A stretch of DNA of 64,000 nucleotides from Rhodanobacter sp. B04 (GTDB lineage Bacteria > Pseudomonadota > Gammaproteobacteria > Xanthomonadales > Rhodanobacteraceae). A program made the translations under genes and the position numbers. The notes under the pieces are model-generated. The model searched no databases and was not told the origin of the DNA. It saw only the letters and a list, made by a program, of their open reading frames with translations. Where the stretch lies: assembly GCF_002001125.1 (NCBI RefSeq), contig NZ_MUNV01000009.1, forward strand, positions 124,001 to 188,000. Reading direction: 5' to 3'. Of the stretch, positions 1-64,000 are shown piece by piece (positions within the stretch are counted from its first letter, which is position 1; each line of letters opens with the position of its first letter).

Positions 1-1044
1 GATTTCTACGGCCGTACCCTGCAGGGCACGCCGGCGCAGCAGCCGCGCTGGAAGCGTGCCGTGGGCGCCACCAATGTCGATCTCGGCGACGCGGTGGGCC
101 AGCTCTATGTGAAGCACTACTTCCCGGCTTCATCCAAGGCTGCAGTGCAACAGCTGGTTAAGAACCTGATCGCCGCCTTCAACGATCGCATCGACACCTT
201 GAGCTGGATGACGCCAGCCACACGCCAGAAAGCGAAGTCCAAGCTGGTCACGCTGCGCGTCGGCGTCGGCTATCCGGAAACCTGGCGTGACTACGCCACG
301 CTGCAGATCAGCGCTGACGATCCGCTCGGCAACCACCTGCGCGCCGAGCAGTTCGAGTATGCGCACCAGCTGGCCAAGCTCAGCCAGCCGGTCGATCGCG
401 ACGAATGGTGGATGACACCGCAGACCGTCAACGCGGTGAACCTGCCGCTGCAGAATGCGCTGAACTTCCCCGCCGCGATCCTGCAGCCGCCGTTCTTCGA
501 TCCGAAGGTCGATGCGGCCGCCAACTACGGGGCCATCGGCGCCATCATCGGGCACGAGATCAGCCACAGCTTCGACAACACCGGCGCCGAGTTCGACGCG
601 CAGGGCAAGCTGGAGAACTGGTGGACGCCGGCCGACCTCGCCCACTTCGAATCCGCCACCGCACAACTCGCCAAGCAGTTCGACCAGTACGAGGCGCTAC
701 CGGGCCTGCACGTCAACGGCCAGCAGACGCTGGGCGAGGACATCGCCGACGTATCCGGCCTGACGATTGCCTACCTCGCCTATCACAAGTCGCTGGACGG
801 CAAGCCGGCACCGGTGATCGACGGCCTCAGCGGCGACCAGCGCTTCTTCCTCGCCTTCGGCCAGGCCTGGCGCTCGAAGATCCGCGACGACGCCCTGCGC
901 CAGCGCCTCGCCACCGACGTGCATGCCCCCGCCGATTTCCGCGCCCAGACCGTGCGCAATCTCGACGCCTGGTATCCCGCATTCGAGGTCAAGCCCGGCG
1001 AGAAGCTGTACCTCGATCCGAAGGACCGGGTGAAGATCTGGTAG
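1..1044 (+). CDS. M13 family metallopeptidase, C-terminal part (5' end outside window)
   Basis: This is the C-terminal 347 residues of a neprilysin/PepO-type zinc endopeptidase; the reading frame is already open at base 1. The zinc signature HEISH within GHEISHSFDN lies at about 550-580. The downstream GEDIAD motif at about 734-751 supplies the third zinc ligand (Glu) and the Asp typical of M13 enzymes. The usual C-terminal block ending in a hydrophobic residue (here KIW) is present. Family members usually have about 650-700 residues, so roughly half the protein is missing to the left. M13 enzymes in this group are normally exported and cleave peptides in the periplasm; the signal peptide would lie outside the window. 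A strong terminator follows at 1069. Confidence 0.93.
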   Translation, partial: DFYGRTLQGTPAQQPRWKRAVGATNVDLGDAVGQLYVKHYFPASSKAAVQQLVKNLIAAFNDRIDTLSWMTPATRQKAKSKLVTLRVGVGYPETWRDYATLQISADDPLGNHLRAEQFEYAHQLAKLSQPVDRDEWWMTPQTVNAVNLPLQNALNFPAAILQPPFFDPKVDAAANYGAIGAIIGHEISHSFDNTGAEFDAQGKLENWWTPADLAHFESATAQLAKQFDQYEALPGLHVNGQQTLGEDIADVSGLTIAYLAYHKSLDGKPAPVIDGLSGDQRFFLAFGQAWRSKIRDDALRQRLATDVHAPADFRAQTVRNLDAWYPAFEVKPGEKLYLDPKDRVKIW

Positions 1045-1068
1045 GAAGATGCCCAGGCGAAAATATGC

Positions 1069-1103
1069 GGGGCCGTGGTTGCGAAACCACGGCCCCGTCT
1101 TTT
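1069..1103 (+). terminator. Rho-independent terminator after the M13 peptidase gene
   Basis: A perfect 12-bp stem (GGGGCCGTGGTT / AACCACGGCCCC) with a GCGA tetraloop is followed by GTCTTTT. It lies 25 bases after the peptidase stop codon and before the convergent lipase gene. Confidence 0.85.
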
Positions 1104-1169
1104 GACAAGATTGGAGCGCGAACGCCTGATCTCTCGGCTATTCGTCACCCTGCAGGACAGGAATAGGAA

Positions 1170-2324
1170 TCACTTGACCAACGTGAGCGCCCGGCGCGCG
1201 ACTGACGCCAAGCTGTTGTAAAGCAGCTCTAGCACCCAGCGGATAAAGCTGGTGGTAAGCGATACGCCAGCAACCATCGTGCGGCCGAGAAAACGGAAGA
1301 TCGCTGCGATGATCGTGCTGACATAGGTGGAAAGCTCGATCGACAGCTGCGCTCCTTTGCCAAGCATCCATGCAAGATGATCCAGCACGGTCATCCCAGC
1401 CGTGAAAACGGCGCCTACGGCAACGAAAGCCACCTTGCCCAGAATCCATGCCAACGCCTTGCCAATCATCTGCAATACGGCTGCACTGCCCATCAAGATG
1501 CCGCCACCGCCAGGCCCAACTTGGGCAAGCCATGCCTGCACCTCAAGATCGTCAGCCGAAACCCGGTTGCCAAGGGTCTGCCAGCTCTGGTCGCCGACTC
1601 CGGGGATGTAGCTGTCCACCATGAAATGCGCGTTGATGTTGATCAATCCCGAAGGGCCCGCAGTCAGTTCGTAACCCGGTGCCTCCATCGGAACATGATG
1701 AAACGGGAACAACGGGATCTTCGGCACCGGATCGGAACGATGGTGCACGCGATACATGTTCTGCTCGGTAACTCGCTGGCTCAGGCTGCGCGCGAAGAAC
1801 ATGTCACCAGTGCGTGGCGAACCGAAGGTGTACAGCTTGACCTCGGCCGCACGCACGCTTGAAAGGTAATCGGCATTAAGCGTGGCCAATGCACCGCCAA
1901 GGCTGTGCCCTACGCAGTGAATCACCGAGGGATTGCGCCCACGCAGAAAGTCTGTGACATCGGCGGAAAACGACTTCCACGTCTCGTTGAAGCCGGCATG
2001 AACCGGCAGGCCACCTGGACCGAGCTGTACACCAATATTGAAGTTGGTCAACCAATCGAACCCTGTCTTGGTTCCACGGGTCGCGATCAGCACTTCGTTC
2101 CGGTAAGCACCCTCGCCCGCAGCAATGTAACCGAAGCCGCTCAGCTTCTTGCAGGCAATCAACCCACCAGTGCGGCCGACGAAGCGCGAGCTGTCGTTGA
2201 CCGTGAACATACCCTCGCTACCGAGAATGTCATGACGTGCCGCGGATTCACTGAAGCTCTGATCAAGCAGGTAATAGACGCCACGAGCAATCGCCGCGGC
2301 CTGATGAGGTGAAAGTGTGCTCAT
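1170..2324 (-). CDS. Class 3 lipase with C-terminal hydrophobic region
   Basis: Predicted alpha/beta-hydrolase of the fungal-type class 3 lipase family, 384 residues. The nucleophile elbow GHSLGG puts Ser at about 141. Asp198 (in SDPVP) and His233 (in NAHFMVDSY) fit the Ser-Asp-His triad order and spacing of the family. Residues about 280-375 form several long hydrophobic stretches, unusual for a plain lipase and suggestive of membrane insertion. The ATG at 2324 is chosen because AAGGAGGG sits just upstream; a longer in-frame start at 2381 would run back into the preceding gene. That gene encodes a small secreted DUF6795-like protein ending 25 bases upstream, so the two are probably co-transcribed. 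The pairing suggests a lipase effector with its immunity or accessory protein. Confidence is high for the lipase fold and low for a toxin role. Confidence 0.85.
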   Translation of the reverse strand: MSTLSPHQAAAIARGVYYLLDQSFSESAARHDILGSEGMFTVNDSSRFVGRTGGLIACKKLSGFGYIAAGEGAYRNEVLIATRGTKTGFDWLTNFNIGVQLGPGGLPVHAGFNETWKSFSADVTDFLRGRNPSVIHCVGHSLGGALATLNADYLSSVRAAEVKLYTFGSPRTGDMFFARSLSQRVTEQNMYRVHHRSDPVPKIPLFPFHHVPMEAPGYELTAGPSGLININAHFMVDSYIPGVGDQSWQTLGNRVSADDLEVQAWLAQVGPGGGGILMGSAAVLQMIGKALAWILGKVAFVAVGAVFTAGMTVLDHLAWMLGKGAQLSIELSTYVSTIIAAIFRFLGRTMVAGVSLTTSFIRWVLELLYNSLASVARRALTLVK

Positions 2325-2349
2325 AAACCCTCCTTGATGGCTGAACGCA

Positions 2350-2901
2350 TCACTGCGGCTCGCAGATCCCGTAGACCTCACCGTGACGTCCCGGCTCGGC
2401 TTCGAGTCGGCAAGTCAGGAAAATCGGCCGACCCTTGAGTTCACCGTTCTCTGCATATTCGCCCTTGTTGAACAACCATGCTTCGTAACTTTTCCCGGCG
2501 TACTTGATCAGGATCGTCTGCCGCACATTGGGTTCATGCGGCATCAGCGATCCGAACAACGAATGCCCCCAGATTGCGGGCAGCGAGAACACACCTAGTG
2601 CGTCGGTAGTGGCCTCGTCGTTGCCAGTCTGGTCGTTCCACATCCATTTGTAACTGCGCTCGATGGTCGCTCCCTTGATCGGCTGGCCATGATCCAGCAC
2701 CACACCGCGCACCGCAGAAAACAGGCACATCTTTCCCATGGCGTTCGCCTCGTCAGCAGTCGTCAAAAACAGCGCGCAGCAAAGCAGCACGGACAGCAGA
2801 ATATGTCCGGCATGTGAAAGCCGCCTATGAGGCTTTGTAGCCTGGGACAGCGCAAGTTTGCGCGTCCGCATCGTGTCCCGCCCATTCCATAGCCTTGCCA
2901 T
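2350..2901 (-). CDS. Secreted DUF6795-like protein upstream of the lipase
   Basis: Small exported protein. A positively charged N-terminus and a hydrophobic stretch end in a signal-peptidase-like EANA-M site. The mature part starts MGKMCLFSAVRGVV and carries blocks I recognise from DUF6795 proteins: GATIERSYKW, SLMPHEPNV, a Tyr-rich KSYEAWLFNKGEY block and a GHRG-like end reading GRHGEVYGICEPQ. The first half resembles a carboxypeptidase-regulatory-like (Ig-type) beta fold. Start is uncertain: ATG at 2901 has a GGGGGA stretch before it, and ATG at 2871 would still leave a signal peptide. It immediately precedes the lipase gene on the same strand. A secreted immunity protein for a periplasm-active lipase is plausible but inferred. 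Confidence 0.7.
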   Translation of the reverse strand: MARLWNGRDTMRTRKLALSQATKPHRRLSHAGHILLSVLLCCALFLTTADEANAMGKMCLFSAVRGVVLDHGQPIKGATIERSYKWMWNDQTGNDEATTDALGVFSLPAIWGHSLFGSLMPHEPNVRQTILIKYAGKSYEAWLFNKGEYAENGELKGRPIFLTCRLEAEPGRHGEVYGICEPQ

Positions 2902-3049
2902 CACCATCCCCCGCGGCCAGCTTCCAATAGAAACATCCCGCAACGGCCTGAATAGCAAAACAACCTGCTCCCCGCAAGTCGTCCTTCGCCTCGCGTGTCA
3001 CATCCTGCGCTGCGTATCACCGCATTTCACGTCGAACCGGACACCTGAA

Positions 3050-4408
3050 TCAGACGATGCCCATACCTTCGATGCCCAGGATCGTCATGGCGTCAAAACC
3101 AGCCCGTTCAGCGAAACAGCGCCCACGTTCCGCGTAGTCCTTGAACTGATCGAAACTAGGTGCCCCTGGTGACAGCAGGATGACACCGCCTTTTGGTGTA
3201 CACGCTTTAGCTTCGATCACGGCAGCAGCGAGATCAGCGACTCGGACGATCGTACAGTCCACGCCGGCATTGCGCAGCGCCATCTCGATGCGCGCACCGT
3301 TGCCGCCCATGCAGACGATCGCATGGGCGGGCGTGCTGCGCATCGCGTCGACGAACGGCGTCCAGTCCAGGCCGCGGTCGTGGCCGCCGACCAGCACGGT
3401 CACCGTTCGACCATGCAGGCTTTCCAATGCCGCCAGGGTAGCCAGCGGCGTGGTGCTGATCGAGTCGTTGACCCAGTGGAAGCCGTCATGTTCGCCCAGC
3501 CGCTGCAGGCGATGCGGCAACGGCCGGAAATGCGCCAGCGCTGGCGCTGCCGCCAGCGCATCCATGCCGACAGCTGAGAGGGCAGCCAGCGCTGAGCAGG
3601 CATTGAGTGCGTTATGCAGGCCCGGTGCAGCGAGCCCATCGACCGGAAAGACTGCCTGGGTTCCGCGGCGAATGAAACCATCGGCGACATGCCAGCCTTC
3701 CGGCTGGCCAAACAACAGGCGATGCGGGTGCTGCTGCGTGCGTTCCAGCAAGACGGGTTGCAGCGCATTGACCAGCAGCTGCCGCGAGGCATCGGCGAGA
3801 CGCAGCTTGTCGGCGACATAGCGCTCGCGCGAGCCGTGCCAGTCCAGGTGTTCCTCGTACAGGCTGGTGATCACGCCGAGCTCCAGCGGACCGGCTTCGC
3901 CGGTCTGGAAGCTGGAAAGCTCGACTACCCACAGATCGGCCTGCTGGTCGAGCAGTTCCAGCAGCGGCAGGCCGATATTGCCGGCCAGCGCCGTGCGCAC
4001 ACCGAGCGAGCGCGACAGGTGTGCGATCAGCGCGCTGGTGGTGCTCTTGCCCTTGGTGCCGGTTATCCCGATCACTCGCGCACCCGGGTTCTCCGCGAAC
4101 CACAGGGCGGTGCCCGACGTGAAATGCGTGCCTTGCTGCGCAGCGGCCAGCAAGGCTGGCTTGTAGGCCGAGATGCCGGGCGACTTCACCACGACATCGA
4201 AACGACCCAGGGCAACCGCGTCGGGCTCGCCGCCGATGACTTCGATCGTTGTATCGAATGCATCTGCCGATTCGATTTCGGCGTCGCCGCACAACAACGT
4301 CAAGGCTTGCCGCGGCAAGCGCGCACGCAGCGCCCGGATCACCGCCCGCCCTTCGCGGCCGAAACCCCAGACCGCGATGCGCCGGCCAGCCAGATCGGCG
4401 ATGCGCAT
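3050..4408 (-). CDS. murD2: UDP-MurNAc-L-alanine--L-glutamate ligase (MurD2-type Mur ligase)
   Basis: Cytoplasmic Mur ligase, 452 residues. It has the N-terminal Rossmann segment (IAVWGFGREG), the ATP-binding loop GITGTKGKSTTSA, the central LWVVELSSFQ block, and C-terminal motifs with the N-D-S triplet (HWVNDSISTTP) and LVGGHDRGLDW. Plain MurD adds D-Glu to UDP-MurNAc-L-Ala. The gene directly upstream, however, encodes the epimerase MurL. In Xanthomonas oryzae, MurD2 adds L-Glu and MurL then inverts the terminal L-Glu to D-Glu, so MurD2 is the better name. The ATG at 4408 overlaps the murL stop in a TGATG arrangement, which indicates translational coupling. Longer upstream starts would lie inside murL. 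Confidence 0.88.
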   Translation of the reverse strand: MRIADLAGRRIAVWGFGREGRAVIRALRARLPRQALTLLCGDAEIESADAFDTTIEVIGGEPDAVALGRFDVVVKSPGISAYKPALLAAAQQGTHFTSGTALWFAENPGARVIGITGTKGKSTTSALIAHLSRSLGVRTALAGNIGLPLLELLDQQADLWVVELSSFQTGEAGPLELGVITSLYEEHLDWHGSRERYVADKLRLADASRQLLVNALQPVLLERTQQHPHRLLFGQPEGWHVADGFIRRGTQAVFPVDGLAAPGLHNALNACSALAALSAVGMDALAAAPALAHFRPLPHRLQRLGEHDGFHWVNDSISTTPLATLAALESLHGRTVTVLVGGHDRGLDWTPFVDAMRSTPAHAIVCMGGNGARIEMALRNAGVDCTIVRVADLAAAVIEAKACTPKGGVILLSPGAPSFDQFKDYAERGRCFAERAGFDAMTILGIEGMGIV

Positions 4409-5748
4409 CAACCGATCGCCGCCAGCGCCGCCTGCAGACGGGCGGGCACACGATGCTCGCCGGATGGCTTCAGCCACGGCTCCAGCGCCAGCTGCGATGG
4501 ATCCAGCCGCGGCAGGATCTCGCTGCGGAAACGCTCAATCAGCGCGTCTTCCTGCCACTCCGGCCGCTGACTCAGTGCAAACATCGCAGCGCGCGCCTCG
4601 GCACCCTCGCCCACGCATTCGAACGGCTTGTGGTCCTGGTATTCCAGCAACGCGTCGAAACCGGCGGCCTGGTTCTCGTCGTCCAGCAGGTTGCGTCCGA
4701 AGATCGACAGCAGCCGCGGCTTGGGCAGGAAGGGTGCCAGCGCCAGAAACACGAAGTGGCACTTCGGACACTGTCCGCACCAGCGGTCGGCTGGCTTGGG
4801 ACCGAGCAGCTTGAAATTGCGGTTGCAGCTGGAGAACGCGTCGAAATACGGCGTGAGCTTCGCGAACGCGCGGGTGATCGCCAGTTCCGAATACGGCCGC
4901 AGCAGCGAGCAGTAGTCGAGGTCACTGGCAACGTGCGTATGCAACCAGTTGCCGAGCAGCTGCTCGAACGCGTAACCCTTGCTCCACTGATGATTCACCT
5001 GCTGGCCTTCGTACTCCAGCGTGGCTGCCGAGGCGGAACGCTCGTTGGCGAACGCGATCGAGTCGTAGCCGTACACGATCGCGGCGACGGCGAGGATCGC
5101 CGAATTCACCGCGGTCACCGGAATATGCCCGTTCCACGCGCCGAGCCGGTTCAACTCGAACAGGCCCGGTGCCAGCTCGCGCTGGATGTTCAGCGTGGGC
5201 AGCCCGGTGCGTTCGGCGCAGGCGGCGATCAGCGCGGAATTGCCGACCCACACCGCCGTCGCCTCGCCGCCGATCGACTTGATTGCCTCCACCGCGACCA
5301 GCGAATCCTTGCCCCCGCCGATCGGTACCAGCGTGCGCTGCGGCAGGTTCAAGGCGCCCACCGTCGGCGCCACGCCGCCACGCGGGAAGGCGATACGCCC
5401 GCGCAAATCCAGTCCGTTGCGATAGGCGAACTCGGCCAAGCCGTGCAGATACAGCTGATCCAGCAGCTCGGCGGTAGCATCGTCGAGCGGGCCGCTGGCC
5501 ACCTCGATCTTCGGCGGCACGCCAGCCTTGTAATAGCTGACACCGGCGATCAGATGCAGCAGCTTCAGCGCCGCCTCGAACGCCGCGGCATGCGTGGCCG
5601 GAACCGCCGGCGCATGCGGGAAACGAATCCGCTCGACCAGCTCCTCGCCGTCGTCGAACGCGTACGCCAGCTCGGCCACGCCATCGGCGTAGCTGCAGCG
5701 CACAAAACGGAACAGCTGGGTCAGCCGCGGTTGAATTGTCATCGTCAC
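4408..5748 (-). CDS. murL: UDP-N-acetyl-alpha-D-muramoyl-L-alanyl-L-glutamate epimerase
   Basis: A 446-residue cytoplasmic enzyme matching MurL of xanthomonads. MurL uses ATP to invert the terminal L-Glu of UDP-MurNAc-L-Ala-L-Glu to D-Glu, and so can replace glutamate racemase for peptidoglycan synthesis. Visible features are the PP-loop-like nucleotide segment VPIGGGKDSLVAVEA at about 141-155, a conserved NGHIPVTAVNSAI block, and a Cys-rich segment CGQCPKCHFVF near residue 330. The first codon can be GTG at 5748 or ATG at 5742; a GGAG-AAGAG purine stretch lies just upstream. The stop overlaps the murD2 start, forming a two-gene operon. Upstream is the repeat-bounded DUF559 remnant. Confidence 0.9.
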   Translation of the reverse strand: MTMTIQPRLTQLFRFVRCSYADGVAELAYAFDDGEELVERIRFPHAPAVPATHAAAFEAALKLLHLIAGVSYYKAGVPPKIEVASGPLDDATAELLDQLYLHGLAEFAYRNGLDLRGRIAFPRGGVAPTVGALNLPQRTLVPIGGGKDSLVAVEAIKSIGGEATAVWVGNSALIAACAERTGLPTLNIQRELAPGLFELNRLGAWNGHIPVTAVNSAILAVAAIVYGYDSIAFANERSASAATLEYEGQQVNHQWSKGYAFEQLLGNWLHTHVASDLDYCSLLRPYSELAITRAFAKLTPYFDAFSSCNRNFKLLGPKPADRWCGQCPKCHFVFLALAPFLPKPRLLSIFGRNLLDDENQAAGFDALLEYQDHKPFECVGEGAEARAAMFALSQRPEWQEDALIERFRSEILPRLDPSQLALEPWLKPSGEHRVPARLQAALAAIG

Positions 5749-5751
5749 TCT

Positions 5752-6174
5752 TCATTCTCCGGCGCGCTTGCCCCCCTCTCCCCTGCGGGCGACCCGAAGG
5801 TAGTCCCCGTGGGAGAGAGGGTTGGGGTGAGGGGCCGGACTTGCCAAGGCATCCAGAATCACCGTAAGCACGCTCTCAATATCCAGTAATACGTCATTGT
5901 TCCAGAACCGCAGTCCGCGATAACCCATGGCTTGCAATTGCTATGTGCGCCGCTCGTCATGCACCACTTGATCAGCGTGCTGACCACCGTCCAGCTCCAC
6001 GATCAGCAACGCTTCTGCACAAGCGAAATCGACGATGTGACGACCGATTTCATGCTGGCGTCGGAACTTGAAGCCTGACAGATGCCGATTGCGCAGATAC
6101 CGCCATAGCATCTGCTCCGCACCGGTCATTGCTCGGCGCAATCCACGCGCCCGATCCATGTTGAGACGTTTCAT
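5752..6174 (-). pseudogene. DUF559 (Vsr-like endonuclease fold) gene broken by an in-frame amber codon
   Basis: Reading starts at MKRLNMDRAR and follows the DUF559 pattern: AEQMLWRYLRNR, GFKFRRQHEIGRHIVDF, LIVELDGGQHADQ, DERRT. A TAG at 5941-5943 then interrupts, and the same frame resumes with QLQAMGYRGLRFWNNDVL, the normal family C-terminus. Only one residue position is replaced by the stop, with no frameshift, so this is a single nonsense change rather than two genes. DUF559 proteins are small and share a restriction-endonuclease-like fold; their role is not established. The tail after the domain (PAPHPNPLSHGDY) is encoded by the left flanking inverted repeat, as is common in this family. 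Read-through of the amber codon cannot be excluded. Confidence 0.8.
5772..5834. repeat. Left inverted repeat flanking the DUF559 remnant
   Basis: About 63 bases beginning CCCCTCTCCCCTGCGGGCGA. It is present in reverse complement, about 90% identical, at 6214-6276. The core CGGGCGACCCGAAGGTAGTC plus CCCG is identical in both copies. The repeat contains the last codons of the DUF559 reading frame. Confidence 0.85.
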
Positions 6175-6213
6175 CCTTGAAAGCTCTCCTGATGTTGCAC
6201 CTTGGCAAGATCG

Positions 6214-6276
6214 GCCCCTCGCCTCAGTCCCCTCTCCCACGGGGACTACCTTCGGGTCGCCCGAAGGGGAGAGGAG
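6214..6276. repeat. Right inverted repeat flanking the DUF559 remnant
   Basis: Reverse-complement partner of the repeat at 5772-5834, lying between the DUF559 start and the end of the lysine-pathway gene. The identical core reads CGGGGACTACCTTCGGGTCG plus CCCG on the plus strand. Together the two copies bound a unit of about 505 bp. Confidence 0.85.
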
Positions 6277-6285
6277 GCAGAAGCG

Positions 6286-8898
6286 TCACTCGATAATGAT
6301 TTCCTCGGCTTCGTCACGCAGGTTGTAGTGCGAGGACATCACCTTGCCGTAGGCACCCGCCTGCGCGATCAGCATCACGTCGCCCTCCTGCGCCTCGGGC
6401 AAGCGGCGATCGGTGCCGAGCACGTCGCCACTCTCGCAGATCGGGCCGACCACCTGGTACAGCGCGGTGGCCGGCTCATCGAGCCGGCTGAGATTGACGA
6501 TCTCGTGCCAGGCGTCGTACAGCGCGGGACGGATCAGGCTGTTCATGCCGGTATCGATGCCGAGATAACGGAACGCACCCTTGCCCTTCTGCTGGGTCGC
6601 CCGTGCCAGCAGCACGCCGGCGTCGGCGACCAGGTAACGGCCCGGTTCCATCCACAGTTGGTATTGCGGATAAGCCGCCTTGACCTCGCGCAGCACGCGA
6701 TCGAGTTCAGCGATGTCGAGCCGTGCCTCGCCCGGATGCGACGGCACGCCGAGGCCGCCGCCGATGTTCAGGAAGGTCACGCTGCCGATGCGCTCGGCCA
6801 GGCTGGCCAGCTGCACATAGACCTCGCCCCAGTGGCCGGCATCGAGCACGCCCGAACCCAGATGCGCATGCAGGCCGCGCACGGTCACGCCATGCGCCTC
6901 GGCCAGCTGCAGGAAGTTGGCCAGTTGATCCAGCGGCAGGCCGAACTTGCTGCCGCTGCCGCCGGTGCGCACCTTTTCGTGATGGCCGAGGCCGCGGCCA
7001 AGATCCACCCGCAGCACGATCTCCCGGCCACGGAAAAACTCGCCCCAATGCTCGATCGGGTACAGCGCATCCAGCGTCACGGTGGCACGGGTGCCGAGCG
7101 CAAAAACATAGTCCTCGCGGGACGCGAAGTTCGGCGTGAACAGCAGCGGCGTGGCTTCCGGCACGATTGCGCTGATCGCCTTCAATTCGCCAGGCGAGAC
7201 GCACTCGAACGCAAAGCCTTCCGCGACCAGCGCATGCAGGATCGCCGGATGGGTGTTCGCCTTCACCGCATAGTGCAGACGGTCGACCGCGCCCAGCGTG
7301 TTCAGCTCGCGCGCCTGCTGGCGCACCGTCGGCAGGTGATAGACGTAGCGTGGGGTGGCCTCGGCAGCCAGTTCCAGCAAGCGTGTCCGCTGCGACCCAC
7401 GCCACCATGCCGTCGCAACGCCGGGCACTTCGCCACTGCCGTACAGCGCCTGCCAGCTGGGACCGAACAGTTCACTGTCGTCGGTACGCAGCGCACCGGC
7501 GCCGATTAGCAGGTCGTGCAGATGCGGCAACAGCGTGTCGACCACTTCTTCATCCACCACGAAGGTGAGATTGAGGTTGTTCGACGACTGCGAAATCATG
7601 TGCACGCGCAGCTGGCCGAACTCGGCCAGCACGCCGGACAGCGTATGCAGCAGGGAGCGCATGCCACGGCCGACCAGGGTGATCGCCGCGCACGGCGCGA
7701 TCACCTTGACCCGGCACACCTTGGCCAGGTCGCTGGCCAGCGCGGCGATCGCGTCGGAGTCGAGCAGGTTCTCGGTGGGATCGAGCGACACCGTGACATT
7801 CGTCTCGGCCGAGCCGATCAGGTCCACCGACAGCCCATGCTGCTTGAAGTGCGTGAACACGTCGGCGAGGAAACCGACCTGCTGCCACATGCCGACCGAT
7901 TCCATCGACACCAGGGTGATGCCCTTGCGCGCGCTGATCGCCTTGACACTGGGCGCGTGCGCGCGCACTTCGGGGCCGATCACCGTGCCGTCGAGTTCGG
8001 GACGATTGGTGTCCTTGATCAGCAACGGCACGCGCGACTCGCGCAACGGCGACAGGCAGCGCGGGTGCAGCACCTTGGCACCGGTGGATGCGATTTCCTG
8101 GGCTTCCTCGTAATCCAGCCGCTGCAGCAGGCGGGCACCCGGCACCTGGCGCGGATTGGCGGTGAACATGCCGGCCACGTCGGTCCAGATTTCCACCCGC
8201 TGCGCCTTCAGCAGCGCGCCGAAGTAGGAGGCGGACGTATCGGAACCGCCGCGACCGAGCAACACGGTGCGCCCCTGTGACTCACGGGCGATGAAGCCCT
8301 GGGTGATGAACACCTCGCCTAGCGTCGCCAGCCGCGCAGCCAGTACCGGATCGGGTCGCGAATCGACCATCGAGGACAGCAGCCGGGTGCGCTCGTTCTG
8401 GTTCGGCAACGCGATCGCGGCGAGGCAGTCACGTGCATCCAGCCACTGCGTGGGCAGCCCGCTATGGCTGAGGAAAGCCGCGCCGAGCGCGCTGGACATC
8501 AGCTCGCCATGCGCCTGCACCTGTGCCTGCCAGGCCAGCTCGCCCAACGCCGCCGGGCCGTCATCGGCCAGCTTCGCCAGCTCGTCCAGCCGTGTGCCCA
8601 GCGTATCCGGCATCGCCAGCTGCATGTGATCGAGCAGCTCGTAATGCCGCTGCGCGATCGCCTTCGCTGCTTCGTTGCGTTTGCCCTTGTCGCCCTGAGC
8701 ACACAGTTGTTTGAGTGCGTCGGTGATACCGGTCAAGGCGGAGACAACCACCAGCACGCGGGCGCCTTCGGTGCGGCGACTGTCAACCAGTTCACGGATG
8801 TTCTGCCAGCGGGGAAGCGTGGCGACACTGGTGCCGCCGAACTTCATCACGATCCAGGGGGCGTCGACGGTAAGCGACGCGGGGCTTTGCGGGTTCAC
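6286..8898 (-). CDS. Bifunctional aspartate kinase / diaminopimelate decarboxylase
   Basis: An 870-residue fusion that catalyses the first and last steps of the lysine branch: phosphorylation of aspartate and decarboxylation of meso-diaminopimelate. The N-terminal kinase has VMKFGGTSVAT at about residue 17 and an ACT regulatory region (about 320-470, with LVSMESVGMWQQVGF). The C-terminal half is a PLP fold-type III decarboxylase: YAVKANTHP carries the PLP lysine at about residue 545, followed by a GGGLGVPSHPGE phosphate-binding loop, MEPGRYLVADAG, and CESGD near the end with the substrate-binding Cys. The fusion is a known feature of Xanthomonadales. The gap upstream (8899-9192) holds a hairpin repeat, so this gene may need its own promoter rather than depend on the fumarase gene. 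Confidence 0.95.
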   Translation of the reverse strand: MNPQSPASLTVDAPWIVMKFGGTSVATLPRWQNIRELVDSRRTEGARVLVVVSALTGITDALKQLCAQGDKGKRNEAAKAIAQRHYELLDHMQLAMPDTLGTRLDELAKLADDGPAALGELAWQAQVQAHGELMSSALGAAFLSHSGLPTQWLDARDCLAAIALPNQNERTRLLSSMVDSRPDPVLAARLATLGEVFITQGFIARESQGRTVLLGRGGSDTSASYFGALLKAQRVEIWTDVAGMFTANPRQVPGARLLQRLDYEEAQEIASTGAKVLHPRCLSPLRESRVPLLIKDTNRPELDGTVIGPEVRAHAPSVKAISARKGITLVSMESVGMWQQVGFLADVFTHFKQHGLSVDLIGSAETNVTVSLDPTENLLDSDAIAALASDLAKVCRVKVIAPCAAITLVGRGMRSLLHTLSGVLAEFGQLRVHMISQSSNNLNLTFVVDEEVVDTLLPHLHDLLIGAGALRTDDSELFGPSWQALYGSGEVPGVATAWWRGSQRTRLLELAAEATPRYVYHLPTVRQQARELNTLGAVDRLHYAVKANTHPAILHALVAEGFAFECVSPGELKAISAIVPEATPLLFTPNFASREDYVFALGTRATVTLDALYPIEHWGEFFRGREIVLRVDLGRGLGHHEKVRTGGSGSKFGLPLDQLANFLQLAEAHGVTVRGLHAHLGSGVLDAGHWGEVYVQLASLAERIGSVTFLNIGGGLGVPSHPGEARLDIAELDRVLREVKAAYPQYQLWMEPGRYLVADAGVLLARATQQKGKGAFRYLGIDTGMNSLIRPALYDAWHEIVNLSRLDEPATALYQVVGPICESGDVLGTDRRLPEAQEGDVMLIAQAGAYGKVMSSHYNLRDEAEEIIIE

Positions 8899-9192
8899 AG
8901 GTACCTTCAGCGGTGGTGGGGGGAAGACAATCTAGCCAGTGTTGCGCCGCAGCAGGCGGAATGCAACCGCTCGGAGGCTGTATTTGTTTGGATGGCTAAA
9001 TGCGCTGGCGTATGGCCCGAAGAGCCGTCATCCCGGCGGAAGCCGGGATCCAGTGACTCTCGCGGCCAGACGTGCAGGCGCTGGATCCCAGCGTTCGCTG
9101 GGATGACGGTGCAGGTGAAGGCTCTCGCCAGCACCCGCCCCTCCCCCCTCACCTCGGCCCGCTCCTCCAAGGGGAGCGGAAGAAAGTCGGTG
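8899..9192. other. Intergenic spacer with degenerate repeats
   Basis: A 294-base gap between two minus-strand genes. It holds the palindromic repeat at 9025-9109. It also holds a CT-rich stretch at about 9135-9180 (CCCCTCACCTCGGCCCGCTC) that looks like a degenerate relative of the DUF559-flanking repeat. No coding region was recognised. Confidence 0.6.
9025..9109. repeat. Dispersed GTCATCCC...GGGATGAC palindromic repeat
   Basis: An 85-base element. The arms CCGTCATCCCGGCGGAAGCC and GTTCGCTGGGATGACGG are inverted copies, and each contains its own smaller hairpin with GGATCCAG / CTGGATCC in between. Repeats with a GTCATCCC end and GGGATCCAG core are common between genes in proteobacteria. A diverged copy is at 52190-52315. 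Confidence 0.75.
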
Positions 9193-10707
9193 TTACGCCA
9201 CGACCACGGGGATCTTGCCGATCCGCGCCTGCCATTCTTTCGGGCCCGTCTGGTGCACCGAGGTACCAGCGGAATCCACCGCCACGGTCACCGGCATGTC
9301 CTGCACGGTGAACTCGTAGATCGCCTCCATGCCGAGATCGGCAAAGCCGACCACACGCGAGGCCTTGATCGCCTTGGACACCAGATACGCCGCGCCGCCG
9401 ACCGCCATCAGGTACACCGACTGATGCTTCTTGATCGCCTCGATCGCCGCCGGGCCACGCTCGGCCTTGCCGACCATGCCGAGCAGGCCGGTCTGCGCCA
9501 GTACCTGCTCGGTGAACTTGTCCATGCGCGTGGCGGTGGTCGGGCCGGCCGGGCCGACCACTTCGTCGCGCACCGCGTCGACCGGGCCCACGTAGTAAAT
9601 GAAGCGGCCCTTGAAATCCACCGGCAAAGGCTCACCCTTGTTGAGCATCTCGACCATGCGCTTGTGCGCAGCGTCACGGCCGGTGAGCAGCTTGCCATTG
9701 AGCAGCAGCACTTCGCCCGGCTTCCAGCTCGCCACTTCCTCGCGCGTCACCGTATCGAGGTTCACCCGTCGGCCCTTGGAGCTGTCGTAGGTCAGCTTCG
9801 GCCAGTCTTCCAGCGACGGCGGATCGAGCATCACCGGGCCGGAGCCGTCCAGCGTGAAGTGCGCATGGCGCGTGGCCGCGCAATTCGGGATCAGCGCCAC
9901 CGGCAGGTTCGCCGCGTGGGTCGGGTAATCCTTGATCTTGATGTCGAGCACGGTGGTGAGGCCACCCAGGCCCTGCGCCCCGATGCCGAGCGCATTGACC
10001 TTCTCGTACAGCTCGATGCGCAGCTCCTCGGCGCGATTGCTCGGGCCACGCGCGATCAGCTCCTGGATGTCGATCGGCTCCATCAGCGCCTCCTTCGCCA
10101 GCAGCATCGCCTTCTCGGCGGTGCCACCGATACCCAGGCCGAGCATGCCCGGCGGGCACCAGCCGGCGCCCATCGTGGGCACCGTCTTGAGTACCCAGTC
10201 GACGATGGAGTCGGACGGGTTGAGCATCACGAACTTCGATTTCGCCTCGGAGCCGCCGCCCTTCGCTGCCACGATCACGTCGAGCTTGTCGCCTGGCACG
10301 ATAGCCACGTTGATGATCGCCGGCGTGTTGTCCCTAGTGTTGATGCGCCTGCCGGCCGGGTCGGCCAGGATGCTGGCGCGCAGCTTGTTGTCCGGATCGT
10401 TGTAGGCGCGGCGCACGCCCTCGTTGATCATCTCGTCCAGCGACAACGTGGCGTCCCACTGCACGTTCATGCCGACCTTGAGGAACACGGTGACGATGCC
10501 GGTGTCCTGGCAAAGCGGACGATGGCCCTCGGCCGCCATGCGCGAGTTGATCAGGATCTGCGCCATCGCGTCCCTGGCCGCAGCACTCTCTTCGCGCTCG
10601 TAGGCGGCGGCGAGACCCTTGATGTAGTCGACCGGGTGGTAGTAGCTGATGTACTGCAGAGCGTCGGCGACGGACTGGATCAGATCGTCTTGCTTGATGA
10701 TGGTCAT
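9193..10707 (-). CDS. fumA: Class I (iron-sulfur) fumarate hydratase
   Basis: A 504-residue oxygen-sensitive class I fumarase that interconverts fumarate and malate in the TCA cycle. Three cysteines in the expected contexts can ligate the [4Fe-4S] cluster: LCQDTGIV (about residue 105), PNCAATRHAHF (about 225) and GAGWCPPGMLGLGIGGT (about 315). The N-terminal alpha domain and the C-terminal beta-type domain (GPVDAVRDEVVGPAGPTTATRMD, quoted only in part here) are fused in one chain as in E. coli FumA/FumB. The ATG at 10707 has only a weak purine stretch before it. Confidence 0.93.
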   Translation of the reverse strand: MTIIKQDDLIQSVADALQYISYYHPVDYIKGLAAAYEREESAAARDAMAQILINSRMAAEGHRPLCQDTGIVTVFLKVGMNVQWDATLSLDEMINEGVRRAYNDPDNKLRASILADPAGRRINTRDNTPAIINVAIVPGDKLDVIVAAKGGGSEAKSKFVMLNPSDSIVDWVLKTVPTMGAGWCPPGMLGLGIGGTAEKAMLLAKEALMEPIDIQELIARGPSNRAEELRIELYEKVNALGIGAQGLGGLTTVLDIKIKDYPTHAANLPVALIPNCAATRHAHFTLDGSGPVMLDPPSLEDWPKLTYDSSKGRRVNLDTVTREEVASWKPGEVLLLNGKLLTGRDAAHKRMVEMLNKGEPLPVDFKGRFIYYVGPVDAVRDEVVGPAGPTTATRMDKFTEQVLAQTGLLGMVGKAERGPAAIEAIKKHQSVYLMAVGGAAYLVSKAIKASRVVGFADLGMEAIYEFTVQDMPVTVAVDSAGTSVHQTGPKEWQARIGKIPVVVA

Positions 10708-10803
10708 GGGGCGGCAGCTTCGGCTTCGTAAGGGGGACGCGCCAGGACAAACCTCAAGCGCGCAGACCGCCTATTGTGCCGCAGCCGGGAGCACCGACAA
10801 AGC

Positions 10804-10826
10804 AAAGGCCGCACAAGGCGGCCTTT
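10804..10826 (-). terminator. Probable terminator after the outer-membrane barrel gene
   Basis: The 9-bp stem AAAGGCCGC / GCGGCCTTT with a 5-base loop lies just downstream of the minus-strand stop at 10848. The T-tract on the minus strand is weak (GCTTTG), so efficiency is uncertain. Confidence 0.6.
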
Positions 10827-10847
10827 GGCTGTTGCAACGGACAAATC

Positions 10848-11429
10848 TCAGAAGCGGTATTCGGCAAAACCGGAGATCATGCCAATGCTCTCGCCGGCCT
10901 TGACTCCGTACACCTTCGCGCGGGCATGGTAGGCGTCGTAGTTCACGCCGAGGCTGAAGTGCCTGGAAATGTCGTAACCCACGCCGGCGCCGATATAGCT
11001 GCCGTCACCGTGGAAGCTATCGGAGCCAAAACCACTGATGCTTGCGTCCATGTTCGAGCGGAACCAGCCGCCACGCGCCGACACGTACATCTTGTTGCTG
11101 AACTTGTACTTGAAGTTGGCGCCCGCCAGCGGTCCCTTGACCTTGGCGCTGAAGTTGACGGTCATGTTGTTGGCAGTCAACGGACCGCTCGCCTTGCCAA
11201 GATCGACATAGCCGGCTTCGACGCCGAAATCGATCGCGTTGTTCTGCCAGCTGTAACCGGCACGCACGGCCGTGCTGGTATCGGTATGGTTGGAGAACGT
11301 GTTGTCGTGATAGTTCGACTGGCCGAGGTTACCGTTGATGAAAAATGCACCCTGATCAGCGGCAAACGAGCTGGTCGAGGCGGCGGCCAGTGCAACGGCG
11401 ACGGCAACCATCGAAATACGCTTATTCAT
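10848..11429 (-). CDS. Small outer-membrane beta-barrel protein
   Basis: A 193-residue exported protein. Its Sec signal peptide (MNKRISMVAVAVALAAA, cleavage near SFA-AD) is followed by alternating amphipathic strands and a final aromatic residue (GFAEYRF), the usual outer-membrane insertion signal. Size and strand pattern fit an eight-stranded OmpX/OmpA-type barrel, with repeats such as GYSWQNNAIDFGVEAGY and GAGVGYDISRHFSLGVNY. The start at 11429 is preferred because AGGGAA precedes it and it opens a clean signal peptide. It is transcribed divergently from the permease gene. The exact role (adhesion, resistance or structure) cannot be told from sequence. Confidence 0.85.
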   Translation of the reverse strand: MNKRISMVAVAVALAAASTSSFAADQGAFFINGNLGQSNYHDNTFSNHTDTSTAVRAGYSWQNNAIDFGVEAGYVDLGKASGPLTANNMTVNFSAKVKGPLAGANFKYKFSNKMYVSARGGWFRSNMDASISGFGSDSFHGDGSYIGAGVGYDISRHFSLGVNYDAYHARAKVYGVKAGESIGMISGFAEYRF

Positions 11430-11705
11430 TAGCTTCCCTGTTTTGAGATTCTTGCTTACTGCCCGCGGCACGATGCGCGCGGGGTGCGCATTCTGGTGAA
11501 CATCGGGGCGTCTTGCAAGAATTGTTAAATTCTACGAAAAATTGATTTCCGGCGAGACGCCGGATGCGGCTCGCATGGCGGCATGCCTGAATCGATCGGC
11601 GCAACCGCCAGGAGGGTCGCGCCTCAAGCCTGCTCCCCATGGGCTTGCTGCCACTCCGGCAAGCCCGCATGCTGGCTACCACTACCTGCTGCGGCGATGC
11701 CATGC

Positions 11706-13028
11706 ATGAATGACTCCCCCCGATCCGGCTACCAGCGCAGCCTGCGACCATGGGATGCCGCCTTGGTCGTGGTCGGCGGCGTCATCGGCGGCGGCATTTT
11801 CCTCAACCCCGGCATTGCCGCGCAGCGTACGGATTCGGGGCTGGCCCTGCTGCTGATGTGGGCCGGTGCCGGCGTACTCACCCTGATCGGCGCGTTGTGC
11901 TATGCCGAGCTCGGCGCACGGCGGCCGCATGCCGGCGGCAGCTATGTCTACCTGCGCGAAGCCTTCGGCCCACTGGCCGGCTTCCTGTTCGGCTGGACCA
12001 TGCTGCTGGTGATCTATTCCGGTTCCACCGCCGCGGTGGCGACGATCTTCGCCAGCTATGCGTCGGCGGTGTTCGGCCTGCCACCAGCCATGGCGCTGCC
12101 GCTGAGCATCGGCGCACTGGTGTTCGTGAGCGGCATCAACCTGTTCGGCATCCGCCTCGGCGCGCAGGTCCAGAACCTGTTCGCCCTGCTCAAGCTGCTG
12201 GCGGTGGCGATGTTGGTGATGTGCGGCCTGTTTCTTGCCGGTGCCGGCCACGGCCAGGTGCTGGCCGTCGATCCGGCGCGCAGCGGCGTCGGCTTCATCG
12301 GCGCGGCGTTGCCGGTGCTGTTTGCGTATTCCGGCTTCACCTATCTCAACAACCTGGCCGGCGAAGTGCGCGATCCGCAACGCACGCTGCCGCGGGCCCT
12401 GTTGCTCGGCATGCTGCTGGTCATCGTTGCCTACGTGCTGGTCAACGTGGCGTATCTGGCCGTACTCGGCCATGCCGGCCTGGCCGCCAGTCACGCGCCG
12501 GCAGCGGACGTGATGCGGCAGGTATTCGGCCGGCTGGGCGCCAGGCTCATTGCCTTGGGCGTGGCGATTTCCACGCTGGGCTTCTGCAATATCACCCTGG
12601 TCGCGGGAGCGCGGGTATTGCAGGTGATGGGCGAGGACGGCCTGTTCTTCCGCTCGGTGGCACGGCTGCACCCGCGCTACCGGACGCCGAACACCGCGCT
12701 GCTGTTGCTGGCCGGCTGGGCCATCGTGCTGGCGCTGCTGGTCGACTATGGCCAACTGCTGGATTACGCCACCTTCGGCGACTGGCTGGCCTGTGCGGTC
12801 GGCGTCGCCACGCTGTTCTGGTATCGCCGCCGCGATGGCGCCGGCACGAGCTTCCGGGTACCCGGCTATCCGTGGCTGCCGCTGCTGTTCATCGGCAGCG
12901 TGGCCTGGGTGGTGGTGATGACGGCACGCGACAACCCGCGCAACGCCGGCATCGTTACACTGATCATGCTGGCCGGTGTGCCGGTGCATGTTGTCTGGCG
13001 CCGCCTGTTCAGCCGCGCAAGCTCCTAA
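11706..13028 (+). CDS. APC-family amino acid permease
   Basis: An inner-membrane transporter of about 440 residues with about 12 hydrophobic segments. The first helix has the APC signature GGVIGGGIFLNPG, followed by ELGARRPHAGGSYVYLREAFG, typical of the amino acid/polyamine antiporter branch. ATG at 11706 and ATG at 11697 are both possible; neither has a convincing ribosome site. Substrate cannot be predicted. It lies 52 bases upstream of the IorAB-like genes on the same strand and may share a transcript with them. Confidence 0.85.
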   Translation: MNDSPRSGYQRSLRPWDAALVVVGGVIGGGIFLNPGIAAQRTDSGLALLLMWAGAGVLTLIGALCYAELGARRPHAGGSYVYLREAFGPLAGFLFGWTMLLVIYSGSTAAVATIFASYASAVFGLPPAMALPLSIGALVFVSGINLFGIRLGAQVQNLFALLKLLAVAMLVMCGLFLAGAGHGQVLAVDPARSGVGFIGAALPVLFAYSGFTYLNNLAGEVRDPQRTLPRALLLGMLLVIVAYVLVNVAYLAVLGHAGLAASHAPAADVMRQVFGRLGARLIALGVAISTLGFCNITLVAGARVLQVMGEDGLFFRSVARLHPRYRTPNTALLLLAGWAIVLALLVDYGQLLDYATFGDWLACAVGVATLFWYRRRDGAGTSFRVPGYPWLPLLFIGSVAWVVVMTARDNPRNAGIVTLIMLAGVPVHVVWRRLFSRASS

Positions 13029-13080
13029 CCGGGTGGCGGCAATGCCACAATGGGCAGACAGATTTCGAAGGAGATGATGG

Positions 13081-13608
13081 ATGGCGCTCGCGCAAGACCT
13101 GGTCACACCGGCCGCACCGGGAAACGGTATCGTGCCCGAGAAGGTGCGCGACGGCATTGATCTCGAGATCAACGGCGAGCACTACCGTCACACCGGCGAT
13201 CCGCAGATGCCGCTGCTGTGGTACCTGCGTGACGTGCTGCGGCTGACCGGCACCAAGTACGCCCGCGAGACCGGCGCCGACCTGGTGCTGCTGAACGGCA
13301 AGGCGGTCTCCGCGATCGCCCAACCGATGGTCAAGCTGGCCGGCAAGTCGGTAATCACGGTGGAAGGCCTGGCCGCCAACGACGGCGGGCTGCACCCGGT
13401 GCAGCAGGCTTTCATCGATGAGGATGCGATCGGCTGCGGCTACTGCACGCCGGGCTGGCTGATCGCCGCGGTCGACCTGCTCAAGCGCAAGCCGCGTCCC
13501 ACCGACGACGATCTGGACCAGTTGCCCAACCTGTGCCGTTGCGGTTGCCAGACCCGCGTGCGCCGCGCGATCAAGCGCGTCGCCGCCGGCAAGGTGGGCC
13601 CGGCATGA
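13081..13608 (+). CDS. IorA-like [2Fe-2S] subunit lacking the plant-type cluster cysteines
   Basis: A 175-residue homologue of the small iron-sulfur subunit of molybdenum hydroxylases (isoquinoline 1-oxidoreductase alpha type). The C-terminal helical domain keeps its cluster ligands: C119 and C122 in GCGYCTPGW, and C152 and C154 in LCRCGC. The N-terminal ferredoxin-like domain does not. Where relatives have GCG-CGAC-C, this protein reads TGTKYARETGADLVLLNGKA (57-75 region), so all four plant-type [2Fe-2S] cysteines are absent, with a short deletion. The rest of the domain aligns well (AGKSVITVEGLA, LHPVQQAFIDE), so this is not a frameshift. The stop overlaps the next start (ATGA). The electron path to an external acceptor must differ from the standard enzyme, or electron transfer has been lost. 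Confidence 0.85.
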   Translation: MALAQDLVTPAAPGNGIVPEKVRDGIDLEINGEHYRHTGDPQMPLLWYLRDVLRLTGTKYARETGADLVLLNGKAVSAIAQPMVKLAGKSVITVEGLAANDGGLHPVQQAFIDEDAIGCGYCTPGWLIAAVDLLKRKPRPTDDDLDQLPNLCRCGCQTRVRRAIKRVAAGKVGPA

Positions 13609-15875
13609 ACGAGCGCATTACACACGATGGAATCCGGCTGTCGCGGCGCCGTTTCCTGCAGGTGCTGGCTGGCGGTGCGGGTGTGCTGATGGTCGGCATC
13701 CGCACTGCCCGTGCGGTCGATGCGCCGCTGCCACCGGCCCTGCTCGGCGACAATTTCTACGATCTCGGTGCGTATGTGCGCATCGATGGCGACGGCAATG
13801 TGCTGATCGGCGCACGCGATCCGGATACCGGTACCGGCGTGGCCACCTCGCTGCCGCGGATCATCGCCGACGAACTCGATGCCGACTGGACCCGCGTCAG
13901 CGTGGTGCCGCTCGGCCTCGGCGTGAGCGACAACAATGGCCAGCCACGCTGGGACTACGGACGCCAGATCGGCGGCACCGGCGGCTCGATCCCTGCCGCC
14001 TGGAACGACCTGCGCCAGATGGGCGCGCTGGCACGCTGGCTGCTGCTGCAGGCCGCGGCCCGCCAGTTGGGCGTGCAGGCCGACCGCCTGCGTTGCGACT
14101 CCGGCACCGTGATCGCGCCGGACGGCCGCCGCCTCGGCTACGGCAGCCTGGCCGAAAGCGCAGGCAAGATCGCCTTGCCGAACAATCCGCCGCCGCTCAA
14201 GGCACCCGATCGCTACCGCCTGATCGGCCAGCCAGCCGGCGATGTGGACGCACGCGGCATCGTCACCGGACAGACACCGTTCGCGATCGATCACTTTTAT
14301 GGCGATGCGCTGGTGGCCGTTCTGGTGCACTGCCCGTGGCCGGACGGCACGCTGGCGAACCTCGACGCCACCGACGCGATGGCCGTCAAGGGCGTGCTGA
14401 AGGTGCTGCAACTGAAGCCCGAGCCCGGCCAGCCGCTGGGCCATACCGTGATCGCGCCCGCCGTGGCCGTGCTGGCCGAAGACACCTGGTCGGCGCTGCA
14501 GGGCCGGCAGAAACTCAAGCTCGAGTGGAAGCCGGGTGCCAGCGGCAGCGAGAGCAGCGCCGCCCTGGAACAGCAGGCCGACGCCCTGCTCAACGGCAAG
14601 ACCGAGCCCACCTCGCGTGTGCGCAACGACGGCGACTTCGATGCCGCCGGCAGGAAAGCCGCGCGCCGCGTGCAGGCAACCTACTACCAGCCGTGGCTGG
14701 CCCATGCCACCGCCGAGCCGATGAACTGCCTGGTGCGGCTGGACAAGGATCACGCCAGCGTGGTCGTGCCGACCCAGGCGCCGCAGAAGGCCTGGGCCGT
14801 GGTGCAGCGCCTGACCGGCCTGGGCCCCGCGCAGATCGAGATCAAGGTGCCGCGCGTCGGCGGCGGTTACGGCCGCCGGCTCGATCACGACTATGTCGCC
14901 GAAGCGGTGATGCTGGCCAAGGCCGTCGACAAGCCCGTGCGCCTGCTGTGGACGCATGGGCAGGATCTCGAGCACGACTACTACGGCTGCGGCAGCGTGC
15001 ACCAGCTCAGTGCCGTGATGGACCGCAAACGCCAGCTGACCGGCTGGAACCAGCGCATGGCCAGCGCCTCGGCACTGGCACGCCGCGGCGTGCCGGACAA
15101 CCGCCTGTGGACATCAGAACTCGACGCCGACCAACTGCCTGCCGCCCTGGTGCCGAACTACCGCAGCGACTGGTACGCCCTCAACACGGCGATCCCGCGC
15201 GGCCCGATGCGCGGCATGCCGCATCTCGGCAACGCATTCGCCGTGCAAAGCTTCATCGACGAAATCGCGCAAAGCATGAAGGAGGACCCGCTCGACACCC
15301 AGCTGCGCCTGCTCGGCCCGTCGCGCCAGCTGCCGCTGAGCGCCGGTGGCGTGCTCGATACCGGCCGCCTGATCAAGGTGCTGAAACTGGTCGCCGACCG
15401 CATCGAGTGGAAGAACTGGCTGCACAGCGTGAACGGTCTCGGCATCGCCTGCTGGCATCTCAATGGCGCCTATGTGGCGCATGCGATCGAGGTCGCGATG
15501 CAGGGTGAGCGACTGATCATCCAGCGTGTCGTGTGTGCCGTCGATGTCGGACGGGTGATCAACCCGCAGGGCCTGGAAGGCCAGGTCGCCGGTGCCACGC
15601 TCGATGCGCTTTCCAACGCACTCAACCTGGCGATCACCTTCAAGGACGGCCAGATCCAGCAACACCATCCGAAGGACTACCCGCTGGCGACCATGGCCCA
15701 GCTGCCCGATGCGGTGGAAGTGATCGTCGTTCCCAACGACGACCTGCCACCCGCCGGCGCCAGCTTCCTCGCCATGCCTACCGCCGCGCCCGCCCTGGCC
15801 AACGCGGTATTCCGCGCCACCGCCGTGCGCGTGCGGCGACTGCCGCTGATGAAGGAATTGTTGCGCCTGCTGTGA
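13605..15875 (+). CDS. IorB-like molybdopterin-binding subunit with altered active site, Tat-exported
   Basis: A 756-residue relative of the xanthine dehydrogenase/isoquinoline 1-oxidoreductase large subunit. It starts with a Tat signal (SRRRFLQVLAGGAG), so the complex is probably periplasmic or membrane-facing. Family blocks are present: GGTGGSIPAAWNDLRQ, VPRVGGGYGRRLDHDYV, GPMRGMPHLGNAF, and VGRVINPQGLEGQVAGA. Two active-site motifs are changed. The usual GQG near the N-terminus reads TGTG. The C-terminal GEPG, which carries the catalytic glutamate, reads ASFLAMP, with Phe721 (codon 15765-15767) in the Glu position. It overlaps the IorA-like gene by 4 bases. It may act on an unusual substrate or no longer be a hydroxylase. 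Confidence 0.88.
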   Translation: MNERITHDGIRLSRRRFLQVLAGGAGVLMVGIRTARAVDAPLPPALLGDNFYDLGAYVRIDGDGNVLIGARDPDTGTGVATSLPRIIADELDADWTRVSVVPLGLGVSDNNGQPRWDYGRQIGGTGGSIPAAWNDLRQMGALARWLLLQAAARQLGVQADRLRCDSGTVIAPDGRRLGYGSLAESAGKIALPNNPPPLKAPDRYRLIGQPAGDVDARGIVTGQTPFAIDHFYGDALVAVLVHCPWPDGTLANLDATDAMAVKGVLKVLQLKPEPGQPLGHTVIAPAVAVLAEDTWSALQGRQKLKLEWKPGASGSESSAALEQQADALLNGKTEPTSRVRNDGDFDAAGRKAARRVQATYYQPWLAHATAEPMNCLVRLDKDHASVVVPTQAPQKAWAVVQRLTGLGPAQIEIKVPRVGGGYGRRLDHDYVAEAVMLAKAVDKPVRLLWTHGQDLEHDYYGCGSVHQLSAVMDRKRQLTGWNQRMASASALARRGVPDNRLWTSELDADQLPAALVPNYRSDWYALNTAIPRGPMRGMPHLGNAFAVQSFIDEIAQSMKEDPLDTQLRLLGPSRQLPLSAGGVLDTGRLIKVLKLVADRIEWKNWLHSVNGLGIACWHLNGAYVAHAIEVAMQGERLIIQRVVCAVDVGRVINPQGLEGQVAGATLDALSNALNLAITFKDGQIQQHHPKDYPLATMAQLPDAVEVIVVPNDDLPPAGASFLAMPTAAPALANAVFRATAVRVRRLPLMKELLRLL

Positions 15876-15902
15876 CTCGTAAATACCTGGGTCACGTAGG
15901 GA

Positions 15903-16733
15903 TCAGAACGCCGCATGCGGCGGGCTGCTCTCCATGTGGAATATCTGCCAGGTCTGCCTGCCCCAGTCGGTGGCGATCTTCTTCGCCTTGATGTAGCAAC
16001 CCTGCTTTCTGACCCAGCTGGAGGGATCGGTGCCTGCCTGCGCCTGCACCACCGCACCGATGCGGGCGGCACCGAAGTCCCACTTCAGCACCGCCTCGTC
16101 GTTCACCGCCTTGGCCAGCGGATCGCCGCGCTTCCAGCCGGACGGTTTCTCGTGCGCCTGGATCGATTGCACCACCACGCTTTCGAAATCGGCCTTCGGC
16201 ACCCAGTTCAGCACGATGAAGGTGGTCTTCGGCGTCTTCATGCCAGCCAGCGGATCCTCGACGGGCTTGCCGGCGGCAATCCGGCTGGCGGCGAACACCG
16301 TGGTGAATTTCGCGCAGACACAACCGGCCTGGTTGCACGCGCCGCCGCCCGGATGCCTGTTGAAGAGATGCCCGCAGGTGCAGGCGTTGGCGACATTGCG
16401 GTTGTCCGCCGTCGTCTTCATCTTCTCGTCCATGAACTTGTGCTCGGCACGCTGCCAGTTCTCGCCGGCATCGCGGGTCTTGCCCGAGTTCAGCCACTCG
16501 AAGTAGGCCTCCTTCTCGGTGCGTTCGCGGTCCTTGGAGAAGGTCGCGAGATGCTTCTTCGAGAAGTTCTTGTCGAAGCGGATGGTATAGCGCTCGCCAT
16601 CCCAGTCGCTGACGACCCATTCCTCGTTCGCGGTCGCCACCCTGCTCAACCGCTCGAGCCCGCTGGTGGACTCGATGTACTTCTCGTAAGAGAGAAGATC
16701 TGCTGCCGTCCACGTATCCAGATGCTCGGACAT
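15903..16733 (-). CDS. Unrecognised protein with a Cys/His-rich metal-binding-like knuckle
   Basis: A 276-residue soluble protein of no family I recognise. The middle (about 115-140) holds C-x-CGH-x4-H-x5-C-x4-C-x-C, a compact Cys/His cluster that could bind zinc. The N-terminus (WTAADLLSYEKYI) and C-terminus (SWVRKQGCYIKAKKI) show no signal peptide or membrane segment. The start at 16733 is chosen because GGGGAG lies 8 bases upstream; an in-frame ATG at 16796 is less likely. It is convergent with the IorB-like gene and about 100 bases downstream of the proline-rich membrane-protein genes on the same strand. Confidence 0.6.
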   Translation of the reverse strand: MSEHLDTWTAADLLSYEKYIESTSGLERLSRVATANEEWVVSDWDGERYTIRFDKNFSKKHLATFSKDRERTEKEAYFEWLNSGKTRDAGENWQRAEHKFMDEKMKTTADNRNVANACTCGHLFNRHPGGGACNQAGCVCAKFTTVFAASRIAAGKPVEDPLAGMKTPKTTFIVLNWVPKADFESVVVQSIQAHEKPSGWKRGDPLAKAVNDEAVLKWDFGAARIGAVVQAQAGTDPSSWVRKQGCYIKAKKIATDWGRQTWQIFHMESSPPHAAF

Positions 16734-16835
16734 CGCTGCGCTCCCCGGGCCTGCTCCGGCCCACGCCTTGGCGATTTCGGAGCATCGCTCTTTCATGGGC
16801 CGCGTGCAACGCCGCAGCGGCCCAGTCGCTATTCC

Positions 16836-18827
16836 TCAATGAAACTGGTCGCTGGCCGGCACCCATGAGCTGGATGACGACGATGCTGGCCTGAAGCTCT
16901 TCGCGACAGGTACCACACTGTCTTCGCAGCCAGGCGGCAGCGGGCCACCGCTGACCCGGGCCGCCGCACATTGCGCGCTGTTGTCGAGCTTGATCGGCGT
17001 CGCCGTTGCAGCGGCGCGGGCTGTCGTTGCCGGCGCGGGCGCCGCCACCGGATTGGCCGGCGCCAGATGCATGCGGTCGTAGACCTTTGCGGCGACGGGT
17101 GCAGGCGGCGGGTCCGGGTTGTCGCAACCGAACAGGCTCATCGGCAGCAGCGGCATCACCTTGCATTCGACACGCACGCCGCGCGGCAGATGGAAGGTAT
17201 GCGCCACCGTGGTCTTTTCCACCGCATGGCGCAATGCGGTATCGACCGAACTCTCGCCTTCCGGAGTCCAGTCGCCATCGAAGCGGGTCGGCTTGTAGCC
17301 GATGTTCGGGGTGCCGTGGCCCATGACCTGCGTGTCGCCATGCGGCTTCAATTGCACGTAGCCGTCGGGCGTGCCATGCACGGCTCCCTCGGCAGCACCG
17401 GGCTGGTTGCCACCGAGCTGGCCCGGGCCCTGCGCCTTGCCGCCGGCGCCCTCGGTTCCGCTCTGCCCGGGCTTCGCTGGAGAACCATTGGTTCGGCTCG
17501 TCTCGCTTTCCGTCGCAGCAGCGACCCCGTTGGGCTCGCCCGGCGTGGCGGTATCGCTGCCCAGCGGAATGGCATTGGGCGCGGTGCTGAGGTCACGCTC
17601 TGCATGGGCCTGGCTCGGATTCGCTGCAGCGGCTGGCTGTTCGCTCGCGGCAGGCGCGGGCGATTCGGCCGCCTGGTTTGCGGCCGACGGCGGCAGCGCA
17701 GGCGCAATGGCCGCAGCGACCTCCGGCGGCGCGGTCGGTTGCACCGGCTCGATGGAAGGCACGATGGCTGGCGTGAGCACCTTGTCGGCAACATCAACCT
17801 TGGCCGCCGGTGCCCGCACCGGTACTGGTGTGACTACTGCGGAAGTCAACGGCACCGCCTCAAGCTCGACCTCGGCCACATCGACGTGCGGTGCCTGCAC
17901 GTGCAACTGCTCGCCCGGCGCGCTCGGACTGGGCGGGATCAGCTGGGCCTGCAAGTGCACCGTGGGCAACGGCTGCGCCGGCAATGGGGTCGGTTGCAAC
18001 TCGGGTACCGGCGGCGCTGCAATCGCCTCCATCCTGGCTGGCACCACACTGGTCGGCACGCTCGCTTTCGGTACCGCGATGTCCAGCGCGATGTTTGCCA
18101 CGGCGATCGGCGGCGATGCCGGTACCGGCGACTCCGGCGTCGCCAGTGAGGGTGGCGGCGGCAACGGACGGGTGCCTTCGAGTTGCGGCGGGCGCACCGG
18201 CTCGGGCTGGAATTTTGGAGGCGACGGCGGCTGCAGCGACGGCAAAGGCACCGGCGATGGCTCGATGGCCAAGGGAACCGGTTGCGGCTGCGGTGTCGGC
18301 GCCGGCTTGGGCAGGCTCACCGGTGCGGGAGGTGCCGCCACCGGCTTGGCTGTCTGGGCCATGGATTTTGTCGCTTGGGCGACTACTGGCGGCGCAGGGG
18401 CCGGGGCTGGCTGGGCGGTGACCACTGCTTCCAGGTTTGCGCTGCGCTCGCGGATCGACGCAGCGTGGCTGGCGCGTCCCTGATGCCGCGGCCCCAATTC
18501 TTTCGGCGGGGTGCCGAGCACGGGCGGTGGTGGCGGTGTTTCGGGCGTCTCGATCAGGCGCACCTGCACGAACGGCTCTTTCCCCTCCGGCGGCAGCTTG
18601 ACCTCATAGGCCGGGCCGAGCACGAAGGCGAACAGGAACAGCAGGTGCACCAGCAGCGCGCCGACCATGGCGAGCACGCGCAGGCCGCGCTCGCGCGGGC
18701 GCTCACGGGTACGCCGGCGATACACCCCGGCACGGGCGGCGGCGGCCCGCGGCGAGCTCAGGATGGCCCGTGAGGGGTGGCTGGCGGGACGGCCGGCGGC
18801 AGATGGATCCGGGGGCGGCAAAGGCAT
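16836..18827 (-). CDS. Large proline-rich, single-pass TonB-like membrane protein (paralogue 1)
   Basis: About 663 residues. A short Arg-rich cytoplasmic N-terminus precedes one membrane helix (about 50-72, VLAMVGALLVHLLFLFAFVL). Then comes PPEGKEPFVQVRLIETPE, a very long Pro/Ala-rich low-complexity stretch of about 400 residues, and a conserved C-terminal domain. The last domain (GDTQVMGHGTPNIGYKPTRF, DWTPEG, HAVEKTTVAHTFHLPRGVRV, a Cys-containing GCDNPDPPPAP) is clearly shared with the neighbour at 18954-19826. Topology resembles TonB, but the final domain is not the TonB C-terminal fold as far as I can tell. ATG 18827 is chosen tentatively; 18863 is also possible. A periplasm-spanning or sensing role is inferred. 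Confidence 0.65.
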   Translation of the reverse strand: MPLPPPDPSAAGRPASHPSRAILSSPRAAAARAGVYRRRTRERPRERGLRVLAMVGALLVHLLFLFAFVLGPAYEVKLPPEGKEPFVQVRLIETPETPPPPPVLGTPPKELGPRHQGRASHAASIRERSANLEAVVTAQPAPAPAPPVVAQATKSMAQTAKPVAAPPAPVSLPKPAPTPQPQPVPLAIEPSPVPLPSLQPPSPPKFQPEPVRPPQLEGTRPLPPPPSLATPESPVPASPPIAVANIALDIAVPKASVPTSVVPARMEAIAAPPVPELQPTPLPAQPLPTVHLQAQLIPPSPSAPGEQLHVQAPHVDVAEVELEAVPLTSAVVTPVPVRAPAAKVDVADKVLTPAIVPSIEPVQPTAPPEVAAAIAPALPPSAANQAAESPAPAASEQPAAAANPSQAHAERDLSTAPNAIPLGSDTATPGEPNGVAAATESETSRTNGSPAKPGQSGTEGAGGKAQGPGQLGGNQPGAAEGAVHGTPDGYVQLKPHGDTQVMGHGTPNIGYKPTRFDGDWTPEGESSVDTALRHAVEKTTVAHTFHLPRGVRVECKVMPLLPMSLFGCDNPDPPPAPVAAKVYDRMHLAPANPVAAPAPATTARAAATATPIKLDNSAQCAAARVSGGPLPPGCEDSVVPVAKSFRPASSSSSSWVPASDQFH

Positions 18828-18953
18828 GCGATCAGTGTAGCGGGCACTGCCACGATTCCACATGACGCTGGTGCGTGAATGCGTGACCGACGCCTGCAGC
18901 CCGGAAATCGTTGCCCACCGAAGCCACTGACGCAGCGACGCTACGCGGAAGCT

Positions 18954-19826
18954 TCAAGGACGACCGGCCGTACCTGCAGCGCGATCGCGCAGCTCGGCGT
19001 CGACCGCGCGATTCGGCGTATCGACCGGACAACCCGACGCCAGCGGCTTGCCGGCACGGTACATCGCGATGCAAGCCTCGACGCTGGGCGGCTTCGGTGC
19101 ATGCGGATCAACCGCCAGCGACTGCGCCGGAGCCATGCTCAGACGCTCGTCGCCATCCTTGGCTGAAGGCGGTGGTGGCGGATCACCACCGCAGCCGCCG
19201 GACAGCAGGAATACCGCGCAATGGATGCGCACGCCGCCGGGCAGCTCGATGGTCTTCTTGACCGTGGTCTTGTCCACCAGCTTCTGCAGGGCATCGTCGA
19301 CCGCGTTGCCATGGCCGCGCCAGTCGCGTTCGAGACGCGTCGCCTGGTATGTGACCGGACTGCTGTGCTGCATGATCCGCGTATCGCCCTGCGGCAGATT
19401 CTGCACATAGCCGGGCACCGGGGCACTGGTGGCAGGCGCCGGCAGCAACGGCTCGCCGTTCTTGTCGTAAAGCCGCGGCGTATCCGCCGGCTTCGTTGCG
19501 GGCAATTGCATGGTCATCGCATCCTTCGCCACCGGCTCGCGCGGCTTCGGCGGCGCGCGCGGAGCCGGTGGCGGCGGAAGTGGGGGCGGCGGCTGTACCG
19601 CCGCCGCCGGCGCGCGCGTGATGAAGCGCACTTCCAGCACCTGCTCCGGCTGCACGCGCGACGCCGATACCGGCGATGGGCGCATTTCGCCCCAGACCAC
19701 CAGCATGAACAACACGTGCAGCAGCAGCGCCACGGCCAGCGCCAGCCGTTGCCAGCGCCGCTCCGGAGAGGGCTCGCGCCAGCGCAATTGCCGCAGCCGT
19801 GCCCTGGTCAGCCCATCCAGCGGCAT
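18954..19826 (-). CDS. Proline-rich, single-pass TonB-like membrane protein (paralogue 2)
   Basis: About 290 residues with the same plan as the next gene but a much shorter linker. It has an Arg-rich N-terminus, one helix (LALAVALLLHVLFMLVVW), then VLEVRFITRAPA, a PPPPLPPPPAPRAPPKP segment and the shared C-terminal domain: GDTRIMQHSSPVTYQATRLE, DWRGHGNAVDDAL, LVDKTTVKKTIELPGGVRIH, GGCGGDPPPPP. The start is uncertain: ATG 19826, or TTG 19859. The tandem arrangement 126 bases apart, with conserved ends but a linker of very different length, points to duplication followed by linker expansion or loss. Confidence 0.65.
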   Translation of the reverse strand: MPLDGLTRARLRQLRWREPSPERRWQRLALAVALLLHVLFMLVVWGEMRPSPVSASRVQPEQVLEVRFITRAPAAAVQPPPPLPPPPAPRAPPKPREPVAKDAMTMQLPATKPADTPRLYDKNGEPLLPAPATSAPVPGYVQNLPQGDTRIMQHSSPVTYQATRLERDWRGHGNAVDDALQKLVDKTTVKKTIELPGGVRIHCAVFLLSGGCGGDPPPPPSAKDGDERLSMAPAQSLAVDPHAPKPPSVEACIAMYRAGKPLASGCPVDTPNRAVDAELRDRAAGTAGRP

Positions 19827-19859
19827 CAGCCCACGACCCGGCTGACCCTCGTCCGGCAA

Positions 19860-20220
19860 GGGTTGGCTCTGCGGTTCGACCTGCAGCGGATGGGCGATGA
19901 CGACACCTCAGGTGGCACGGATGGCTGCGCACAGGATGCGCAGTGGTGCTTGAACCCGGCAGGACTGGCGGGCACAAGCGTGTGCGGGAATTCACGCGTC
20001 CACCACAGACCACCACGGACGACACCGGTTCCCCGCACTGCAGCTTGACCATGCCAGGCATTCGCTCAAATCTACGCGGGCGGCGCCACGCGCCGCTCCG
20101 CCATGACCGCCCTCACGGACGACCATGACGGCCCGCCAGTTCAGTCGCCAACGCGCGGCTTCGTGCGGCGCCGTTGTCCATGCCGGCACGAACTGCGCCC
20201 AGTCATGGGAGGGTCGCATC
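19860..20220. other. Divergent intergenic region, nothing recognised
   Basis: About 360 bases between the divergent proline-rich protein gene and the EF-G paralogue. Promoters for both directions must lie here, but I could not assign convincing -35/-10 pairs. No coding region or strong hairpin was seen. Confidence 0.5.
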
Positions 20221-22260
20221 GTGTCGTACACCACGGAAAGCATCCGCAACATCGCGCTCGCCGGTCACGCGGGCGTGGGCAAAACCACGCTGTTCGAAGC
20301 CTTGCTGCAGGCCGGCGGCGCGATCCAGACAACGGGTTCGGTGGAACGCGGCACCACCGTCTCGGATACCGACAGCCAGGAAAAGGCGCGCACCCATTCC
20401 ATCGACAGCTGCGTGGCGACCATCGACCACGGCGGCTGTCACCTCAACCTGATCGATACCGCCGGCTACGCCGACTTCCGTGGCGGTACGCTGGCCGCAT
20501 TGGCCGCAGTGGAAACCGTGGCGGTGATGGTGAACGCGATCAACGGCATCGAGCACGGCACCCGCCGCATGATGGCGCATGCCAAGGCGCGCGGACTGGC
20601 GCGCATGCTGGTGGTCAACAAGATCGATTTCGACGGCGCCAACCTGGCCGCGCTGGTCGATGCGCTGCGCGATGAATTCGGCAGCGAGTGCCTGCCGGTG
20701 AACCTGCCCGCCGGTCACGGCCGGCGCGTGCTCGATTGCTTCTTCCACAGCGAGGGCGACACCGATTTCTCTTCGCTGGCCGAGGCGCACCAGCGCATCC
20801 TCGACCAGGTCGTGGAGATCAACGAAAGCATGATGGGTGCCTACCTCGACGCCGGTGAAGACGCGCTGACGCCGCAACAGCTGCACGATGCCTTCGAGCA
20901 GTGCCTGCGCGAAGGCCACCTGGTACCGATCTGCTTCGTCAGCGCGCGCACCGGCGTGGGCGTCCATGAATGGCTGGAGGTCGCCGAGCGGTTGCTGCCG
21001 AATCCGGCCGAGGGCAACCCGCCACCGTTCGTGCGCGGCGACGGCAAGCCGCTGGAAATCCGCGCCGAAGCGGCGCGGCATGTGATCGCCGACGTGTTCA
21101 AGATCGTCAACGATCCGTTCGTCGGCAAGCTGGGGGTGTTCCGCGTCTGGCAGGGCACGATCCGCCGCGACAGCCAGCTGCTGATCGACGACGGCCGCAA
21201 GCCGTTCAAGGTCGGCCACCTGTTCCGCGTGCAGGGCAAGACCCACGTGGAGATCGAGACGGCGATCCCCGGCGACATCGCGGCGGTGGCGAAGATCGAG
21301 GACATCCACTTCGACGCCGTGCTGCACGACTCACACGATGAGGACCTGATCACGCTGGCGCCGCTGGCCTTTCCGGCGCCGATGTTCGGCCTCGCACTGG
21401 AACCGAAGCACAAGGGCCAGGAACAGAAACTCTCCAACGCACTGGCGCGGCTGGCCGAAGAGGACCCGTGCTTTCGCGTCGAGCACCACAAGGAGCTCAA
21501 CGAGACGGTGGTGCGCGGCCTCTCCGACCTGCACCTGAAGGTGATGCTTGAACGCATGCGCGAGCGCTACGGCGTCGAGGTGGTGACTCACCCGCCGCGC
21601 ATCGCCTATCGCGAAACCATCGCCGCCCACGCCGAAGGCCACCACCGGCACAAGAAGCAGACCGGTGGCGCCGGTCAGTTCGGCGAGGTGTTCCTGCGCG
21701 TCGAACCGCTCGAGCGTGGCGCCGGTTTCGAATTCGTCGATGCCGTGAAAGGCGGCGTGATTCCCGGCCAGTTCCTGCCCGCGATCGAGAAAGGCGTGCG
21801 CCAGGCGATGGAGCACGGCGCGATCGCCGGCTATCCGCTGCAGGATCTGCGCGTGACGGTGTACGACGGCAAGTACCATCCGGTCGATTCGAAGGAGGTC
21901 GCCTTCGTCAGCGCCGGCAAGAAGGCCTTCCTCGACGCCATCGGCAAGGCGCGTCCGGTCGTGCTGGAACCGATCGTGAATGTCGAGGTGGCGATTCCCG
22001 AGCACAACGTCGGTGACGTCACCGGCGGTCTCGCCGGCAAGCGCGCGCGCATCATGGGCACCGATACCCAGCGTGGCGGCGAACTGGTGATCAAGGCACA
22101 GGCACCGCTGGCCGAGCTGATCGACTATCCCACCGAGCTGAAGTCGATGACCGGTGGCCGCGGCCGCTACAGCCTAGACCTCAGCCATTACGAGACCGTG
22201 CCGGCCACCGTGCAGAAGCAGCTCAGCGAGGCGTGGAAGCCGCATGCGGAGGAGGACTGA
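20221..22260 (+). CDS. Elongation factor G paralogue (EF-G2/FusA2 type)
   Basis: A 679-residue translational GTPase. Visible motifs are the G1 loop GHAGVGKTT, G3 DTAGY, G4 NKID, then the EF-G domain II-V order, including the domain IV block HKKQTGGAGQFGEVFLRVEP and the C-terminal GGRGRYSLDLSHYE. It is shorter and more divergent than housekeeping EF-G, and no ribosomal protein genes are adjacent, so it is a second copy. Known EF-G2 paralogues differ in activity (some act in recycling or have weak translocation activity), so its exact function is open. GTG at 20221 is preferred because GGGAGGG stands 6 bases upstream; ATG 20125 would add an unrelated N-terminus. Confidence 0.88.
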   Translation: MSYTTESIRNIALAGHAGVGKTTLFEALLQAGGAIQTTGSVERGTTVSDTDSQEKARTHSIDSCVATIDHGGCHLNLIDTAGYADFRGGTLAALAAVETVAVMVNAINGIEHGTRRMMAHAKARGLARMLVVNKIDFDGANLAALVDALRDEFGSECLPVNLPAGHGRRVLDCFFHSEGDTDFSSLAEAHQRILDQVVEINESMMGAYLDAGEDALTPQQLHDAFEQCLREGHLVPICFVSARTGVGVHEWLEVAERLLPNPAEGNPPPFVRGDGKPLEIRAEAARHVIADVFKIVNDPFVGKLGVFRVWQGTIRRDSQLLIDDGRKPFKVGHLFRVQGKTHVEIETAIPGDIAAVAKIEDIHFDAVLHDSHDEDLITLAPLAFPAPMFGLALEPKHKGQEQKLSNALARLAEEDPCFRVEHHKELNETVVRGLSDLHLKVMLERMRERYGVEVVTHPPRIAYRETIAAHAEGHHRHKKQTGGAGQFGEVFLRVEPLERGAGFEFVDAVKGGVIPGQFLPAIEKGVRQAMEHGAIAGYPLQDLRVTVYDGKYHPVDSKEVAFVSAGKKAFLDAIGKARPVVLEPIVNVEVAIPEHNVGDVTGGLAGKRARIMGTDTQRGGELVIKAQAPLAELIDYPTELKSMTGGRGRYSLDLSHYETVPATVQKQLSEAWKPHAEED

Positions 22261-22261
22261 G

Positions 22262-22858
22262 ATGCCACGATCGAAGCTTTCAGCTGGATACCCTGCGGCC
22301 AGCTTCATGTTCGCTTCCGGCCGCAGCCGCCTGTGCAGCATGATCGCCTGCGTCGTGCTGCTTGGCGCATGCGGCATGCATGCCGACGCCGCCCCGGATC
22401 AGCATGCCGACACCGCCAGCATCACCCTGCAACGCAGCAGTTGTTTCGGCAACTGCCCTGCTTACCGCGTGACCATGACACCGCAGGGTGAGGTCGGCTT
22501 CGAAGGCCATGTCCAAACGCGGACCCGCAACGCCCGCGGGCATGCCACATCAGCGCAGATCGCGCAGATTCACGCCGCGCTCGAACAGGCCGGCTTTCGC
22601 TCCATGCATGACAGCTACGTCTCGCAAGAAGATGGGTGCGAGACGGTGATGAGCGACCAGCCCGGCGTGAAAATCACGATCGTCGACGCCAGCGGCAGCA
22701 AGACCGTGGATTTCTACAACGGGTGCACGGGCGCCGTTGCCGATGCGGTGCGGCCAAGAATCGAGCGGCTGGCCCGCACCATCGACCAGCAGCTGGGCAC
22801 CGCCCGCTGGATCGGCACCTTGGCTGCACCCGGCGACAGGAAAGCAGCCGATCACTGA
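22262..22858 (+). CDS. DUF6438 lipoprotein
   Basis: A 198-residue exported protein with a lipobox (LLGACG, lipidated Cys at about residue 37) preceded by a long charged N-terminus. The mature part starts with ITLQRSSCFGNCPAYRVTM, the hallmark of DUF6438, and has further cysteines (C in DGCETVMS and in YNGCTGAV) that may form disulfides. It begins 1 base after the EF-G2 stop, with GGAGGA inside the end of that gene as its ribosome site, so the two are translated from one transcript. Why a lipoprotein is coupled to an elongation factor is unclear. Confidence 0.75.
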   Translation: MPRSKLSAGYPAASFMFASGRSRLCSMIACVVLLGACGMHADAAPDQHADTASITLQRSSCFGNCPAYRVTMTPQGEVGFEGHVQTRTRNARGHATSAQIAQIHAALEQAGFRSMHDSYVSQEDGCETVMSDQPGVKITIVDASGSKTVDFYNGCTGAVADAVRPRIERLARTIDQQLGTARWIGTLAAPGDRKAADH

Positions 22859-22961
22859 GACGGCTGCGCCGTCATGTTGGTCACGCGCCATGTCCATGGC
22901 GCGATGATCGCCACTTGCCACCTACCAGTGCATGCTTTGCGCATCGCGCCGGGAGAACACG

Positions 22962-23471
22962 ATGAGTCGAGCCTTCACCAGGGAATCCGATGACGGCGAT
23001 GCGAAGGCGTTGCCGGATATTCCGCTGAGCGAGCACCCGAACTACGTCACGCCGCGCGGGCTGGCTCAATTGCGTGCGCGGCTGCAGGCAGCGACCGCAC
23101 GCCATGATGCGCTGAAGGCCTCCAACGACACACTGGTACAGCAGAACGAGCTGGCGCCGCTGGAGCGCGAACTGCGCTGGCTCAACGCGCGCGTGAACAG
23201 CGCGATCGAGGTGGACCTGCTGTCGCAACCGCAGAACCGCGTCGCCTTCGGTGCGATCGTCACCCTGGACAGCGTCGAAGGCGAACAGCATTACTGCATC
23301 GTCGGCGAGGACGAGGCCGATGCCGAACAGCACCGGGTCAGCTACCTGTCGCCGCTGGCCCAGGCCCTGCTCGGCGCGCAGATCGGCGACGAAGTGAACT
23401 GGAAGCGCCCCGCCGGCGACCTGCTGATCGAGGTGGTCGCGATCGACTATGACGGCGAGACACTACCGTGA
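22962..23471 (+). CDS. GreA/GreB-family transcription elongation factor
   Basis: A 169-residue RNA polymerase secondary-channel factor homologue. The N-terminal coiled coil (about 25-80, with YVTPRGLAQLRARLQ as its start) is followed by the C-terminal FKBP-like domain (VAFGAIVTLD, YCIVGEDEAD, VSYLSPLAQALLGAQIGDEV). This order fits a GreB-like protein that rescues backtracked polymerase by stimulating transcript cleavage. The tip of the coiled coil lacks an obvious DxxE-type acidic pair, so it may not stimulate cleavage in the usual way. GGGAGAA lies upstream of the ATG. Confidence 0.8.
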   Translation: MSRAFTRESDDGDAKALPDIPLSEHPNYVTPRGLAQLRARLQAATARHDALKASNDTLVQQNELAPLERELRWLNARVNSAIEVDLLSQPQNRVAFGAIVTLDSVEGEQHYCIVGEDEADAEQHRVSYLSPLAQALLGAQIGDEVNWKRPAGDLLIEVVAIDYDGETLP

Positions 23472-23490
23472 CCGTCGTGCTGGCGACGCG

Positions 23491-24797
23491 CTACAGCCGA
23501 CCGCCCCGCTTCAGGCTCAGATAGCGTTCGATCAACACACCGGACAGCTCGTTGCAGCTGACATCGAGCGTGTTCACGCCCTCGCGGCGCAAACCCTCAT
23601 GCACACGTTCACGCTCGGCCAGATAGTGCATCGCTGCGGCGCTGCGGATGCCGGTTTCCAGGCTGTCGCCCGCTTCGACCGCGACCCGGTCCAGCGCCAG
23701 CTCGCGCAGGCTGACCAGCATCACCAGATGCCGCTGCGCCAGCATTGCCACCGCCGTACGCAGTTCCGCATCGTCCTCGTCGCGCACATTGGTGACCAGC
23801 ACGATCAGCGCGCGACGCTGCTGATGCGCCCGCAGCGCGCTGGCTGCCGCGAGGTAATCGGTCGCCAGCGGCATCGCCTGCAGGTCGTAGCCGGCAGCCA
23901 GCAGCATGTCCATGCCGCCACTGCCCTGTTGTGGCGGCAGCCAGCGCTGTTGCTGGCCGGTGCAGGCCAGCAGGCCGACCGCGTCGCCCTGGCGCAGCGC
24001 GATGCTGGCCAGGGCCAGCGAGGCATTGAGCACGTGATCGAAATGCGCCAGATGATCGTCCTGCGCCAGCATGCGCCGGCCGCAGTCGAGCATCAGCACC
24101 ACCTGCTGGTTGCGCTCGTCGCGATACTCGCGCGAGATCAGCCGGCTGCTGCGCGCGGTGGCCTTCCAATCGATCTTGCGCAGGCTGTCGCCGACGCGAT
24201 AGTCACGCAGTTCCTGGAACTCGGTGCCGTCGCCGCGCCGGCGCTGCAACCGCGCGCCGACACTGCGCGAGGCCAGCTCCACGCTGAGTCCGGCCAGCTC
24301 GGCCAGTGAGGCGAAGTTCGGATACACCTTCACGGTCGAAGTGATGCCAATCACGCGGCGTGCCGCCCAGCAACGCCACGGCGAACGCAATTGCAGGTGG
24401 CAGCCGTCGAAGTTGAACTGGCCGCGGGCATCCGGCGTCACCATGTAGTCGAGCAGCACTTCGTTGCCCGGTTGCAGCGACAGTGCGCGCGGCATCCCGC
24501 GCACCGCCCAGCCGCCCGGATGCAGGTCGTGCAGGCGCAGCTCCTGCGTTCGCGCGATGACCGCACGCAGGCGCAGGCCGATGCGTGCTTCCTGACCCAG
24601 CGGCATCACCGAGGCCACTTCGCGCTGCAACCCGGGCGAAGGCATGCGCCACAGGCGCAAGCCATCGGCCAGCGCCAGCAGTGCGACCAGCAGGCCATAT
24701 GCCAGCCACGCCGACAACGGCAACCAGGCCACGCTCGCAAACATGCCGAGCGCGGCCCAGCCAGCCAGCAGCCATAACAAGAGCGGTGCCGGTCGCA

Positions 24798-24801
<4 letters not shown>
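23491..24801 (-). CDS. DUF58 domain protein of the MoxR cluster
   Basis: A 436-residue inner-membrane protein. Two close N-terminal helices (PLLLWLLAGWAALGMF and SAWLAYGLLVALLAL) are followed by a cytoplasmic domain. The DUF58 signature is DYRVGDSLRKIDWKATARS at about 215-235, and a vWA-like region follows (VVLMLDCGRRM, a DxG-type start of a metal-site). It is the last gene of a six-gene minus-strand operon and overlaps the MoxR gene by 4 bases (ATGA). DUF58 proteins are thought to be clients or partners of MoxR AAA+ ATPases. Confidence 0.88.
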
Positions 24802-25801
<1,000 letters not shown>

Positions 25802-25805
<4 letters not shown>

Positions 25806-26926
25806 GGGCGGCTCCTGAGTCGCGCCAGGGTGATGATGGATGCGCGAAACGCCTGGGCGTTCGCGGATGACTGGAAGGCGTGCGCAACCTGCTCGGGCGC
25901 CAGCTGGCTGCGTTGCGCGAGGCGCGCATACAGCGCATCGCCGTGCAGCATGGCGCTGGCCGGGTCGCGCCGCCGCCAACGTGAGAGCACGGCCTGGCAG
26001 GCCAGGTTGTGCAGGCTGCGGCCGCTGTCGCGACGGTAGACGAACTCGCCGGCCGCCTGCACATGTTCGAGCAGGGCGCGCCGATGCATCGCCGGGGCCG
26101 GCATCAGCGGCCCGAACCGCTCGCTGCGCATGGCCATCCAGGCGACCAGCAGCAGGCTCAATGCCAGCAGTGCCGGCCAGCCCTTGAGCAGCAACAGTTT
26201 CAGGAACGACATGCCATCCAGCGCATACACCAGATAGATCCGCCCAAGACCGAAGTTCGGCGCCAGCAGGCGCCAGTCGAATTGCTGCGCCCCGGCGTTG
26301 CGCAACTGGTTGCCGGAGAGCAGGTCCAGATTGCTCAGCAGGCTGACCACTCCCGCCCCGAGTCGTGCCCGGGCAAACAGATAGCCATCCTGCGCATCGC
26401 CGATCGATGCTTCGACGACAGCGGTGCCCAACCGATTCAGGCGGAAACGGCGCCCGCACAACTGCACGTCGTCGGCCGACGTGCCGGCAGCGGAACCCAT
26501 CGGGTGGATCGTGCTGCAGGCAAATTCCGCCGCACGCGGATCGAGCAGGTTCAGTGCTTCGAACAGCGGTGTGTGCGTGGCCACGGTCGATCCTGGCGAC
26601 AGCAGCAAGTGACCGCCTCCACGCACCCACTCGGCGATGCGCGCGGCATCGTCGACATCGACGCGGCTGCTGTCATCGCCCAGCACCAGGGTGTCGCCCG
26701 ACCGCAACGGCAACCGCTGCGGATCGAGCGTGGTCAGCGCGGTGACCGGGGCATCCAGCCGGCGCAAGGTCTGTTCGAGCGCGAAGAACCGGTTGTAGCT
26801 CGCCTCGCCATGCGCGGCGACCGGCTGGGTGACCTCCTTGCGCTCGAACGTGGCGAAGAAGGCGCCCACCAGCACCAGCATCACACCTGCCGCCAGCAGG
26901 CCTGTATAGAGTGTGCCGCGGCTCAT
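25802..26926 (-). CDS. DUF4350 membrane protein
   Basis: A 374-residue protein with an N-terminal helix (LYTGLLAAGVMLVLVGAFFA), a periplasmic region (ASYNRFFALEQTLRRLDAP, GDTLVLGDDSSR and GGHLLLSPGS, resembling a ThuA/GATase-like fold as in DUF4350), and a second helix near residue 265 (LLLLKGWPALLALSLLLVAW) followed by a cytoplasmic tail. The start overlaps the DUF4129 gene stop by 4 bases. Its role in the MoxR cluster is unknown. Confidence 0.8.
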
Positions 26927-28449
26927 GCCGGCGCTCCCGCCTGTGCCGGCCAGCCGGCCAGCAGGCTCTCGACGGCGGCATCGTCGGGATAGCGCCCGGC
27001 ATAGGCGGCGAACTGCCAGGTGCGCACGATGGTGACGACGCGCTGGGCGCGCGCCCGGTCGGCCATCGCCGCGGCCTGGCGCAGCCAGTCCGCCTCGGTC
27101 ATGTCCAGCGACGATGGCAGCTGCAGCAGTCGCGTGGCCTGTTCCACGCAGCCGCGATAAAGCAAGGCAAGTGCTTCGCGCTGCTGATGTGCATGCCACA
27201 TGACACGAACGGCGGCAGCCAGATCCGCCGGCAGCGGCGCATCCGCCACCACCTGCGTGCGCAAGCCCCGCAACCGCGACACCGCAGCCGCATCGACGCC
27301 GGCACGCGTACCCCGCCAGCGCCAGACGAATCGCAGCAAGGCAGCGACCGCCACCGCCAGCAACAGCCACAGCGCCAGTTTCAGGATCATCGCCACGCCA
27401 CCGGCAAACCCCGGGAACAAGGGTTGCATCGGCGTTGCCGCTGCTTGCGGCGCAGGCGTGTACTTGAACACCCATTCGCGCGTCTTGCGCTCACCGCCGA
27501 AACGCGGATCGCGGTATGCCTCCGCTGCCGCATCCGCGAAGCGCCGGTCGGCAGCGCCCACCGGTTGCCGGAATACCTGTTCCAGCGAAGTCGGCGACGC
27601 CGCTTGCAGGGCCTGCGGACTGATTGCCGCGTGGACCGGCAACGACCAGCAACCGGCGCAAACCAGCAACACAGCCAGCGCCTTGCCATTCGCCAGCAAG
27701 CGCTGGCGCAGCCGACGGAACGCCAGGTCGATGTCCCATGCCTCCAGTTGCGTGCGCCGGTTGAGATACAGCGCGAATCCGCAGGCCACATACAAAGGCT
27801 CGATCACGCTCATCGCCAGATAGGCCACCAACGAACTGAGCAGCATCCACGCCGTCGAGGCCGCATGCACGTCGACACGGAAAAAATCGCGCAGCGAATC
27901 CGGCAGCCACTCATGCGGCACCAGCATCCAGGTCAGCAGCCACACGCTGAGAAACAGCACCAGCTCGAACTGCAGGCAAGCGTAGGTGAGCAGGCTGGCA
28001 TCCGTCACGATGCGCCGGCGCAGCACGCTCCAGCGTGCCGAGCGCTGCCGGCGCGGCAGGCCTTCGAGCAGCTCCAGCGGCAGCCGCAGCGAACGGTTGC
28101 TGTCGATCCGCAGCCAGCTGAGCGCCGCCCACGTGCTGCCCCACGGCCACTGGCGCTGCCCGCGCAGCGTAGCGCGCCAGCCCGGTGCGCGATCGAACAC
28201 CGCGCGCGCCAGCACGTACAGCGGCAACCGGTCGAACAACGGCTTGAGCCACCACATCAGCAACAGGCCCAGCCAAGGCAACCCGACGACCACGCCGAGC
28301 GTATTGCACAGCACGAATGCCGGCAGGGTGAACGCGAACCAGGCCGACCACACCGCACGCGCATTCGCGCGCAGCATCGCCGCGCCCAGATCCAGCGCCT
28401 CGCGCGGCGCACGCGGACGCAGCACCACACTGATCCGCTCAAGCTCCAT
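26923..28449 (-). CDS. DUF4129-type polytopic membrane protein
   Basis: A 508-residue protein starting MELERISVVLRPR, with several N-terminal membrane helices (about 30-270). A later helix (MILKLALWLLLAVAVAALL at about 350) precedes a cytoplasmic DUF4129-like domain with ALALLYRGCVEQATRLL. It overlaps the SpoIIM-like gene by 11 bases and the DUF4350 gene by 4. DUF4129 often sits beside DUF58 and MoxR genes; function is not known. Confidence 0.75.
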   Translation of the reverse strand: MELERISVVLRPRAPREALDLGAAMLRANARAVWSAWFAFTLPAFVLCNTLGVVVGLPWLGLLLMWWLKPLFDRLPLYVLARAVFDRAPGWRATLRGQRQWPWGSTWAALSWLRIDSNRSLRLPLELLEGLPRRQRSARWSVLRRRIVTDASLLTYACLQFELVLFLSVWLLTWMLVPHEWLPDSLRDFFRVDVHAASTAWMLLSSLVAYLAMSVIEPLYVACGFALYLNRRTQLEAWDIDLAFRRLRQRLLANGKALAVLLVCAGCWSLPVHAAISPQALQAASPTSLEQVFRQPVGAADRRFADAAAEAYRDPRFGGERKTREWVFKYTPAPQAAATPMQPLFPGFAGGVAMILKLALWLLLAVAVAALLRFVWRWRGTRAGVDAAAVSRLRGLRTQVVADAPLPADLAAAVRVMWHAHQQREALALLYRGCVEQATRLLQLPSSLDMTEADWLRQAAAMADRARAQRVVTIVRTWQFAAYAGRYPDDAAVESLLAGWPAQAGAPA

Positions 28450-29416
28450 CGCCACGCCCCCTGCCGCCGCGCCACAACCAGCCCAGCACCAGCAGCCACA
28501 GCAGCGCCCCACTGCCGAACTTCAGCACGTCGGGCAACGCTGCGATCGACGACCAGTACGCCTCGATGAAGGCCGCCATCAGCAACATCGCGAAGGCGCC
28601 CAGGGCCAGCTGTGCGCCAACCCAGCCGGCCGCGACCAGGGCCGGCCCGCGTCGCTGCCGGCCCGGCATCAGCAAGGTCAACCCCAGCTGCAGGCCGGCA
28701 CCGCCGGCGATCACCAGGGCGCTCAGCTCGAATGCCGAATGCCCCACCACGAAGCGCCAGAACGGACCGCCATAACCGATCGCCGTGAGATGGCCGGCCA
28801 CGCCGCCGATCAACACGCCGTTCGCAGCCAGCACGTAGACCGCGCCGACGCCGAAGAACAACCCCGAGGCGAAAGTGCGAAAGGCGATGCTGACGTTGTT
28901 CATCACATAGAAACCGAACATCTGCAGGTCGGTGCCGCTGCTGCGGCCGATGTGCGCATTGCTCGGGTCGTACATCTTCTCGAACTGCGCCAGCTGCATG
29001 CTGCTGAACACCGTGTGCGCCAGCTCGGGGTGCAGCTGCAGCAGCAGCAGGGTCACCAGCGCCGGCAGATAGAACAGCCCGGCCGCTGCCGCCATGCAGC
29101 GCCACTGCGAGCGCACAAGGCGCGGAAAGCCGGCCAGCAGGAACACCGCCACCCGATGCCAGCGCGGTGCCGGCGGCCGGTACAGCACGCGATGCCCCTG
29201 CTGCACCAGCCGCTGCAGGCGATCGGTGACCTCGCGGCTGTAACCGCGACCACGCGCCAGCGCCAGCTGATGGCACAGGCGCCGATAGGACTGCGGAAAA
29301 TCCAGCGCCTGCTCCTGCCGCAGCGTGCGCTTCGGCTGCCGTTCGAGCGCGTTCAGCCAGAACTGCAGGCTGTCCCACTCGCTACCGTACATGGCGACGA
29401 AACGCTCCTGCTTCAT
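28439..29416 (-). CDS. SpoIIM/DUF95-family membrane protein
   Basis: A 325-residue polytopic membrane protein. The N-terminal soluble part (FVAMYGSEWDSLQFWLNAL) is followed by membrane helices with the conserved FGFYVMNNVSIAFRTFASG and GVAGHLTAIGYGGPFWRFV, then GHSAFELSALVIAGGAG, a pattern typical of the stage II sporulation protein M superfamily. This organism has no sporulation context; the family is widespread in non-sporulating bacteria within MoxR clusters. It overlaps both neighbours by a few bases. Confidence 0.85.
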   Translation of the reverse strand: MKQERFVAMYGSEWDSLQFWLNALERQPKRTLRQEQALDFPQSYRRLCHQLALARGRGYSREVTDRLQRLVQQGHRVLYRPPAPRWHRVAVFLLAGFPRLVRSQWRCMAAAAGLFYLPALVTLLLLQLHPELAHTVFSSMQLAQFEKMYDPSNAHIGRSSGTDLQMFGFYVMNNVSIAFRTFASGLFFGVGAVYVLAANGVLIGGVAGHLTAIGYGGPFWRFVVGHSAFELSALVIAGGAGLQLGLTLLMPGRQRRGPALVAAGWVGAQLALGAFAMLLMAAFIEAYWSSIAALPDVLKFGSGALLWLLVLGWLWRGGRGRGDGA

Positions 29417-30093
29417 GCGCGTCCCAGCAGCCAGTTGGCATGCGCGATCAATTGCGCCACCGCTCCGCTGTCGCGGCGCCCGGTCAACGGCATCAGCAGG
29501 TTGGCCAGTTCCTCCTGCCGCTGCAGCGTGAGCTGGCCGGAGCGCTCTGCAAATTCCACCAGGGCCGCCTGCTCGTCCGCGGCCAGCACCACCGGCGGCG
29601 CTATCGCCGCGACTTTCGGCACCTGCGTGCCCGCAGGCAGCTCGGCGGCATGGACCACCATCGTGCCGGCCACGATGTCGCCGAGCCGGCGCGCATGCGG
29701 ATCAATCAGGGTACAGGCCAGACCGACGCCGTACACGCCCGGCAAGGCATCCACCACGCGCAGCAGATTGCGCACCACCGAGGGCATCCACGTCACCGGC
29801 GTGCCGTCGGCATTGACCACGCGCAGGCCGAGCGCACGCTTGCCCAGCGTCTGCCCGCCCAGCCAGACCTCGCACACCACCGAGTAAGCCCACATCAGGG
29901 CAAACAGCAGCAACATGGCCAGCCCGTTGCCACCCACGCCGAGCAACGAGAAAGGAATCATCGCCAGCACGAACACGCCCAGGCGCACCAGCAGGTCGAG
30001 CATCCACGCCTGCGCACGCGGCACCGCGCCGGCCGCCCGCAGGCGCAGGCTGATCCCTTCGGGAGTCTCGATCTCGCGTACCGTGTCCAGCAT
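29413..30093 (-). CDS. RDD-family membrane protein
   Basis: About 226 residues, first gene of the MoxR operon. It has the RDD plan: an Arg-Asp start (VPRAQAWMLDLLVRLG), two or three membrane helices, and GGQTLGKRALGLRVVNADG after the second helix. The C-terminal part is soluble. ATG 30093 (MLDTVREIETPEG) is preferred by similarity to relatives; ATG 30138 is also open with a weak GGCGAG upstream. Its stop overlaps the SpoIIM-like start by 4 bases. Confidence 0.8.
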   Translation of the reverse strand: MLDTVREIETPEGISLRLRAAGAVPRAQAWMLDLLVRLGVFVLAMIPFSLLGVGGNGLAMLLLFALMWAYSVVCEVWLGGQTLGKRALGLRVVNADGTPVTWMPSVVRNLLRVVDALPGVYGVGLACTLIDPHARRLGDIVAGTMVVHAAELPAGTQVPKVAAIAPPVVLAADEQAALVEFAERSGQLTLQRQEELANLLMPLTGRRDSGAVAQLIAHANWLLGRA

Positions 30094-30269
30094 CAAACGT
30101 CGATGACGAGGGTGTCGGCGATCGGGTCGTGCAGACATCGTCGCTCGCCACCGAAGGTCGGCGCGGCATACGGAATCGCTTCCATGGCAAAGCTTCCCCT
30201 GTACTGTCCGTTTGCCCTACCCCACGTCGGGCAACCGGCCCGAGTATAGAAGCGATTTTCGCCGTCTGA

Positions 30270-30737
30270 CTACCGCTTAGGCTTGAGCAGGGTGCCGGTG
30301 CATTTCGGCGAACCGCACAGGCACTTCCACAGCTTCTTCAGACGCGCGGTGTACGGCACGTCGAGCACGATGCCGTAGTCGTAGGTGAGTTCCTCGCCCG
30401 GCTTGATCGCACGGATCGTCTCGATCACCACCTTGTCCCTGCGCGGATCGCCGCTGGCACTTTCCTCCACCAGTGCGCGGCAGTTCGGCGCGCAGCTGTG
30501 GTTGATCCAGCGCGCGCTGTTGCCACGCTCATTGGCGTCGATGATGTAGTCGTCGTTGAGCGTGAACAGGAAGGTGTGACCCGTCTCGCCGCCATCGCCG
30601 TACAACTCGTCGGCCTCGGCATGGGTCCGCAGCTTGCCCTTGTACTCGATGATCTCCTCGCCCTTGGCGATCGGAGCGGTGGCGAATACACCGTTGCCGT
30701 GGATGGGTGAGCGGCGGGCAACAAAACGTCGTGACAT
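30270..30737 (-). CDS. SET-domain protein-lysine methyltransferase-like protein
   Basis: A 155-residue soluble protein made of little more than a SET domain plus post-SET. It shows the SAM-binding SPIHGNGVFA start, the knot motifs WINHSCAPNC and GEELTYDYG, and a post-SET zinc-type segment CLCGSPKCTG. These features resemble eukaryotic histone-lysine methyltransferases and the small bacterial SET proteins. The substrate in bacteria is not known. No ribosome site stands out. It is divergent from the lipoprotein gene at 30904. Confidence 0.88.
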   Translation of the reverse strand: MSRRFVARRSPIHGNGVFATAPIAKGEEIIEYKGKLRTHAEADELYGDGGETGHTFLFTLNDDYIIDANERGNSARWINHSCAPNCRALVEESASGDPRRDKVVIETIRAIKPGEELTYDYGIVLDVPYTARLKKLWKCLCGSPKCTGTLLKPKR

Positions 30738-30865
30738 GCGGTCGAACCCTGCGGGTAAAGGAGATGATCATGCCCGTTTGCGGATGACCATGAAACTGGC
30801 CGGCTGCGGCATGCCCATCGGACGACCTGGCACCGTGTGCTGGCGTACTCACCCCCAAACGCGGT

Positions 30866-30871
30866 TAGAAT
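30866..30871 (+). promoter_or_regulatory. Possible -10 element of the lipoprotein/acyl-CoA dehydrogenase genes
   Basis: TAGAAT lies 38 bases before the ATG at 30904, just upstream of the palindrome at 30879. No clear -35 is seen at 16-18 bases, so the call is weak and rests on position. Confidence 0.35.
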
Positions 30872-30878
30872 CGACATT

Positions 30879-30892
30879 CAAACGATCGTTTG
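30879..30892. promoter_or_regulatory. CAAAC-N4-GTTTG operator-like palindrome
   Basis: A 14-bp perfect palindrome, CAAACGATCGTTTG, between a possible -10 (TAGAAT) and the ribosome site of the gene at 30904. The half-site and 4-base spacing resemble operators of TetR-type fatty-acid regulators such as PsrA of Pseudomonas. The next gene but one is an acyl-CoA dehydrogenase, which fits. A repressor bound here would block transcription start or early elongation. Confidence 0.55.
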
Positions 30893-30903
30893 GAGTATCC
30901 GCA

Positions 30904-31386
30904 ATGCGTCTGTTGCGCTGGATTGTCCCTGTCCTGCTGCTTGCCCTGGGCCTGAGCGCCTGCGGGCCGGCGAAGAAGAGCGTCTACCCGCCCACGGTGA
31001 GCATCCAGCAGCTGGTCGTGTTGCCGAGTGGCCAATGGCAACTCACCTTGCGTATCCAGAACAACAGCTACGGCGAGATGGACTTCAAGTCGCTCGACGG
31101 CCAGTTGCAGATCGCCGAGCTGGTGCCGATCCGCCTGCACGAGAATTTCAGGCTGGACATCCCGGCCCTTGCCGGCGACGTGGTCCAGCTTGAAGTGCTG
31201 CCCACGGCACCGATGAGCCAGGCACTGCAGGCCATCGCCGGCAAGGGCAGCGCCGGCTCGCTGGCCTATCGCGTCAGCGGCAGCGCCAGCGCCAAGCCCG
31301 AACAGGAAAAGCAGCCGCGCGATTTCGACTTCAACGGCAACGACTGGCTTTCGCCCGTACCGGGCATCCCCAACACCTATCGCTGA
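30904..31386 (+). CDS. Small LEA14-like lipoprotein
   Basis: A 160-residue exported lipoprotein. The signal peptide (MRLLRWIVPVLLLALGL) ends in lipobox LSAC-G. The mature domain has LTLRIQNNSYGEMDFKSLDG and a beta-rich pattern, like the water-stress/LEA14 fold seen in bacterial lipoproteins. GGAG precedes the ATG by 9 bases. It is the first gene after the CAAAC palindrome and ends 53 bases before the acyl-CoA dehydrogenase, so the two probably form one unit. Confidence 0.75.
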   Translation: MRLLRWIVPVLLLALGLSACGPAKKSVYPPTVSIQQLVVLPSGQWQLTLRIQNNSYGEMDFKSLDGQLQIAELVPIRLHENFRLDIPALAGDVVQLEVLPTAPMSQALQAIAGKGSAGSLAYRVSGSASAKPEQEKQPRDFDFNGNDWLSPVPGIPNTYR

Positions 31387-31439
31387 CCTGCAGCGCCCCG
31401 CCCCCGCTCGCCACCACGCCACGACACCAAGGAATCACC

Positions 31440-33215
<1,776 letters not shown>

Positions 33216-33238
33216 GTCATGCTGCGCAGCCAGTAGCG

Positions 33239-33265
33239 AAAAGCCCGGGCCAGCCCGGGCTTTTT
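33239..33265 (+). terminator. Rho-independent terminator after acyl-CoA dehydrogenase
   Basis: A 9-bp stem AGCCCGGGC / GCCCGGGCT with a CA loop, followed by TTTTT, 25 bases after the stop codon. Confidence 0.85.
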
Positions 33266-33376
33266 CGTCCCCCCCACCTCCAGGAAAAACGGCACGACCG
33301 CCGGGGTCAGCCCGAGGTGCCGAACTTGGTCAGGTATGGCTCAGAAGCGACATCACACCTGCGGCAGGACCGCGCC

Positions 33377-33613
33377 TCATTGGGCAGAAGCTTCCAGATA
33401 GGCCTTGCCGCTGATCTGCAGGTATTGCTGGATCAGCGCCTCATGGAACTCGGCAGCCTGCATCAGCTCTCGCGCCATGGCCTCCTGCACCTGGGCGAGA
33501 CTCGGCCGGGGTGGCGCCACGGGCGCGGTTTTCGTAATCCGCAGGTCCCGCGTCTCGACCTTGGCCGGTTCGGATTCAAGCAGGTAGGAAATGTCGTAGG
33601 CATGGTCGCTCAT
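33377..33613 (-). CDS. Small hypothetical protein (78 residues)
   Basis: A short helical protein (MSDHAYDISYLLE...) with a TRDLRITKTAPVAPPRPS linker and a C-terminal amphipathic stretch; no signal peptide. GGAAAAGG precedes the ATG. It lies 44 bases downstream of the RNB ribonuclease on the same strand and could be the last gene of that unit. No family recognised. Confidence 0.5.
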   Translation of the reverse strand: MSDHAYDISYLLESEPAKVETRDLRITKTAPVAPPRPSLAQVQEAMARELMQAAEFHEALIQQYLQISGKAYLEASAQ

Positions 33614-33657
33614 GCCTTTTCCAATGCAACAGGCTTGCCAACGGCCGCCCGAGACGA

Positions 33658-35112
33658 TTATTTGGACAGTTCGAACCGTGTCAGGCGCTTGCCGGGATCG
33701 GCTTCGACCAGGGTCACCCGGACATCCGCACCAAGCGGCAACGCCGCCTCACTCGACACACCGGCCTCGACCGCGGGATCGCGCACGATGACGACACCCT
33801 TGCGCGGATCGTGCGCCATCACCTCCACAACGGCACCGTCGAAGCTCTCGCCAACGCGCGACGCCAACACTTCGGCTTCGGCCAGGTCGAGTACAGCCTT
33901 CTCGTACTGACGCGCCCGGTGACCGGAGGCCTGCATCGTGGCCGGCAGGCCCGGCAAGGCGGCGAGCACCCATTCAGGCACCGGCTGCTTCGCGCACAGC
34001 GCCACACAAACCTCGCCGGTGTAGCGGTCGACCAGGCGGCGCAGCGGCGCAGTGGCGTGGGTGTATTCCGCAGCCAGCGCCCACTGCATCGGCTGTGCGG
34101 GCAGTTCGCCGTTGAACGCCGCGTAGCCGGCACCGCGCAGCACCGTGGTGCACGTGGTCAGCATCGCGACATGGGTATCTTTGGTCGGATCCAGCGAGCG
34201 GATGAAATCCGGATAATTCTGCGCGGGCGGCCAGTCGATGCCGAGCGCCTGCGCCGTGATGCGCAGGCGCTGCAGCGACTGTGCCTCGGGTTCGGGCAAG
34301 GTGCGCAGCAGGCCAACCCTGGCCTGCACCATCAACTGCGCGGCGGCCATGCCGGTCAACAGCGAAATCTGTTCGTTCCAGTCCTCGACCGCCAGGCGTG
34401 CGCGGAATGCCAGCGTCCACTGGCCGTCGACCACATCGATTTCCTGCTCCGGCAACGGCAGGCTGATGCCGCCGCGGGAAAATTCGCGCTGCTGGCGCAG
34501 TTCGCCGATCTCGCGCAGCACCGCCCACATCGGATCGGCGGTGCCGGCGTCGATCCGCTGCTGCACGCCGGCATAGTCGAGCTTGGCGCGGCTGCTGACG
34601 CGGGCACGCCGCACGTCGATGCTGGCGATCTCGCCAGTCCCGTCCAGTTCGATCGTCCACAGCAAGGCCGGTCGCAGCTGGCCGGGCAACAGCGACGTGG
34701 CGCCTTCGGACAGCACCTTGGGATGCAGCGGAATCTTCGCGTCCGCGCCATACAGCGTCTCGCCGCGCCGGTTCGCCTCCAGATCGATCGGATCGCCGGC
34801 CGTGACGAACGCGGCGACATCGGCTATCGCGTAGTACACGCGATAGCCGGCGTCGATGTGCTCGACGTACATCGCCTGGTCCAGGTCCATCGACCCGGCC
34901 GGGTCGATCGTGATCAGTGGAACATCGGTCCGGTCCAGGGCCGGCAGGCGCGGATTCGCGGCGGCCTGTTCGGCGGCAGCCTCGACGTCCGGCGGAAACG
35001 CCAGCGGGAGCTTCAGTTCGACCTGGATGTCGCGCATGCCCTGCGCGAGTCCATCGTCGTCGGCCTGGATGTGGATGCGGCGGGTGCTCGACACGGGCAA
35101 TCTTCCTGACAT
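33658..35112 (-). CDS. RNB-domain ribonuclease (RNase II-like, short form)
   Basis: A 484-residue 3'-5' exoribonuclease-like protein. The RNB catalytic loop is LITIDPAGSMDLDQAMYVE, which supplies the metal-binding aspartates. Next come GYRVYYAIADVAAFV and the conserved AEYTHATAPLRRLVDRYTGE (equivalent to the YxHxTSPIRRYxD block). N-terminal cold-shock domains of classical RNase II/R are absent; a short S1-like end (GAVVEVMAHDPRKGVVIV) remains. This short architecture is known in several bacterial groups. It is divergent from the acetyltransferase gene. Confidence 0.87.
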   Translation of the reverse strand: MSGRLPVSSTRRIHIQADDDGLAQGMRDIQVELKLPLAFPPDVEAAAEQAAANPRLPALDRTDVPLITIDPAGSMDLDQAMYVEHIDAGYRVYYAIADVAAFVTAGDPIDLEANRRGETLYGADAKIPLHPKVLSEGATSLLPGQLRPALLWTIELDGTGEIASIDVRRARVSSRAKLDYAGVQQRIDAGTADPMWAVLREIGELRQQREFSRGGISLPLPEQEIDVVDGQWTLAFRARLAVEDWNEQISLLTGMAAAQLMVQARVGLLRTLPEPEAQSLQRLRITAQALGIDWPPAQNYPDFIRSLDPTKDTHVAMLTTCTTVLRGAGYAAFNGELPAQPMQWALAAEYTHATAPLRRLVDRYTGEVCVALCAKQPVPEWVLAALPGLPATMQASGHRARQYEKAVLDLAEAEVLASRVGESFDGAVVEVMAHDPRKGVVIVRDPAVEAGVSSEAALPLGADVRVTLVEADPGKRLTRFELSK

Positions 35113-35259
35113 GGCGCCTGTCGGCGGTCCCGGGGCAGCACATCGCCCCGGCGCATGGTCATACCGCCGGGAATATACACGCGTCGTTTGGGACTACCAC
35201 AGCCACCGCGCTAGGTGTAGAAACGGCAGGGTCATTCCCCGCATCGTGTCGACTGCATC

Positions 35260-35733
35260 ATGACCGCCACTTCCCTGCTGATCCGTCTGGCCGAAGACGA
35301 CGACGAGTTCATCCTCTCGCTGGTACCGCGTTTTGTGGATTTCACGCTGCCGCCATGGCGGCGACGGCACGAATGCGTCGAGGGCATCCGCAACGACCTG
35401 CTGCGACACCTGGAAGACCAGCCGGCGAACAGCTATCTGTTCGTGGCGGAGGATGTGGACGGCACGCGAGTCGGCTTCATCCACCTGCAGCGCACCGCGG
35501 ACTTCTTCACCGGGCGCAGCAATTGCCACATCTCCGACCTGGCGGTGACGCCGCAGCACGAGGGCAATGGGGTCGGCCAGGCCCTGCTGGCGCATGCCGA
35601 GGACTGGGCGCGCGAACATCATTGCCAGCTCGTGACGCTGGCGGTGTTTCCCGGCAACGAGCGGGCGCGGGCACTGTACGAGGCGACAGGCTACGCGCCG
35701 GACCTGCTGCGGCTGGCCAAGCCGGTGCGTTGA
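35260..35733 (+). CDS. GNAT-family N-acetyltransferase
   Basis: A 157-residue acetyl-CoA-dependent acetyltransferase. Motif A is ISDLAVTPQHEGNGVGQALL, with the acetyl-CoA pyrophosphate loop Q/R-x-x-G-x-G/A. VTLAVFPGNERARALYEATGY is the usual motif B. Substrate unknown. A bidirectional terminator lies right after it. Confidence 0.88.
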   Translation: MTATSLLIRLAEDDDEFILSLVPRFVDFTLPPWRRRHECVEGIRNDLLRHLEDQPANSYLFVAEDVDGTRVGFIHLQRTADFFTGRSNCHISDLAVTPQHEGNGVGQALLAHAEDWAREHHCQLVTLAVFPGNERARALYEATGYAPDLLRLAKPVR

Positions 35734-35750
35734 TCATCCGAGAGCGGGCG

Positions 35751-35782
35751 CAAAAAAAAGATGGTGCTCGCACCATCTTTTT
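35751..35782. terminator. Bidirectional Rho-independent terminator
   Basis: AAAAAGATGGTG-CTCG-CACCATCTTTTT: a perfect 12-bp stem with an A-run on one side and a T-run on the other. It sits between the convergent acetyltransferase and SapC-like genes and can serve both. Confidence 0.9.
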
Positions 35783-35849
35783 CTCTGGAGCAGTTTGCCC
35801 CTGCATCAGCCGCAAAGGCACACGGCCATTGCGACAAGCCGAGCAAACC

Positions 35850-36635
35850 TCAGTTCCTGATCGTGCTGCCAGCCGCCTCGGCCTGCTCGCGCATATCCAG
35901 ACGCTGAGTCAGGCGATCGATATTCGACAGCGACAGGATGTGTGCGTAGATCCAGCCGAAGATACCTTCGCGCGCGAATTCGTGGGTGGTCTTCTCGTCC
36001 AGCGTGCGCAGCTTGTTCTCGTTGACCACAAACAGGCCGTTGAGATTGATCGACTTCCCTTCCGCACCATCCTCTCCGTCTTTCTGCAGACGGATATTGC
36101 GTGGCTCCAGCAGGTCATGCTTGTTCAGTTGTTCCACGAACCACTTGGTACGCGCCACGTTCTGCTGAAATTCGGACAGGAAGCCCACCGCACGGGTCAA
36201 CATCTCGGTGTCGGTACCGTCAACATTGAACAGACGCTCGCCTTCGGTCGTGTTGAAGCCTTCATAGCGTTCGTCGAGGAACACGGTGAAATCGTCACCG
36301 CCCACCTGATCAGCCGGCTTCTCGGCAAGCACGAACGGATAGCGGCGCACGAACGCCGGGATATAGATGTTCGGCGCCCACTGGCCGTCCGCATCGACAT
36401 ACAGGTTTTCGTTCGGACGTAGCCCGAGCAATGCCACCGGACCGGCGGTTGCCGCATCCGTACCGGCAAACACGATCGCCACATCGCGTGCTGCGACACC
36501 GAACTCGGTACCGATGATCGGCACCGAATGCACGTTCATCGCGAACTTCATGTTCGGCACGCCCTTCAGGCGCAGATCCTTGTGGGCACCGCGATTGAGC
36601 GGCACCGGGCGCTCGTAGAAAAGAACTTCAGCCAC
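35850..36635 (-). CDS. SapC-family protein
   Basis: A 261-residue soluble protein with the SapC-like pattern: VPLNRGAHKDLRLK near the start, IYIPAFVRRYPFVL, GERLFNVDGTDTEML, and a C-terminal GIFGWIYAHILSLSNIDRL. The family was named after a peptide-sensitivity locus, but proteins of this kind are soluble and their role is not known; in other proteobacteria they accompany TonB-receptor or tryptophan halogenase loci. GAGGTAAT precedes the ATG at 36635. Confidence 0.82.
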   Translation of the reverse strand: MAEVLFYERPVPLNRGAHKDLRLKGVPNMKFAMNVHSVPIIGTEFGVAARDVAIVFAGTDAATAGPVALLGLRPNENLYVDADGQWAPNIYIPAFVRRYPFVLAEKPADQVGGDDFTVFLDERYEGFNTTEGERLFNVDGTDTEMLTRAVGFLSEFQQNVARTKWFVEQLNKHDLLEPRNIRLQKDGEDGAEGKSINLNGLFVVNENKLRTLDEKTTHEFAREGIFGWIYAHILSLSNIDRLTQRLDMREQAEAAGSTIRN

Positions 36636-36755
36636 GTTGATTACCTCTATCCCCCGCCGTGCCGGGTCACCACCGAAGCGCCCCTACCAAACCCGGCGGC
36701 GGGTCTGTGTTGACTTCTGATCATATCAGCGCGGCAGCGTGCCGGCGACTGTGCC

Positions 36756-36763
36756 GGGTAGAC
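36756..36763. repeat. Left 8-bp target-site duplication
   Basis: GGGTAGAC immediately outside the left inverted repeat; the same 8 bases occur at 37242-37249 outside the right one. Confidence 0.85.
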
Positions 36764-36772
36764 GGTAGTGTT

Positions 36773-36978
36773 TCAGTTTGAAATTGCAGGTTGACGCGGC
36801 TTGTACGGGCCGCGAGCCTTAGCAACCGGCTCAGGCACCAGAGCCGCAATCTCTTCCAAAGACCAGACATGATCGCTCACACCAGCTTCCATTGCAGGCG
36901 TGACACGCAGGCTCTTGTGGATGCGCCCGAAGTTGTAGTGCATGAAGTGAAGCGCAACCGCATGCATGTGGTTGACCG
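36773..36978 (-). pseudogene. C-terminal fragment of an IS1-like transposase
   Basis: The frame VNHMHAVALHFMHYNFGRIH followed by TPAMEAGVSDHVWSLEEIAA and a basic PRGPYKPR-like tail is the normal end of this transposase type. The catalytic part is missing: upstream it runs straight into the KGG-motif gene at about 36978-37000 in a different frame. Confidence 0.75.
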
Positions 36979-37164
36979 CTCCTCGGCGGTCAGCTTTTTT
37001 GCGCGCGCTGCTCCACCCTTGAGGCCGCCTTTCCTGCCCAGTGCGACCGCTGCCGGGTTCTTGCCGTCGTCCGTCTTGGCGTCATCAACCTCACCCGTCG
37101 CTATCGCAGCGATGAGGTGGGCTAGCTGGTTCGGGTCGCGCGGGCGCTTGGGCTTCATAGGCAT
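36877..37164 (-). pseudogene. KGG-motif small protein gene fused out of frame to the transposase end
   Basis: Starts MPMKPKRPRDPNQLAHLI, then PAAVALGRKGGLKGGAARAK, a short basic KGG-repeat protein type common as a small open frame. Near LTAEER the normal end is lost, and the frame continues as an out-of-frame reading of the transposase remnant (TTCMRLRF...). Probably a passenger gene of the parent element, truncated by the internal deletion. Confidence 0.65.
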
Positions 37165-37241
37165 GGCTACAGTAATGAAGCCGCATGCCTGACCGCTCAA
37201 GGAACCGGCGAGCAGCCTAGATTTCAAACTGAGACACTACC

Positions 37242-37249
37242 GGGTAGAC
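37242..37249. repeat. Right 8-bp target-site duplication
   Basis: GGGTAGAC, the direct copy of 36756-36763. Confidence 0.85.
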
Positions 37250-37360
37250 CGGCCAGTCCCATTTGCATGCGTTTTGCAATGGAATTGTTCTATGCTGGCT
37301 ACGGACAAGCATTCCGCATCGCTGAAACGCTCTCAAAGCCCTGGCTGAAGGACGATCTAC

Positions 37361-37960
37361 ATGCTGATGGAAGTGCCAACCCGGGTCGATCTCAACGCGA
37401 CCCGCGTGCTGTCGCTGGACTCCGCCGGCCGCATCCTCGACTGGATCAGCTGGCAGGAGGCGGTTTGCCTGTACGTCCGCGACGCCGTGGCCTGGACCCT
37501 GGGCGACCCCTGCCTGACCGTGCATGGCGGCATGAATCGCCTGCATGGCGTGCAGAGCACGATGGAGCTGCACCCGATCATCGCCAGTACCGGCCGCTGC
37601 CGCGACCACGCCGTGGATCCGGCCCCGGCCCTGACCAATACCGCCCTGTTCGCCCGCGACCGCCACCTGTGCCTGTATTGCGGCGACCATTTCACCCGCG
37701 GCGAACTGACCCGCGACCACGTGCTGCCGATCTCCAAACACGGCAAGGACAACTGGGAAAACGTGGTCAGCGCCTGCCTCGCCTGCAACCTGAAGAAGAG
37801 CAATCGCACCCCGCAGCAGGCCAACATGCCCCTGCTGGCAGTGCCGTACCGGCCCAGCTGGGTCGAGCACCTGATCCTGTCCAACCGCAACATCCTGGCC
37901 GACCAGATGGATTTTCTGGTCAGCCATCTGCCGCGCGACCGGCGCCCGCACGCCGCCTGA
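37361..37960 (+). CDS. HNH endonuclease
   Basis: A 199-residue protein whose C-terminal half is an HNH nuclease. A Cys pair CLYCG, then [20 protein letters not shown] with the catalytic His, and [14 protein letters not shown] with the second Cys pair and Asn, give the full CxxC-DH-N-CxxC zinc-bound fold. The N-terminal half ([20 protein letters not shown]) matches chromosomal HNH proteins of proteobacteria that are not linked to phage. GAAGGA precedes the ATG. Biological role unknown. Confidence 0.88.
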
Positions 37961-38042
37961 AATGGGTGGCGGCGCGCGTGCGCCCCTCATTCCGCCCCGC
38001 GCTGCCCTTGCCCCGCCCCGCCGCTGGGCCAACAATACGCAG

Positions 38043-39932
38043 ATGAACGACCTTTCCCACTATCCCCATCTGGCGCCGATCGAGACGCCGGCCGACCTGC
38101 GTCGCGTGCCCGACGACGAGCTGCCGGCGGTCGCCGACGAACTGCGCCAGTACCTGATCGAGGCCGTGGCCAGCTCCGGCGGCCACTTCGGTGCCGGCCT
38201 GGGCGTGGTCGAATTGACCGTGGCCCTGCACCACGAATTCGATACGCCGCACGACCGCCTGGTGTGGGACGTCGGCCACCAGTGCTATCCGCACAAGATC
38301 CTCACCGGTCGTCGCGAGCGGATCACCACGATCAAGAAGAAGGACGGGCTGGCACCGTTCCCGCGCCGCGAGGAGAGCGAATACGACACCTTCGGTGTCG
38401 GCCACTCCTCCACCTCGATCTCGGCCGCCCTGGGCATGGCGATCGCCGCACAGCGCAAGGGCGATCACCGCAAGGTCGTCGCGGTGATCGGCGACGGCGC
38501 GATGACCGCCGGCATGGCGTTCGAGGCACTGAACCACGGTGGCGACGTCGAGCCGGACATGCTGGTGGTGTTCAACGACAACGGCATGTCGATCAGCGAG
38601 AACGTCGGCGCGCTGACCAAGGTGATGGCGCGCGCGATGGCCAGCCGCCGGCTCAACGAATGGCGCGAGCGGGCCAAGCGGGCGATCCCGAAGCAGTCGT
38701 TTTTCGGTCGCTTCTTCAAGCGCTGGGAAGAACACGCCAAGGGCATGTTCGTGCCGAGCACGCTGTTCGAGGAGCTCGGCTTCCACTACACCGGCCCGAT
38801 CGACGGCCACAACCTCCCGCAGCTGCTGCAGGCGCTGCGCACGGTGAAGAACCTGCCCGGCCCGCAGCTACTGCACGTGATCACCACCAAGGGCAAGGGC
38901 TACGCGCCGGCCGAGCAGGCGCAGATCGAATACCACGCGGTCGGCCCGTTCGACCCGCAGGCCGGGCTGGCGAAGAAGAACACGCCAGCCAAACCCAGCT
39001 ACACCGACATCTTCAGCGACTGGCTGTGCGATCAGGCTGCCGCCGACGAGCGCCTGCTCGGGATCACTCCGGCGATGCGCGAAGGCTCAGGCCTGGTGCG
39101 CTTCTCCAAGGAATATCCACAACGCTATTTCGACGTGGCGATTGCCGAGCAGCACGCGGTGACGCTGGCCGCCGGCATGGCCTGCGAAGGCGCGAAACCC
39201 GTCGTGGCGATCTACTCCACCTTCCTGCAGCGTGCCTACGACCAGGCGATCCATGACGTGGCGCTGCAGAACCTCGACGTCACCTTCGCGATCGATCGCG
39301 CCGGCGTGGTCGGCCCGGACGGCGCCACGCATTCCGGCAGCTTCGACCTCAGCTTCCTGCGTTGCCTGCCGAACATGCTGATCATGGCGCCGGCCGACGA
39401 GAACGAGTGCCGCATGATGCTGAGCACCGGCTTCCAGTACCACGGCCCCGCTGCGGTGCGTTACCCACGCGGCACCGGCCCCGGGGCAGCGATCCATCCA
39501 TCGCTCGATACCATGCCGATCGGCAAGGCCGAATTGCGTCGCCGCGGCCGTGGTATCGCCCTGCTCAGTTTCGGCACGATGCTCGCCCCTGCCGCCACGA
39601 TCGCCGCCGAACTGGATGCGACCCTGGTCAACATGCGTTTCGTGAAGCCGTTGGACGAGGCGATGATCCTGGATCTGGCCAAGAGCCACGACGCCTTCGT
39701 CACGCTCGAAGACAACGCCATCGCCGGTGGCGCAGGCTCGGCAGTGGCCGAGTGTCTTGCCGCGCATGGCGTCACTTTGCCGATCCTGCACCTCGGCCTG
39801 CCGGACGTCTATCTGGAACACGGCAGCCGCGAGGAAGTGCTGAGCATGGCCGGGCTCGACCTGCCCGGCATCCGCAACGCGATACGTGCCCGTTTCCCGC
39901 AGGCGGGCATGCTCAACCAGGCCAACGCCTGA
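38043..39932 (+). CDS. dxs: 1-deoxy-D-xylulose-5-phosphate synthase
   Basis: A 629-residue thiamine-diphosphate enzyme condensing pyruvate and glyceraldehyde 3-phosphate, the first step of the MEP isoprenoid pathway. Visible are [36 protein letters not shown], the ThDP motif [18 protein letters not shown] to NDN, and the pyrimidine-domain [14 protein letters not shown] and [19 protein letters not shown]. The start at 38043 ([10 protein letters not shown]) is chosen by similarity to relatives. The hopanoid-type exporter gene follows 101 bases downstream, consistent with isoprenoid supply for hopanoids. Confidence 0.95.
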
Positions 39933-39981
39933 GCCGGTTGCCATCGCAGCCGGCCGGCGAGGCGACTCGCGGGATGTAGAT

Positions 39982-40005
39982 TGCGCCAGCCTGTGGGCTG
40001 GCGCA
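39982..40005. other. Perfect hairpin between dxs and the hpnN-like gene
   Basis: TGCGCCAGCC-TGTG-GGCTGGCGCA: a 10-bp stem with no T-tract. It could be a processing or partial termination signal between the two genes. Confidence 0.5.
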
Positions 40006-40033
40006 GTCGTGACCGTGGGGAGCTGCGCAATCC

Positions 40034-42628
40034 ATGACTGGATGGCTGATCCGTATTGTCGATGCAAGCCGGCGACATGCCATGGCCTTGGTGCTGGGCT
40101 TCGCCGTACTGACTGCCGTATGCACCTGCTACGCGGCTGGCCATCTCGGCATCGATTCGGATACCGACCACATGTTCGCCACCAGCCTGCCGTGGCGACA
40201 GCATCAGCTGGCCTTCGACCGCGAGTTTCCGCAGTTCAATGACCTGCTGGTCGCGGTCGTGCGTGGTGCGACGCCGGAGGAAACCGACCAGGCCGCCGCC
40301 ACCCTGGCTGCCACGCTGCGTGCGGACCGCCAGCATTTCCACGACGTGACGCGGCCGGACGCCGATCCGTTCTTTCGCAAAGAAGGGCTGCTCCTGCTCG
40401 GCCCGGACGACCTGGCCAAACTGCTCGATTCGCTGATGGCGGCACAACCGCTGCTCGGCCCGCTGGCCAGCGATCCGTCGGCACGCGGGCTGCTGCAGGG
40501 CGTGTCGTTGATGGCCGAAGGGGTGCGCATCGAACATGCGGACCTGAGTGCCTACAACACGGCGTTGCGGCAGCTCCAGCAGGTACTCGAGCATGCCGCT
40601 GCCGGACGGCCGCAACCGCTGTCGTGGCAATCGCTGCTGGGCTCGGATGTCACCCGGCAAACCGACAACATGCGCCTGCTGCTGCTGCATCCCGTGCTGC
40701 AAGCGAACTCGTTGCAACCGGGTCTCGCCGCCACCCAGGCACTGGAGCGCGCGAGTGCCGCGCTGCCGGGCGTGCGCAGCGGCCGCGTGCGGATGAACTA
40801 CACCGGCTCGGTGGCGCTCTCGGACGTGCAGTTCGGTGCGCTGACCGAAGGCATCGTCGGCAGCACCCTGGTCAGCCTCGTGTTGCTGGCGCTGTGGCTG
40901 TATCTCGCGCTGCGTTCATGGCGGCTCATCGTGCCGATCCTGCTGACCCTGCTGGCCGGCTTCGCGCTCACGATCGGCTTCGCGGCAATGGCCATCGGCA
41001 CGCTGAACCTGATCTCGGTGGCTTTTGCCGTGCTGTTCGTGGGCCTCGCCGTGGACTTCGCGATCCAGTTCGCCGTGCGCCTGCGCGATGAACGGCCGCA
41101 GCAACCCACACTCGCAGCCGCATTGAGCGGCACCGCCCGCGCAGCCGGTGCACAGATCGCGGTGGCTGCGATGGCGATTGCCTGCGGCTTCCTCGCGTTC
41201 GCGCCGACCGCCTTCGTCGGGGTGGCCGAGCTGGGCCTGATCGCCGGCGCCGGCATGGGCCTGGCCCTGCTCTGCACGCTGACCCTGCTGCCGGCGCTGC
41301 TGTGGCTGTTCCAGCCACGCGACCAGGATCACGAGCTGGCGTTGCCGTTCGGTGTCGCGTGGGACCACTTGCTGCAACGGCATCGCAGAGGGGTACTCGG
41401 CCTGTTCACCGTACTCGCGGCAGCCGGCATGGTGGCTGCGGTGTGGATGCCGTTCGATGCCAACCCGCTGCATACGCAAGACCCCAATTCCGAACCCATG
41501 CGCACGCTGCGCAGCCTGGCGGAGAATCCGGCCACGAACCCGTTCAACATCGACATCATGGCGCCCGACCTCGTCCACGCGCGCACACTCGGCGATCGCC
41601 TCGCGCATCTGCCGGAAGTGTCCAGCGTGATTTCCGGCGCAACCTTCGTCCCGGCACAGCAGCCGGCCAAGCTCGACCAGCTGGAGCAGGCGCAGGACCT
41701 GCTGCTGCCCTCGCTGGAGCCGTCAGGTGCGGCGCCCGCGCTGACTCCGGCAACGCTGCGCACGGCGATCGCCGATACCCGCGATGCGATCGCACGGGCC
41801 GGCACCGACCTGCCTGCCGATTCACCACTGCGTGGCATCGATGTCGCCCTGCAGCACCTGGCCCAGGCACCCGATGCGCGCCTGCTGGCGATGAACGAAG
41901 CGGTCACCCGCTTCCTGCCCGACGAACTGGCCAGTCTGCGTGATGCGCTGAACGCGACCCCGATCACCTTGCAGAGCCTGCCCGATTCGATCCGCCACGA
42001 CTGGTTTGCCGCGGATGGACGGGTGCACCTGCAGGTATCGCCGACCGCGGCCGCACACGACACCGCCGGATTGCGTCGCTTCGTCGATGCGGTGCAGACG
42101 ATAGCGCCGGACGCGGGCGGCCCGGCGGTCACCACGATTGCCTCGGCGGACACCATCATGCGTGCGTTCCTCCAGGCCGCCATGCTGGCCACGGTTGCGA
42201 TCGCGCTGGTGCTGCTGTTCGCACTGCGCCACCTGCGCGATACCGGCATCGTGCTGCTCACCCTGGCGATGTCGGGCCTGCTCACTGCGCTGCTGGCGCA
42301 ACTGGCCGGCATGGCGATCAACTACGCCAACATCATCGCGCTGCCGCTGCTGCTCGGCGTGGGCGTCTCGTTCAACGTGTACTTCGTGATGAACTGGCGC
42401 GCCGGCATGCGCCGTTTCGTCGGCTCCGCCTCGGCACGCGCGGTGCTCTTCTCCGCGCTCACCACCGGCACCGCGTTCGGCTCGCTGGCGCTGTCGCACG
42501 ACCGCGGCATGGCCAGCATGGGCAGCCTGCTCCTGCTCAGCCTGGTCGCCGTGCTGCTGGCGACCTTCGCCTTCCTGCCCGCCCTGCTCTACACGCTGGC
42601 GCCGGCGTCGCCTAGAACGGCACGTTGA
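40034..42628 (+). CDS. hpnN: RND/MMPL-family exporter, probable hopanoid transporter HpnN
   Basis: An 864-residue inner-membrane protein with the RND plan: one N-terminal helix, a large periplasmic loop (about 35-270), a block of helices with SVAFAVLFVGLAVDFAIQFA, a second periplasmic loop, and a second helix block with NYANIIALPLLLGVGVSFNV. The first loop begins GIDSDTDHMFATSLPWRQHQ, as in HpnN. HpnN moves hopanoids to the outer membrane in other bacteria. The upstream dxs neighbour supports the name, but no squalene-hopene cyclase gene is in the window, so substrate remains inferred. The last 17 bases overlap the convergent receptor gene. Confidence 0.75.
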   Translation: MTGWLIRIVDASRRHAMALVLGFAVLTAVCTCYAAGHLGIDSDTDHMFATSLPWRQHQLAFDREFPQFNDLLVAVVRGATPEETDQAAATLAATLRADRQHFHDVTRPDADPFFRKEGLLLLGPDDLAKLLDSLMAAQPLLGPLASDPSARGLLQGVSLMAEGVRIEHADLSAYNTALRQLQQVLEHAAAGRPQPLSWQSLLGSDVTRQTDNMRLLLLHPVLQANSLQPGLAATQALERASAALPGVRSGRVRMNYTGSVALSDVQFGALTEGIVGSTLVSLVLLALWLYLALRSWRLIVPILLTLLAGFALTIGFAAMAIGTLNLISVAFAVLFVGLAVDFAIQFAVRLRDERPQQPTLAAALSGTARAAGAQIAVAAMAIACGFLAFAPTAFVGVAELGLIAGAGMGLALLCTLTLLPALLWLFQPRDQDHELALPFGVAWDHLLQRHRRGVLGLFTVLAAAGMVAAVWMPFDANPLHTQDPNSEPMRTLRSLAENPATNPFNIDIMAPDLVHARTLGDRLAHLPEVSSVISGATFVPAQQPAKLDQLEQAQDLLLPSLEPSGAAPALTPATLRTAIADTRDAIARAGTDLPADSPLRGIDVALQHLAQAPDARLLAMNEAVTRFLPDELASLRDALNATPITLQSLPDSIRHDWFAADGRVHLQVSPTAAAHDTAGLRRFVDAVQTIAPDAGGPAVTTIASADTIMRAFLQAAMLATVAIALVLLFALRHLRDTGIVLLTLAMSGLLTALLAQLAGMAINYANIIALPLLLGVGVSFNVYFVMNWRAGMRRFVGSASARAVLFSALTTGTAFGSLALSHDRGMASMGSLLLLSLVAVLLATFAFLPALLYTLAPASPRTAR

Positions 42629-44954
42629 CCGACACGCCAAGCGTGCGCGGTGTGGACAGCTGCACCAGCATCGGGCCACCGACGCTGGCGAGAAAGCTGA
42701 CCGACTCGGAGTTGAGCGTGCCGATCGCCACCCGGCGATCCAGCGCGTTGCGCAGGTAAAGATCCACGCTGATGCCGCTGCGCAGGGTCAGGCCGGTGTC
42801 GAGATCGAGCATGGCGAAACCCGGCAGGTTGAAGTTGGGATCGCTCGAATCACCCACGAAGCCGGCGTTGCGCTGGCTCGACAGGCGCAGGTTGGCACCG
42901 GCATAGGCGGCATCGCCGGCCAGCCGGAAGTTGTACTTCGCGGCGAGCGTGGCCGTTTGCCTGGCCGAATACGGCAGGCGCGCGCCGTCCTCGATGCCCT
43001 GCTGCGGGTTGCCCTGCAGGGTACGCGCATCGGTATAGGCACCCGCGCCGCTGAGCAGCCATGCTCCGGTGGCATAGGTGACCTGCAGCTCGAGTCCATC
43101 GATCCTCGAATCCCCGGCATTCTCGATGATCGCGTTGCCGACCGTGTAGGTGATCAGCTGCATGTTGTGCCATTCGATGTCATAGGCATCGATGCCTATG
43201 TTCAGATGGCCATCCAGGTGGCTGCCCTTGTAGCCGAGTTCATAGCTTTGCAGGGTATCCGAGCCGAAGGTGTCATTCGCATTCGGATTGGCGCCGAAGA
43301 CCGTGCTCTGCACCGGCGCCTGCAGGCCACCGGGACGGTAGCCGGTCGATGCGCGCATGTAGTAGCTGTGGCTCTTGTCGGGCCGGTAGCTGACGGTCAG
43401 CATCTTGGTGATGTCGTCGCTGATCATGCTCTCGCGGAAACCGCCCGGGCTGCCGGCCACCGAGCCATCCTCGAAGTTGGACAGGTGCTGCGAATTGCCG
43501 CTGGCGCGCACGCCGGCGGCCACGTCGATCGTCGGGGTGATGTGCCAGGTCAGGTCACCGTAGCCGGCATATTCCTGGTAGCGGGAATTCACCCGCTGCG
43601 CCAGCAGGATGCTGCGGCCCGGCGGCGGCAGGTTCGCACCTTCCAGCGCGTACTGCTCCCACTCGTCCTCGCGGTTGAACCACAGGCCGGCCAGCCAGTC
43701 GAAGTGATCGCCCTTGCGCGAGGTCAGGCGGATCTCCTGCGAGGCCTTGTGCACGTTGTATTGGGAATCGACATAGAGCGAGCTCAGTGCGCTGTCGCCA
43801 CCGAGCGCAGGATAGAGCTGGTTGTACAGGACCAGGAATCCGTCCGGATAATCCTGCACGCTGTGGTTGACGAAATTCTGGTACGAACTGATCCAGTCCA
43901 GGTTGGCCCAGCCAAAGTCGTAGCCGGCATGGAACGAATACAGCTGCAGGGTCTGCGTGAACGGCTCACGATGGTTGAGCTCGCGATCATAGGGGCCACC
44001 CGACAACGGCTGGCCGGTCGCCAGCGAATAGTCCGCCATCGACAGGCTATTGGCGGCGATACGCTGGACCATCGCGCTGAGGTTGAAGCTGAGCTTGTCG
44101 GTCGGGTCGACCTCGAGCTGCGCACGCACCCCCTGGGTATGCGTGCGGTCGTCCCCACTGGCCGGCGTTTCGCCCACCGCGCGGTACAGCCCGGCACTGT
44201 GCTGATCCATGACCGATACGCGCAATGCCGCCTTGTCCTGCACCAGCGGAATATTCAGCGTGGCCCGCTCGGTGTAATTCATGCCGGCCTGCTGAGTATG
44301 CGAAATGTCGAAACCCGCCGACCCGGAAAACCCGCTTGCATCGGGCTTGTTGGTGACGTACTTGACCAGGCCGCCCATCGAACCGGCGCCATACAGCGTG
44401 CCCTGCGGGCCGTACAGGAACTCGATGTGGTCCAGATCCATCAGCGCCGCGTCGAACACGAAGGTGGCGGCCGAGGCATACACGGTACTGCCGCCGACCG
44501 GCACGTCGTCCATGTACACCGACACGGTGGGGCTGGTCTGGTTGCCGGTGGACACGCCGCGCATGATCAGCTCGCCTTCACCGGCACCGCCCGAACTGGC
44601 GAAGAACACGCCGGGCTGGTACGAAACATAGTCGCTGAGCGTGCGCGCGCCGACCTTCTGCAAGTCTGAAGCCTGCACCGTGTCCACATGCATCGGCACC
44701 TCGCGCGATGGCTCGCGCCGGCGGTTCGCCGTGACGATGATTTCGCCGAGTGCCGTCGCCTGCTTCGGCCCCGATGAGCCAACTTTGCCGGGCGATGCCG
44801 AACTGGCTGCCGTGGCTGGGTCCGCGCTGGATTGCGCGACCGCCAGGGCCGGAAGGCAAAGCAGCGACACTCCGATCAGGCGAGACCAGCACGCACCACC
44901 GACACGGCGCTTTCCATCGCAGCCGCTGAACGCGCTATCCGAATGGAACGGCAT
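42612..44954 (-). CDS. TonB-dependent outer-membrane receptor
   Basis: A 780-residue receptor. The signal peptide ends near LAVAQS. A TonB-box-like LGEIIVTANRRREP is followed by the plug (SDYVSYQPGVFF, ELIMRGVSTG, LDHIEFLYGPQGTLYGAGS) and a 22-strand barrel region, ending in VNVPF with a terminal Phe. The plug and the SMGGLVKYVTNKPD block resemble receptors usually annotated for siderophores or other small ligands, but the ligand cannot be told. GGTGAGGG lies upstream of the ATG. Confidence 0.92.
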   Translation of the reverse strand: MPFHSDSAFSGCDGKRRVGGACWSRLIGVSLLCLPALAVAQSSADPATAASSASPGKVGSSGPKQATALGEIIVTANRRREPSREVPMHVDTVQASDLQKVGARTLSDYVSYQPGVFFASSGGAGEGELIMRGVSTGNQTSPTVSVYMDDVPVGGSTVYASAATFVFDAALMDLDHIEFLYGPQGTLYGAGSMGGLVKYVTNKPDASGFSGSAGFDISHTQQAGMNYTERATLNIPLVQDKAALRVSVMDQHSAGLYRAVGETPASGDDRTHTQGVRAQLEVDPTDKLSFNLSAMVQRIAANSLSMADYSLATGQPLSGGPYDRELNHREPFTQTLQLYSFHAGYDFGWANLDWISSYQNFVNHSVQDYPDGFLVLYNQLYPALGGDSALSSLYVDSQYNVHKASQEIRLTSRKGDHFDWLAGLWFNREDEWEQYALEGANLPPPGRSILLAQRVNSRYQEYAGYGDLTWHITPTIDVAAGVRASGNSQHLSNFEDGSVAGSPGGFRESMISDDITKMLTVSYRPDKSHSYYMRASTGYRPGGLQAPVQSTVFGANPNANDTFGSDTLQSYELGYKGSHLDGHLNIGIDAYDIEWHNMQLITYTVGNAIIENAGDSRIDGLELQVTYATGAWLLSGAGAYTDARTLQGNPQQGIEDGARLPYSARQTATLAAKYNFRLAGDAAYAGANLRLSSQRNAGFVGDSSDPNFNLPGFAMLDLDTGLTLRSGISVDLYLRNALDRRVAIGTLNSESVSFLASVGGPMLVQLSTPRTLGVSVNVPF

Positions 44955-45131
44955 GATGCTGCACCCTCACCTGGCACGGGTAAATCCGGTACGGATGACG
45001 GGAGACCAAAGCCTGCCCGGATCCGGCCGACCGCGATATGCAGGCACCAGCTTAGCGCGACCACCGGCAGGGCACTACCCATGCGCAATCACGCGAAGAA
45101 AGTCGAAACAGCGCGCAACAAGCTTCGACAA

Positions 45132-45953
45132 TCAGCGACAACCGCCGCTGACGCGATCGCGATGCTCCAGATCCTGCACCGTGAAGATCTCGCCATAACC
45201 GGCGTCGGCGAGCAGCGCGCGTACGGCGGCACCCTGGTTCCAGCCATGCTCGAACAGCAGCCAGCCGCCGGGATGCAGATGCGCGCGCGCATCGCGCACG
45301 ATGCGGCGGATGTCGTCGAGACCATCATGGCCGGAAGCCAGTGCGCTGGCGGGTTCAAAACGCAGGTCGCCCTGCCCCAGATGCGGATCGGCGGTCTCGA
45401 TGTACGGTGGATTGGACACGATCATGTCAAAGCGTTGATCGGCCAGCGGCACCAGCCAGTCGCCGTGCAGAAAAACGACATGGCCGATGGCCAGACGCTG
45501 CGCATTGCGCCGGGCCACGGCGAGTGCCGCGGCGCTGGCATCGGTAGCGCTCACTTGCGCATGCGGAAGCTCGCTGGCGATCGCCAGCGCGATGGCACCA
45601 CTGCCGGTGCCGAGATCCGCCACGCGGCAGGCGGCATCGCGCGGCAGCCGTTGCAACGCCTGCTCGACCAGCAACTCGGTTTCCGGGCGCGGGATCAAGG
45701 TCGCCGGCGTGACTTCCAGCTCCAGCGACCAGAAGCCCCGATGGCCGGTGATGTAGGCCACCGGCTCACCTTGCACACGCCGATCGAGCAGGGCCGCGTA
45801 AGCCGTCCGGACGTCCATATCCAGCATGTCGTCGACATGCGCAAACAGCCAGCTGCGTGGTTTCTTCAACGCATGCAACAGCAACAGCTCCGCATCCAGG
45901 CGCTCGCCGAGGCGTTGCGTCGCTGCAGCCAATACGCTGCGAACATCAGGCAT
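45132..45953 (-). CDS. prmC: Peptide chain release factor N5-glutamine methyltransferase
   Basis: A 273-residue SAM-dependent methyltransferase that modifies the GGQ glutamine of release factors. The N-terminal helical domain ([17 protein letters not shown]) is followed by [12 protein letters not shown], the SAM loop [16 protein letters not shown] and the catalytic NPPYIE. The start at 45953 overlaps the end of the large membrane-protein gene by 8 bases. Here prmC is not next to prfA, unlike in many enterobacteria. Confidence 0.92.
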
Positions 45954-48900
45954 CGGGCGAAGGCTCCGTCGATGACGGCGGCAACTGGGGCGGGATGGCC
46001 GCAGGCTTAGGTTCGGGTTTGCGCCAGTAGCCGCCACGCGTCCACGCATCGAACGCCCAGCGCAGCCAGCCGATCAGCGCATTGGCCAGCCACAGCGCCC
46101 AGGCCAGCATGGCGAACTTGTACGCCCACAGCGGTACGCTGAACACACCCGCCTCAGGCAGCGCGCCACTGCTTTGGTCAGCAAACCAGTGCAGCGATGA
46201 GGTCGTTGATCCGTTGCCGGCCACATGCATGTCGGGCAGGCCGAGCAAGCCCTGTGGCACGGCGCCGATCAGCACCACCAACGAGAGCATAGTCAAGGCA
46301 GCCAGACCGAATTGCAGCAGGTTGAACCGAGTGCCGCCCATCAGTTCCGGTGCGTGCATGCGCGCGCGCAGTCCCAGCAAGATCAGCCACAGCACCACCA
46401 GCGCGTAGGCACTCCAGGCAAAGGCCGAGAAGCCCAGCCCCAGCAGTAGCCAGTGACTGAAGCGCAGCGGCGTCGGCGCATGGCGAGCCAGCAGCCAGGA
46501 GGCGAGCAACAGTACCAGTAGCTGCGACCAGTAGAGTACGGCCGGGCCATCGGTCGGCCCCCAAGTCCACAGCAACCAGCGATCCTGCGGCAGTTGCAGA
46601 GTGATCTCGATATTGGCTACCGGCGCGTGCAAGTCAAGCGACGGCGCGCGCACGCGTGCAGCCATGCCCTGCAATCCGCGCAGGCGCAGCACATAGTCAT
46701 GCGTTCCCGGCAGCAGCGGCAGGCTGAGCTTGCCATCGCGGATGGCAAGGTTGATCGACTCGTTGTCGCGCTTCGCATCGAGCAGTTCACTGCCAAGCGG
46801 CAGATCGATCGAATGCTCGCCACCACGGGTGCTGCGCGCACGCACGTTGAGCACGAGCTCGCTGGCACGCTCGCCGGTGCTGCTGGTCAGCTGCATGCTA
46901 TCGATGGCGAGGCTGTCGCCGGCGATCGCGACCGGTCGTGTGATCGCCAGTCGCAGACTTTCGCCAGGCAACGGGTCGAAACGCAGATCATCGTCACTGT
47001 CGCTGGTCGGCACGCCCTTGGCATCGACATGCCACATCGGCGCCGCCCCCAGTTTCCACACCTCGGCGCGTTCGTCCAGCGGTGGTGCGTGCAAGGTGAT
47101 TCCAGCCGAACGATCGAGCTGGCTCTCCCAGCTCACTACGGACTCGCCTGCCTTGAAAGTGATGTCGATGCGGCCGTTCCTGACCAGTACGCCTTCACCC
47201 TTGGGATGCTCGCCCGGCAGCAGCGGCAAGCTGATGCTGAAACCACCGTCCTGTGGCGCGATGCGCTCCACCTGGTTGGATACGAACCAGTCCAGGCCCA
47301 GGCCGATCTTCCGGGTGAGTCGCACATAGGGCGGAAAGCTCTGCGTGGTCGGCAGGCTCTTGCCGTTGGCTGCGGTCTGCGCGCGGCGCAGGGTGATGCT
47401 GTCGCCCAGCACGCGTCCGTCGTCGACACCCTCCAGCGACCAGCCCGGGCCAATGAAGGCGATGTGTTGCGGCGCCAACGCGAAATGCACAGCGGCGCTT
47501 TCGACGCCGTCAAGGCGGTAATGCAGGCTGATGCGATGCACCCCACGATCGAGTCGCAGCAGCAGCTGCTCGCCGTCGCGGAGCAGTGCCGGATCGGCAT
47601 GACCATCAAGGCTGACGTCGGCCAGCGGCATCGCGTCGTCAGACGTCGGCAACGGCAGCGCAACGGAAGTGCCGGCGTGCGCTTCCAGCTCCAGGTCAAG
47701 CATCGCACCGTTCACCTGCAGCTGCGCCTGCGCCAGCTCCGCGCATTGCGGCGAGCACTTCGGCGCCTCGGTGAGCCGGCTGCGCAACTGGTTCAGTAGC
47801 TGCTGATCAGGCATCGCCTGGGCACGTGAACCCGTGGGCAACAAGGCCATCGCCAGCAGCGCCGCAGCAGCCACACCCGCGCCACGCGAAGGCATCCCGC
47901 GACCACGCAGCGGCAGCAGCAGGTTCATCATCAACCGACCGAGCAGTGCACCGAGCAGGCCGATCATCAGCACGCGCATGATGCGCACCAGCCAGGCCGG
48001 CGCAATCACCAGCCGGGTGGTCTGCTGTGGTGTCACCGGGCCGGACCAGCCGAGGCGGTAGTTGTTGCCCTCGTTCCAGCCCGGGGTGCCGGCACCGGCC
48101 TGGATCACGGTGTGCGTATCCCGGTCATCGGCCACGAGCATCGTGATCGAAATCTGCGAGCCGGTCACCACAACCGTCTGCAGCGTGCCTGATTTGGCTG
48201 CGCCAGCCAGTGCCGGGGCGGCGGCCTCGTTCAATGTCACCAATCCCGGCGGGGGTGGCGGCAAGACCTTCTGGACAATCTTGGACGGAGCCCGGTTGGC
48301 GCTCTTGCCATCCTCCATCACATCCTGCACCTGCGGTGCGTAGCCTGCCGAGACCATCCGCGGCGCCATGCTTTCCTCCAGTTGCGGATGCAGCGCGTAC
48401 TGCAACTGCGACGCGGCGAACGGCAGCGCCCACAACGCCGCCAGCACGAACATGCCGATGGCACCGCAACGCGCAAACAGGTGCAGCCGCCCCTCGGGCA
48501 AGGCGCGCAACAGCAGTGCCAACGCGAGCGCGACGGCGACCGTCCACAGCGGCGCCATGTGCTCGTGCTGGGCCAGCACGAGATAGCCAGCGGCCAACAG
48601 CGCCCACGGCCAGCCGAGCAGGCGCCCGGCCAGCAGTGCAATCAGCGCCACCACGAACAGGTCGAGCAGGTTCCATTGCGCCGCCCACGAATCGGCCGAA
48701 CGATCCGCGCCGATCGCGCCGAGCAGCCGGTAACCATGCGGCAGGTGCAGGGTGGCGTCGATGTTTTCCAGCGGCACCTGCCAGCCCGAACTGGGCACCG
48801 CACCGGCATGCGCCGGCAGCTTGAGCCCGGCTGAAACGTCGATCGTGCGATCGCGAACCTCCACACCCGAATGCCCCGAGGCATCCCTGGTGACCAGCAA

Positions 48901-50088
48901 CGGTTCGTCGCTCTCCGAGGCACGCTGCAATTCCCATGGTGCTGCCACCTCGAGCCGTTGATGGTGACGCAGCTCGCCGGTGAGGTGGTCGGCAATGCTG
49001 AAATCACGCCCATCGAAAGCCAGCCACATCTCGCGCTGCAGGTGCAGCGCGTCACCCTGGCCACCTTCGTTGCCGCGGTTACCCTGCTCCACGTTCAGAC
49101 CACTGGCCCCGTCCAATAGATAGGCCGGCAGCATGTTCCAGTCATCCGGCACACCAGCCTGGTTGGCATCGATAGGATTGCCCTCGACCCGTGTGCTGCG
49201 CAGCGCGTTGTCGTCGGCATAACTCCAGACCTCCTGCTTTGGCCATGGCGATGGCGGCAAGGTCAGGCCGATCCTTGCCAGTGGCGCGACGCTGCGCGCA
49301 ACCAGCGTCAACGTCGACTGGCCTGGCCGCAGCTGCACGCGCAGGCGCCCGTCCTTTTCCAGCCGCGCCGGCAGATCACCACGGAGAGCAGTCGCCACAA
49401 AGCCATCCGGCAGTGCCGGTCCCAGCACCTGCTCGCGCGCCGTACCGGTGACATTGAATTGAAGCTGCGTTTCCAGCGTGGCCGGCAGGCCATCGGCGAG
49501 ACGGCGATACACGCGCAGCGAAAGCGCATCGGCAGCGCGTTGCGCATTGGCCGCTTCGCCCAGCGTGAGTAATTCGTCCTCACGCTCGATTCGGGTGACG
49601 GCGGCGCCGTCAACAGTCAGCGTAATCAGGCCGATCGCAGCCGGGACACGCAGGATGGCCGGCCGCGACACCCATGGCAACGTGCCCTTCACCTGGTAGT
49701 CGCCGGGCTCCAGCCGCAGCATTGGCGCGTTTTCATGCTCCAGCACGATGGCCGGCTGTTTGCCCAGCGTCACCTCCTGTGGCCAGTGGATGTTGTCGCC
49801 CGGCAACGCCACCCAGCTTGGCGCATCCACATGCACATCCAGGCTGAAGCGCCCGCCATCCTTGTCGGCGTCCAGTGTCAATCGTCCCGGCCACGCGCAC
49901 TGGTAGCTGCCATCGCCCGGCGGCTGGTTGGCAAGAAACGGACAGCCATGCTGCGGCACGTCGTGCAACACCCAGCCCTGCCAGTCGCGCAACGGCGGCG
50001 GTACGTCCTGCGCCAGCAAGGGCGCGGCAAGCAGCAGCCACACACCCAGCAACCCAAAGCCCAGCAACCCTGGCGATCGACGAAGCAT
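45946..50088 (-). CDS. Very large polytopic membrane protein of unknown function
   Basis: A 1380-residue protein with a signal peptide ([15 protein letters not shown]). It has a long beta-rich periplasmic N-terminal region of about 550 residues, a block of helices ([20 protein letters not shown] and on), a second large periplasmic region with [20 protein letters not shown], and a final helix block after [21 protein letters not shown] segment near residue 640 reads [13 protein letters not shown], like the TonB-box region of receptors. AGGGAGAA precedes the ATG. I do not recognise the family; relatives appear confined to Xanthomonadales in my experience. It overlaps prmC at its 3' end and is divergent from the esterase gene. 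Confidence 0.72.
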
Positions 50089-50291
50089 GTATTTCTCCCT
50101 GTGTGCCCGCGAGGCCGGCACAGTGTAAGTGGTACGCGGCAGGCACACAGCGGCAACTGCATCCTGAAGGAGTCGTTGCTCGTATCTGCATGCATGCCAC
50201 CTCAACCCCTGATGAAACGCAGCCTGCTGCATAACGGGGTTGACTGGTCCGCCACATGGGTCAACCCCGCAGGCCATCCAAAGGAAACCGC

Positions 50292-51233
50292 ATGCCGACC
50301 AGTACACCCCGCGCCGCCCGCGGCCCGCTACGTCGAGGCCTTCTTGCCACTGCGCTGATGCTGCTCGGCGGCACCCTGCTCACAGGCTGCCAGGCGGTGC
50401 TTTTCGGCAGCCTCAACACCGCCACCAGCAAGGCGGGGGTGGTCGTGCAACGCGGCATGGTGTTCGACCCTGCGCACCAGCTGGCACTGGATATCTATCG
50501 GCCGAGCGACGCCAGCCATGCGCCGGTGGTGGTGTTCTTCTATGGTGGCAGCTGGAAGTCCGGCAAACGGTCGTGGTACGCGTGGGTGGGCGAAACGCTC
50601 GCAAGGCGTGGCCTGGTGGTGGTGATTCCCGACTACCGCCTGTGGCCGAAGGTGAGACTGGATGGCTTCATGCAGGACGCTGCACACGCCGTGGCATGGA
50701 CGCATGCACACGCCGACGAATACGGCGGCAACCCGGACGACCTGTTCGTGATGGGTCACTCCGCCGGCGCGCACATCGGCGCGCTGCTGGCCACCGATGC
50801 GCACTGGTTGAATGAGGTAGGCATGCAGCCGCGGCAGCTGGCCGGCTTCATCGGCCTGGCCGGGCCGTACGATTTTCTGCCGTTGAAGGATCCGGATTTC
50901 ATCGACATGTTCGGCGCCACGCATGCGGCACAACTGCGCTCGCAGCCGGTGCACTTCGTCAATGGCGATGAGCCGCCGATGCTGCTGATGCAGGGCACGA
51001 CCGACAAGATCGTGTGGCCGCGCAATACCGAATCGCTGGCACGTGCCCTGCGCCAGGAAAACGAGCCGGTCGAGGTCAAGCTCTATCCGGATATCGGCCA
51101 CTTCGCGATCCTGTTCTCGATCTCGAAGCCGCTGCGCGACAAGGCGCCGGTGATCCAGGATGTCGTGCAATTCATCCACGCGCATCGGCGTGCGGAATCC
51201 ATGGCGGTGCCGGCGGAAACCAGCGCGCCTTGA
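50292..51233 (+). CDS. Alpha/beta-hydrolase lipoprotein (BD-FAE-like esterase)
   Basis: A 313-residue hydrolase. The lipobox LLTGC ends the signal peptide, so it is membrane-anchored. It has the oxyanion motif VVFFYGGSW (a variant of HGG), the nucleophile motif MGHSAGAHIG, Asp in GTTDKIV and His in YPDIGHFAIL. The pattern fits carboxylesterases related to BD-FAE/kynurenine formamidase. AAGGAAAC precedes the ATG. Its stop abuts the stop of the convergent LysR gene. Confidence 0.85.
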   Translation: MPTSTPRAARGPLRRGLLATALMLLGGTLLTGCQAVLFGSLNTATSKAGVVVQRGMVFDPAHQLALDIYRPSDASHAPVVVFFYGGSWKSGKRSWYAWVGETLARRGLVVVIPDYRLWPKVRLDGFMQDAAHAVAWTHAHADEYGGNPDDLFVMGHSAGAHIGALLATDAHWLNEVGMQPRQLAGFIGLAGPYDFLPLKDPDFIDMFGATHAAQLRSQPVHFVNGDEPPMLLMQGTTDKIVWPRNTESLARALRQENEPVEVKLYPDIGHFAILFSISKPLRDKAPVIQDVVQFIHAHRRAESMAVPAETSAP

Positions 51234-52157
51234 TCAGCGCTGCGCCGGCTCGATCGCCTGGGTGATCGCCTCGAACACCCATTGCCGAAACCACCCGTGC
51301 GCGCGATCGTCGTCTTTCGACGCATGCCAGTAGGCGAGGATCGGAAATGCCTTCAGCCTTATCGGCAACGGCTGCACGGCAATCGGCAGCAGCGTGGCCA
51401 GGTGGTTGGCATAAGAGCGCGGCACGGTCAGCAGCATCTGCGTGGCCGCCGCAATCTGGCAGGCGGAAAAATAGTGCTGGCTGACCAGCTGCACGTGACG
51501 GAACATGCCGTTCTGGCCGAGCAGCATGTCCAGCGCATTGGCCTCGCCCAGCGCCGACACGGCGACGTGGCGCGCGCTCATGTAGTCGTTGCGCCGAAGC
51601 TGCGTGGCGCACGGATGATCGGCACGCATCACCACCACCAGCGACTCGTCGAGCAGGCGCTTGCGGGAGATGCGTGCGCTGGCGCGCAACGGCCGGTCCA
51701 CCACCAGGTCCACCGTGCCTGCCGCCAGCTCCCGTTCCACGTCATCGGCGGCGACGCGGCGACTGACCACGCGCAACTGCGGTGCGTGCCGTTCGATCCG
51801 TGCCAGCAGCGAAGGCAGGGCGATCGATTCGAGGATGTCGCGAAATCCGACGGCCAGCTCGATATCCAGCTGCGCCGGGTCGAAGCGCGCTTGCGCGTGC
51901 GCGCTGGCATGCAGGCCCTTCAGGTGCATCCGCACCGCTGGCATCATCGTGCGCACCTTTTCGGTAGGCAGCAACCGGTTGCCCTGGCGCACGAACAGCG
52001 GGTCGCCCAACTGGTCGCGCAGGCGTTGCAACGCATGCGTGACCGCCGGCTGGGTCAGATGCAGGACGCGCGCAGCGGCGCTGACGCCGCCATGGCTGTA
52101 GATCGCGTCGAGCACGCGGAACAGGTTGAGGTCGATGCGGTTGTCGGTGCGGTCCAT
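51234..52157 (-). CDS. LysR-family transcriptional regulator, divergent from the acyl-CoA operon
   Basis: A 307-residue regulator with an N-terminal winged HTH (LNLFRVLDAIYSHGGVSAAA RVLHLTQPAVTHALQRLRDQ) and a C-terminal periplasmic-binding-like effector domain. It is transcribed away from the acyl-CoA dehydrogenase operon, the classic arrangement for a LysR protein controlling its neighbour. GGAGCAGCAC precedes the ATG. A dispersed repeat lies in the shared intergenic region. Confidence 0.9.
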   Translation of the reverse strand: MDRTDNRIDLNLFRVLDAIYSHGGVSAAARVLHLTQPAVTHALQRLRDQLGDPLFVRQGNRLLPTEKVRTMMPAVRMHLKGLHASAHAQARFDPAQLDIELAVGFRDILESIALPSLLARIERHAPQLRVVSRRVAADDVERELAAGTVDLVVDRPLRASARISRKRLLDESLVVVMRADHPCATQLRRNDYMSARHVAVSALGEANALDMLLGQNGMFRHVQLVSQHYFSACQIAAATQMLLTVPRSYANHLATLLPIAVQPLPIRLKAFPILAYWHASKDDDRAHGWFRQWVFEAITQAIEPAQR

Positions 52158-52177
52158 GTGCTGCTCCGTAAAGGGTG

Positions 52178-52193
52178 CCTCGAAAAACCATCG
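52178..52193 (+). repeat. 16-base sequence shared with 56242-56257
   Basis: CCTCGAAAAACCATCG occurs identically upstream of the LysR gene and upstream of the second SDR gene, in the same orientation. A third, imperfect copy (CGAAAACCCATCG) is at the far end of the adjacent repeat. It may be the end of a dispersed element or a shared control site. Confidence 0.6.
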
Positions 52194-52315
52194 TCATTCC
52201 CTCGACGCGCTTTTCGACAGCCGAATGGCTGGTCGAGCAGGGACCCGGCGACTTCCAGCGACCGAATCCAATGGCACTGGATCCCTGCTTGCGCAGGGAT
52301 GATGAGCGAAAACCC
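52190..52315. repeat. Diverged dispersed palindromic repeat
   Basis: About 125 bases with GTCATTCCC at one end and GGGATGATGAG at the other, and TGGATCCCTGC near the right end. It is a relative of the element at 9025-9109 with a longer and more degenerate middle. It sits between the LysR promoter side and the acyl-CoA operon promoter. Confidence 0.6.
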
Positions 52316-52322
52316 ATCGACC

Positions 52323-52371
52323 ATTCTAATGGGTAGTCATAAAGCATATTCATTTCACTAATTCTATGGGT
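52323..52371 (+). promoter_or_regulatory. AT-rich promoter zone with direct repeats before the acyl-CoA operon
   Basis: ATTCTAATGGGT (52323) and ATTCTATGGGT (52361) are direct repeats whose starts are 38 bases apart, with AT-rich sequence between them, unlike the surrounding GC-rich DNA. They lie 31 bases before the acyl-CoA dehydrogenase start. They could be regulator contacts for the divergent LysR protein; no -35/-10 pair is certain. Confidence 0.4.
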
Positions 52372-52401
52372 GAGGCGTAGGCTGGCCGCTGGTCAGGAGG
52401 A

Positions 52402-53637
52402 ATGCACGTGGACTTTGCCGCCTCGGAACGCACCCAGGCTCTGGTCGAACGCCTCTGCGCCTTCATGCGCGACGAGGTGGTTCCGGCCGAGCGGATCTAC
52501 GCCGCACAACTGAGCGGCAGCAGCAACCATCGCCAATGGCGGCAACCGGCGGTGATGGAGGCCTTGAAGGCCAAGGCGCGCACGGCGGGACTGTGGAACC
52601 TGTTCCTGCCCGATGCCGAACACGGCGCGGGGCTAAGCCACATGGACTACGCGCCGCTGGCCGAGATCATGGGGCACTCCTTCATCGCGCCGGAAGTGTT
52701 CAACTGCAGCGCGCCCGACAGCGGCAACATGGAAGTGCTGCACCGCTACGGCACGCCGGAACAGCAGCAGCGCTGGCTGCAGCCCTTGCTGGGTGGCCGG
52801 ATCCGCTCGGCCTTCGGCATGACCGAGCCGGACGTGGCCTCTTCCGACGCCACCAATATGCAGGCCACCGCCACGATCGAAGGCGACCAGGTCGTGTTGA
52901 ACGGGCGCAAATGGTGGACCACTGGCGCCGGCCACCCGCATTGCCGCTTCGTGATCTTCATGGGGCTGAGCGATCCGCACGCCGAGCCACACCGGCGCCA
53001 CAGCATGGTGATCTGCCCGCTTGATGCGCCCGGCGTGAACATCGAACGCATGCTGCCGGTGTTCCATCACTTCGACGAACCAAGCGGCCATGGCGAGTTG
53101 AGCTTTACCAATGTGCGGCTGCCAACGGAGAACGTGATCCTCGGTGCAGGCCGCGGCTTCGAGATCGCCCAGGGTCGGCTGGGACCCGGACGCGTGCATC
53201 ACTGCATGCGCGCGATCGGCGCGGCGGAGCGCGCGCTGACCCTGCTATGCGCTCGTGCGCGTTCACGCGTCGCGTTCGGCAAGCCGCTGTCTGAACTGGG
53301 CAGCAATCCCGACATCATCGCCAACCTGCGCATGGCGATCGAGCAGGCGCGACTGCTGACGCTGAAGACCGCCTGGACACTCGACACACACGGCACCAAG
53401 GCCTCGCTCAGCCTGATCTCGCAGATCAAGGTGGCCGTGCCGGCGATAGCCCAGCAGGCGGCCGATGCGGCAATCCAGATCCACGGCGGCGCCGGCCTGT
53501 CCGACGATTTTCCGCTGGCGCAGCTGTACGCGTATGCGCGCGTGCTGCGTCTGGCCGACGGCCCGGACGAAGTGCATCGCGGCGTGATCGCACGACTGGA
53601 AATGAAGGCGCAAGGCGCACAGGAGGCGGCACGATGA
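52402..53637 (+). CDS. Acyl-CoA dehydrogenase of the ACAD10/11 (LvaC-like) branch
   Basis: A 411-residue flavoenzyme. It has FGMTEPDVASSDATNMQA, NGRKWWTTGAGHP (the KWWxTGA block typical of ACAD10/11) and the C-terminal AIQIHGGAGLSDDFPLAQLYA and DGPDEVHRG. In this branch the usual catalytic Glu is often replaced and the enzyme removes phosphate from a 4-phosphoacyl-CoA rather than acting only as an oxidant. AGGAGG precedes the ATG. It overlaps the kinase gene by 4 bases, and that pairing mirrors the fused kinase-dehydrogenase of animal ACAD10/11. Confidence 0.88.
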   Translation: MHVDFAASERTQALVERLCAFMRDEVVPAERIYAAQLSGSSNHRQWRQPAVMEALKAKARTAGLWNLFLPDAEHGAGLSHMDYAPLAEIMGHSFIAPEVFNCSAPDSGNMEVLHRYGTPEQQQRWLQPLLGGRIRSAFGMTEPDVASSDATNMQATATIEGDQVVLNGRKWWTTGAGHPHCRFVIFMGLSDPHAEPHRRHSMVICPLDAPGVNIERMLPVFHHFDEPSGHGELSFTNVRLPTENVILGAGRGFEIAQGRLGPGRVHHCMRAIGAAERALTLLCARARSRVAFGKPLSELGSNPDIIANLRMAIEQARLLTLKTAWTLDTHGTKASLSLISQIKVAVPAIAQQAADAAIQIHGGAGLSDDFPLAQLYAYARVLRLADGPDEVHRGVIARLEMKAQGAQEAAR

Positions 53638-54704
53638 CCACGCCGCTGGATCAACCGCGTGCGGTGCGCGACGAGGATGCACTCGATCTGCAACGCGTCG
53701 ATGCATTTCTGAAGCAACATATTGCCGGACTCGAAGGCATACCGACGCTCGCACAGTTTCCCGGCGGCGCCTCCAATCTCACTTACCTGATCACCTACAG
53801 CGATCGCGAACTGGTGTTGCGTCGCCCACCGGGCGGCGCCAAAGCGAAATCCGCACACGACATGTTGCGCGAGGCGCAAGTGATGGCGGCACTGAAACCG
53901 CATTACCCATATGTGCCGGCGATCCTCGCCACCTGCGACGACACATCGGTGATCGGCCATGACTTCTACGTGATGGAGCGCCTGCGCGGCAGCATCCTGC
54001 GCCGCGAACTGCCGGCCGAACTGTATCTCGATGCGGAAGGCGTGCGCCAACTCTGCCGGGGGTTCATCGACCGGCTGATCGAGCTGCATCGGGTCGATGC
54101 CTCGCTGCCTGAGCTGCAACACATCGGCAAGGGCGGCGGCTATATCGCACGGCAGGTCGCCGGCTGGAGCGACCGCTGGCAGAAGTCGCTCACCGAGGAC
54201 ACCGATGCCTGCACCGACGTCGTCGCGTGGCTTGCGGCAAAACAGCCGGCGCGCGACAACGCCAGCTGCGTGATCCACAACGACTACCGCTTCGACAACG
54301 TGGTGCTCGATCCCGAGCATCCGCTGGACATCGTCGGCGTGCTGGACTGGGAGATGGCCACCATCGGCGATCCGTTGATGGACCTGGGCGGCTCGCTGGC
54401 CTACTGGGTGCAGGCCGACGACGACGCCACCTTCCAGTCCTTCCGCCGCCAACCCACCCACGTGGCCGGCATGCTGACGCGCCGCGAGGTGATCGATTAC
54501 TACGGCCAGCGCAGCGGCTTGCACGTGGACAACTTCGATTTCTACGAAGTGTTCGGGCTGTTCCGGCTGATGGTGATCATCCAGCAGATCTACCGCCGCT
54601 TCGCGCTGGGCCAGACCAGCAACCCGCAGTTCGCCGGCTTCGGCCACGCCGCCCTCTACATGGGCGGTCGCTGCCGCCGCATCATCGGTCGTTCCACGCT
54701 GTGA
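53634..54704 (+). CDS. APH-family phosphotransferase (LvaA/ACAD11-kinase-like)
   Basis: A 356-residue kinase-fold protein. It has ATP-binding blocks LTYLITYSDRELVLRRPPGG and the catalytic loop VIHNDYRFDNVVLDP with HND-x-R-x-D-N, then VGVLDWEMATIGDPLMDLG with the metal-binding Asp. This matches the phosphotransferase partner of ACAD10/11-type dehydrogenases, which phosphorylates the hydroxyl of 4-hydroxyacyl-CoA. It is translationally coupled on both sides: ATGA with the dehydrogenase, GTGA with the phosphatase gene. Confidence 0.88.
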   Translation: MTTPLDQPRAVRDEDALDLQRVDAFLKQHIAGLEGIPTLAQFPGGASNLTYLITYSDRELVLRRPPGGAKAKSAHDMLREAQVMAALKPHYPYVPAILATCDDTSVIGHDFYVMERLRGSILRRELPAELYLDAEGVRQLCRGFIDRLIELHRVDASLPELQHIGKGGGYIARQVAGWSDRWQKSLTEDTDACTDVVAWLAAKQPARDNASCVIHNDYRFDNVVLDPEHPLDIVGVLDWEMATIGDPLMDLGGSLAYWVQADDDATFQSFRRQPTHVAGMLTRREVIDYYGQRSGLHVDNFDFYEVFGLFRLMVIIQQIYRRFALGQTSNPQFAGFGHAALYMGGRCRRIIGRSTL

Positions 54705-55396
54705 GCGCGCGCAGCCTGCTGCTGATACGCCATGGCCAGGCCAGTTTTGGCGCCGATGACTACGATCGCTTGTCGCCGCTTGGCGAAGAACAGTCGCGAC
54801 GGCTGGGTTCGTGGCTTACCGCGTGCGGCCCGACCCCGGACCTGATCGCGATCGGGCCGCGCGCGAGGCATCGACGCACGGCCGAACTCTGTCTCGAAGC
54901 CGCCGGCATCGACCTCCCGCTGGTGACACTGGATGGTCTGGACGAAGTCGATCACCACGAACTGCTCGCGCGGCATCGACCTGATCTGAGCGGGCCAGGC
55001 GTGCTGCGCAAGGAATTGAAGCAGGCATCCGATCCACACCGCGCTTTCCAGCGTCTGTTCGCCGATGCCGTCGCCCGCTGGGTCGACGGTGCACACGACA
55101 CCGAGTACCAGCTCACCTGGCCGCGCTTTCGCGGCAACGTCATGCATGCACTGCAGGCACTGACCGAACATTCGGCGCACACGATCTGGGCCTTCACCTC
55201 GGGCGGACCGATCGCCGTACTCGCCAACGCGCTGATGGAGGCGCCCGCTGCACAGACCTTCAAGCTCAGCTGGCCGCTGGTGAACACCGGCCTCACCCGA
55301 CTGCGGCTAGGCCAACGCGGCGCCACGCTGATCACCTACAACGCCTGGCCGCACCTGGAACACGCGAACGAGCATCATCTCATCACACTGCGCTGA
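54701..55396 (+). CDS. Histidine phosphatase (phosphoglycerate mutase-like) family protein
   Basis: A 231-residue protein. The N-terminal RHGQAS motif carries the phospho-accepting His; the second Arg is in GPRARHRRTAE, and the second catalytic block is near TSGGPIAVLA (which lacks the usual H in the SHG motif). The GTG start at 54701 overlaps the kinase stop (GTGA). In this operon it may hydrolyse a phosphorylated intermediate or side product. Confidence 0.8.
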   Translation: MSARSLLLIRHGQASFGADDYDRLSPLGEEQSRRLGSWLTACGPTPDLIAIGPRARHRRTAELCLEAAGIDLPLVTLDGLDEVDHHELLARHRPDLSGPGVLRKELKQASDPHRAFQRLFADAVARWVDGAHDTEYQLTWPRFRGNVMHALQALTEHSAHTIWAFTSGGPIAVLANALMEAPAAQTFKLSWPLVNTGLTRLRLGQRGATLITYNAWPHLEHANEHHLITLR

Positions 55397-55427
55397 CTCC
55401 CTTCCACTTCCGCCAAGAGACCTCGCC

Positions 55428-56198
55428 ATGAGCACCACTACGAACTTCGATCTCAAGGGCAAGATCGCCATCGTCACCGGCGCCAGCCGCGGCATCGGCG
55501 CCGAGATCGCCAAGCTGCTGGCCGCACACGGCGCGCATGCGATCGTCTCCAGCCGGCGCGAAGCCGATTGCCAGCTGGTGGTCGACGAGATCGTCGCAGC
55601 AGGCGGCTCGGCCGAAGCCTTCGCCTGCCATATCGGCGAGCTGGCGCAGATCGAGGCGCTGTTCGCGCACGTGACGCAGAAACATGGCCGGCTCGACATC
55701 CTGGTCAACAACGCGGCCACCAATCCCTACTTCGGCAGCATCCTCGATACCGATCCGGGCATCTTCCAGAAAACCGTCGACGTGAACATCCGCGGCTATT
55801 TCTACATGTCCACGCATGGCGCGAAGTTGATGACGGCCAACGGCGGCGGCGCGATCGTCAACGTGGCCTCGGTCAACGGCGTGGTGCCGGGCTTCCAGCA
55901 GGGCATCTACTCGATCACCAAGGCGGCGGTGATCTCGATGACCAAGGCGTTCGCCGTGGAATGCGCCGCCGCTGGCATTCGCTGCAATGCGCTGCTGCCG
56001 GGACTGACCGACACCAAGTTCGCCTCGGTGCTGGTGAATACGCCGGCGATCCTCAAGCAGGCGCTGGCGCACGTGCCGATGCGCCGCGTGGCGCAGCCGT
56101 CGGAGATGGCCGGCGCCGCACTCTATCTAACCTCCGACGCGTCGTCGTACACCACCGGCGCAGTGCTGAACGTCGATGGCGGCTACCTCTGTGTCTGA
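55428..56198 (+). CDS. SDR-family oxidoreductase 1
   Basis: A 256-residue short-chain dehydrogenase. Cofactor motif VTGASRGIGAEIA, NNAATNP, and the catalytic Ser (VASVNGVVPG) with YSITK. An Arg in SSRREAD after the second beta strand hints at NADP preference. The C-terminus ends NVDGGYLCV. AAGAGA lies before the ATG. Confidence 0.9.
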   Translation: MSTTTNFDLKGKIAIVTGASRGIGAEIAKLLAAHGAHAIVSSRREADCQLVVDEIVAAGGSAEAFACHIGELAQIEALFAHVTQKHGRLDILVNNAATNPYFGSILDTDPGIFQKTVDVNIRGYFYMSTHGAKLMTANGGGAIVNVASVNGVVPGFQQGIYSITKAAVISMTKAFAVECAAAGIRCNALLPGLTDTKFASVLVNTPAILKQALAHVPMRRVAQPSEMAGAALYLTSDASSYTTGAVLNVDGGYLCV

Positions 56199-56241
56199 TC
56201 CGATCAACATCACTCCCATCGACTCCGTTCTCATAAGGAAA

Positions 56242-56257
56242 CCTCGAAAAACCATCG
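56242..56257 (+). repeat. 16-base sequence shared with 52178-52193
   Basis: CCTCGAAAAACCATCG, identical to the copy upstream of the LysR gene, in the 105-base gap between the two SDR genes. Confidence 0.6.
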
Positions 56258-56303
56258 ACATCCCCATAAGCATCGGCCTCATCAACATCCGCAGGAATAC
56301 GCC

Positions 56304-57092
56304 ATGACCGAACCTTCCGCACAACGCGTCGCCGGCAAGCATGCCTTCGTCACCGGCGGCGCCGGAGGCCTCGGCGCCGCGATCGCGCGCATGCTCGCGC
56401 GGCACGGCGCGAATGTCTTTTTGACCGATATCGACGAAGCCGGCGCGCGCACCGTGGCCGACGAGATCAATCGCGAACGTGGCCGGCAGGTCGCCTGGTC
56501 CGCCGCACAGGATGTGCGCGACGAGGAACGCTGGCACGCGCTGCTGGCCGAAGCGAGCGAGACCATGGGCGGCCTCTCCGTGCTCGTGAACAACGCCGGC
56601 ATCGGCTCACTCGGCACGGTGGAACAGATCGAACTGAAGGAGTGGCGCCGCGTGATGAGCGTCAACGTCGAGAGCATCATGCTCGGCTGCAAACATGCGC
56701 TGCCGCTGTTGCGCGCGCATCAGCCCGCGTCGATCGTCAACATCTCCTCGCTGGCCGCGTTCAAGGTCGGCCCCGATTACACCGCCTACAACACCTCCAA
56801 GGCCGCGGTGGCGATGCTGACGAAATCCGTCGCGATCGACTGCACAAGGCAAAAGATCGACGTGCGCTGCAACTCGATCCACCCAGCCTTCATCCGCACC
56901 GGCATCGTGGCGCCGTTCTTCGAGGCGCTGGGCGAAGAGGAAGCCACCCGCAAGCTCACCCACGGCATTCCCATGCATCGCCTCGGCGAACCGGACGATG
57001 TCGCCTATGCCGTGCTGTACCTGGCCTCCGACGAAAGCCGCTACGTCACCGCCGCCGAAATGGTGATCGATGGCGGCGCCTGCGCCGTATAG
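56304..57092 (+). CDS. SDR-family oxidoreductase 2
   Basis: A 262-residue classical SDR with VTGGAGGLGAAIARML, LTDID (Asp at the end of beta-2, which suggests NAD), NNAGIGSLG, and catalytic S-YNTSK (SSLAAFKVGPDYTAYNTSKA). The IDGGACAV end is typical. AGGAA precedes the ATG. In the lva pathway an SDR oxidises the 3-hydroxyacyl-CoA; either of the two SDRs here could do so. Confidence 0.9.
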   Translation: MTEPSAQRVAGKHAFVTGGAGGLGAAIARMLARHGANVFLTDIDEAGARTVADEINRERGRQVAWSAAQDVRDEERWHALLAEASETMGGLSVLVNNAGIGSLGTVEQIELKEWRRVMSVNVESIMLGCKHALPLLRAHQPASIVNISSLAAFKVGPDYTAYNTSKAAVAMLTKSVAIDCTRQKIDVRCNSIHPAFIRTGIVAPFFEALGEEEATRKLTHGIPMHRLGEPDDVAYAVLYLASDESRYVTAAEMVIDGGACAV

Positions 57093-57133
57093 TCGAATAC
57101 ACCCACTCCCTTTCCTGCATCACGGTGAATCCC

Positions 57134-58147
57134 ATGTCCTACGCCAATCGTCAGCTGCGCCTGAAGACCCGCCCCGAAGGCCTGGTCAAGCGCGAGAACT
57201 TCGACCTGGTCGAACAGGCCGTGCCCGAGCTGAAGGACGGCGAGGTGCTGCTGCGTGTGCTGTACCTCTCGATGGACCCGACCAACCGCGTGTGGATGCG
57301 CGACATCCCGCAATACCTGCCGCCGGTGGCGATCGGCGAAGTGATGCGCGCGCTCGGCCTGGGCCGCGTGGTGCAATCGCGCTCGGCGCACTACCAGGTG
57401 GGCGACCTGGTGCAAGGCATCACCGGCTGGCAGGACTATCTGGTACTGCACGACAGCGCCAAGGGCTACGTGCGCCTGCCCGCCGATCCCGGCATTCCAC
57501 TGCCCACCCTGCTCGGCGCCTGCGGCATGAGCGGCGTCACCGCCTACTACGGCCTCACCGACATCGCCCCGGTGCAGCCCGGCGAAACCCTGGTGGTCTC
57601 CGCCGCCGCCGGCTCGGTCGGCTCCATCGCCGGCCAGATCGGCAAGATCCACGGCGCCCGCGTAGTCGGCATCGCCGGCGGCGCCGACAAGTGCCGCCAC
57701 CTCGTCGACGAACTCGGCTTCGACGCCGCCGTCGACTACAAGGCCGAAGACTTCAAGCAGCAACTCAAGGCGGCCACCCCCGACGGCGTCCACGTCAACT
57801 TCGAGAACGTCGGCGGCGAAGTGATGCGCGCGGTGCTCTCACGCATGGTCATCGGCGGCCGCATCGCGATGTGCGGGCTGATCTCCGGCTACAACAGCAA
57901 CGAGCGCCCCAGCGACGACTACGGCGTATTCGTGATGAAGCGCCTCAGCATGCGGGGGTTTCTGATTCTTGATTACACGAAGACACGCGAGGCGGTGCAG
58001 GTGCTGGGTGGGTGGATTCGCGAGGGGAAGTTGAAGGCCGAGGAGACGGTGGCGGAGGGACTGGAGAATGCGCCCGAGGTACTCAACCGGTTGTTTGATG
58101 GGAGTCATCGGGGGAAGTTGGTGTTGCGGGTGGACCCGCAGTCATAA
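57134..58147 (+). CDS. MDR-family NADP-dependent oxidoreductase (alkenal/enone reductase-like)
   Basis: A 337-residue zinc-free medium-chain dehydrogenase related to YncB/CurA and leukotriene B4 12-hydroxydehydrogenases. It shows SMDPTNRVWM near residue 50, the nucleotide-binding VVSAAAGSVGSIAGQIGKI, and the NVGGEV and NERPSDDYG blocks. Such enzymes reduce alpha,beta-unsaturated ketones or aldehydes with NADPH. It is the last gene of the operon, 41 bases after SDR 2. Confidence 0.88.
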   Translation: MSYANRQLRLKTRPEGLVKRENFDLVEQAVPELKDGEVLLRVLYLSMDPTNRVWMRDIPQYLPPVAIGEVMRALGLGRVVQSRSAHYQVGDLVQGITGWQDYLVLHDSAKGYVRLPADPGIPLPTLLGACGMSGVTAYYGLTDIAPVQPGETLVVSAAAGSVGSIAGQIGKIHGARVVGIAGGADKCRHLVDELGFDAAVDYKAEDFKQQLKAATPDGVHVNFENVGGEVMRAVLSRMVIGGRIAMCGLISGYNSNERPSDDYGVFVMKRLSMRGFLILDYTKTREAVQVLGGWIREGKLKAEETVAEGLENAPEVLNRLFDGSHRGKLVLRVDPQS

Positions 58148-58229
58148 GGTGCGCTTGTTGTGTAATGTCCACTATCAGCCATAGCGGACGCAGCCGGTTT
58201 CGGGAATTCGTTAGATTGGGGGCCCTCAG

Positions 58230-58670
58230 ATGCTTGGTTCGTGGATATTTGCCCTTGCTTTTCAGGTAGCCGGAGTCGCACCAATTCCACACGGGGGTGT
58301 ATCGAAAGTTGGCGCAGCTCCAGTTGAACTCACCTCTAGCGTCGAGCAGCTCTCTGTCGATGCATCAATGGGCAATGCGGTAGCGGCGTCGCTATTAAGT
58401 GACTACTTTCGCTATGAGAAAAATTACGATGCGAAATGGAAATATTGGGTATTAATTGCGGCTGAAAACGGTTACCTCGCATCGCAATTTGATGAATACA
58501 ATATTTTGAGAGTCAGTGACGACCCGATCTCTCAACGTCGAGCCCTCTACTGGCTTAAGAGATCCGCACAGGGAAATTATGAGAACGCAGTTATCGAGCT
58601 TCGGAGCTGTTTTCCACACGGTGATTTTGAACATCACGCTAATGGCTGCCTCGGCTCAAAGGCTCAATGA
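58230..58670 (+). CDS. Exported Sel1-like repeat protein, low GC
   Basis: A 146-residue protein. A signal peptide (MLGSWIFALAFQVAGVAPIP) is followed by two or three Sel1-like helical repeats (NAVAASLLSDYF, YWVLIAAENGYLASQF, RALYWLKRSAQGNYENA). Codons rich in AT (AAA, ATT, AAT, TAT) contrast sharply with neighbours, suggesting recent acquisition. Function unknown. The ATG has only a G-rich stretch upstream. Confidence 0.55.
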   Translation: MLGSWIFALAFQVAGVAPIPHGGVSKVGAAPVELTSSVEQLSVDASMGNAVAASLLSDYFRYEKNYDAKWKYWVLIAAENGYLASQFDEYNILRVSDDPISQRRALYWLKRSAQGNYENAVIELRSCFPHGDFEHHANGCLGSKAQ

Positions 58671-58856
58671 GTGGAATTCTCCTTGTGCTGACGTTCCCAC
58701 CTATCGGTCTCTGCTGCGAGAACGACACGGCATGTAGCTAATCTCCGCTACCGGTTGCTGCCTCAACCGGTCGATGCAGCAGTTTGTCAATATCGTTCTG
58801 GCTGATTCGCGAACGGCGTTGAAGCAAGAGCTTTCGTGCGCTTTCGGCACCCGAGT

Positions 58857-58945
58857 TACTTTCTCTTTGCGTGGCCAAAGAGAAAGCTAACCAAAGAGAA
58901 AGGCCACCCCGCTTGGCGCTTGCCGGGCATCCTGCCCGGCAAGTC
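58857..58945. repeat. Left arm of a large inverted repeat
   Basis: Contains hairpin CTTTCTCTTTG/CAAAGAGAAAG (58859-58886), then GGCCACCCCGCTTGGCGCTT and hairpin CTTGCCGGGCA-TCC-TGCCCGGCAAG (58919-58943, 11-bp stem). The right arm at 59244-59330 carries the same parts in reverse order and complement. Confidence 0.75.
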
Positions 58946-59167
58946 CGTGAGCCGGGGCCCCGGTAGAGCAGTGGGCCATCGTGCCCCGCACTCGATGGAG
59001 AGCTGAAAGCACACAAGCAACAACAAGAGCAAAGCATCGCTCAACGGTTGTTTTGCTCTTGTTCCACTTCTTTTGATCTGGCTCTTCTGAAAAGTACGCG
59101 CAGGATGCGCGTTGCTCTACCCGGGGCCCCTCTGAAGCGGCGGGCGGGTGGAGGAAAGCCCGCAGGG

Positions 59168-59214
59168 TGGCCGGCATGGATGCCGGCCAGTTTGGCGTCA
59201 GGGCAGGATGCCCT
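59168..59214. repeat. Two short GGATGCC hairpins inside the repeat region
   Basis: TGGCCGGCA-TGGA-TGCCGGCCA (59168-59189, 9-bp stem) and AGGGCA-GGA-TGCCCT (59200-59214, 6-bp stem). Both share the apex GCA-(T)GGA-TGC with the outer hairpins. Confidence 0.7.
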
Positions 59215-59243
59215 GTCGACAAACCCCGTAGCCCGACCGCGGA

Positions 59244-59330
59244 CCTTGCGGGCAGGGATGCCCGCAAGGCGCGTAAGCGGGGTGCCCCTCCCTTTGGTTA
59301 CTTTCTCTCGGGCAAGCGAGAGAAAGTGAC
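59244..59330. repeat. Right arm of a large inverted repeat
   Basis: Contains hairpin CCTTGCGGGCA-GGGA-TGCCCGCAAGG (59244-59269), AAGCGGGGTGCCCCTCCCTT, and hairpin ACTTTCTCTCG-GGCAAG-CGAGAGAAAGT (59300-59327). Complement of the left arm with some divergence. Confidence 0.75.
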
Positions 59331-59397
59331 TCGCCCTCCGAAGGAGGACGAAAGCTCTTGCTTCAAAAATGGCAACGGCCGAAACCGCCAAACCCAC

Positions 59398-60366
59398 TCA
59401 ATCCGAAATCGCCAACACACACTCATCCGCACCGTAACTGCGACAACAAACCGGAAAGATCGACAGACTGCCCGGCGCAATGGCAGCCCCTAGCAACCCC
59501 TCCAGGAAACCACTGAAGAAACTGCACCCGGAGTGGCCATGCTCGGCGCAAAGCGCACTGTCCTGGATGTGCAGCTGGGCGCCCTGCAGGTCAACCTCGG
59601 CCAGGGCGCGCAGCGCCGGAACCCCGATACGCTCGATCGCGTCATGCAGATCGAGCCCTCCATCCAGCGCGTACTCGCGCTCGAACACCCACCCCCCGAT
59701 GCGCTGCCCAGCCAATGCCAGCGACGACTCGCGCGCCGCTTCGGCAACCGTGCGATCCAGCGCCAGCAACTGCGGCACGATCCGTGGATAGTCGTATTCC
59801 AGTCCACGCAACAGCTTGTCTACAGCCGGTTCGTCCGGCCCCTGCGGGATCAACTCGACGAACGGTGCCGCCGCCGCGGGTGCAGGTGCTGCAGCCGGTC
59901 GCGGCGGATTGGGCAGGATGAACTCGAACTCCGGCTCGGACTCCCGCTCGGGCGGCAACTGCTGTGCTTCCGGCACATCCACGATCGCAGGCGCCACCAC
60001 CGGCTCGGGCTGATCGACTAGCTTTGGTGCCACTGCCGCAGCAGCTGGCGCTGGTTCCAGCATGGGAGCGGGCGGAGCCGTATACGGCGACGGCTTGCGC
60101 GATGCGGCGAAATGCGGCCTCGATTCGCCTTCGACGTACGGCTCGACTTTCAAACTGAGAAAGCGGTCATACGCGTTCAACGCCGACACGAGCGCCCGCT
60201 TCTTGAGCCAGGGTCCGCGCACCACCATCGTCATCAGGATGCCGTGCGGATCCTGCACCAGACGCTGCCGCTGCAAGGTGAATCCGTTGGCGATGACGAA
60301 CCCGCCAACTTCAATGAGCAGGCCCTCCCGACTTTCCGAGAGCGCCTGGATTTCCAGCTCGATCAT
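59398..60366 (-). CDS. V4R-domain protein with ACT-like start and Pro/Ala linker
   Basis: A 322-residue soluble protein. The N-terminal 75 residues (VGGFVIANGFTLQRQRLVQD, ILMTMVVRG) look like an ACT-type ligand or dimerisation fold. A Pro/Ala-rich linker spans about 90-185. The C-terminal part is V4R-like: SALCAEHGHSGCSFFSGFLE followed by VCCRSYGADECVLAIS, with conserved Cys residues in the pattern of 4-vinyl-reductase domains that bind small ligands or metals. Likely a sensor; partner unknown. No signal peptide. Confidence 0.68.
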   Translation of the reverse strand: MIELEIQALSESREGLLIEVGGFVIANGFTLQRQRLVQDPHGILMTMVVRGPWLKKRALVSALNAYDRFLSLKVEPYVEGESRPHFAASRKPSPYTAPPAPMLEPAPAAAAVAPKLVDQPEPVVAPAIVDVPEAQQLPPERESEPEFEFILPNPPRPAAAPAPAAAAPFVELIPQGPDEPAVDKLLRGLEYDYPRIVPQLLALDRTVAEAARESSLALAGQRIGGWVFEREYALDGGLDLHDAIERIGVPALRALAEVDLQGAQLHIQDSALCAEHGHSGCSFFSGFLEGLLGAAIAPGSLSIFPVCCRSYGADECVLAISD

Positions 60367-60625
60367 CAGGCCCCCCTGTATTCGATGCCGGTGAAGCAGA
60401 TTGTGAGGAATGCGATGTCCGTCTCGGCGTACAGACGATGGGCTGCAGCTGAAGACTGCAATGACAGGTCTGGATTCTATGATCTACGGGGCGGCATTTG
60501 TGCGAAGCGCTTCCGGTACCGCGCCGAAAAACCTCACCGCACCCGGACCAGACGGGTGCCCCGATGAATGGCCGAAGCAGCCGGCACCTTGCAGGTACCG
60601 GCCTGCTTGAAGCCCTGCCACGCCT

Positions 60626-63304
60626 TCAGCGCATGATCGCCACCGGATCCTGCTTCGCCTTCAGCGCGCTGCACAACTGGATCGATTCGCTGGTCTGCGC
60701 CAGGCCGCGATCGATGCCGTCGGCGTCCTGCATGCGCGACTTGAAGAATGCCTGCAGGCGATCGTGTTCCGGCTGCGAGCAGCCACCGCCTGCCGCCAGT
60801 CGCGGCAGGTATCCGCCCGCGAAGCTGCCGGTGCGCGCCAGCACCTGCGAGTAGTGCGTCGTGAACCATTGCCACATCGCATCGCGGCCAGTGTTGGTGT
60901 CGCGATCGCCCATCAGCAGCATGGCCATTTCGCCCACCTTGACCTGCTTGTCCAGCGCGAAGTTGCGCACCGCGTCGGTCAGGGCAGGATCCTCCACGCT
61001 CGACAGGCCACCGAGGATGCTGTTGCGCAGCGCTGCGTCGCTGGTCTTCGGCAGCTCGCCGAGCAAGGCATCGACTGCCGGCTTGCCCTGCTCCTGGGCA
61101 GCCACGCCCAGCGCATCACCAAGCAGATCAGGATCGGCTGCAGTCAGATCCAGGCGGCCATCCGGCCTGGGCTTGAGTGCAGCCTCACCCTGCCTGAGCA
61201 GGGCTGCGCGCACTTGGGGCAACTTGAAGTCGAACGCCAGGCTGCTGGCGAGCGTGCTGCGCAACAAGGCATCGCCCTCGGATTCGCCCGCCTTGCGCCG
61301 GTAGCCAAGCTGTTCCAGTCGCGGCAGGTAGGCGTCCTTCACCCATGCGGCCAGACGGGCACGCTGGGCATCGGTGGTGGCTTCGTTGTGGTAAATCCAT
61401 TCGACCTGACTCAGCGGAGCGGTGCTCACCTCGCGGATCTTCGAGCTCGTCAGCGGCTGCAATGCCGCCAGCACGTCGCCGGCATCCAGATCGCCATGGC
61501 GGAAGCTGGCGTTGACCGCGTCGGCATACGCCAACTGCTCGGCGTCGCTGAGCTTGCCGACCTGCTTGATCAGGCCGCTCAGTTCGGTCTTGCCCAGGCT
61601 GAAGCGGTAATAGCCGCTGGCATTCGCGTTCGGCATGATCCAGGTCGGGTTGCTGGCGTCGGCCAGCACCATCGAGCCGGTCGCCTGGTCGAGCATGTCG
61701 CAGCTGACCTTGCTGCCGTCCGCCGTGCCGTAACGCACGCACACCGGCACGCCCCAGATGCGCTTCGCATCGCCACTGCTGCCGACCGGCAGGTAGCGGC
61801 TCTGGCTCAAATGCAGCACGGTCTTGCCATCCTTCTGCTCCAGCCTGGTCTGCACGTAAGGCACGCCGGACTGGTCGAGGAAGCTGTTGAACGCATGCTT
61901 GAACGCGTCGCCCTTACCGGCGGCCGTGGCGATCGCGCCGACCAGATCACTGGCCACGGCATTGCCGAACTTGTGCTGCTGGATATACGCCTGCATGCCT
62001 TTCTGGAAGGTCTTCTCGCCGACGTAGTTCTCGAACATGGCGATCACGCCGGCACCCTTCTGGTAGGTGATGCCGTCGAATGCGGTCTCGATGTCGCCAT
62101 TGCCGGTAATCGGCTGGCGGATCTTGCGCGCGCTGACCAGGCTGTCGCTGCTCATCGCACCCTGCACGCCACGCACCCGGTCGAGATCGGCGCGGTATTC
62201 CGGATGCACCTGCATCGTCACCTTTTGCTGCATCCAGGTGGCGAACGCCTCGTTGAGCCAGATGTCGTTCCACCATTCCAGCGTCACCGTGTCGCCGGTC
62301 CACTGGTGCGCCAGCTCGTGCGCGGTGACGTTGAACGACCCCTGCACGTTGCGCGCCGGCGAATCCTTGTCGAGCAGCAGCAGCCAGTCGCGGAAGGTGA
62401 CCAGGCCGGCGTTCTCCATCGCACCGGCGGCGAAGTCCGGCGCGGCGAGCACGTCGAGCTTGTCCCACGGATAACCGAAGCCGTAGTAGTTCTCCAGCGC
62501 CTGGATGATGCTCGGCGTCTCGCCGAGCACATGCGACATGCGATGGGCTTCGCCGGCGGAGGCGATGCCGCGTAGCGGCAGCGGCGTGGAACGATAGGCG
62601 TTCGGCGCGATGTCCGGACCCTTGGCGATGTCCCATGGCCCCACGCCGAACGCCACCAGATAGGTCGGCAGCGGCAGCGTCTGCGCGAAGGTCAGCGTCT
62701 TCCAGCCGGCACCGGCCGGCGTCTCCTTGGTCTGCTGGGTGTTCGCCACCGCGGTATCGCTATCGGGAATCGTCAGGCTGATATCGAATGGCGTCTTGAA
62801 GCCTGGCTCGTCGAAGCTCGGAAACGCGAAGCGTGCGCTGATCGGCTCCATCTGCGTCATCGCATACGGCTGGCCCTTGGCGCTGACCTTGTACAGGCCC
62901 TGCAGCTGCGCATTGAGCGGCGCGGTGTAGTCGAAGCGCAAGGTCAGCTCCTGCGGCTTCAGCGTGCTGCCGAAATCCACCCGCACCACGCCGGCCTTGG
63001 GATCCGCATTGACGTATTTGCCCGCATGCACCTTGCCGGCCGCGTCGGTGATTTCCACCTTGGACACTTTCAGCTCATTACCGTCCAGCCACAGGTGGTC
63101 GGAAGCCTGGGTCAGCTTGACCTTGATCGTGGTGGTGCCGGAGAAATCCTCCTTCGCCGGATCGACCTTGAACGACAGCTGGTACGACTGCGGCACCGCC
63201 CAGTGCGGCAGGCGGCCCTGGGGCGCTTGTTCGGTGGTGGCGAATGCAGCACCGCAGCAGGCGGCGAGCGCGGTCGTCAGGAGGGGGCGAACGATGCGGC
63301 GCAT
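60626..63304 (-). CDS. M1-family aminopeptidase, exported
   Basis: An 892-residue zinc aminopeptidase. A signal peptide (LLTTALAACCGAAFA-T) directs it to the periplasm. The exopeptidase motif GAMENAG and zinc motif HELAHQWTGD with NEAFATW are intact, and an ERAP-like helical C-terminal domain follows. It differs from cytoplasmic PepN in its signal and sequence. AGGGAAAG precedes the ATG at 63304. The C-terminus ends KQDPVAIMR. Confidence 0.92.
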   Translation of the reverse strand: MRRIVRPLLTTALAACCGAAFATTEQAPQGRLPHWAVPQSYQLSFKVDPAKEDFSGTTTIKVKLTQASDHLWLDGNELKVSKVEITDAAGKVHAGKYVNADPKAGVVRVDFGSTLKPQELTLRFDYTAPLNAQLQGLYKVSAKGQPYAMTQMEPISARFAFPSFDEPGFKTPFDISLTIPDSDTAVANTQQTKETPAGAGWKTLTFAQTLPLPTYLVAFGVGPWDIAKGPDIAPNAYRSTPLPLRGIASAGEAHRMSHVLGETPSIIQALENYYGFGYPWDKLDVLAAPDFAAGAMENAGLVTFRDWLLLLDKDSPARNVQGSFNVTAHELAHQWTGDTVTLEWWNDIWLNEAFATWMQQKVTMQVHPEYRADLDRVRGVQGAMSSDSLVSARKIRQPITGNGDIETAFDGITYQKGAGVIAMFENYVGEKTFQKGMQAYIQQHKFGNAVASDLVGAIATAAGKGDAFKHAFNSFLDQSGVPYVQTRLEQKDGKTVLHLSQSRYLPVGSSGDAKRIWGVPVCVRYGTADGSKVSCDMLDQATGSMVLADASNPTWIMPNANASGYYRFSLGKTELSGLIKQVGKLSDAEQLAYADAVNASFRHGDLDAGDVLAALQPLTSSKIREVSTAPLSQVEWIYHNEATTDAQRARLAAWVKDAYLPRLEQLGYRRKAGESEGDALLRSTLASSLAFDFKLPQVRAALLRQGEAALKPRPDGRLDLTAADPDLLGDALGVAAQEQGKPAVDALLGELPKTSDAALRNSILGGLSSVEDPALTDAVRNFALDKQVKVGEMAMLLMGDRDTNTGRDAMWQWFTTHYSQVLARTGSFAGGYLPRLAAGGGCSQPEHDRLQAFFKSRMQDADGIDRGLAQTSESIQLCSALKAKQDPVAIMR

Positions 63305-63433
63305 GGGCTTTCCCTGGGTTGTGTAGAACACCCACGCTAAGACCCAACATGACTTTCGACCCAGTGCCAGAAGGCATGGCAGCTCCGCGCCCGAAACCCG
63401 GCACACCCGGCGCGCTCCGCCTGCATGAGGGCG

Positions 63434-63468
63434 AAAAAAAGCCGGCGGTGAAATGACTTCACCGCCGG
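63434..63468 (-). terminator. Strong Rho-independent terminator on the minus strand between oxyR and the aminopeptidase gene
   Basis: On the minus strand: CCGGCGGTGAA-GTCAT-TTCACCGCCGG, an 11-bp perfect stem, followed by C and seven T. It cannot serve a plus-strand transcript because there is no T-run on that side. The aminopeptidase gene starts 130 bases further on, so the terminator must end a short transcript that begins between it and oxyR. Confidence 0.88.
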
Positions 63469-63562
63469 TGGGGTCTGCGCATCAGGGAGGGAGGGGACTC
63501 CTGACGCGCATGGGCTGCTGTCGGCCCGTCGGGTGGCGGGGACACCATGGGCGACGCCGACG
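63434..63562 (-). ncRNA. Candidate peroxide-induced small RNA divergent from oxyR
   Basis: About 129 nt predicted, from a start near 63562 (7 bases after TATGGT at 63574-63569) to the T-run of the terminator at 63434. The middle forms a long hairpin at 63476-63510: an 11-bp stem (TGCGCGTCAGG with CCTGATGCGCA, one G-U pair) whose 13-base loop holds CCCCTCCCTC. C-rich loops of this kind pair with Shine-Dalgarno sequences in known small RNAs. Position and control resemble E. coli oxyS, but there is no sequence resemblance that I can see. No good open frame with a ribosome site is present. Expression is inferred, not shown. Confidence 0.6.
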
Positions 63563-63568
63563 GCACAA

Positions 63569-63597
63569 ACCATAGAACCCATGCTTGCATCGTTCAA
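63569..63597 (-). promoter_or_regulatory. Sigma70-type promoter firing away from oxyR
   Basis: On the minus strand: TTGAAC (63597-63592), a 17-base spacer and TATGGT (63574-63569). It abuts the OxyR site at 63598-63634, the position used by OxyR to activate target promoters. Confidence 0.7.
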
Positions 63598-63634
63598 ATT
63601 GATTGTTACCATCGCTGCCATAGGTTGAATCTAT
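63598..63634. promoter_or_regulatory. OxyR tetramer-type binding site
   Basis: Read on the minus strand: ATAG-N7-CTAT-N7-ATGG-N7-CAAT, against the OxyR consensus of four ATAG/CTAT elements with 7-base gaps. The first half-site is perfect, including the inner T and A positions (ATAGATTCAACCTAT); the second half has one change in each tetramer. It is 20 bases before the oxyR start and directly upstream of the -35 of the divergent promoter. It could therefore repress oxyR and activate the other promoter. Confidence 0.75.
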
Positions 63635-63653
63635 TGCTTCAGCGAGGCGCACG

Positions 63654-64000
63654 ATGAACCTGCGGGATCTGCAATACCTGGTGGCACTGGCCGAACATCG
63701 CCACTTCGGCCGCGCCGCGGACGCCTGCTTCGTCAGCCAGCCGACCCTGTCCACCCAGATCAAGAAGCTCGAGGACGAGCTTGGCGTGCCGCTGGTCGAA
63801 CGCACGCCGCGCAAGGTGCTGCTGACCGAGGTCGGCCGCGACATCGCCATCCGCGCACGCGACGTGCTCAACGAGATCGAGCAGATCCGCGGCGTGGCCC
63901 GGCGCACGCTCGATCCGGAATCCGGCACCGTGCGGCTGGGCATCTTCCCGACGCTGGGCCCTTACCTGTTGCCGCACGCGCTGCCGCTGGTGCGCGCGGC
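63654..64000 (+). CDS. oxyR: LysR-type peroxide sensor OxyR, N-terminal part (continues past window)
   Basis: The first 115 residues: the winged HTH (MNLRDLQYLVALAEHRHFGR AADACFVSQPTLSTQIKKLE DE) and the linker helix with GIFPTLGPYLLPHALP, which is characteristic of OxyR rather than other LysR proteins. The redox cysteines would lie beyond the window. AGCGAGG-type purines precede the ATG. The upstream region holds a matching OxyR site, which supports the name through expected autoregulation. Confidence 0.85.
   Translation, partial: MNLRDLQYLVALAEHRHFGRAADACFVSQPTLSTQIKKLEDELGVPLVERTPRKVLLTEVGRDIAIRARDVLNEIEQIRGVARRTLDPESGTVRLGIFPTLGPYLLPHALPLVRA

Follow-up and report, generated by a model that had tools for sequence, protein, structure and literature searches.

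A predicted small RNA divergent from oxyR in Rhodanobacter, probably formed by the two retained ends of a lost ahpC gene

Beside oxyR, which codes for the peroxide sensor of Rhodanobacter sp. B04, and reading away from it, lies a locus that probably encodes a conserved small RNA under OxyR control, as predicted from the DNA sequence. It is likely that this small-RNA gene combines both ends of an ahpC gene that has itself been lost and, thus, represents a 3′UTR-derived RNA that has outlived its host gene. The stand-alone form is best explained by the loss of ahpC and ahpD because the same unit appears in relatives as the promoter and the 3′ end of ahpC, which encodes a peroxiredoxin partnered with AhpD. 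For this reason, the earlier sequence-only reading of the locus as a convergent or ancient stand-alone solution of the oxyS type is not the favored one. Origins of small RNAs have mostly been deduced from single cases, and here both states, the gene with its RNA tail and the RNA alone, are present in relatives. If the reading is true, a peroxide-response small RNA exists beside oxyR that is not descended from OxyS.

Architecture of the predicted RNA locus

Within the window (the whole 64,000-nucleotide stretch of DNA that was analysed), the locus occupies positions 63434–63634 of the minus strand. It comprises the following features together with its two neighboring genes:

63598–63634, minus strand: OxyR-type site ATAG-N7-CTAT-N7-ATGG-N7-CAAT, 16 of 16 letters matched
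63569–63597, minus strand: promoter TTGAAC-17-TATGGT, read from the sequence and missed by a generic scan
63434–63562, minus strand: predicted small RNA of about 129 nt, its start placed from the promoter
63520–63561, minus strand: 5′ stem-loop of the leader, a predicted fold whose sequence is not conserved
63476–63510, minus strand: C-rich-loop hairpin (loop 63487–63499), homologous to the ahpC 3′-end hairpin of relatives
63434–63468, minus strand: intrinsic terminator, a stem at 63468–63442 followed by C and T7 down to 63434
63654–64000, plus strand: oxyR, with its ATG at 63654, coding for 320 aa and running past the window end
60626–63304, minus strand: aminopeptidase N-like gene, starting at 63304 downstream of the predicted RNA

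The OxyR-type site is located 20 bases upstream of the start codon of oxyR. Its full score of 16/16 compares with shuffle maxima of 6–12 (435 shuffles, made from the 140 bases upstream in each of 145 loci), so that this element is present as it was first read. The central hairpin at 63510–63476 is likewise confirmed, with an 11-bp stem and the C-rich loop AGUCCCCUCCCUC. The 129-nt strand folds at −62.3 kcal/mol (z −6.2), and none of 200 shuffles folds as well. The promoter boxes follow the site directly on the minus strand, with TTGAAC at 63597–63592, a 17-base spacer, and TATGGT at 63574–63569. In a generic scan of positions 62000–64000, this promoter is not among the calls (0 found versus 0.3 expected), and the single terminator called is what chance would give (1 found versus 1.2 ± 1.2 expected). 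Hence, the case for an RNA unit rests on comparison: the letters of the boxes and the stem with its T7 tract are present as claimed earlier, and both the −10 letters and the terminator stem recur in relatives. Rfam covariance models match no family at gathering score in the whole window and none up to E 1 in 63350–63700. The top NCBIfam match of oxyR is OxyR NF008361 (322 bits, slightly below the cut-off of 329), and that of the aminopeptidase N-like gene is TIGR02412 (273.5 bits, below cut-off).

Relatives with and without ahpC

A DNA search matched 22 of 147 family genomes. In G126, which belongs to the same genus, and in G060, the site with the promoter and the hairpin with the terminator match separately, about 600–700 bases apart, because a 179-aa AhpC gene sits between the two parts; behind the terminator comes an AhpD gene. 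At E 1e-90, 220 of 233 family genomes yielded OxyR. The oxyR loci compared here are a sample rather than all 220, composed of 80 fetched stretches, search-derived loci, and the top 80 named loci from a single genome scan, and reduced to 145 loci with distinct oxyR. Among the locus groups, g1 is Rhodanobacter (plus some MAGs and a ‘Dyella sp. S184’), g11 is Luteibacter, g14 and g18 are Dyella, and g5 and g26 are Dokdonella. Behind the OxyR-type site, ahpC is present in 48 of the 145 loci and absent from 97; the window locus contains neither ahpC nor ahpD.

Hairpins were detected with a scanner that looks for stems whose loops are rich in pyrimidines and in C. A first version missed most Rhodanobacter loops and was replaced by a looser one, which is still strict (the hairpins seen by eye in L008 and L057 are missed) and reports a neighboring stem in some rows (e.g., L112 and L130). 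It is positive in 60 of the 145 oxyR loci; among the controls, 870 segments of oxyR coding sequence gave 2 positives and 725 shuffled regions gave 11. The positives comprise 27 of the 48 ahpC-bearing loci (21 have none), 30 of the 67 loci in which the aminopeptidase gene adjoins oxyR, and 3 of the 30 other loci. Where present in ahpC-bearing loci, hairpin and terminator come after ahpC and before ahpD. Stand-alone hairpins occur in g1, g4, g16, g19, g21, Dyella subtropica, and D. marensis, as well as in g5 and g26, there accompanied by no clear site of this type (scores 11–12); the scan gave none in g22, g25, and the other g14 and g18 loci without ahpC. In total, 64 of the 97 loci without ahpC are also scanner-negative for the hairpin, including most Dyella and all 14 g22 loci. 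Hence, the RNA is dispensable there. At least two C-rich-loop stems lie upstream of oxyR in six loci without ahpC, namely L126 and L129 of g5 and L005, L008, L011, and L012 of g4. In L064 (Dyella flava), the region upstream of oxyR contains a 15/16 site followed by a different terminator-like hairpin that has no C-rich loop.

The oxyR tree of 143 loci requires no fewer than 20 switches between presence and absence of ahpC, and a set of 50 rows around Rhodanobacter requires 5; such change counts cannot separate gain from loss. Loss is favored over gain by three findings: the ahpC form is widespread, AhpC and OxyR distances agree, and a decayed ahpC is found in L075. The distances give a Mantel r of 0.66 for 46 loci (permutation maximum 0.26) and of 0.84 for 13 Rhodanobacter loci. 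In L075 (Dyella group, G135), an ahpC piece with 58% identity over residues 77–115 lies directly behind the site, in the place that the whole gene occupies in relatives. In a quick tree, the window locus groups with the stand-alone L029 and with the ahpC-bearing L026, L002, and L038 (support 88–91), and the hairpins of all five have a GTCAG/CTGA upper stem in common; a careful tree leaves the branches around the window locus open. Because of its grouping with ahpC-bearing loci, the loss at the window locus may be young, and most stand-alone Rhodanobacter may have lost the gene independently of it.

The loss of ahpC could plausibly be explained by another peroxidase system elsewhere in the genome. 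Among 45 Rhodanobacter genomes, 15 contain an AhpD-type AhpC (E below 1e-100) and 30, including the genome of the window, another AhpC, at 36–41% identity, in its place; none contains both. In the genome of the window, this second ahpC (G000:C27:201787-202260, L227; TIGR03137, 348 bits) is followed by an AhpF gene (TIGR03140, 810 bits), AhpF being confirmed by family model in this genome only. It is preceded by an OxyR-like site of 14/16; in the nine loci read, this site scores 14 in eight and 12 in one, a value that shuffles of the latter match. Of the twelve stretches in one fetched set, three (L236–L238) were left unused. We infer that an AhpC–AhpF system displaced AhpC–AhpD.

Conservation of the unit and its retention after ahpC loss

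Covarying stem changes had been expected upstream of oxyR in related genomes, and they are found. In an alignment of 36 selected sequences, 96.0% of cells pair, and both sides change in 13 of 19 pairs, of which 4 belong to the C-rich stem and 9 to the terminator stem (9 of its 11 modelled pairs). On each of five measures, all 500 shuffles fall short of the observed value, and scores drop sharply when the partners are slid. The sequences derive from the 60 scanner-positive loci after leaving out those without a T run, duplicates, and ten loci removed by hand (L005, L011, L012, L112, L130, L019, L035, L037, L127, and L128); of the 42 then listed, six more were dropped (L040, L065, L067, L068, L071, and L114). 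Because of this selection, the alignment favors sequences that align. A second alignment covers 17 of the 21 stand-alone Rhodanobacter loci. Herein, 9 of 22 pairs change on both sides, including 2 of the C-rich stem. Pairing within that stem is seen in 99.4% of cells; the measure of further pair types is matched by 222 of 500 shuffles in this set. Across all 21 loci, conservation reaches 1.0 in the site, 0.75 to 0.95 over the hairpin, and 0.94 at the terminator end; it is 0.55 to 0.62 in the leader and 0.32 to 0.41 in the spacer that comes after the terminator. The same loci share the −10 letters CTAT..T. Site, hairpin, and terminator thus recur together in relatives, in line with the joint conservation that had been anticipated.

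A covariance model was built from the hairpin and terminator of this family. In the genome of the window, its single good match is the window locus itself (E 9e-11; next 0.39). Among 250 genomes of the order, 25 matched with one match each, all of them Rhodanobacteraceae, in a search that may miss distant forms because it used stricter filters and the family-built model. All matches but one adjoin oxyR (24 of 25), the exception in G014 being weak (8e-4).

These patterns bear on the possibility that the locus is a neutral relic, in which deletion removed ahpC and ahpD and left behind a promoter, hairpin, and terminator that are yet to decay, with the terminator shielding the aminopeptidase gene from read-through. 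The quick-tree grouping of the window with L026, L002, and L038 agrees with this, since the loss may be so recent that retention here alone could be inertia, and so does the hairpin-negative majority of ahpC-less loci (64 of 97). Nevertheless, we consider it unlikely: in the stand-alone Rhodanobacter loci the hairpin is far better conserved than the spacer, stand-alone loci show compensatory changes, and a terminator by itself has no need of a C-rich hairpin.

The preferred reading of a retained RNA gene also draws on the co-occurrence of site and hairpin. With the site counted as present at 13 or more of 16 letters, the 97 loci without ahpC divide into 29 with site and hairpin, 6 with the site only, 4 with the hairpin only, and 58 with neither (Fisher p 1e-14). 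Two of the site-only loci (L008 and L057) have a hairpin by eye, and one of the hairpin-only loci (L050) has a site with one inserted base. After correction for kinship, the link is not significant, with 8 independent pairs of which about 3.5 go the same way (median p 0.25) and usually none, in a few pairings one, the opposite way. That the peroxide switch and the RNA tail are kept after loss of the gene suggests that the RNA has its own job.

An improbable alternative is that the hairpin acts in cis only and has no target in trans: it would once have stabilised or terminated the ahpC message and would now serve as a leader or roadblock ahead of the aminopeptidase gene. This alternative would account for the position of the hairpin at the ahpC 3′ end in relatives and for a search that gave no conserved trans target (see below). 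However, loss of ahpC removes the message to be stabilised, and site and hairpin are nevertheless retained together; moreover, the terminator separates the hairpin from the aminopeptidase gene. The proximity of the site to the oxyR start codon would fit a site kept for the control of oxyR, the RNA being a by-product. Against this, the mean site score in aminopeptidase-adjoining loci is 15.53 with the hairpin (n = 30) and 10.65 without it (n = 37), the latter close to the shuffled range. The site scores low where the hairpin is absent and, therefore, seems to persist for the RNA and not for oxyR, which makes control of oxyR a very improbable reason for its retention. Hardly credible is a DNA structure or a small-protein gene in place of a regulatory RNA: the complement strand is indeed G-rich (GGGAGGGAGGGG) and 8 of the 21 stand-alone Rhodanobacter loci contain a frame of at least 10 codons within the span of the predicted RNA (one such frame is common to a few close relatives), but the other 13 contain none, the paired stems covary and are followed by a terminator, and the element stays with the ahpC 3′ end, about 600–700 bases from oxyR.

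Known small RNAs, proposed mechanism, and candidate targets

OxyS of Escherichia coli is encoded by a short RNA gene divergent from oxyR, located behind an OxyR-type site and with a terminator at its end. The window RNA, as a retained small RNA, is predicted to have the same layout: it is short, divergent from oxyR, and framed by an OxyR-type site and a terminator. The resemblance in layout but not in sequence that had been remarked on before is borne out, as the window RNA, unlike OxyS, matches no Rfam family and by comparison descends from the ends of ahpC. Small RNAs derived from 3′UTRs are a known bacterial kind. Like these, the element forms the 3′ end of an mRNA and uses the terminator of that mRNA in ahpC-bearing relatives (27 of 48 by scanner); unlike in these, the host gene is gone, and transcription of the RNA would start directly from the former mRNA promoter. 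Among the literature matches listed, no title or abstract start deals with a small RNA from the ahpC 3′UTR or, in Rhodanobacter, with one controlled by OxyR.

Another point of comparison is sX13 of Xanthomonas, which belongs to the same bacterial order. In its published account, sX13 maps downstream of polA; its three stems end in C-rich apical loops, which repress messages with G-rich motifs, hfq among them (PMC3771888). As in sX13, the C-rich loop of the window RNA could face G-rich motifs near start codons. The window RNA differs from sX13 by its location between oxyR and the aminopeptidase gene and by having one C-rich loop instead of three; two are found in some loci of the Dokdonella group and of g4. 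Hence, the window RNA is OxyS-like in layout, perhaps sX13-like in its loop, and by the tests made a member of neither.

The following course of events is proposed. In the ancestral state, OxyR would have activated ahpC through a promoter pointing away from oxyR, in the gene order seen by comparison. The ahpC message would have ended in the C-rich-loop hairpin and terminator, homologous across the relatives compared, with ahpD behind them. In this and other lineages, ahpC and ahpD would then have left the locus, displaced by an enteric-type AhpC with AhpF elsewhere. Site, promoter, hairpin, and terminator would have stayed and would now yield a peroxide-induced RNA of roughly 100–130 nt. By analogy with sX13, the loop CCCUCCCUC would most likely pair with G-rich ribosome-binding sites and lower translation under peroxide. 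In relatives that keep the gene, this regulator would be part of the ahpC message or be released from it. We lean slightly toward the view that the ahpC message was an mRNA and a C-rich regulatory RNA in one, whose coding part was dropped in more than one lineage, the promoter and the RNA being kept as an OxyS-like small RNA. It follows as a prediction that the ahpC 3′ end is already a regulator in species that keep ahpC.

A target search for GAGGGAGGG-N0-15-ATG gave scattered matches in 35 of 45 genomes, with no repeatedly matched gene and the genes mostly unassigned; one match in the genome of the window reads as a protease-like protein. GGGG precedes 11 and GGGGAG 1 of the 123 long ORFs of the window, counted in all frames and hence not all genes. 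An hfq gene is present in the genome of the window and in 20 of 21 Rhodanobacter genomes searched, and AGGGGAGAACAA stands immediately before its ATG in 18 of 20 loci read. GGGGAG is complementary to the loop CUCCCC of most stand-alone relatives, and to the loop of the window with one G–U pair. Duplexes of the loop with the 20 hfq starts range from −16.3 to −19.7 kcal/mol, in a comparison confined to selected genes, against −8.4 to −14.2 kcal/mol for the starts of oxyR, ahpC, ahpF, the aminopeptidase gene, and the gene downstream of oxyR (from L001:2825 onward), which from its sequence we take to be rubrerythrin-like. The hfq start region is, thus, a lead as a candidate target of the predicted RNA.

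Upstream of the aminopeptidase gene, a GTGCCTTCTGGCAC-like palindrome with the bases next to it occupies 63331–63380 on the minus strand and is probably a promoter or regulator site of that gene. By this palindrome, CTTCTGGCAC is 0.99 conserved across the 21 stand-alone Rhodanobacter loci.
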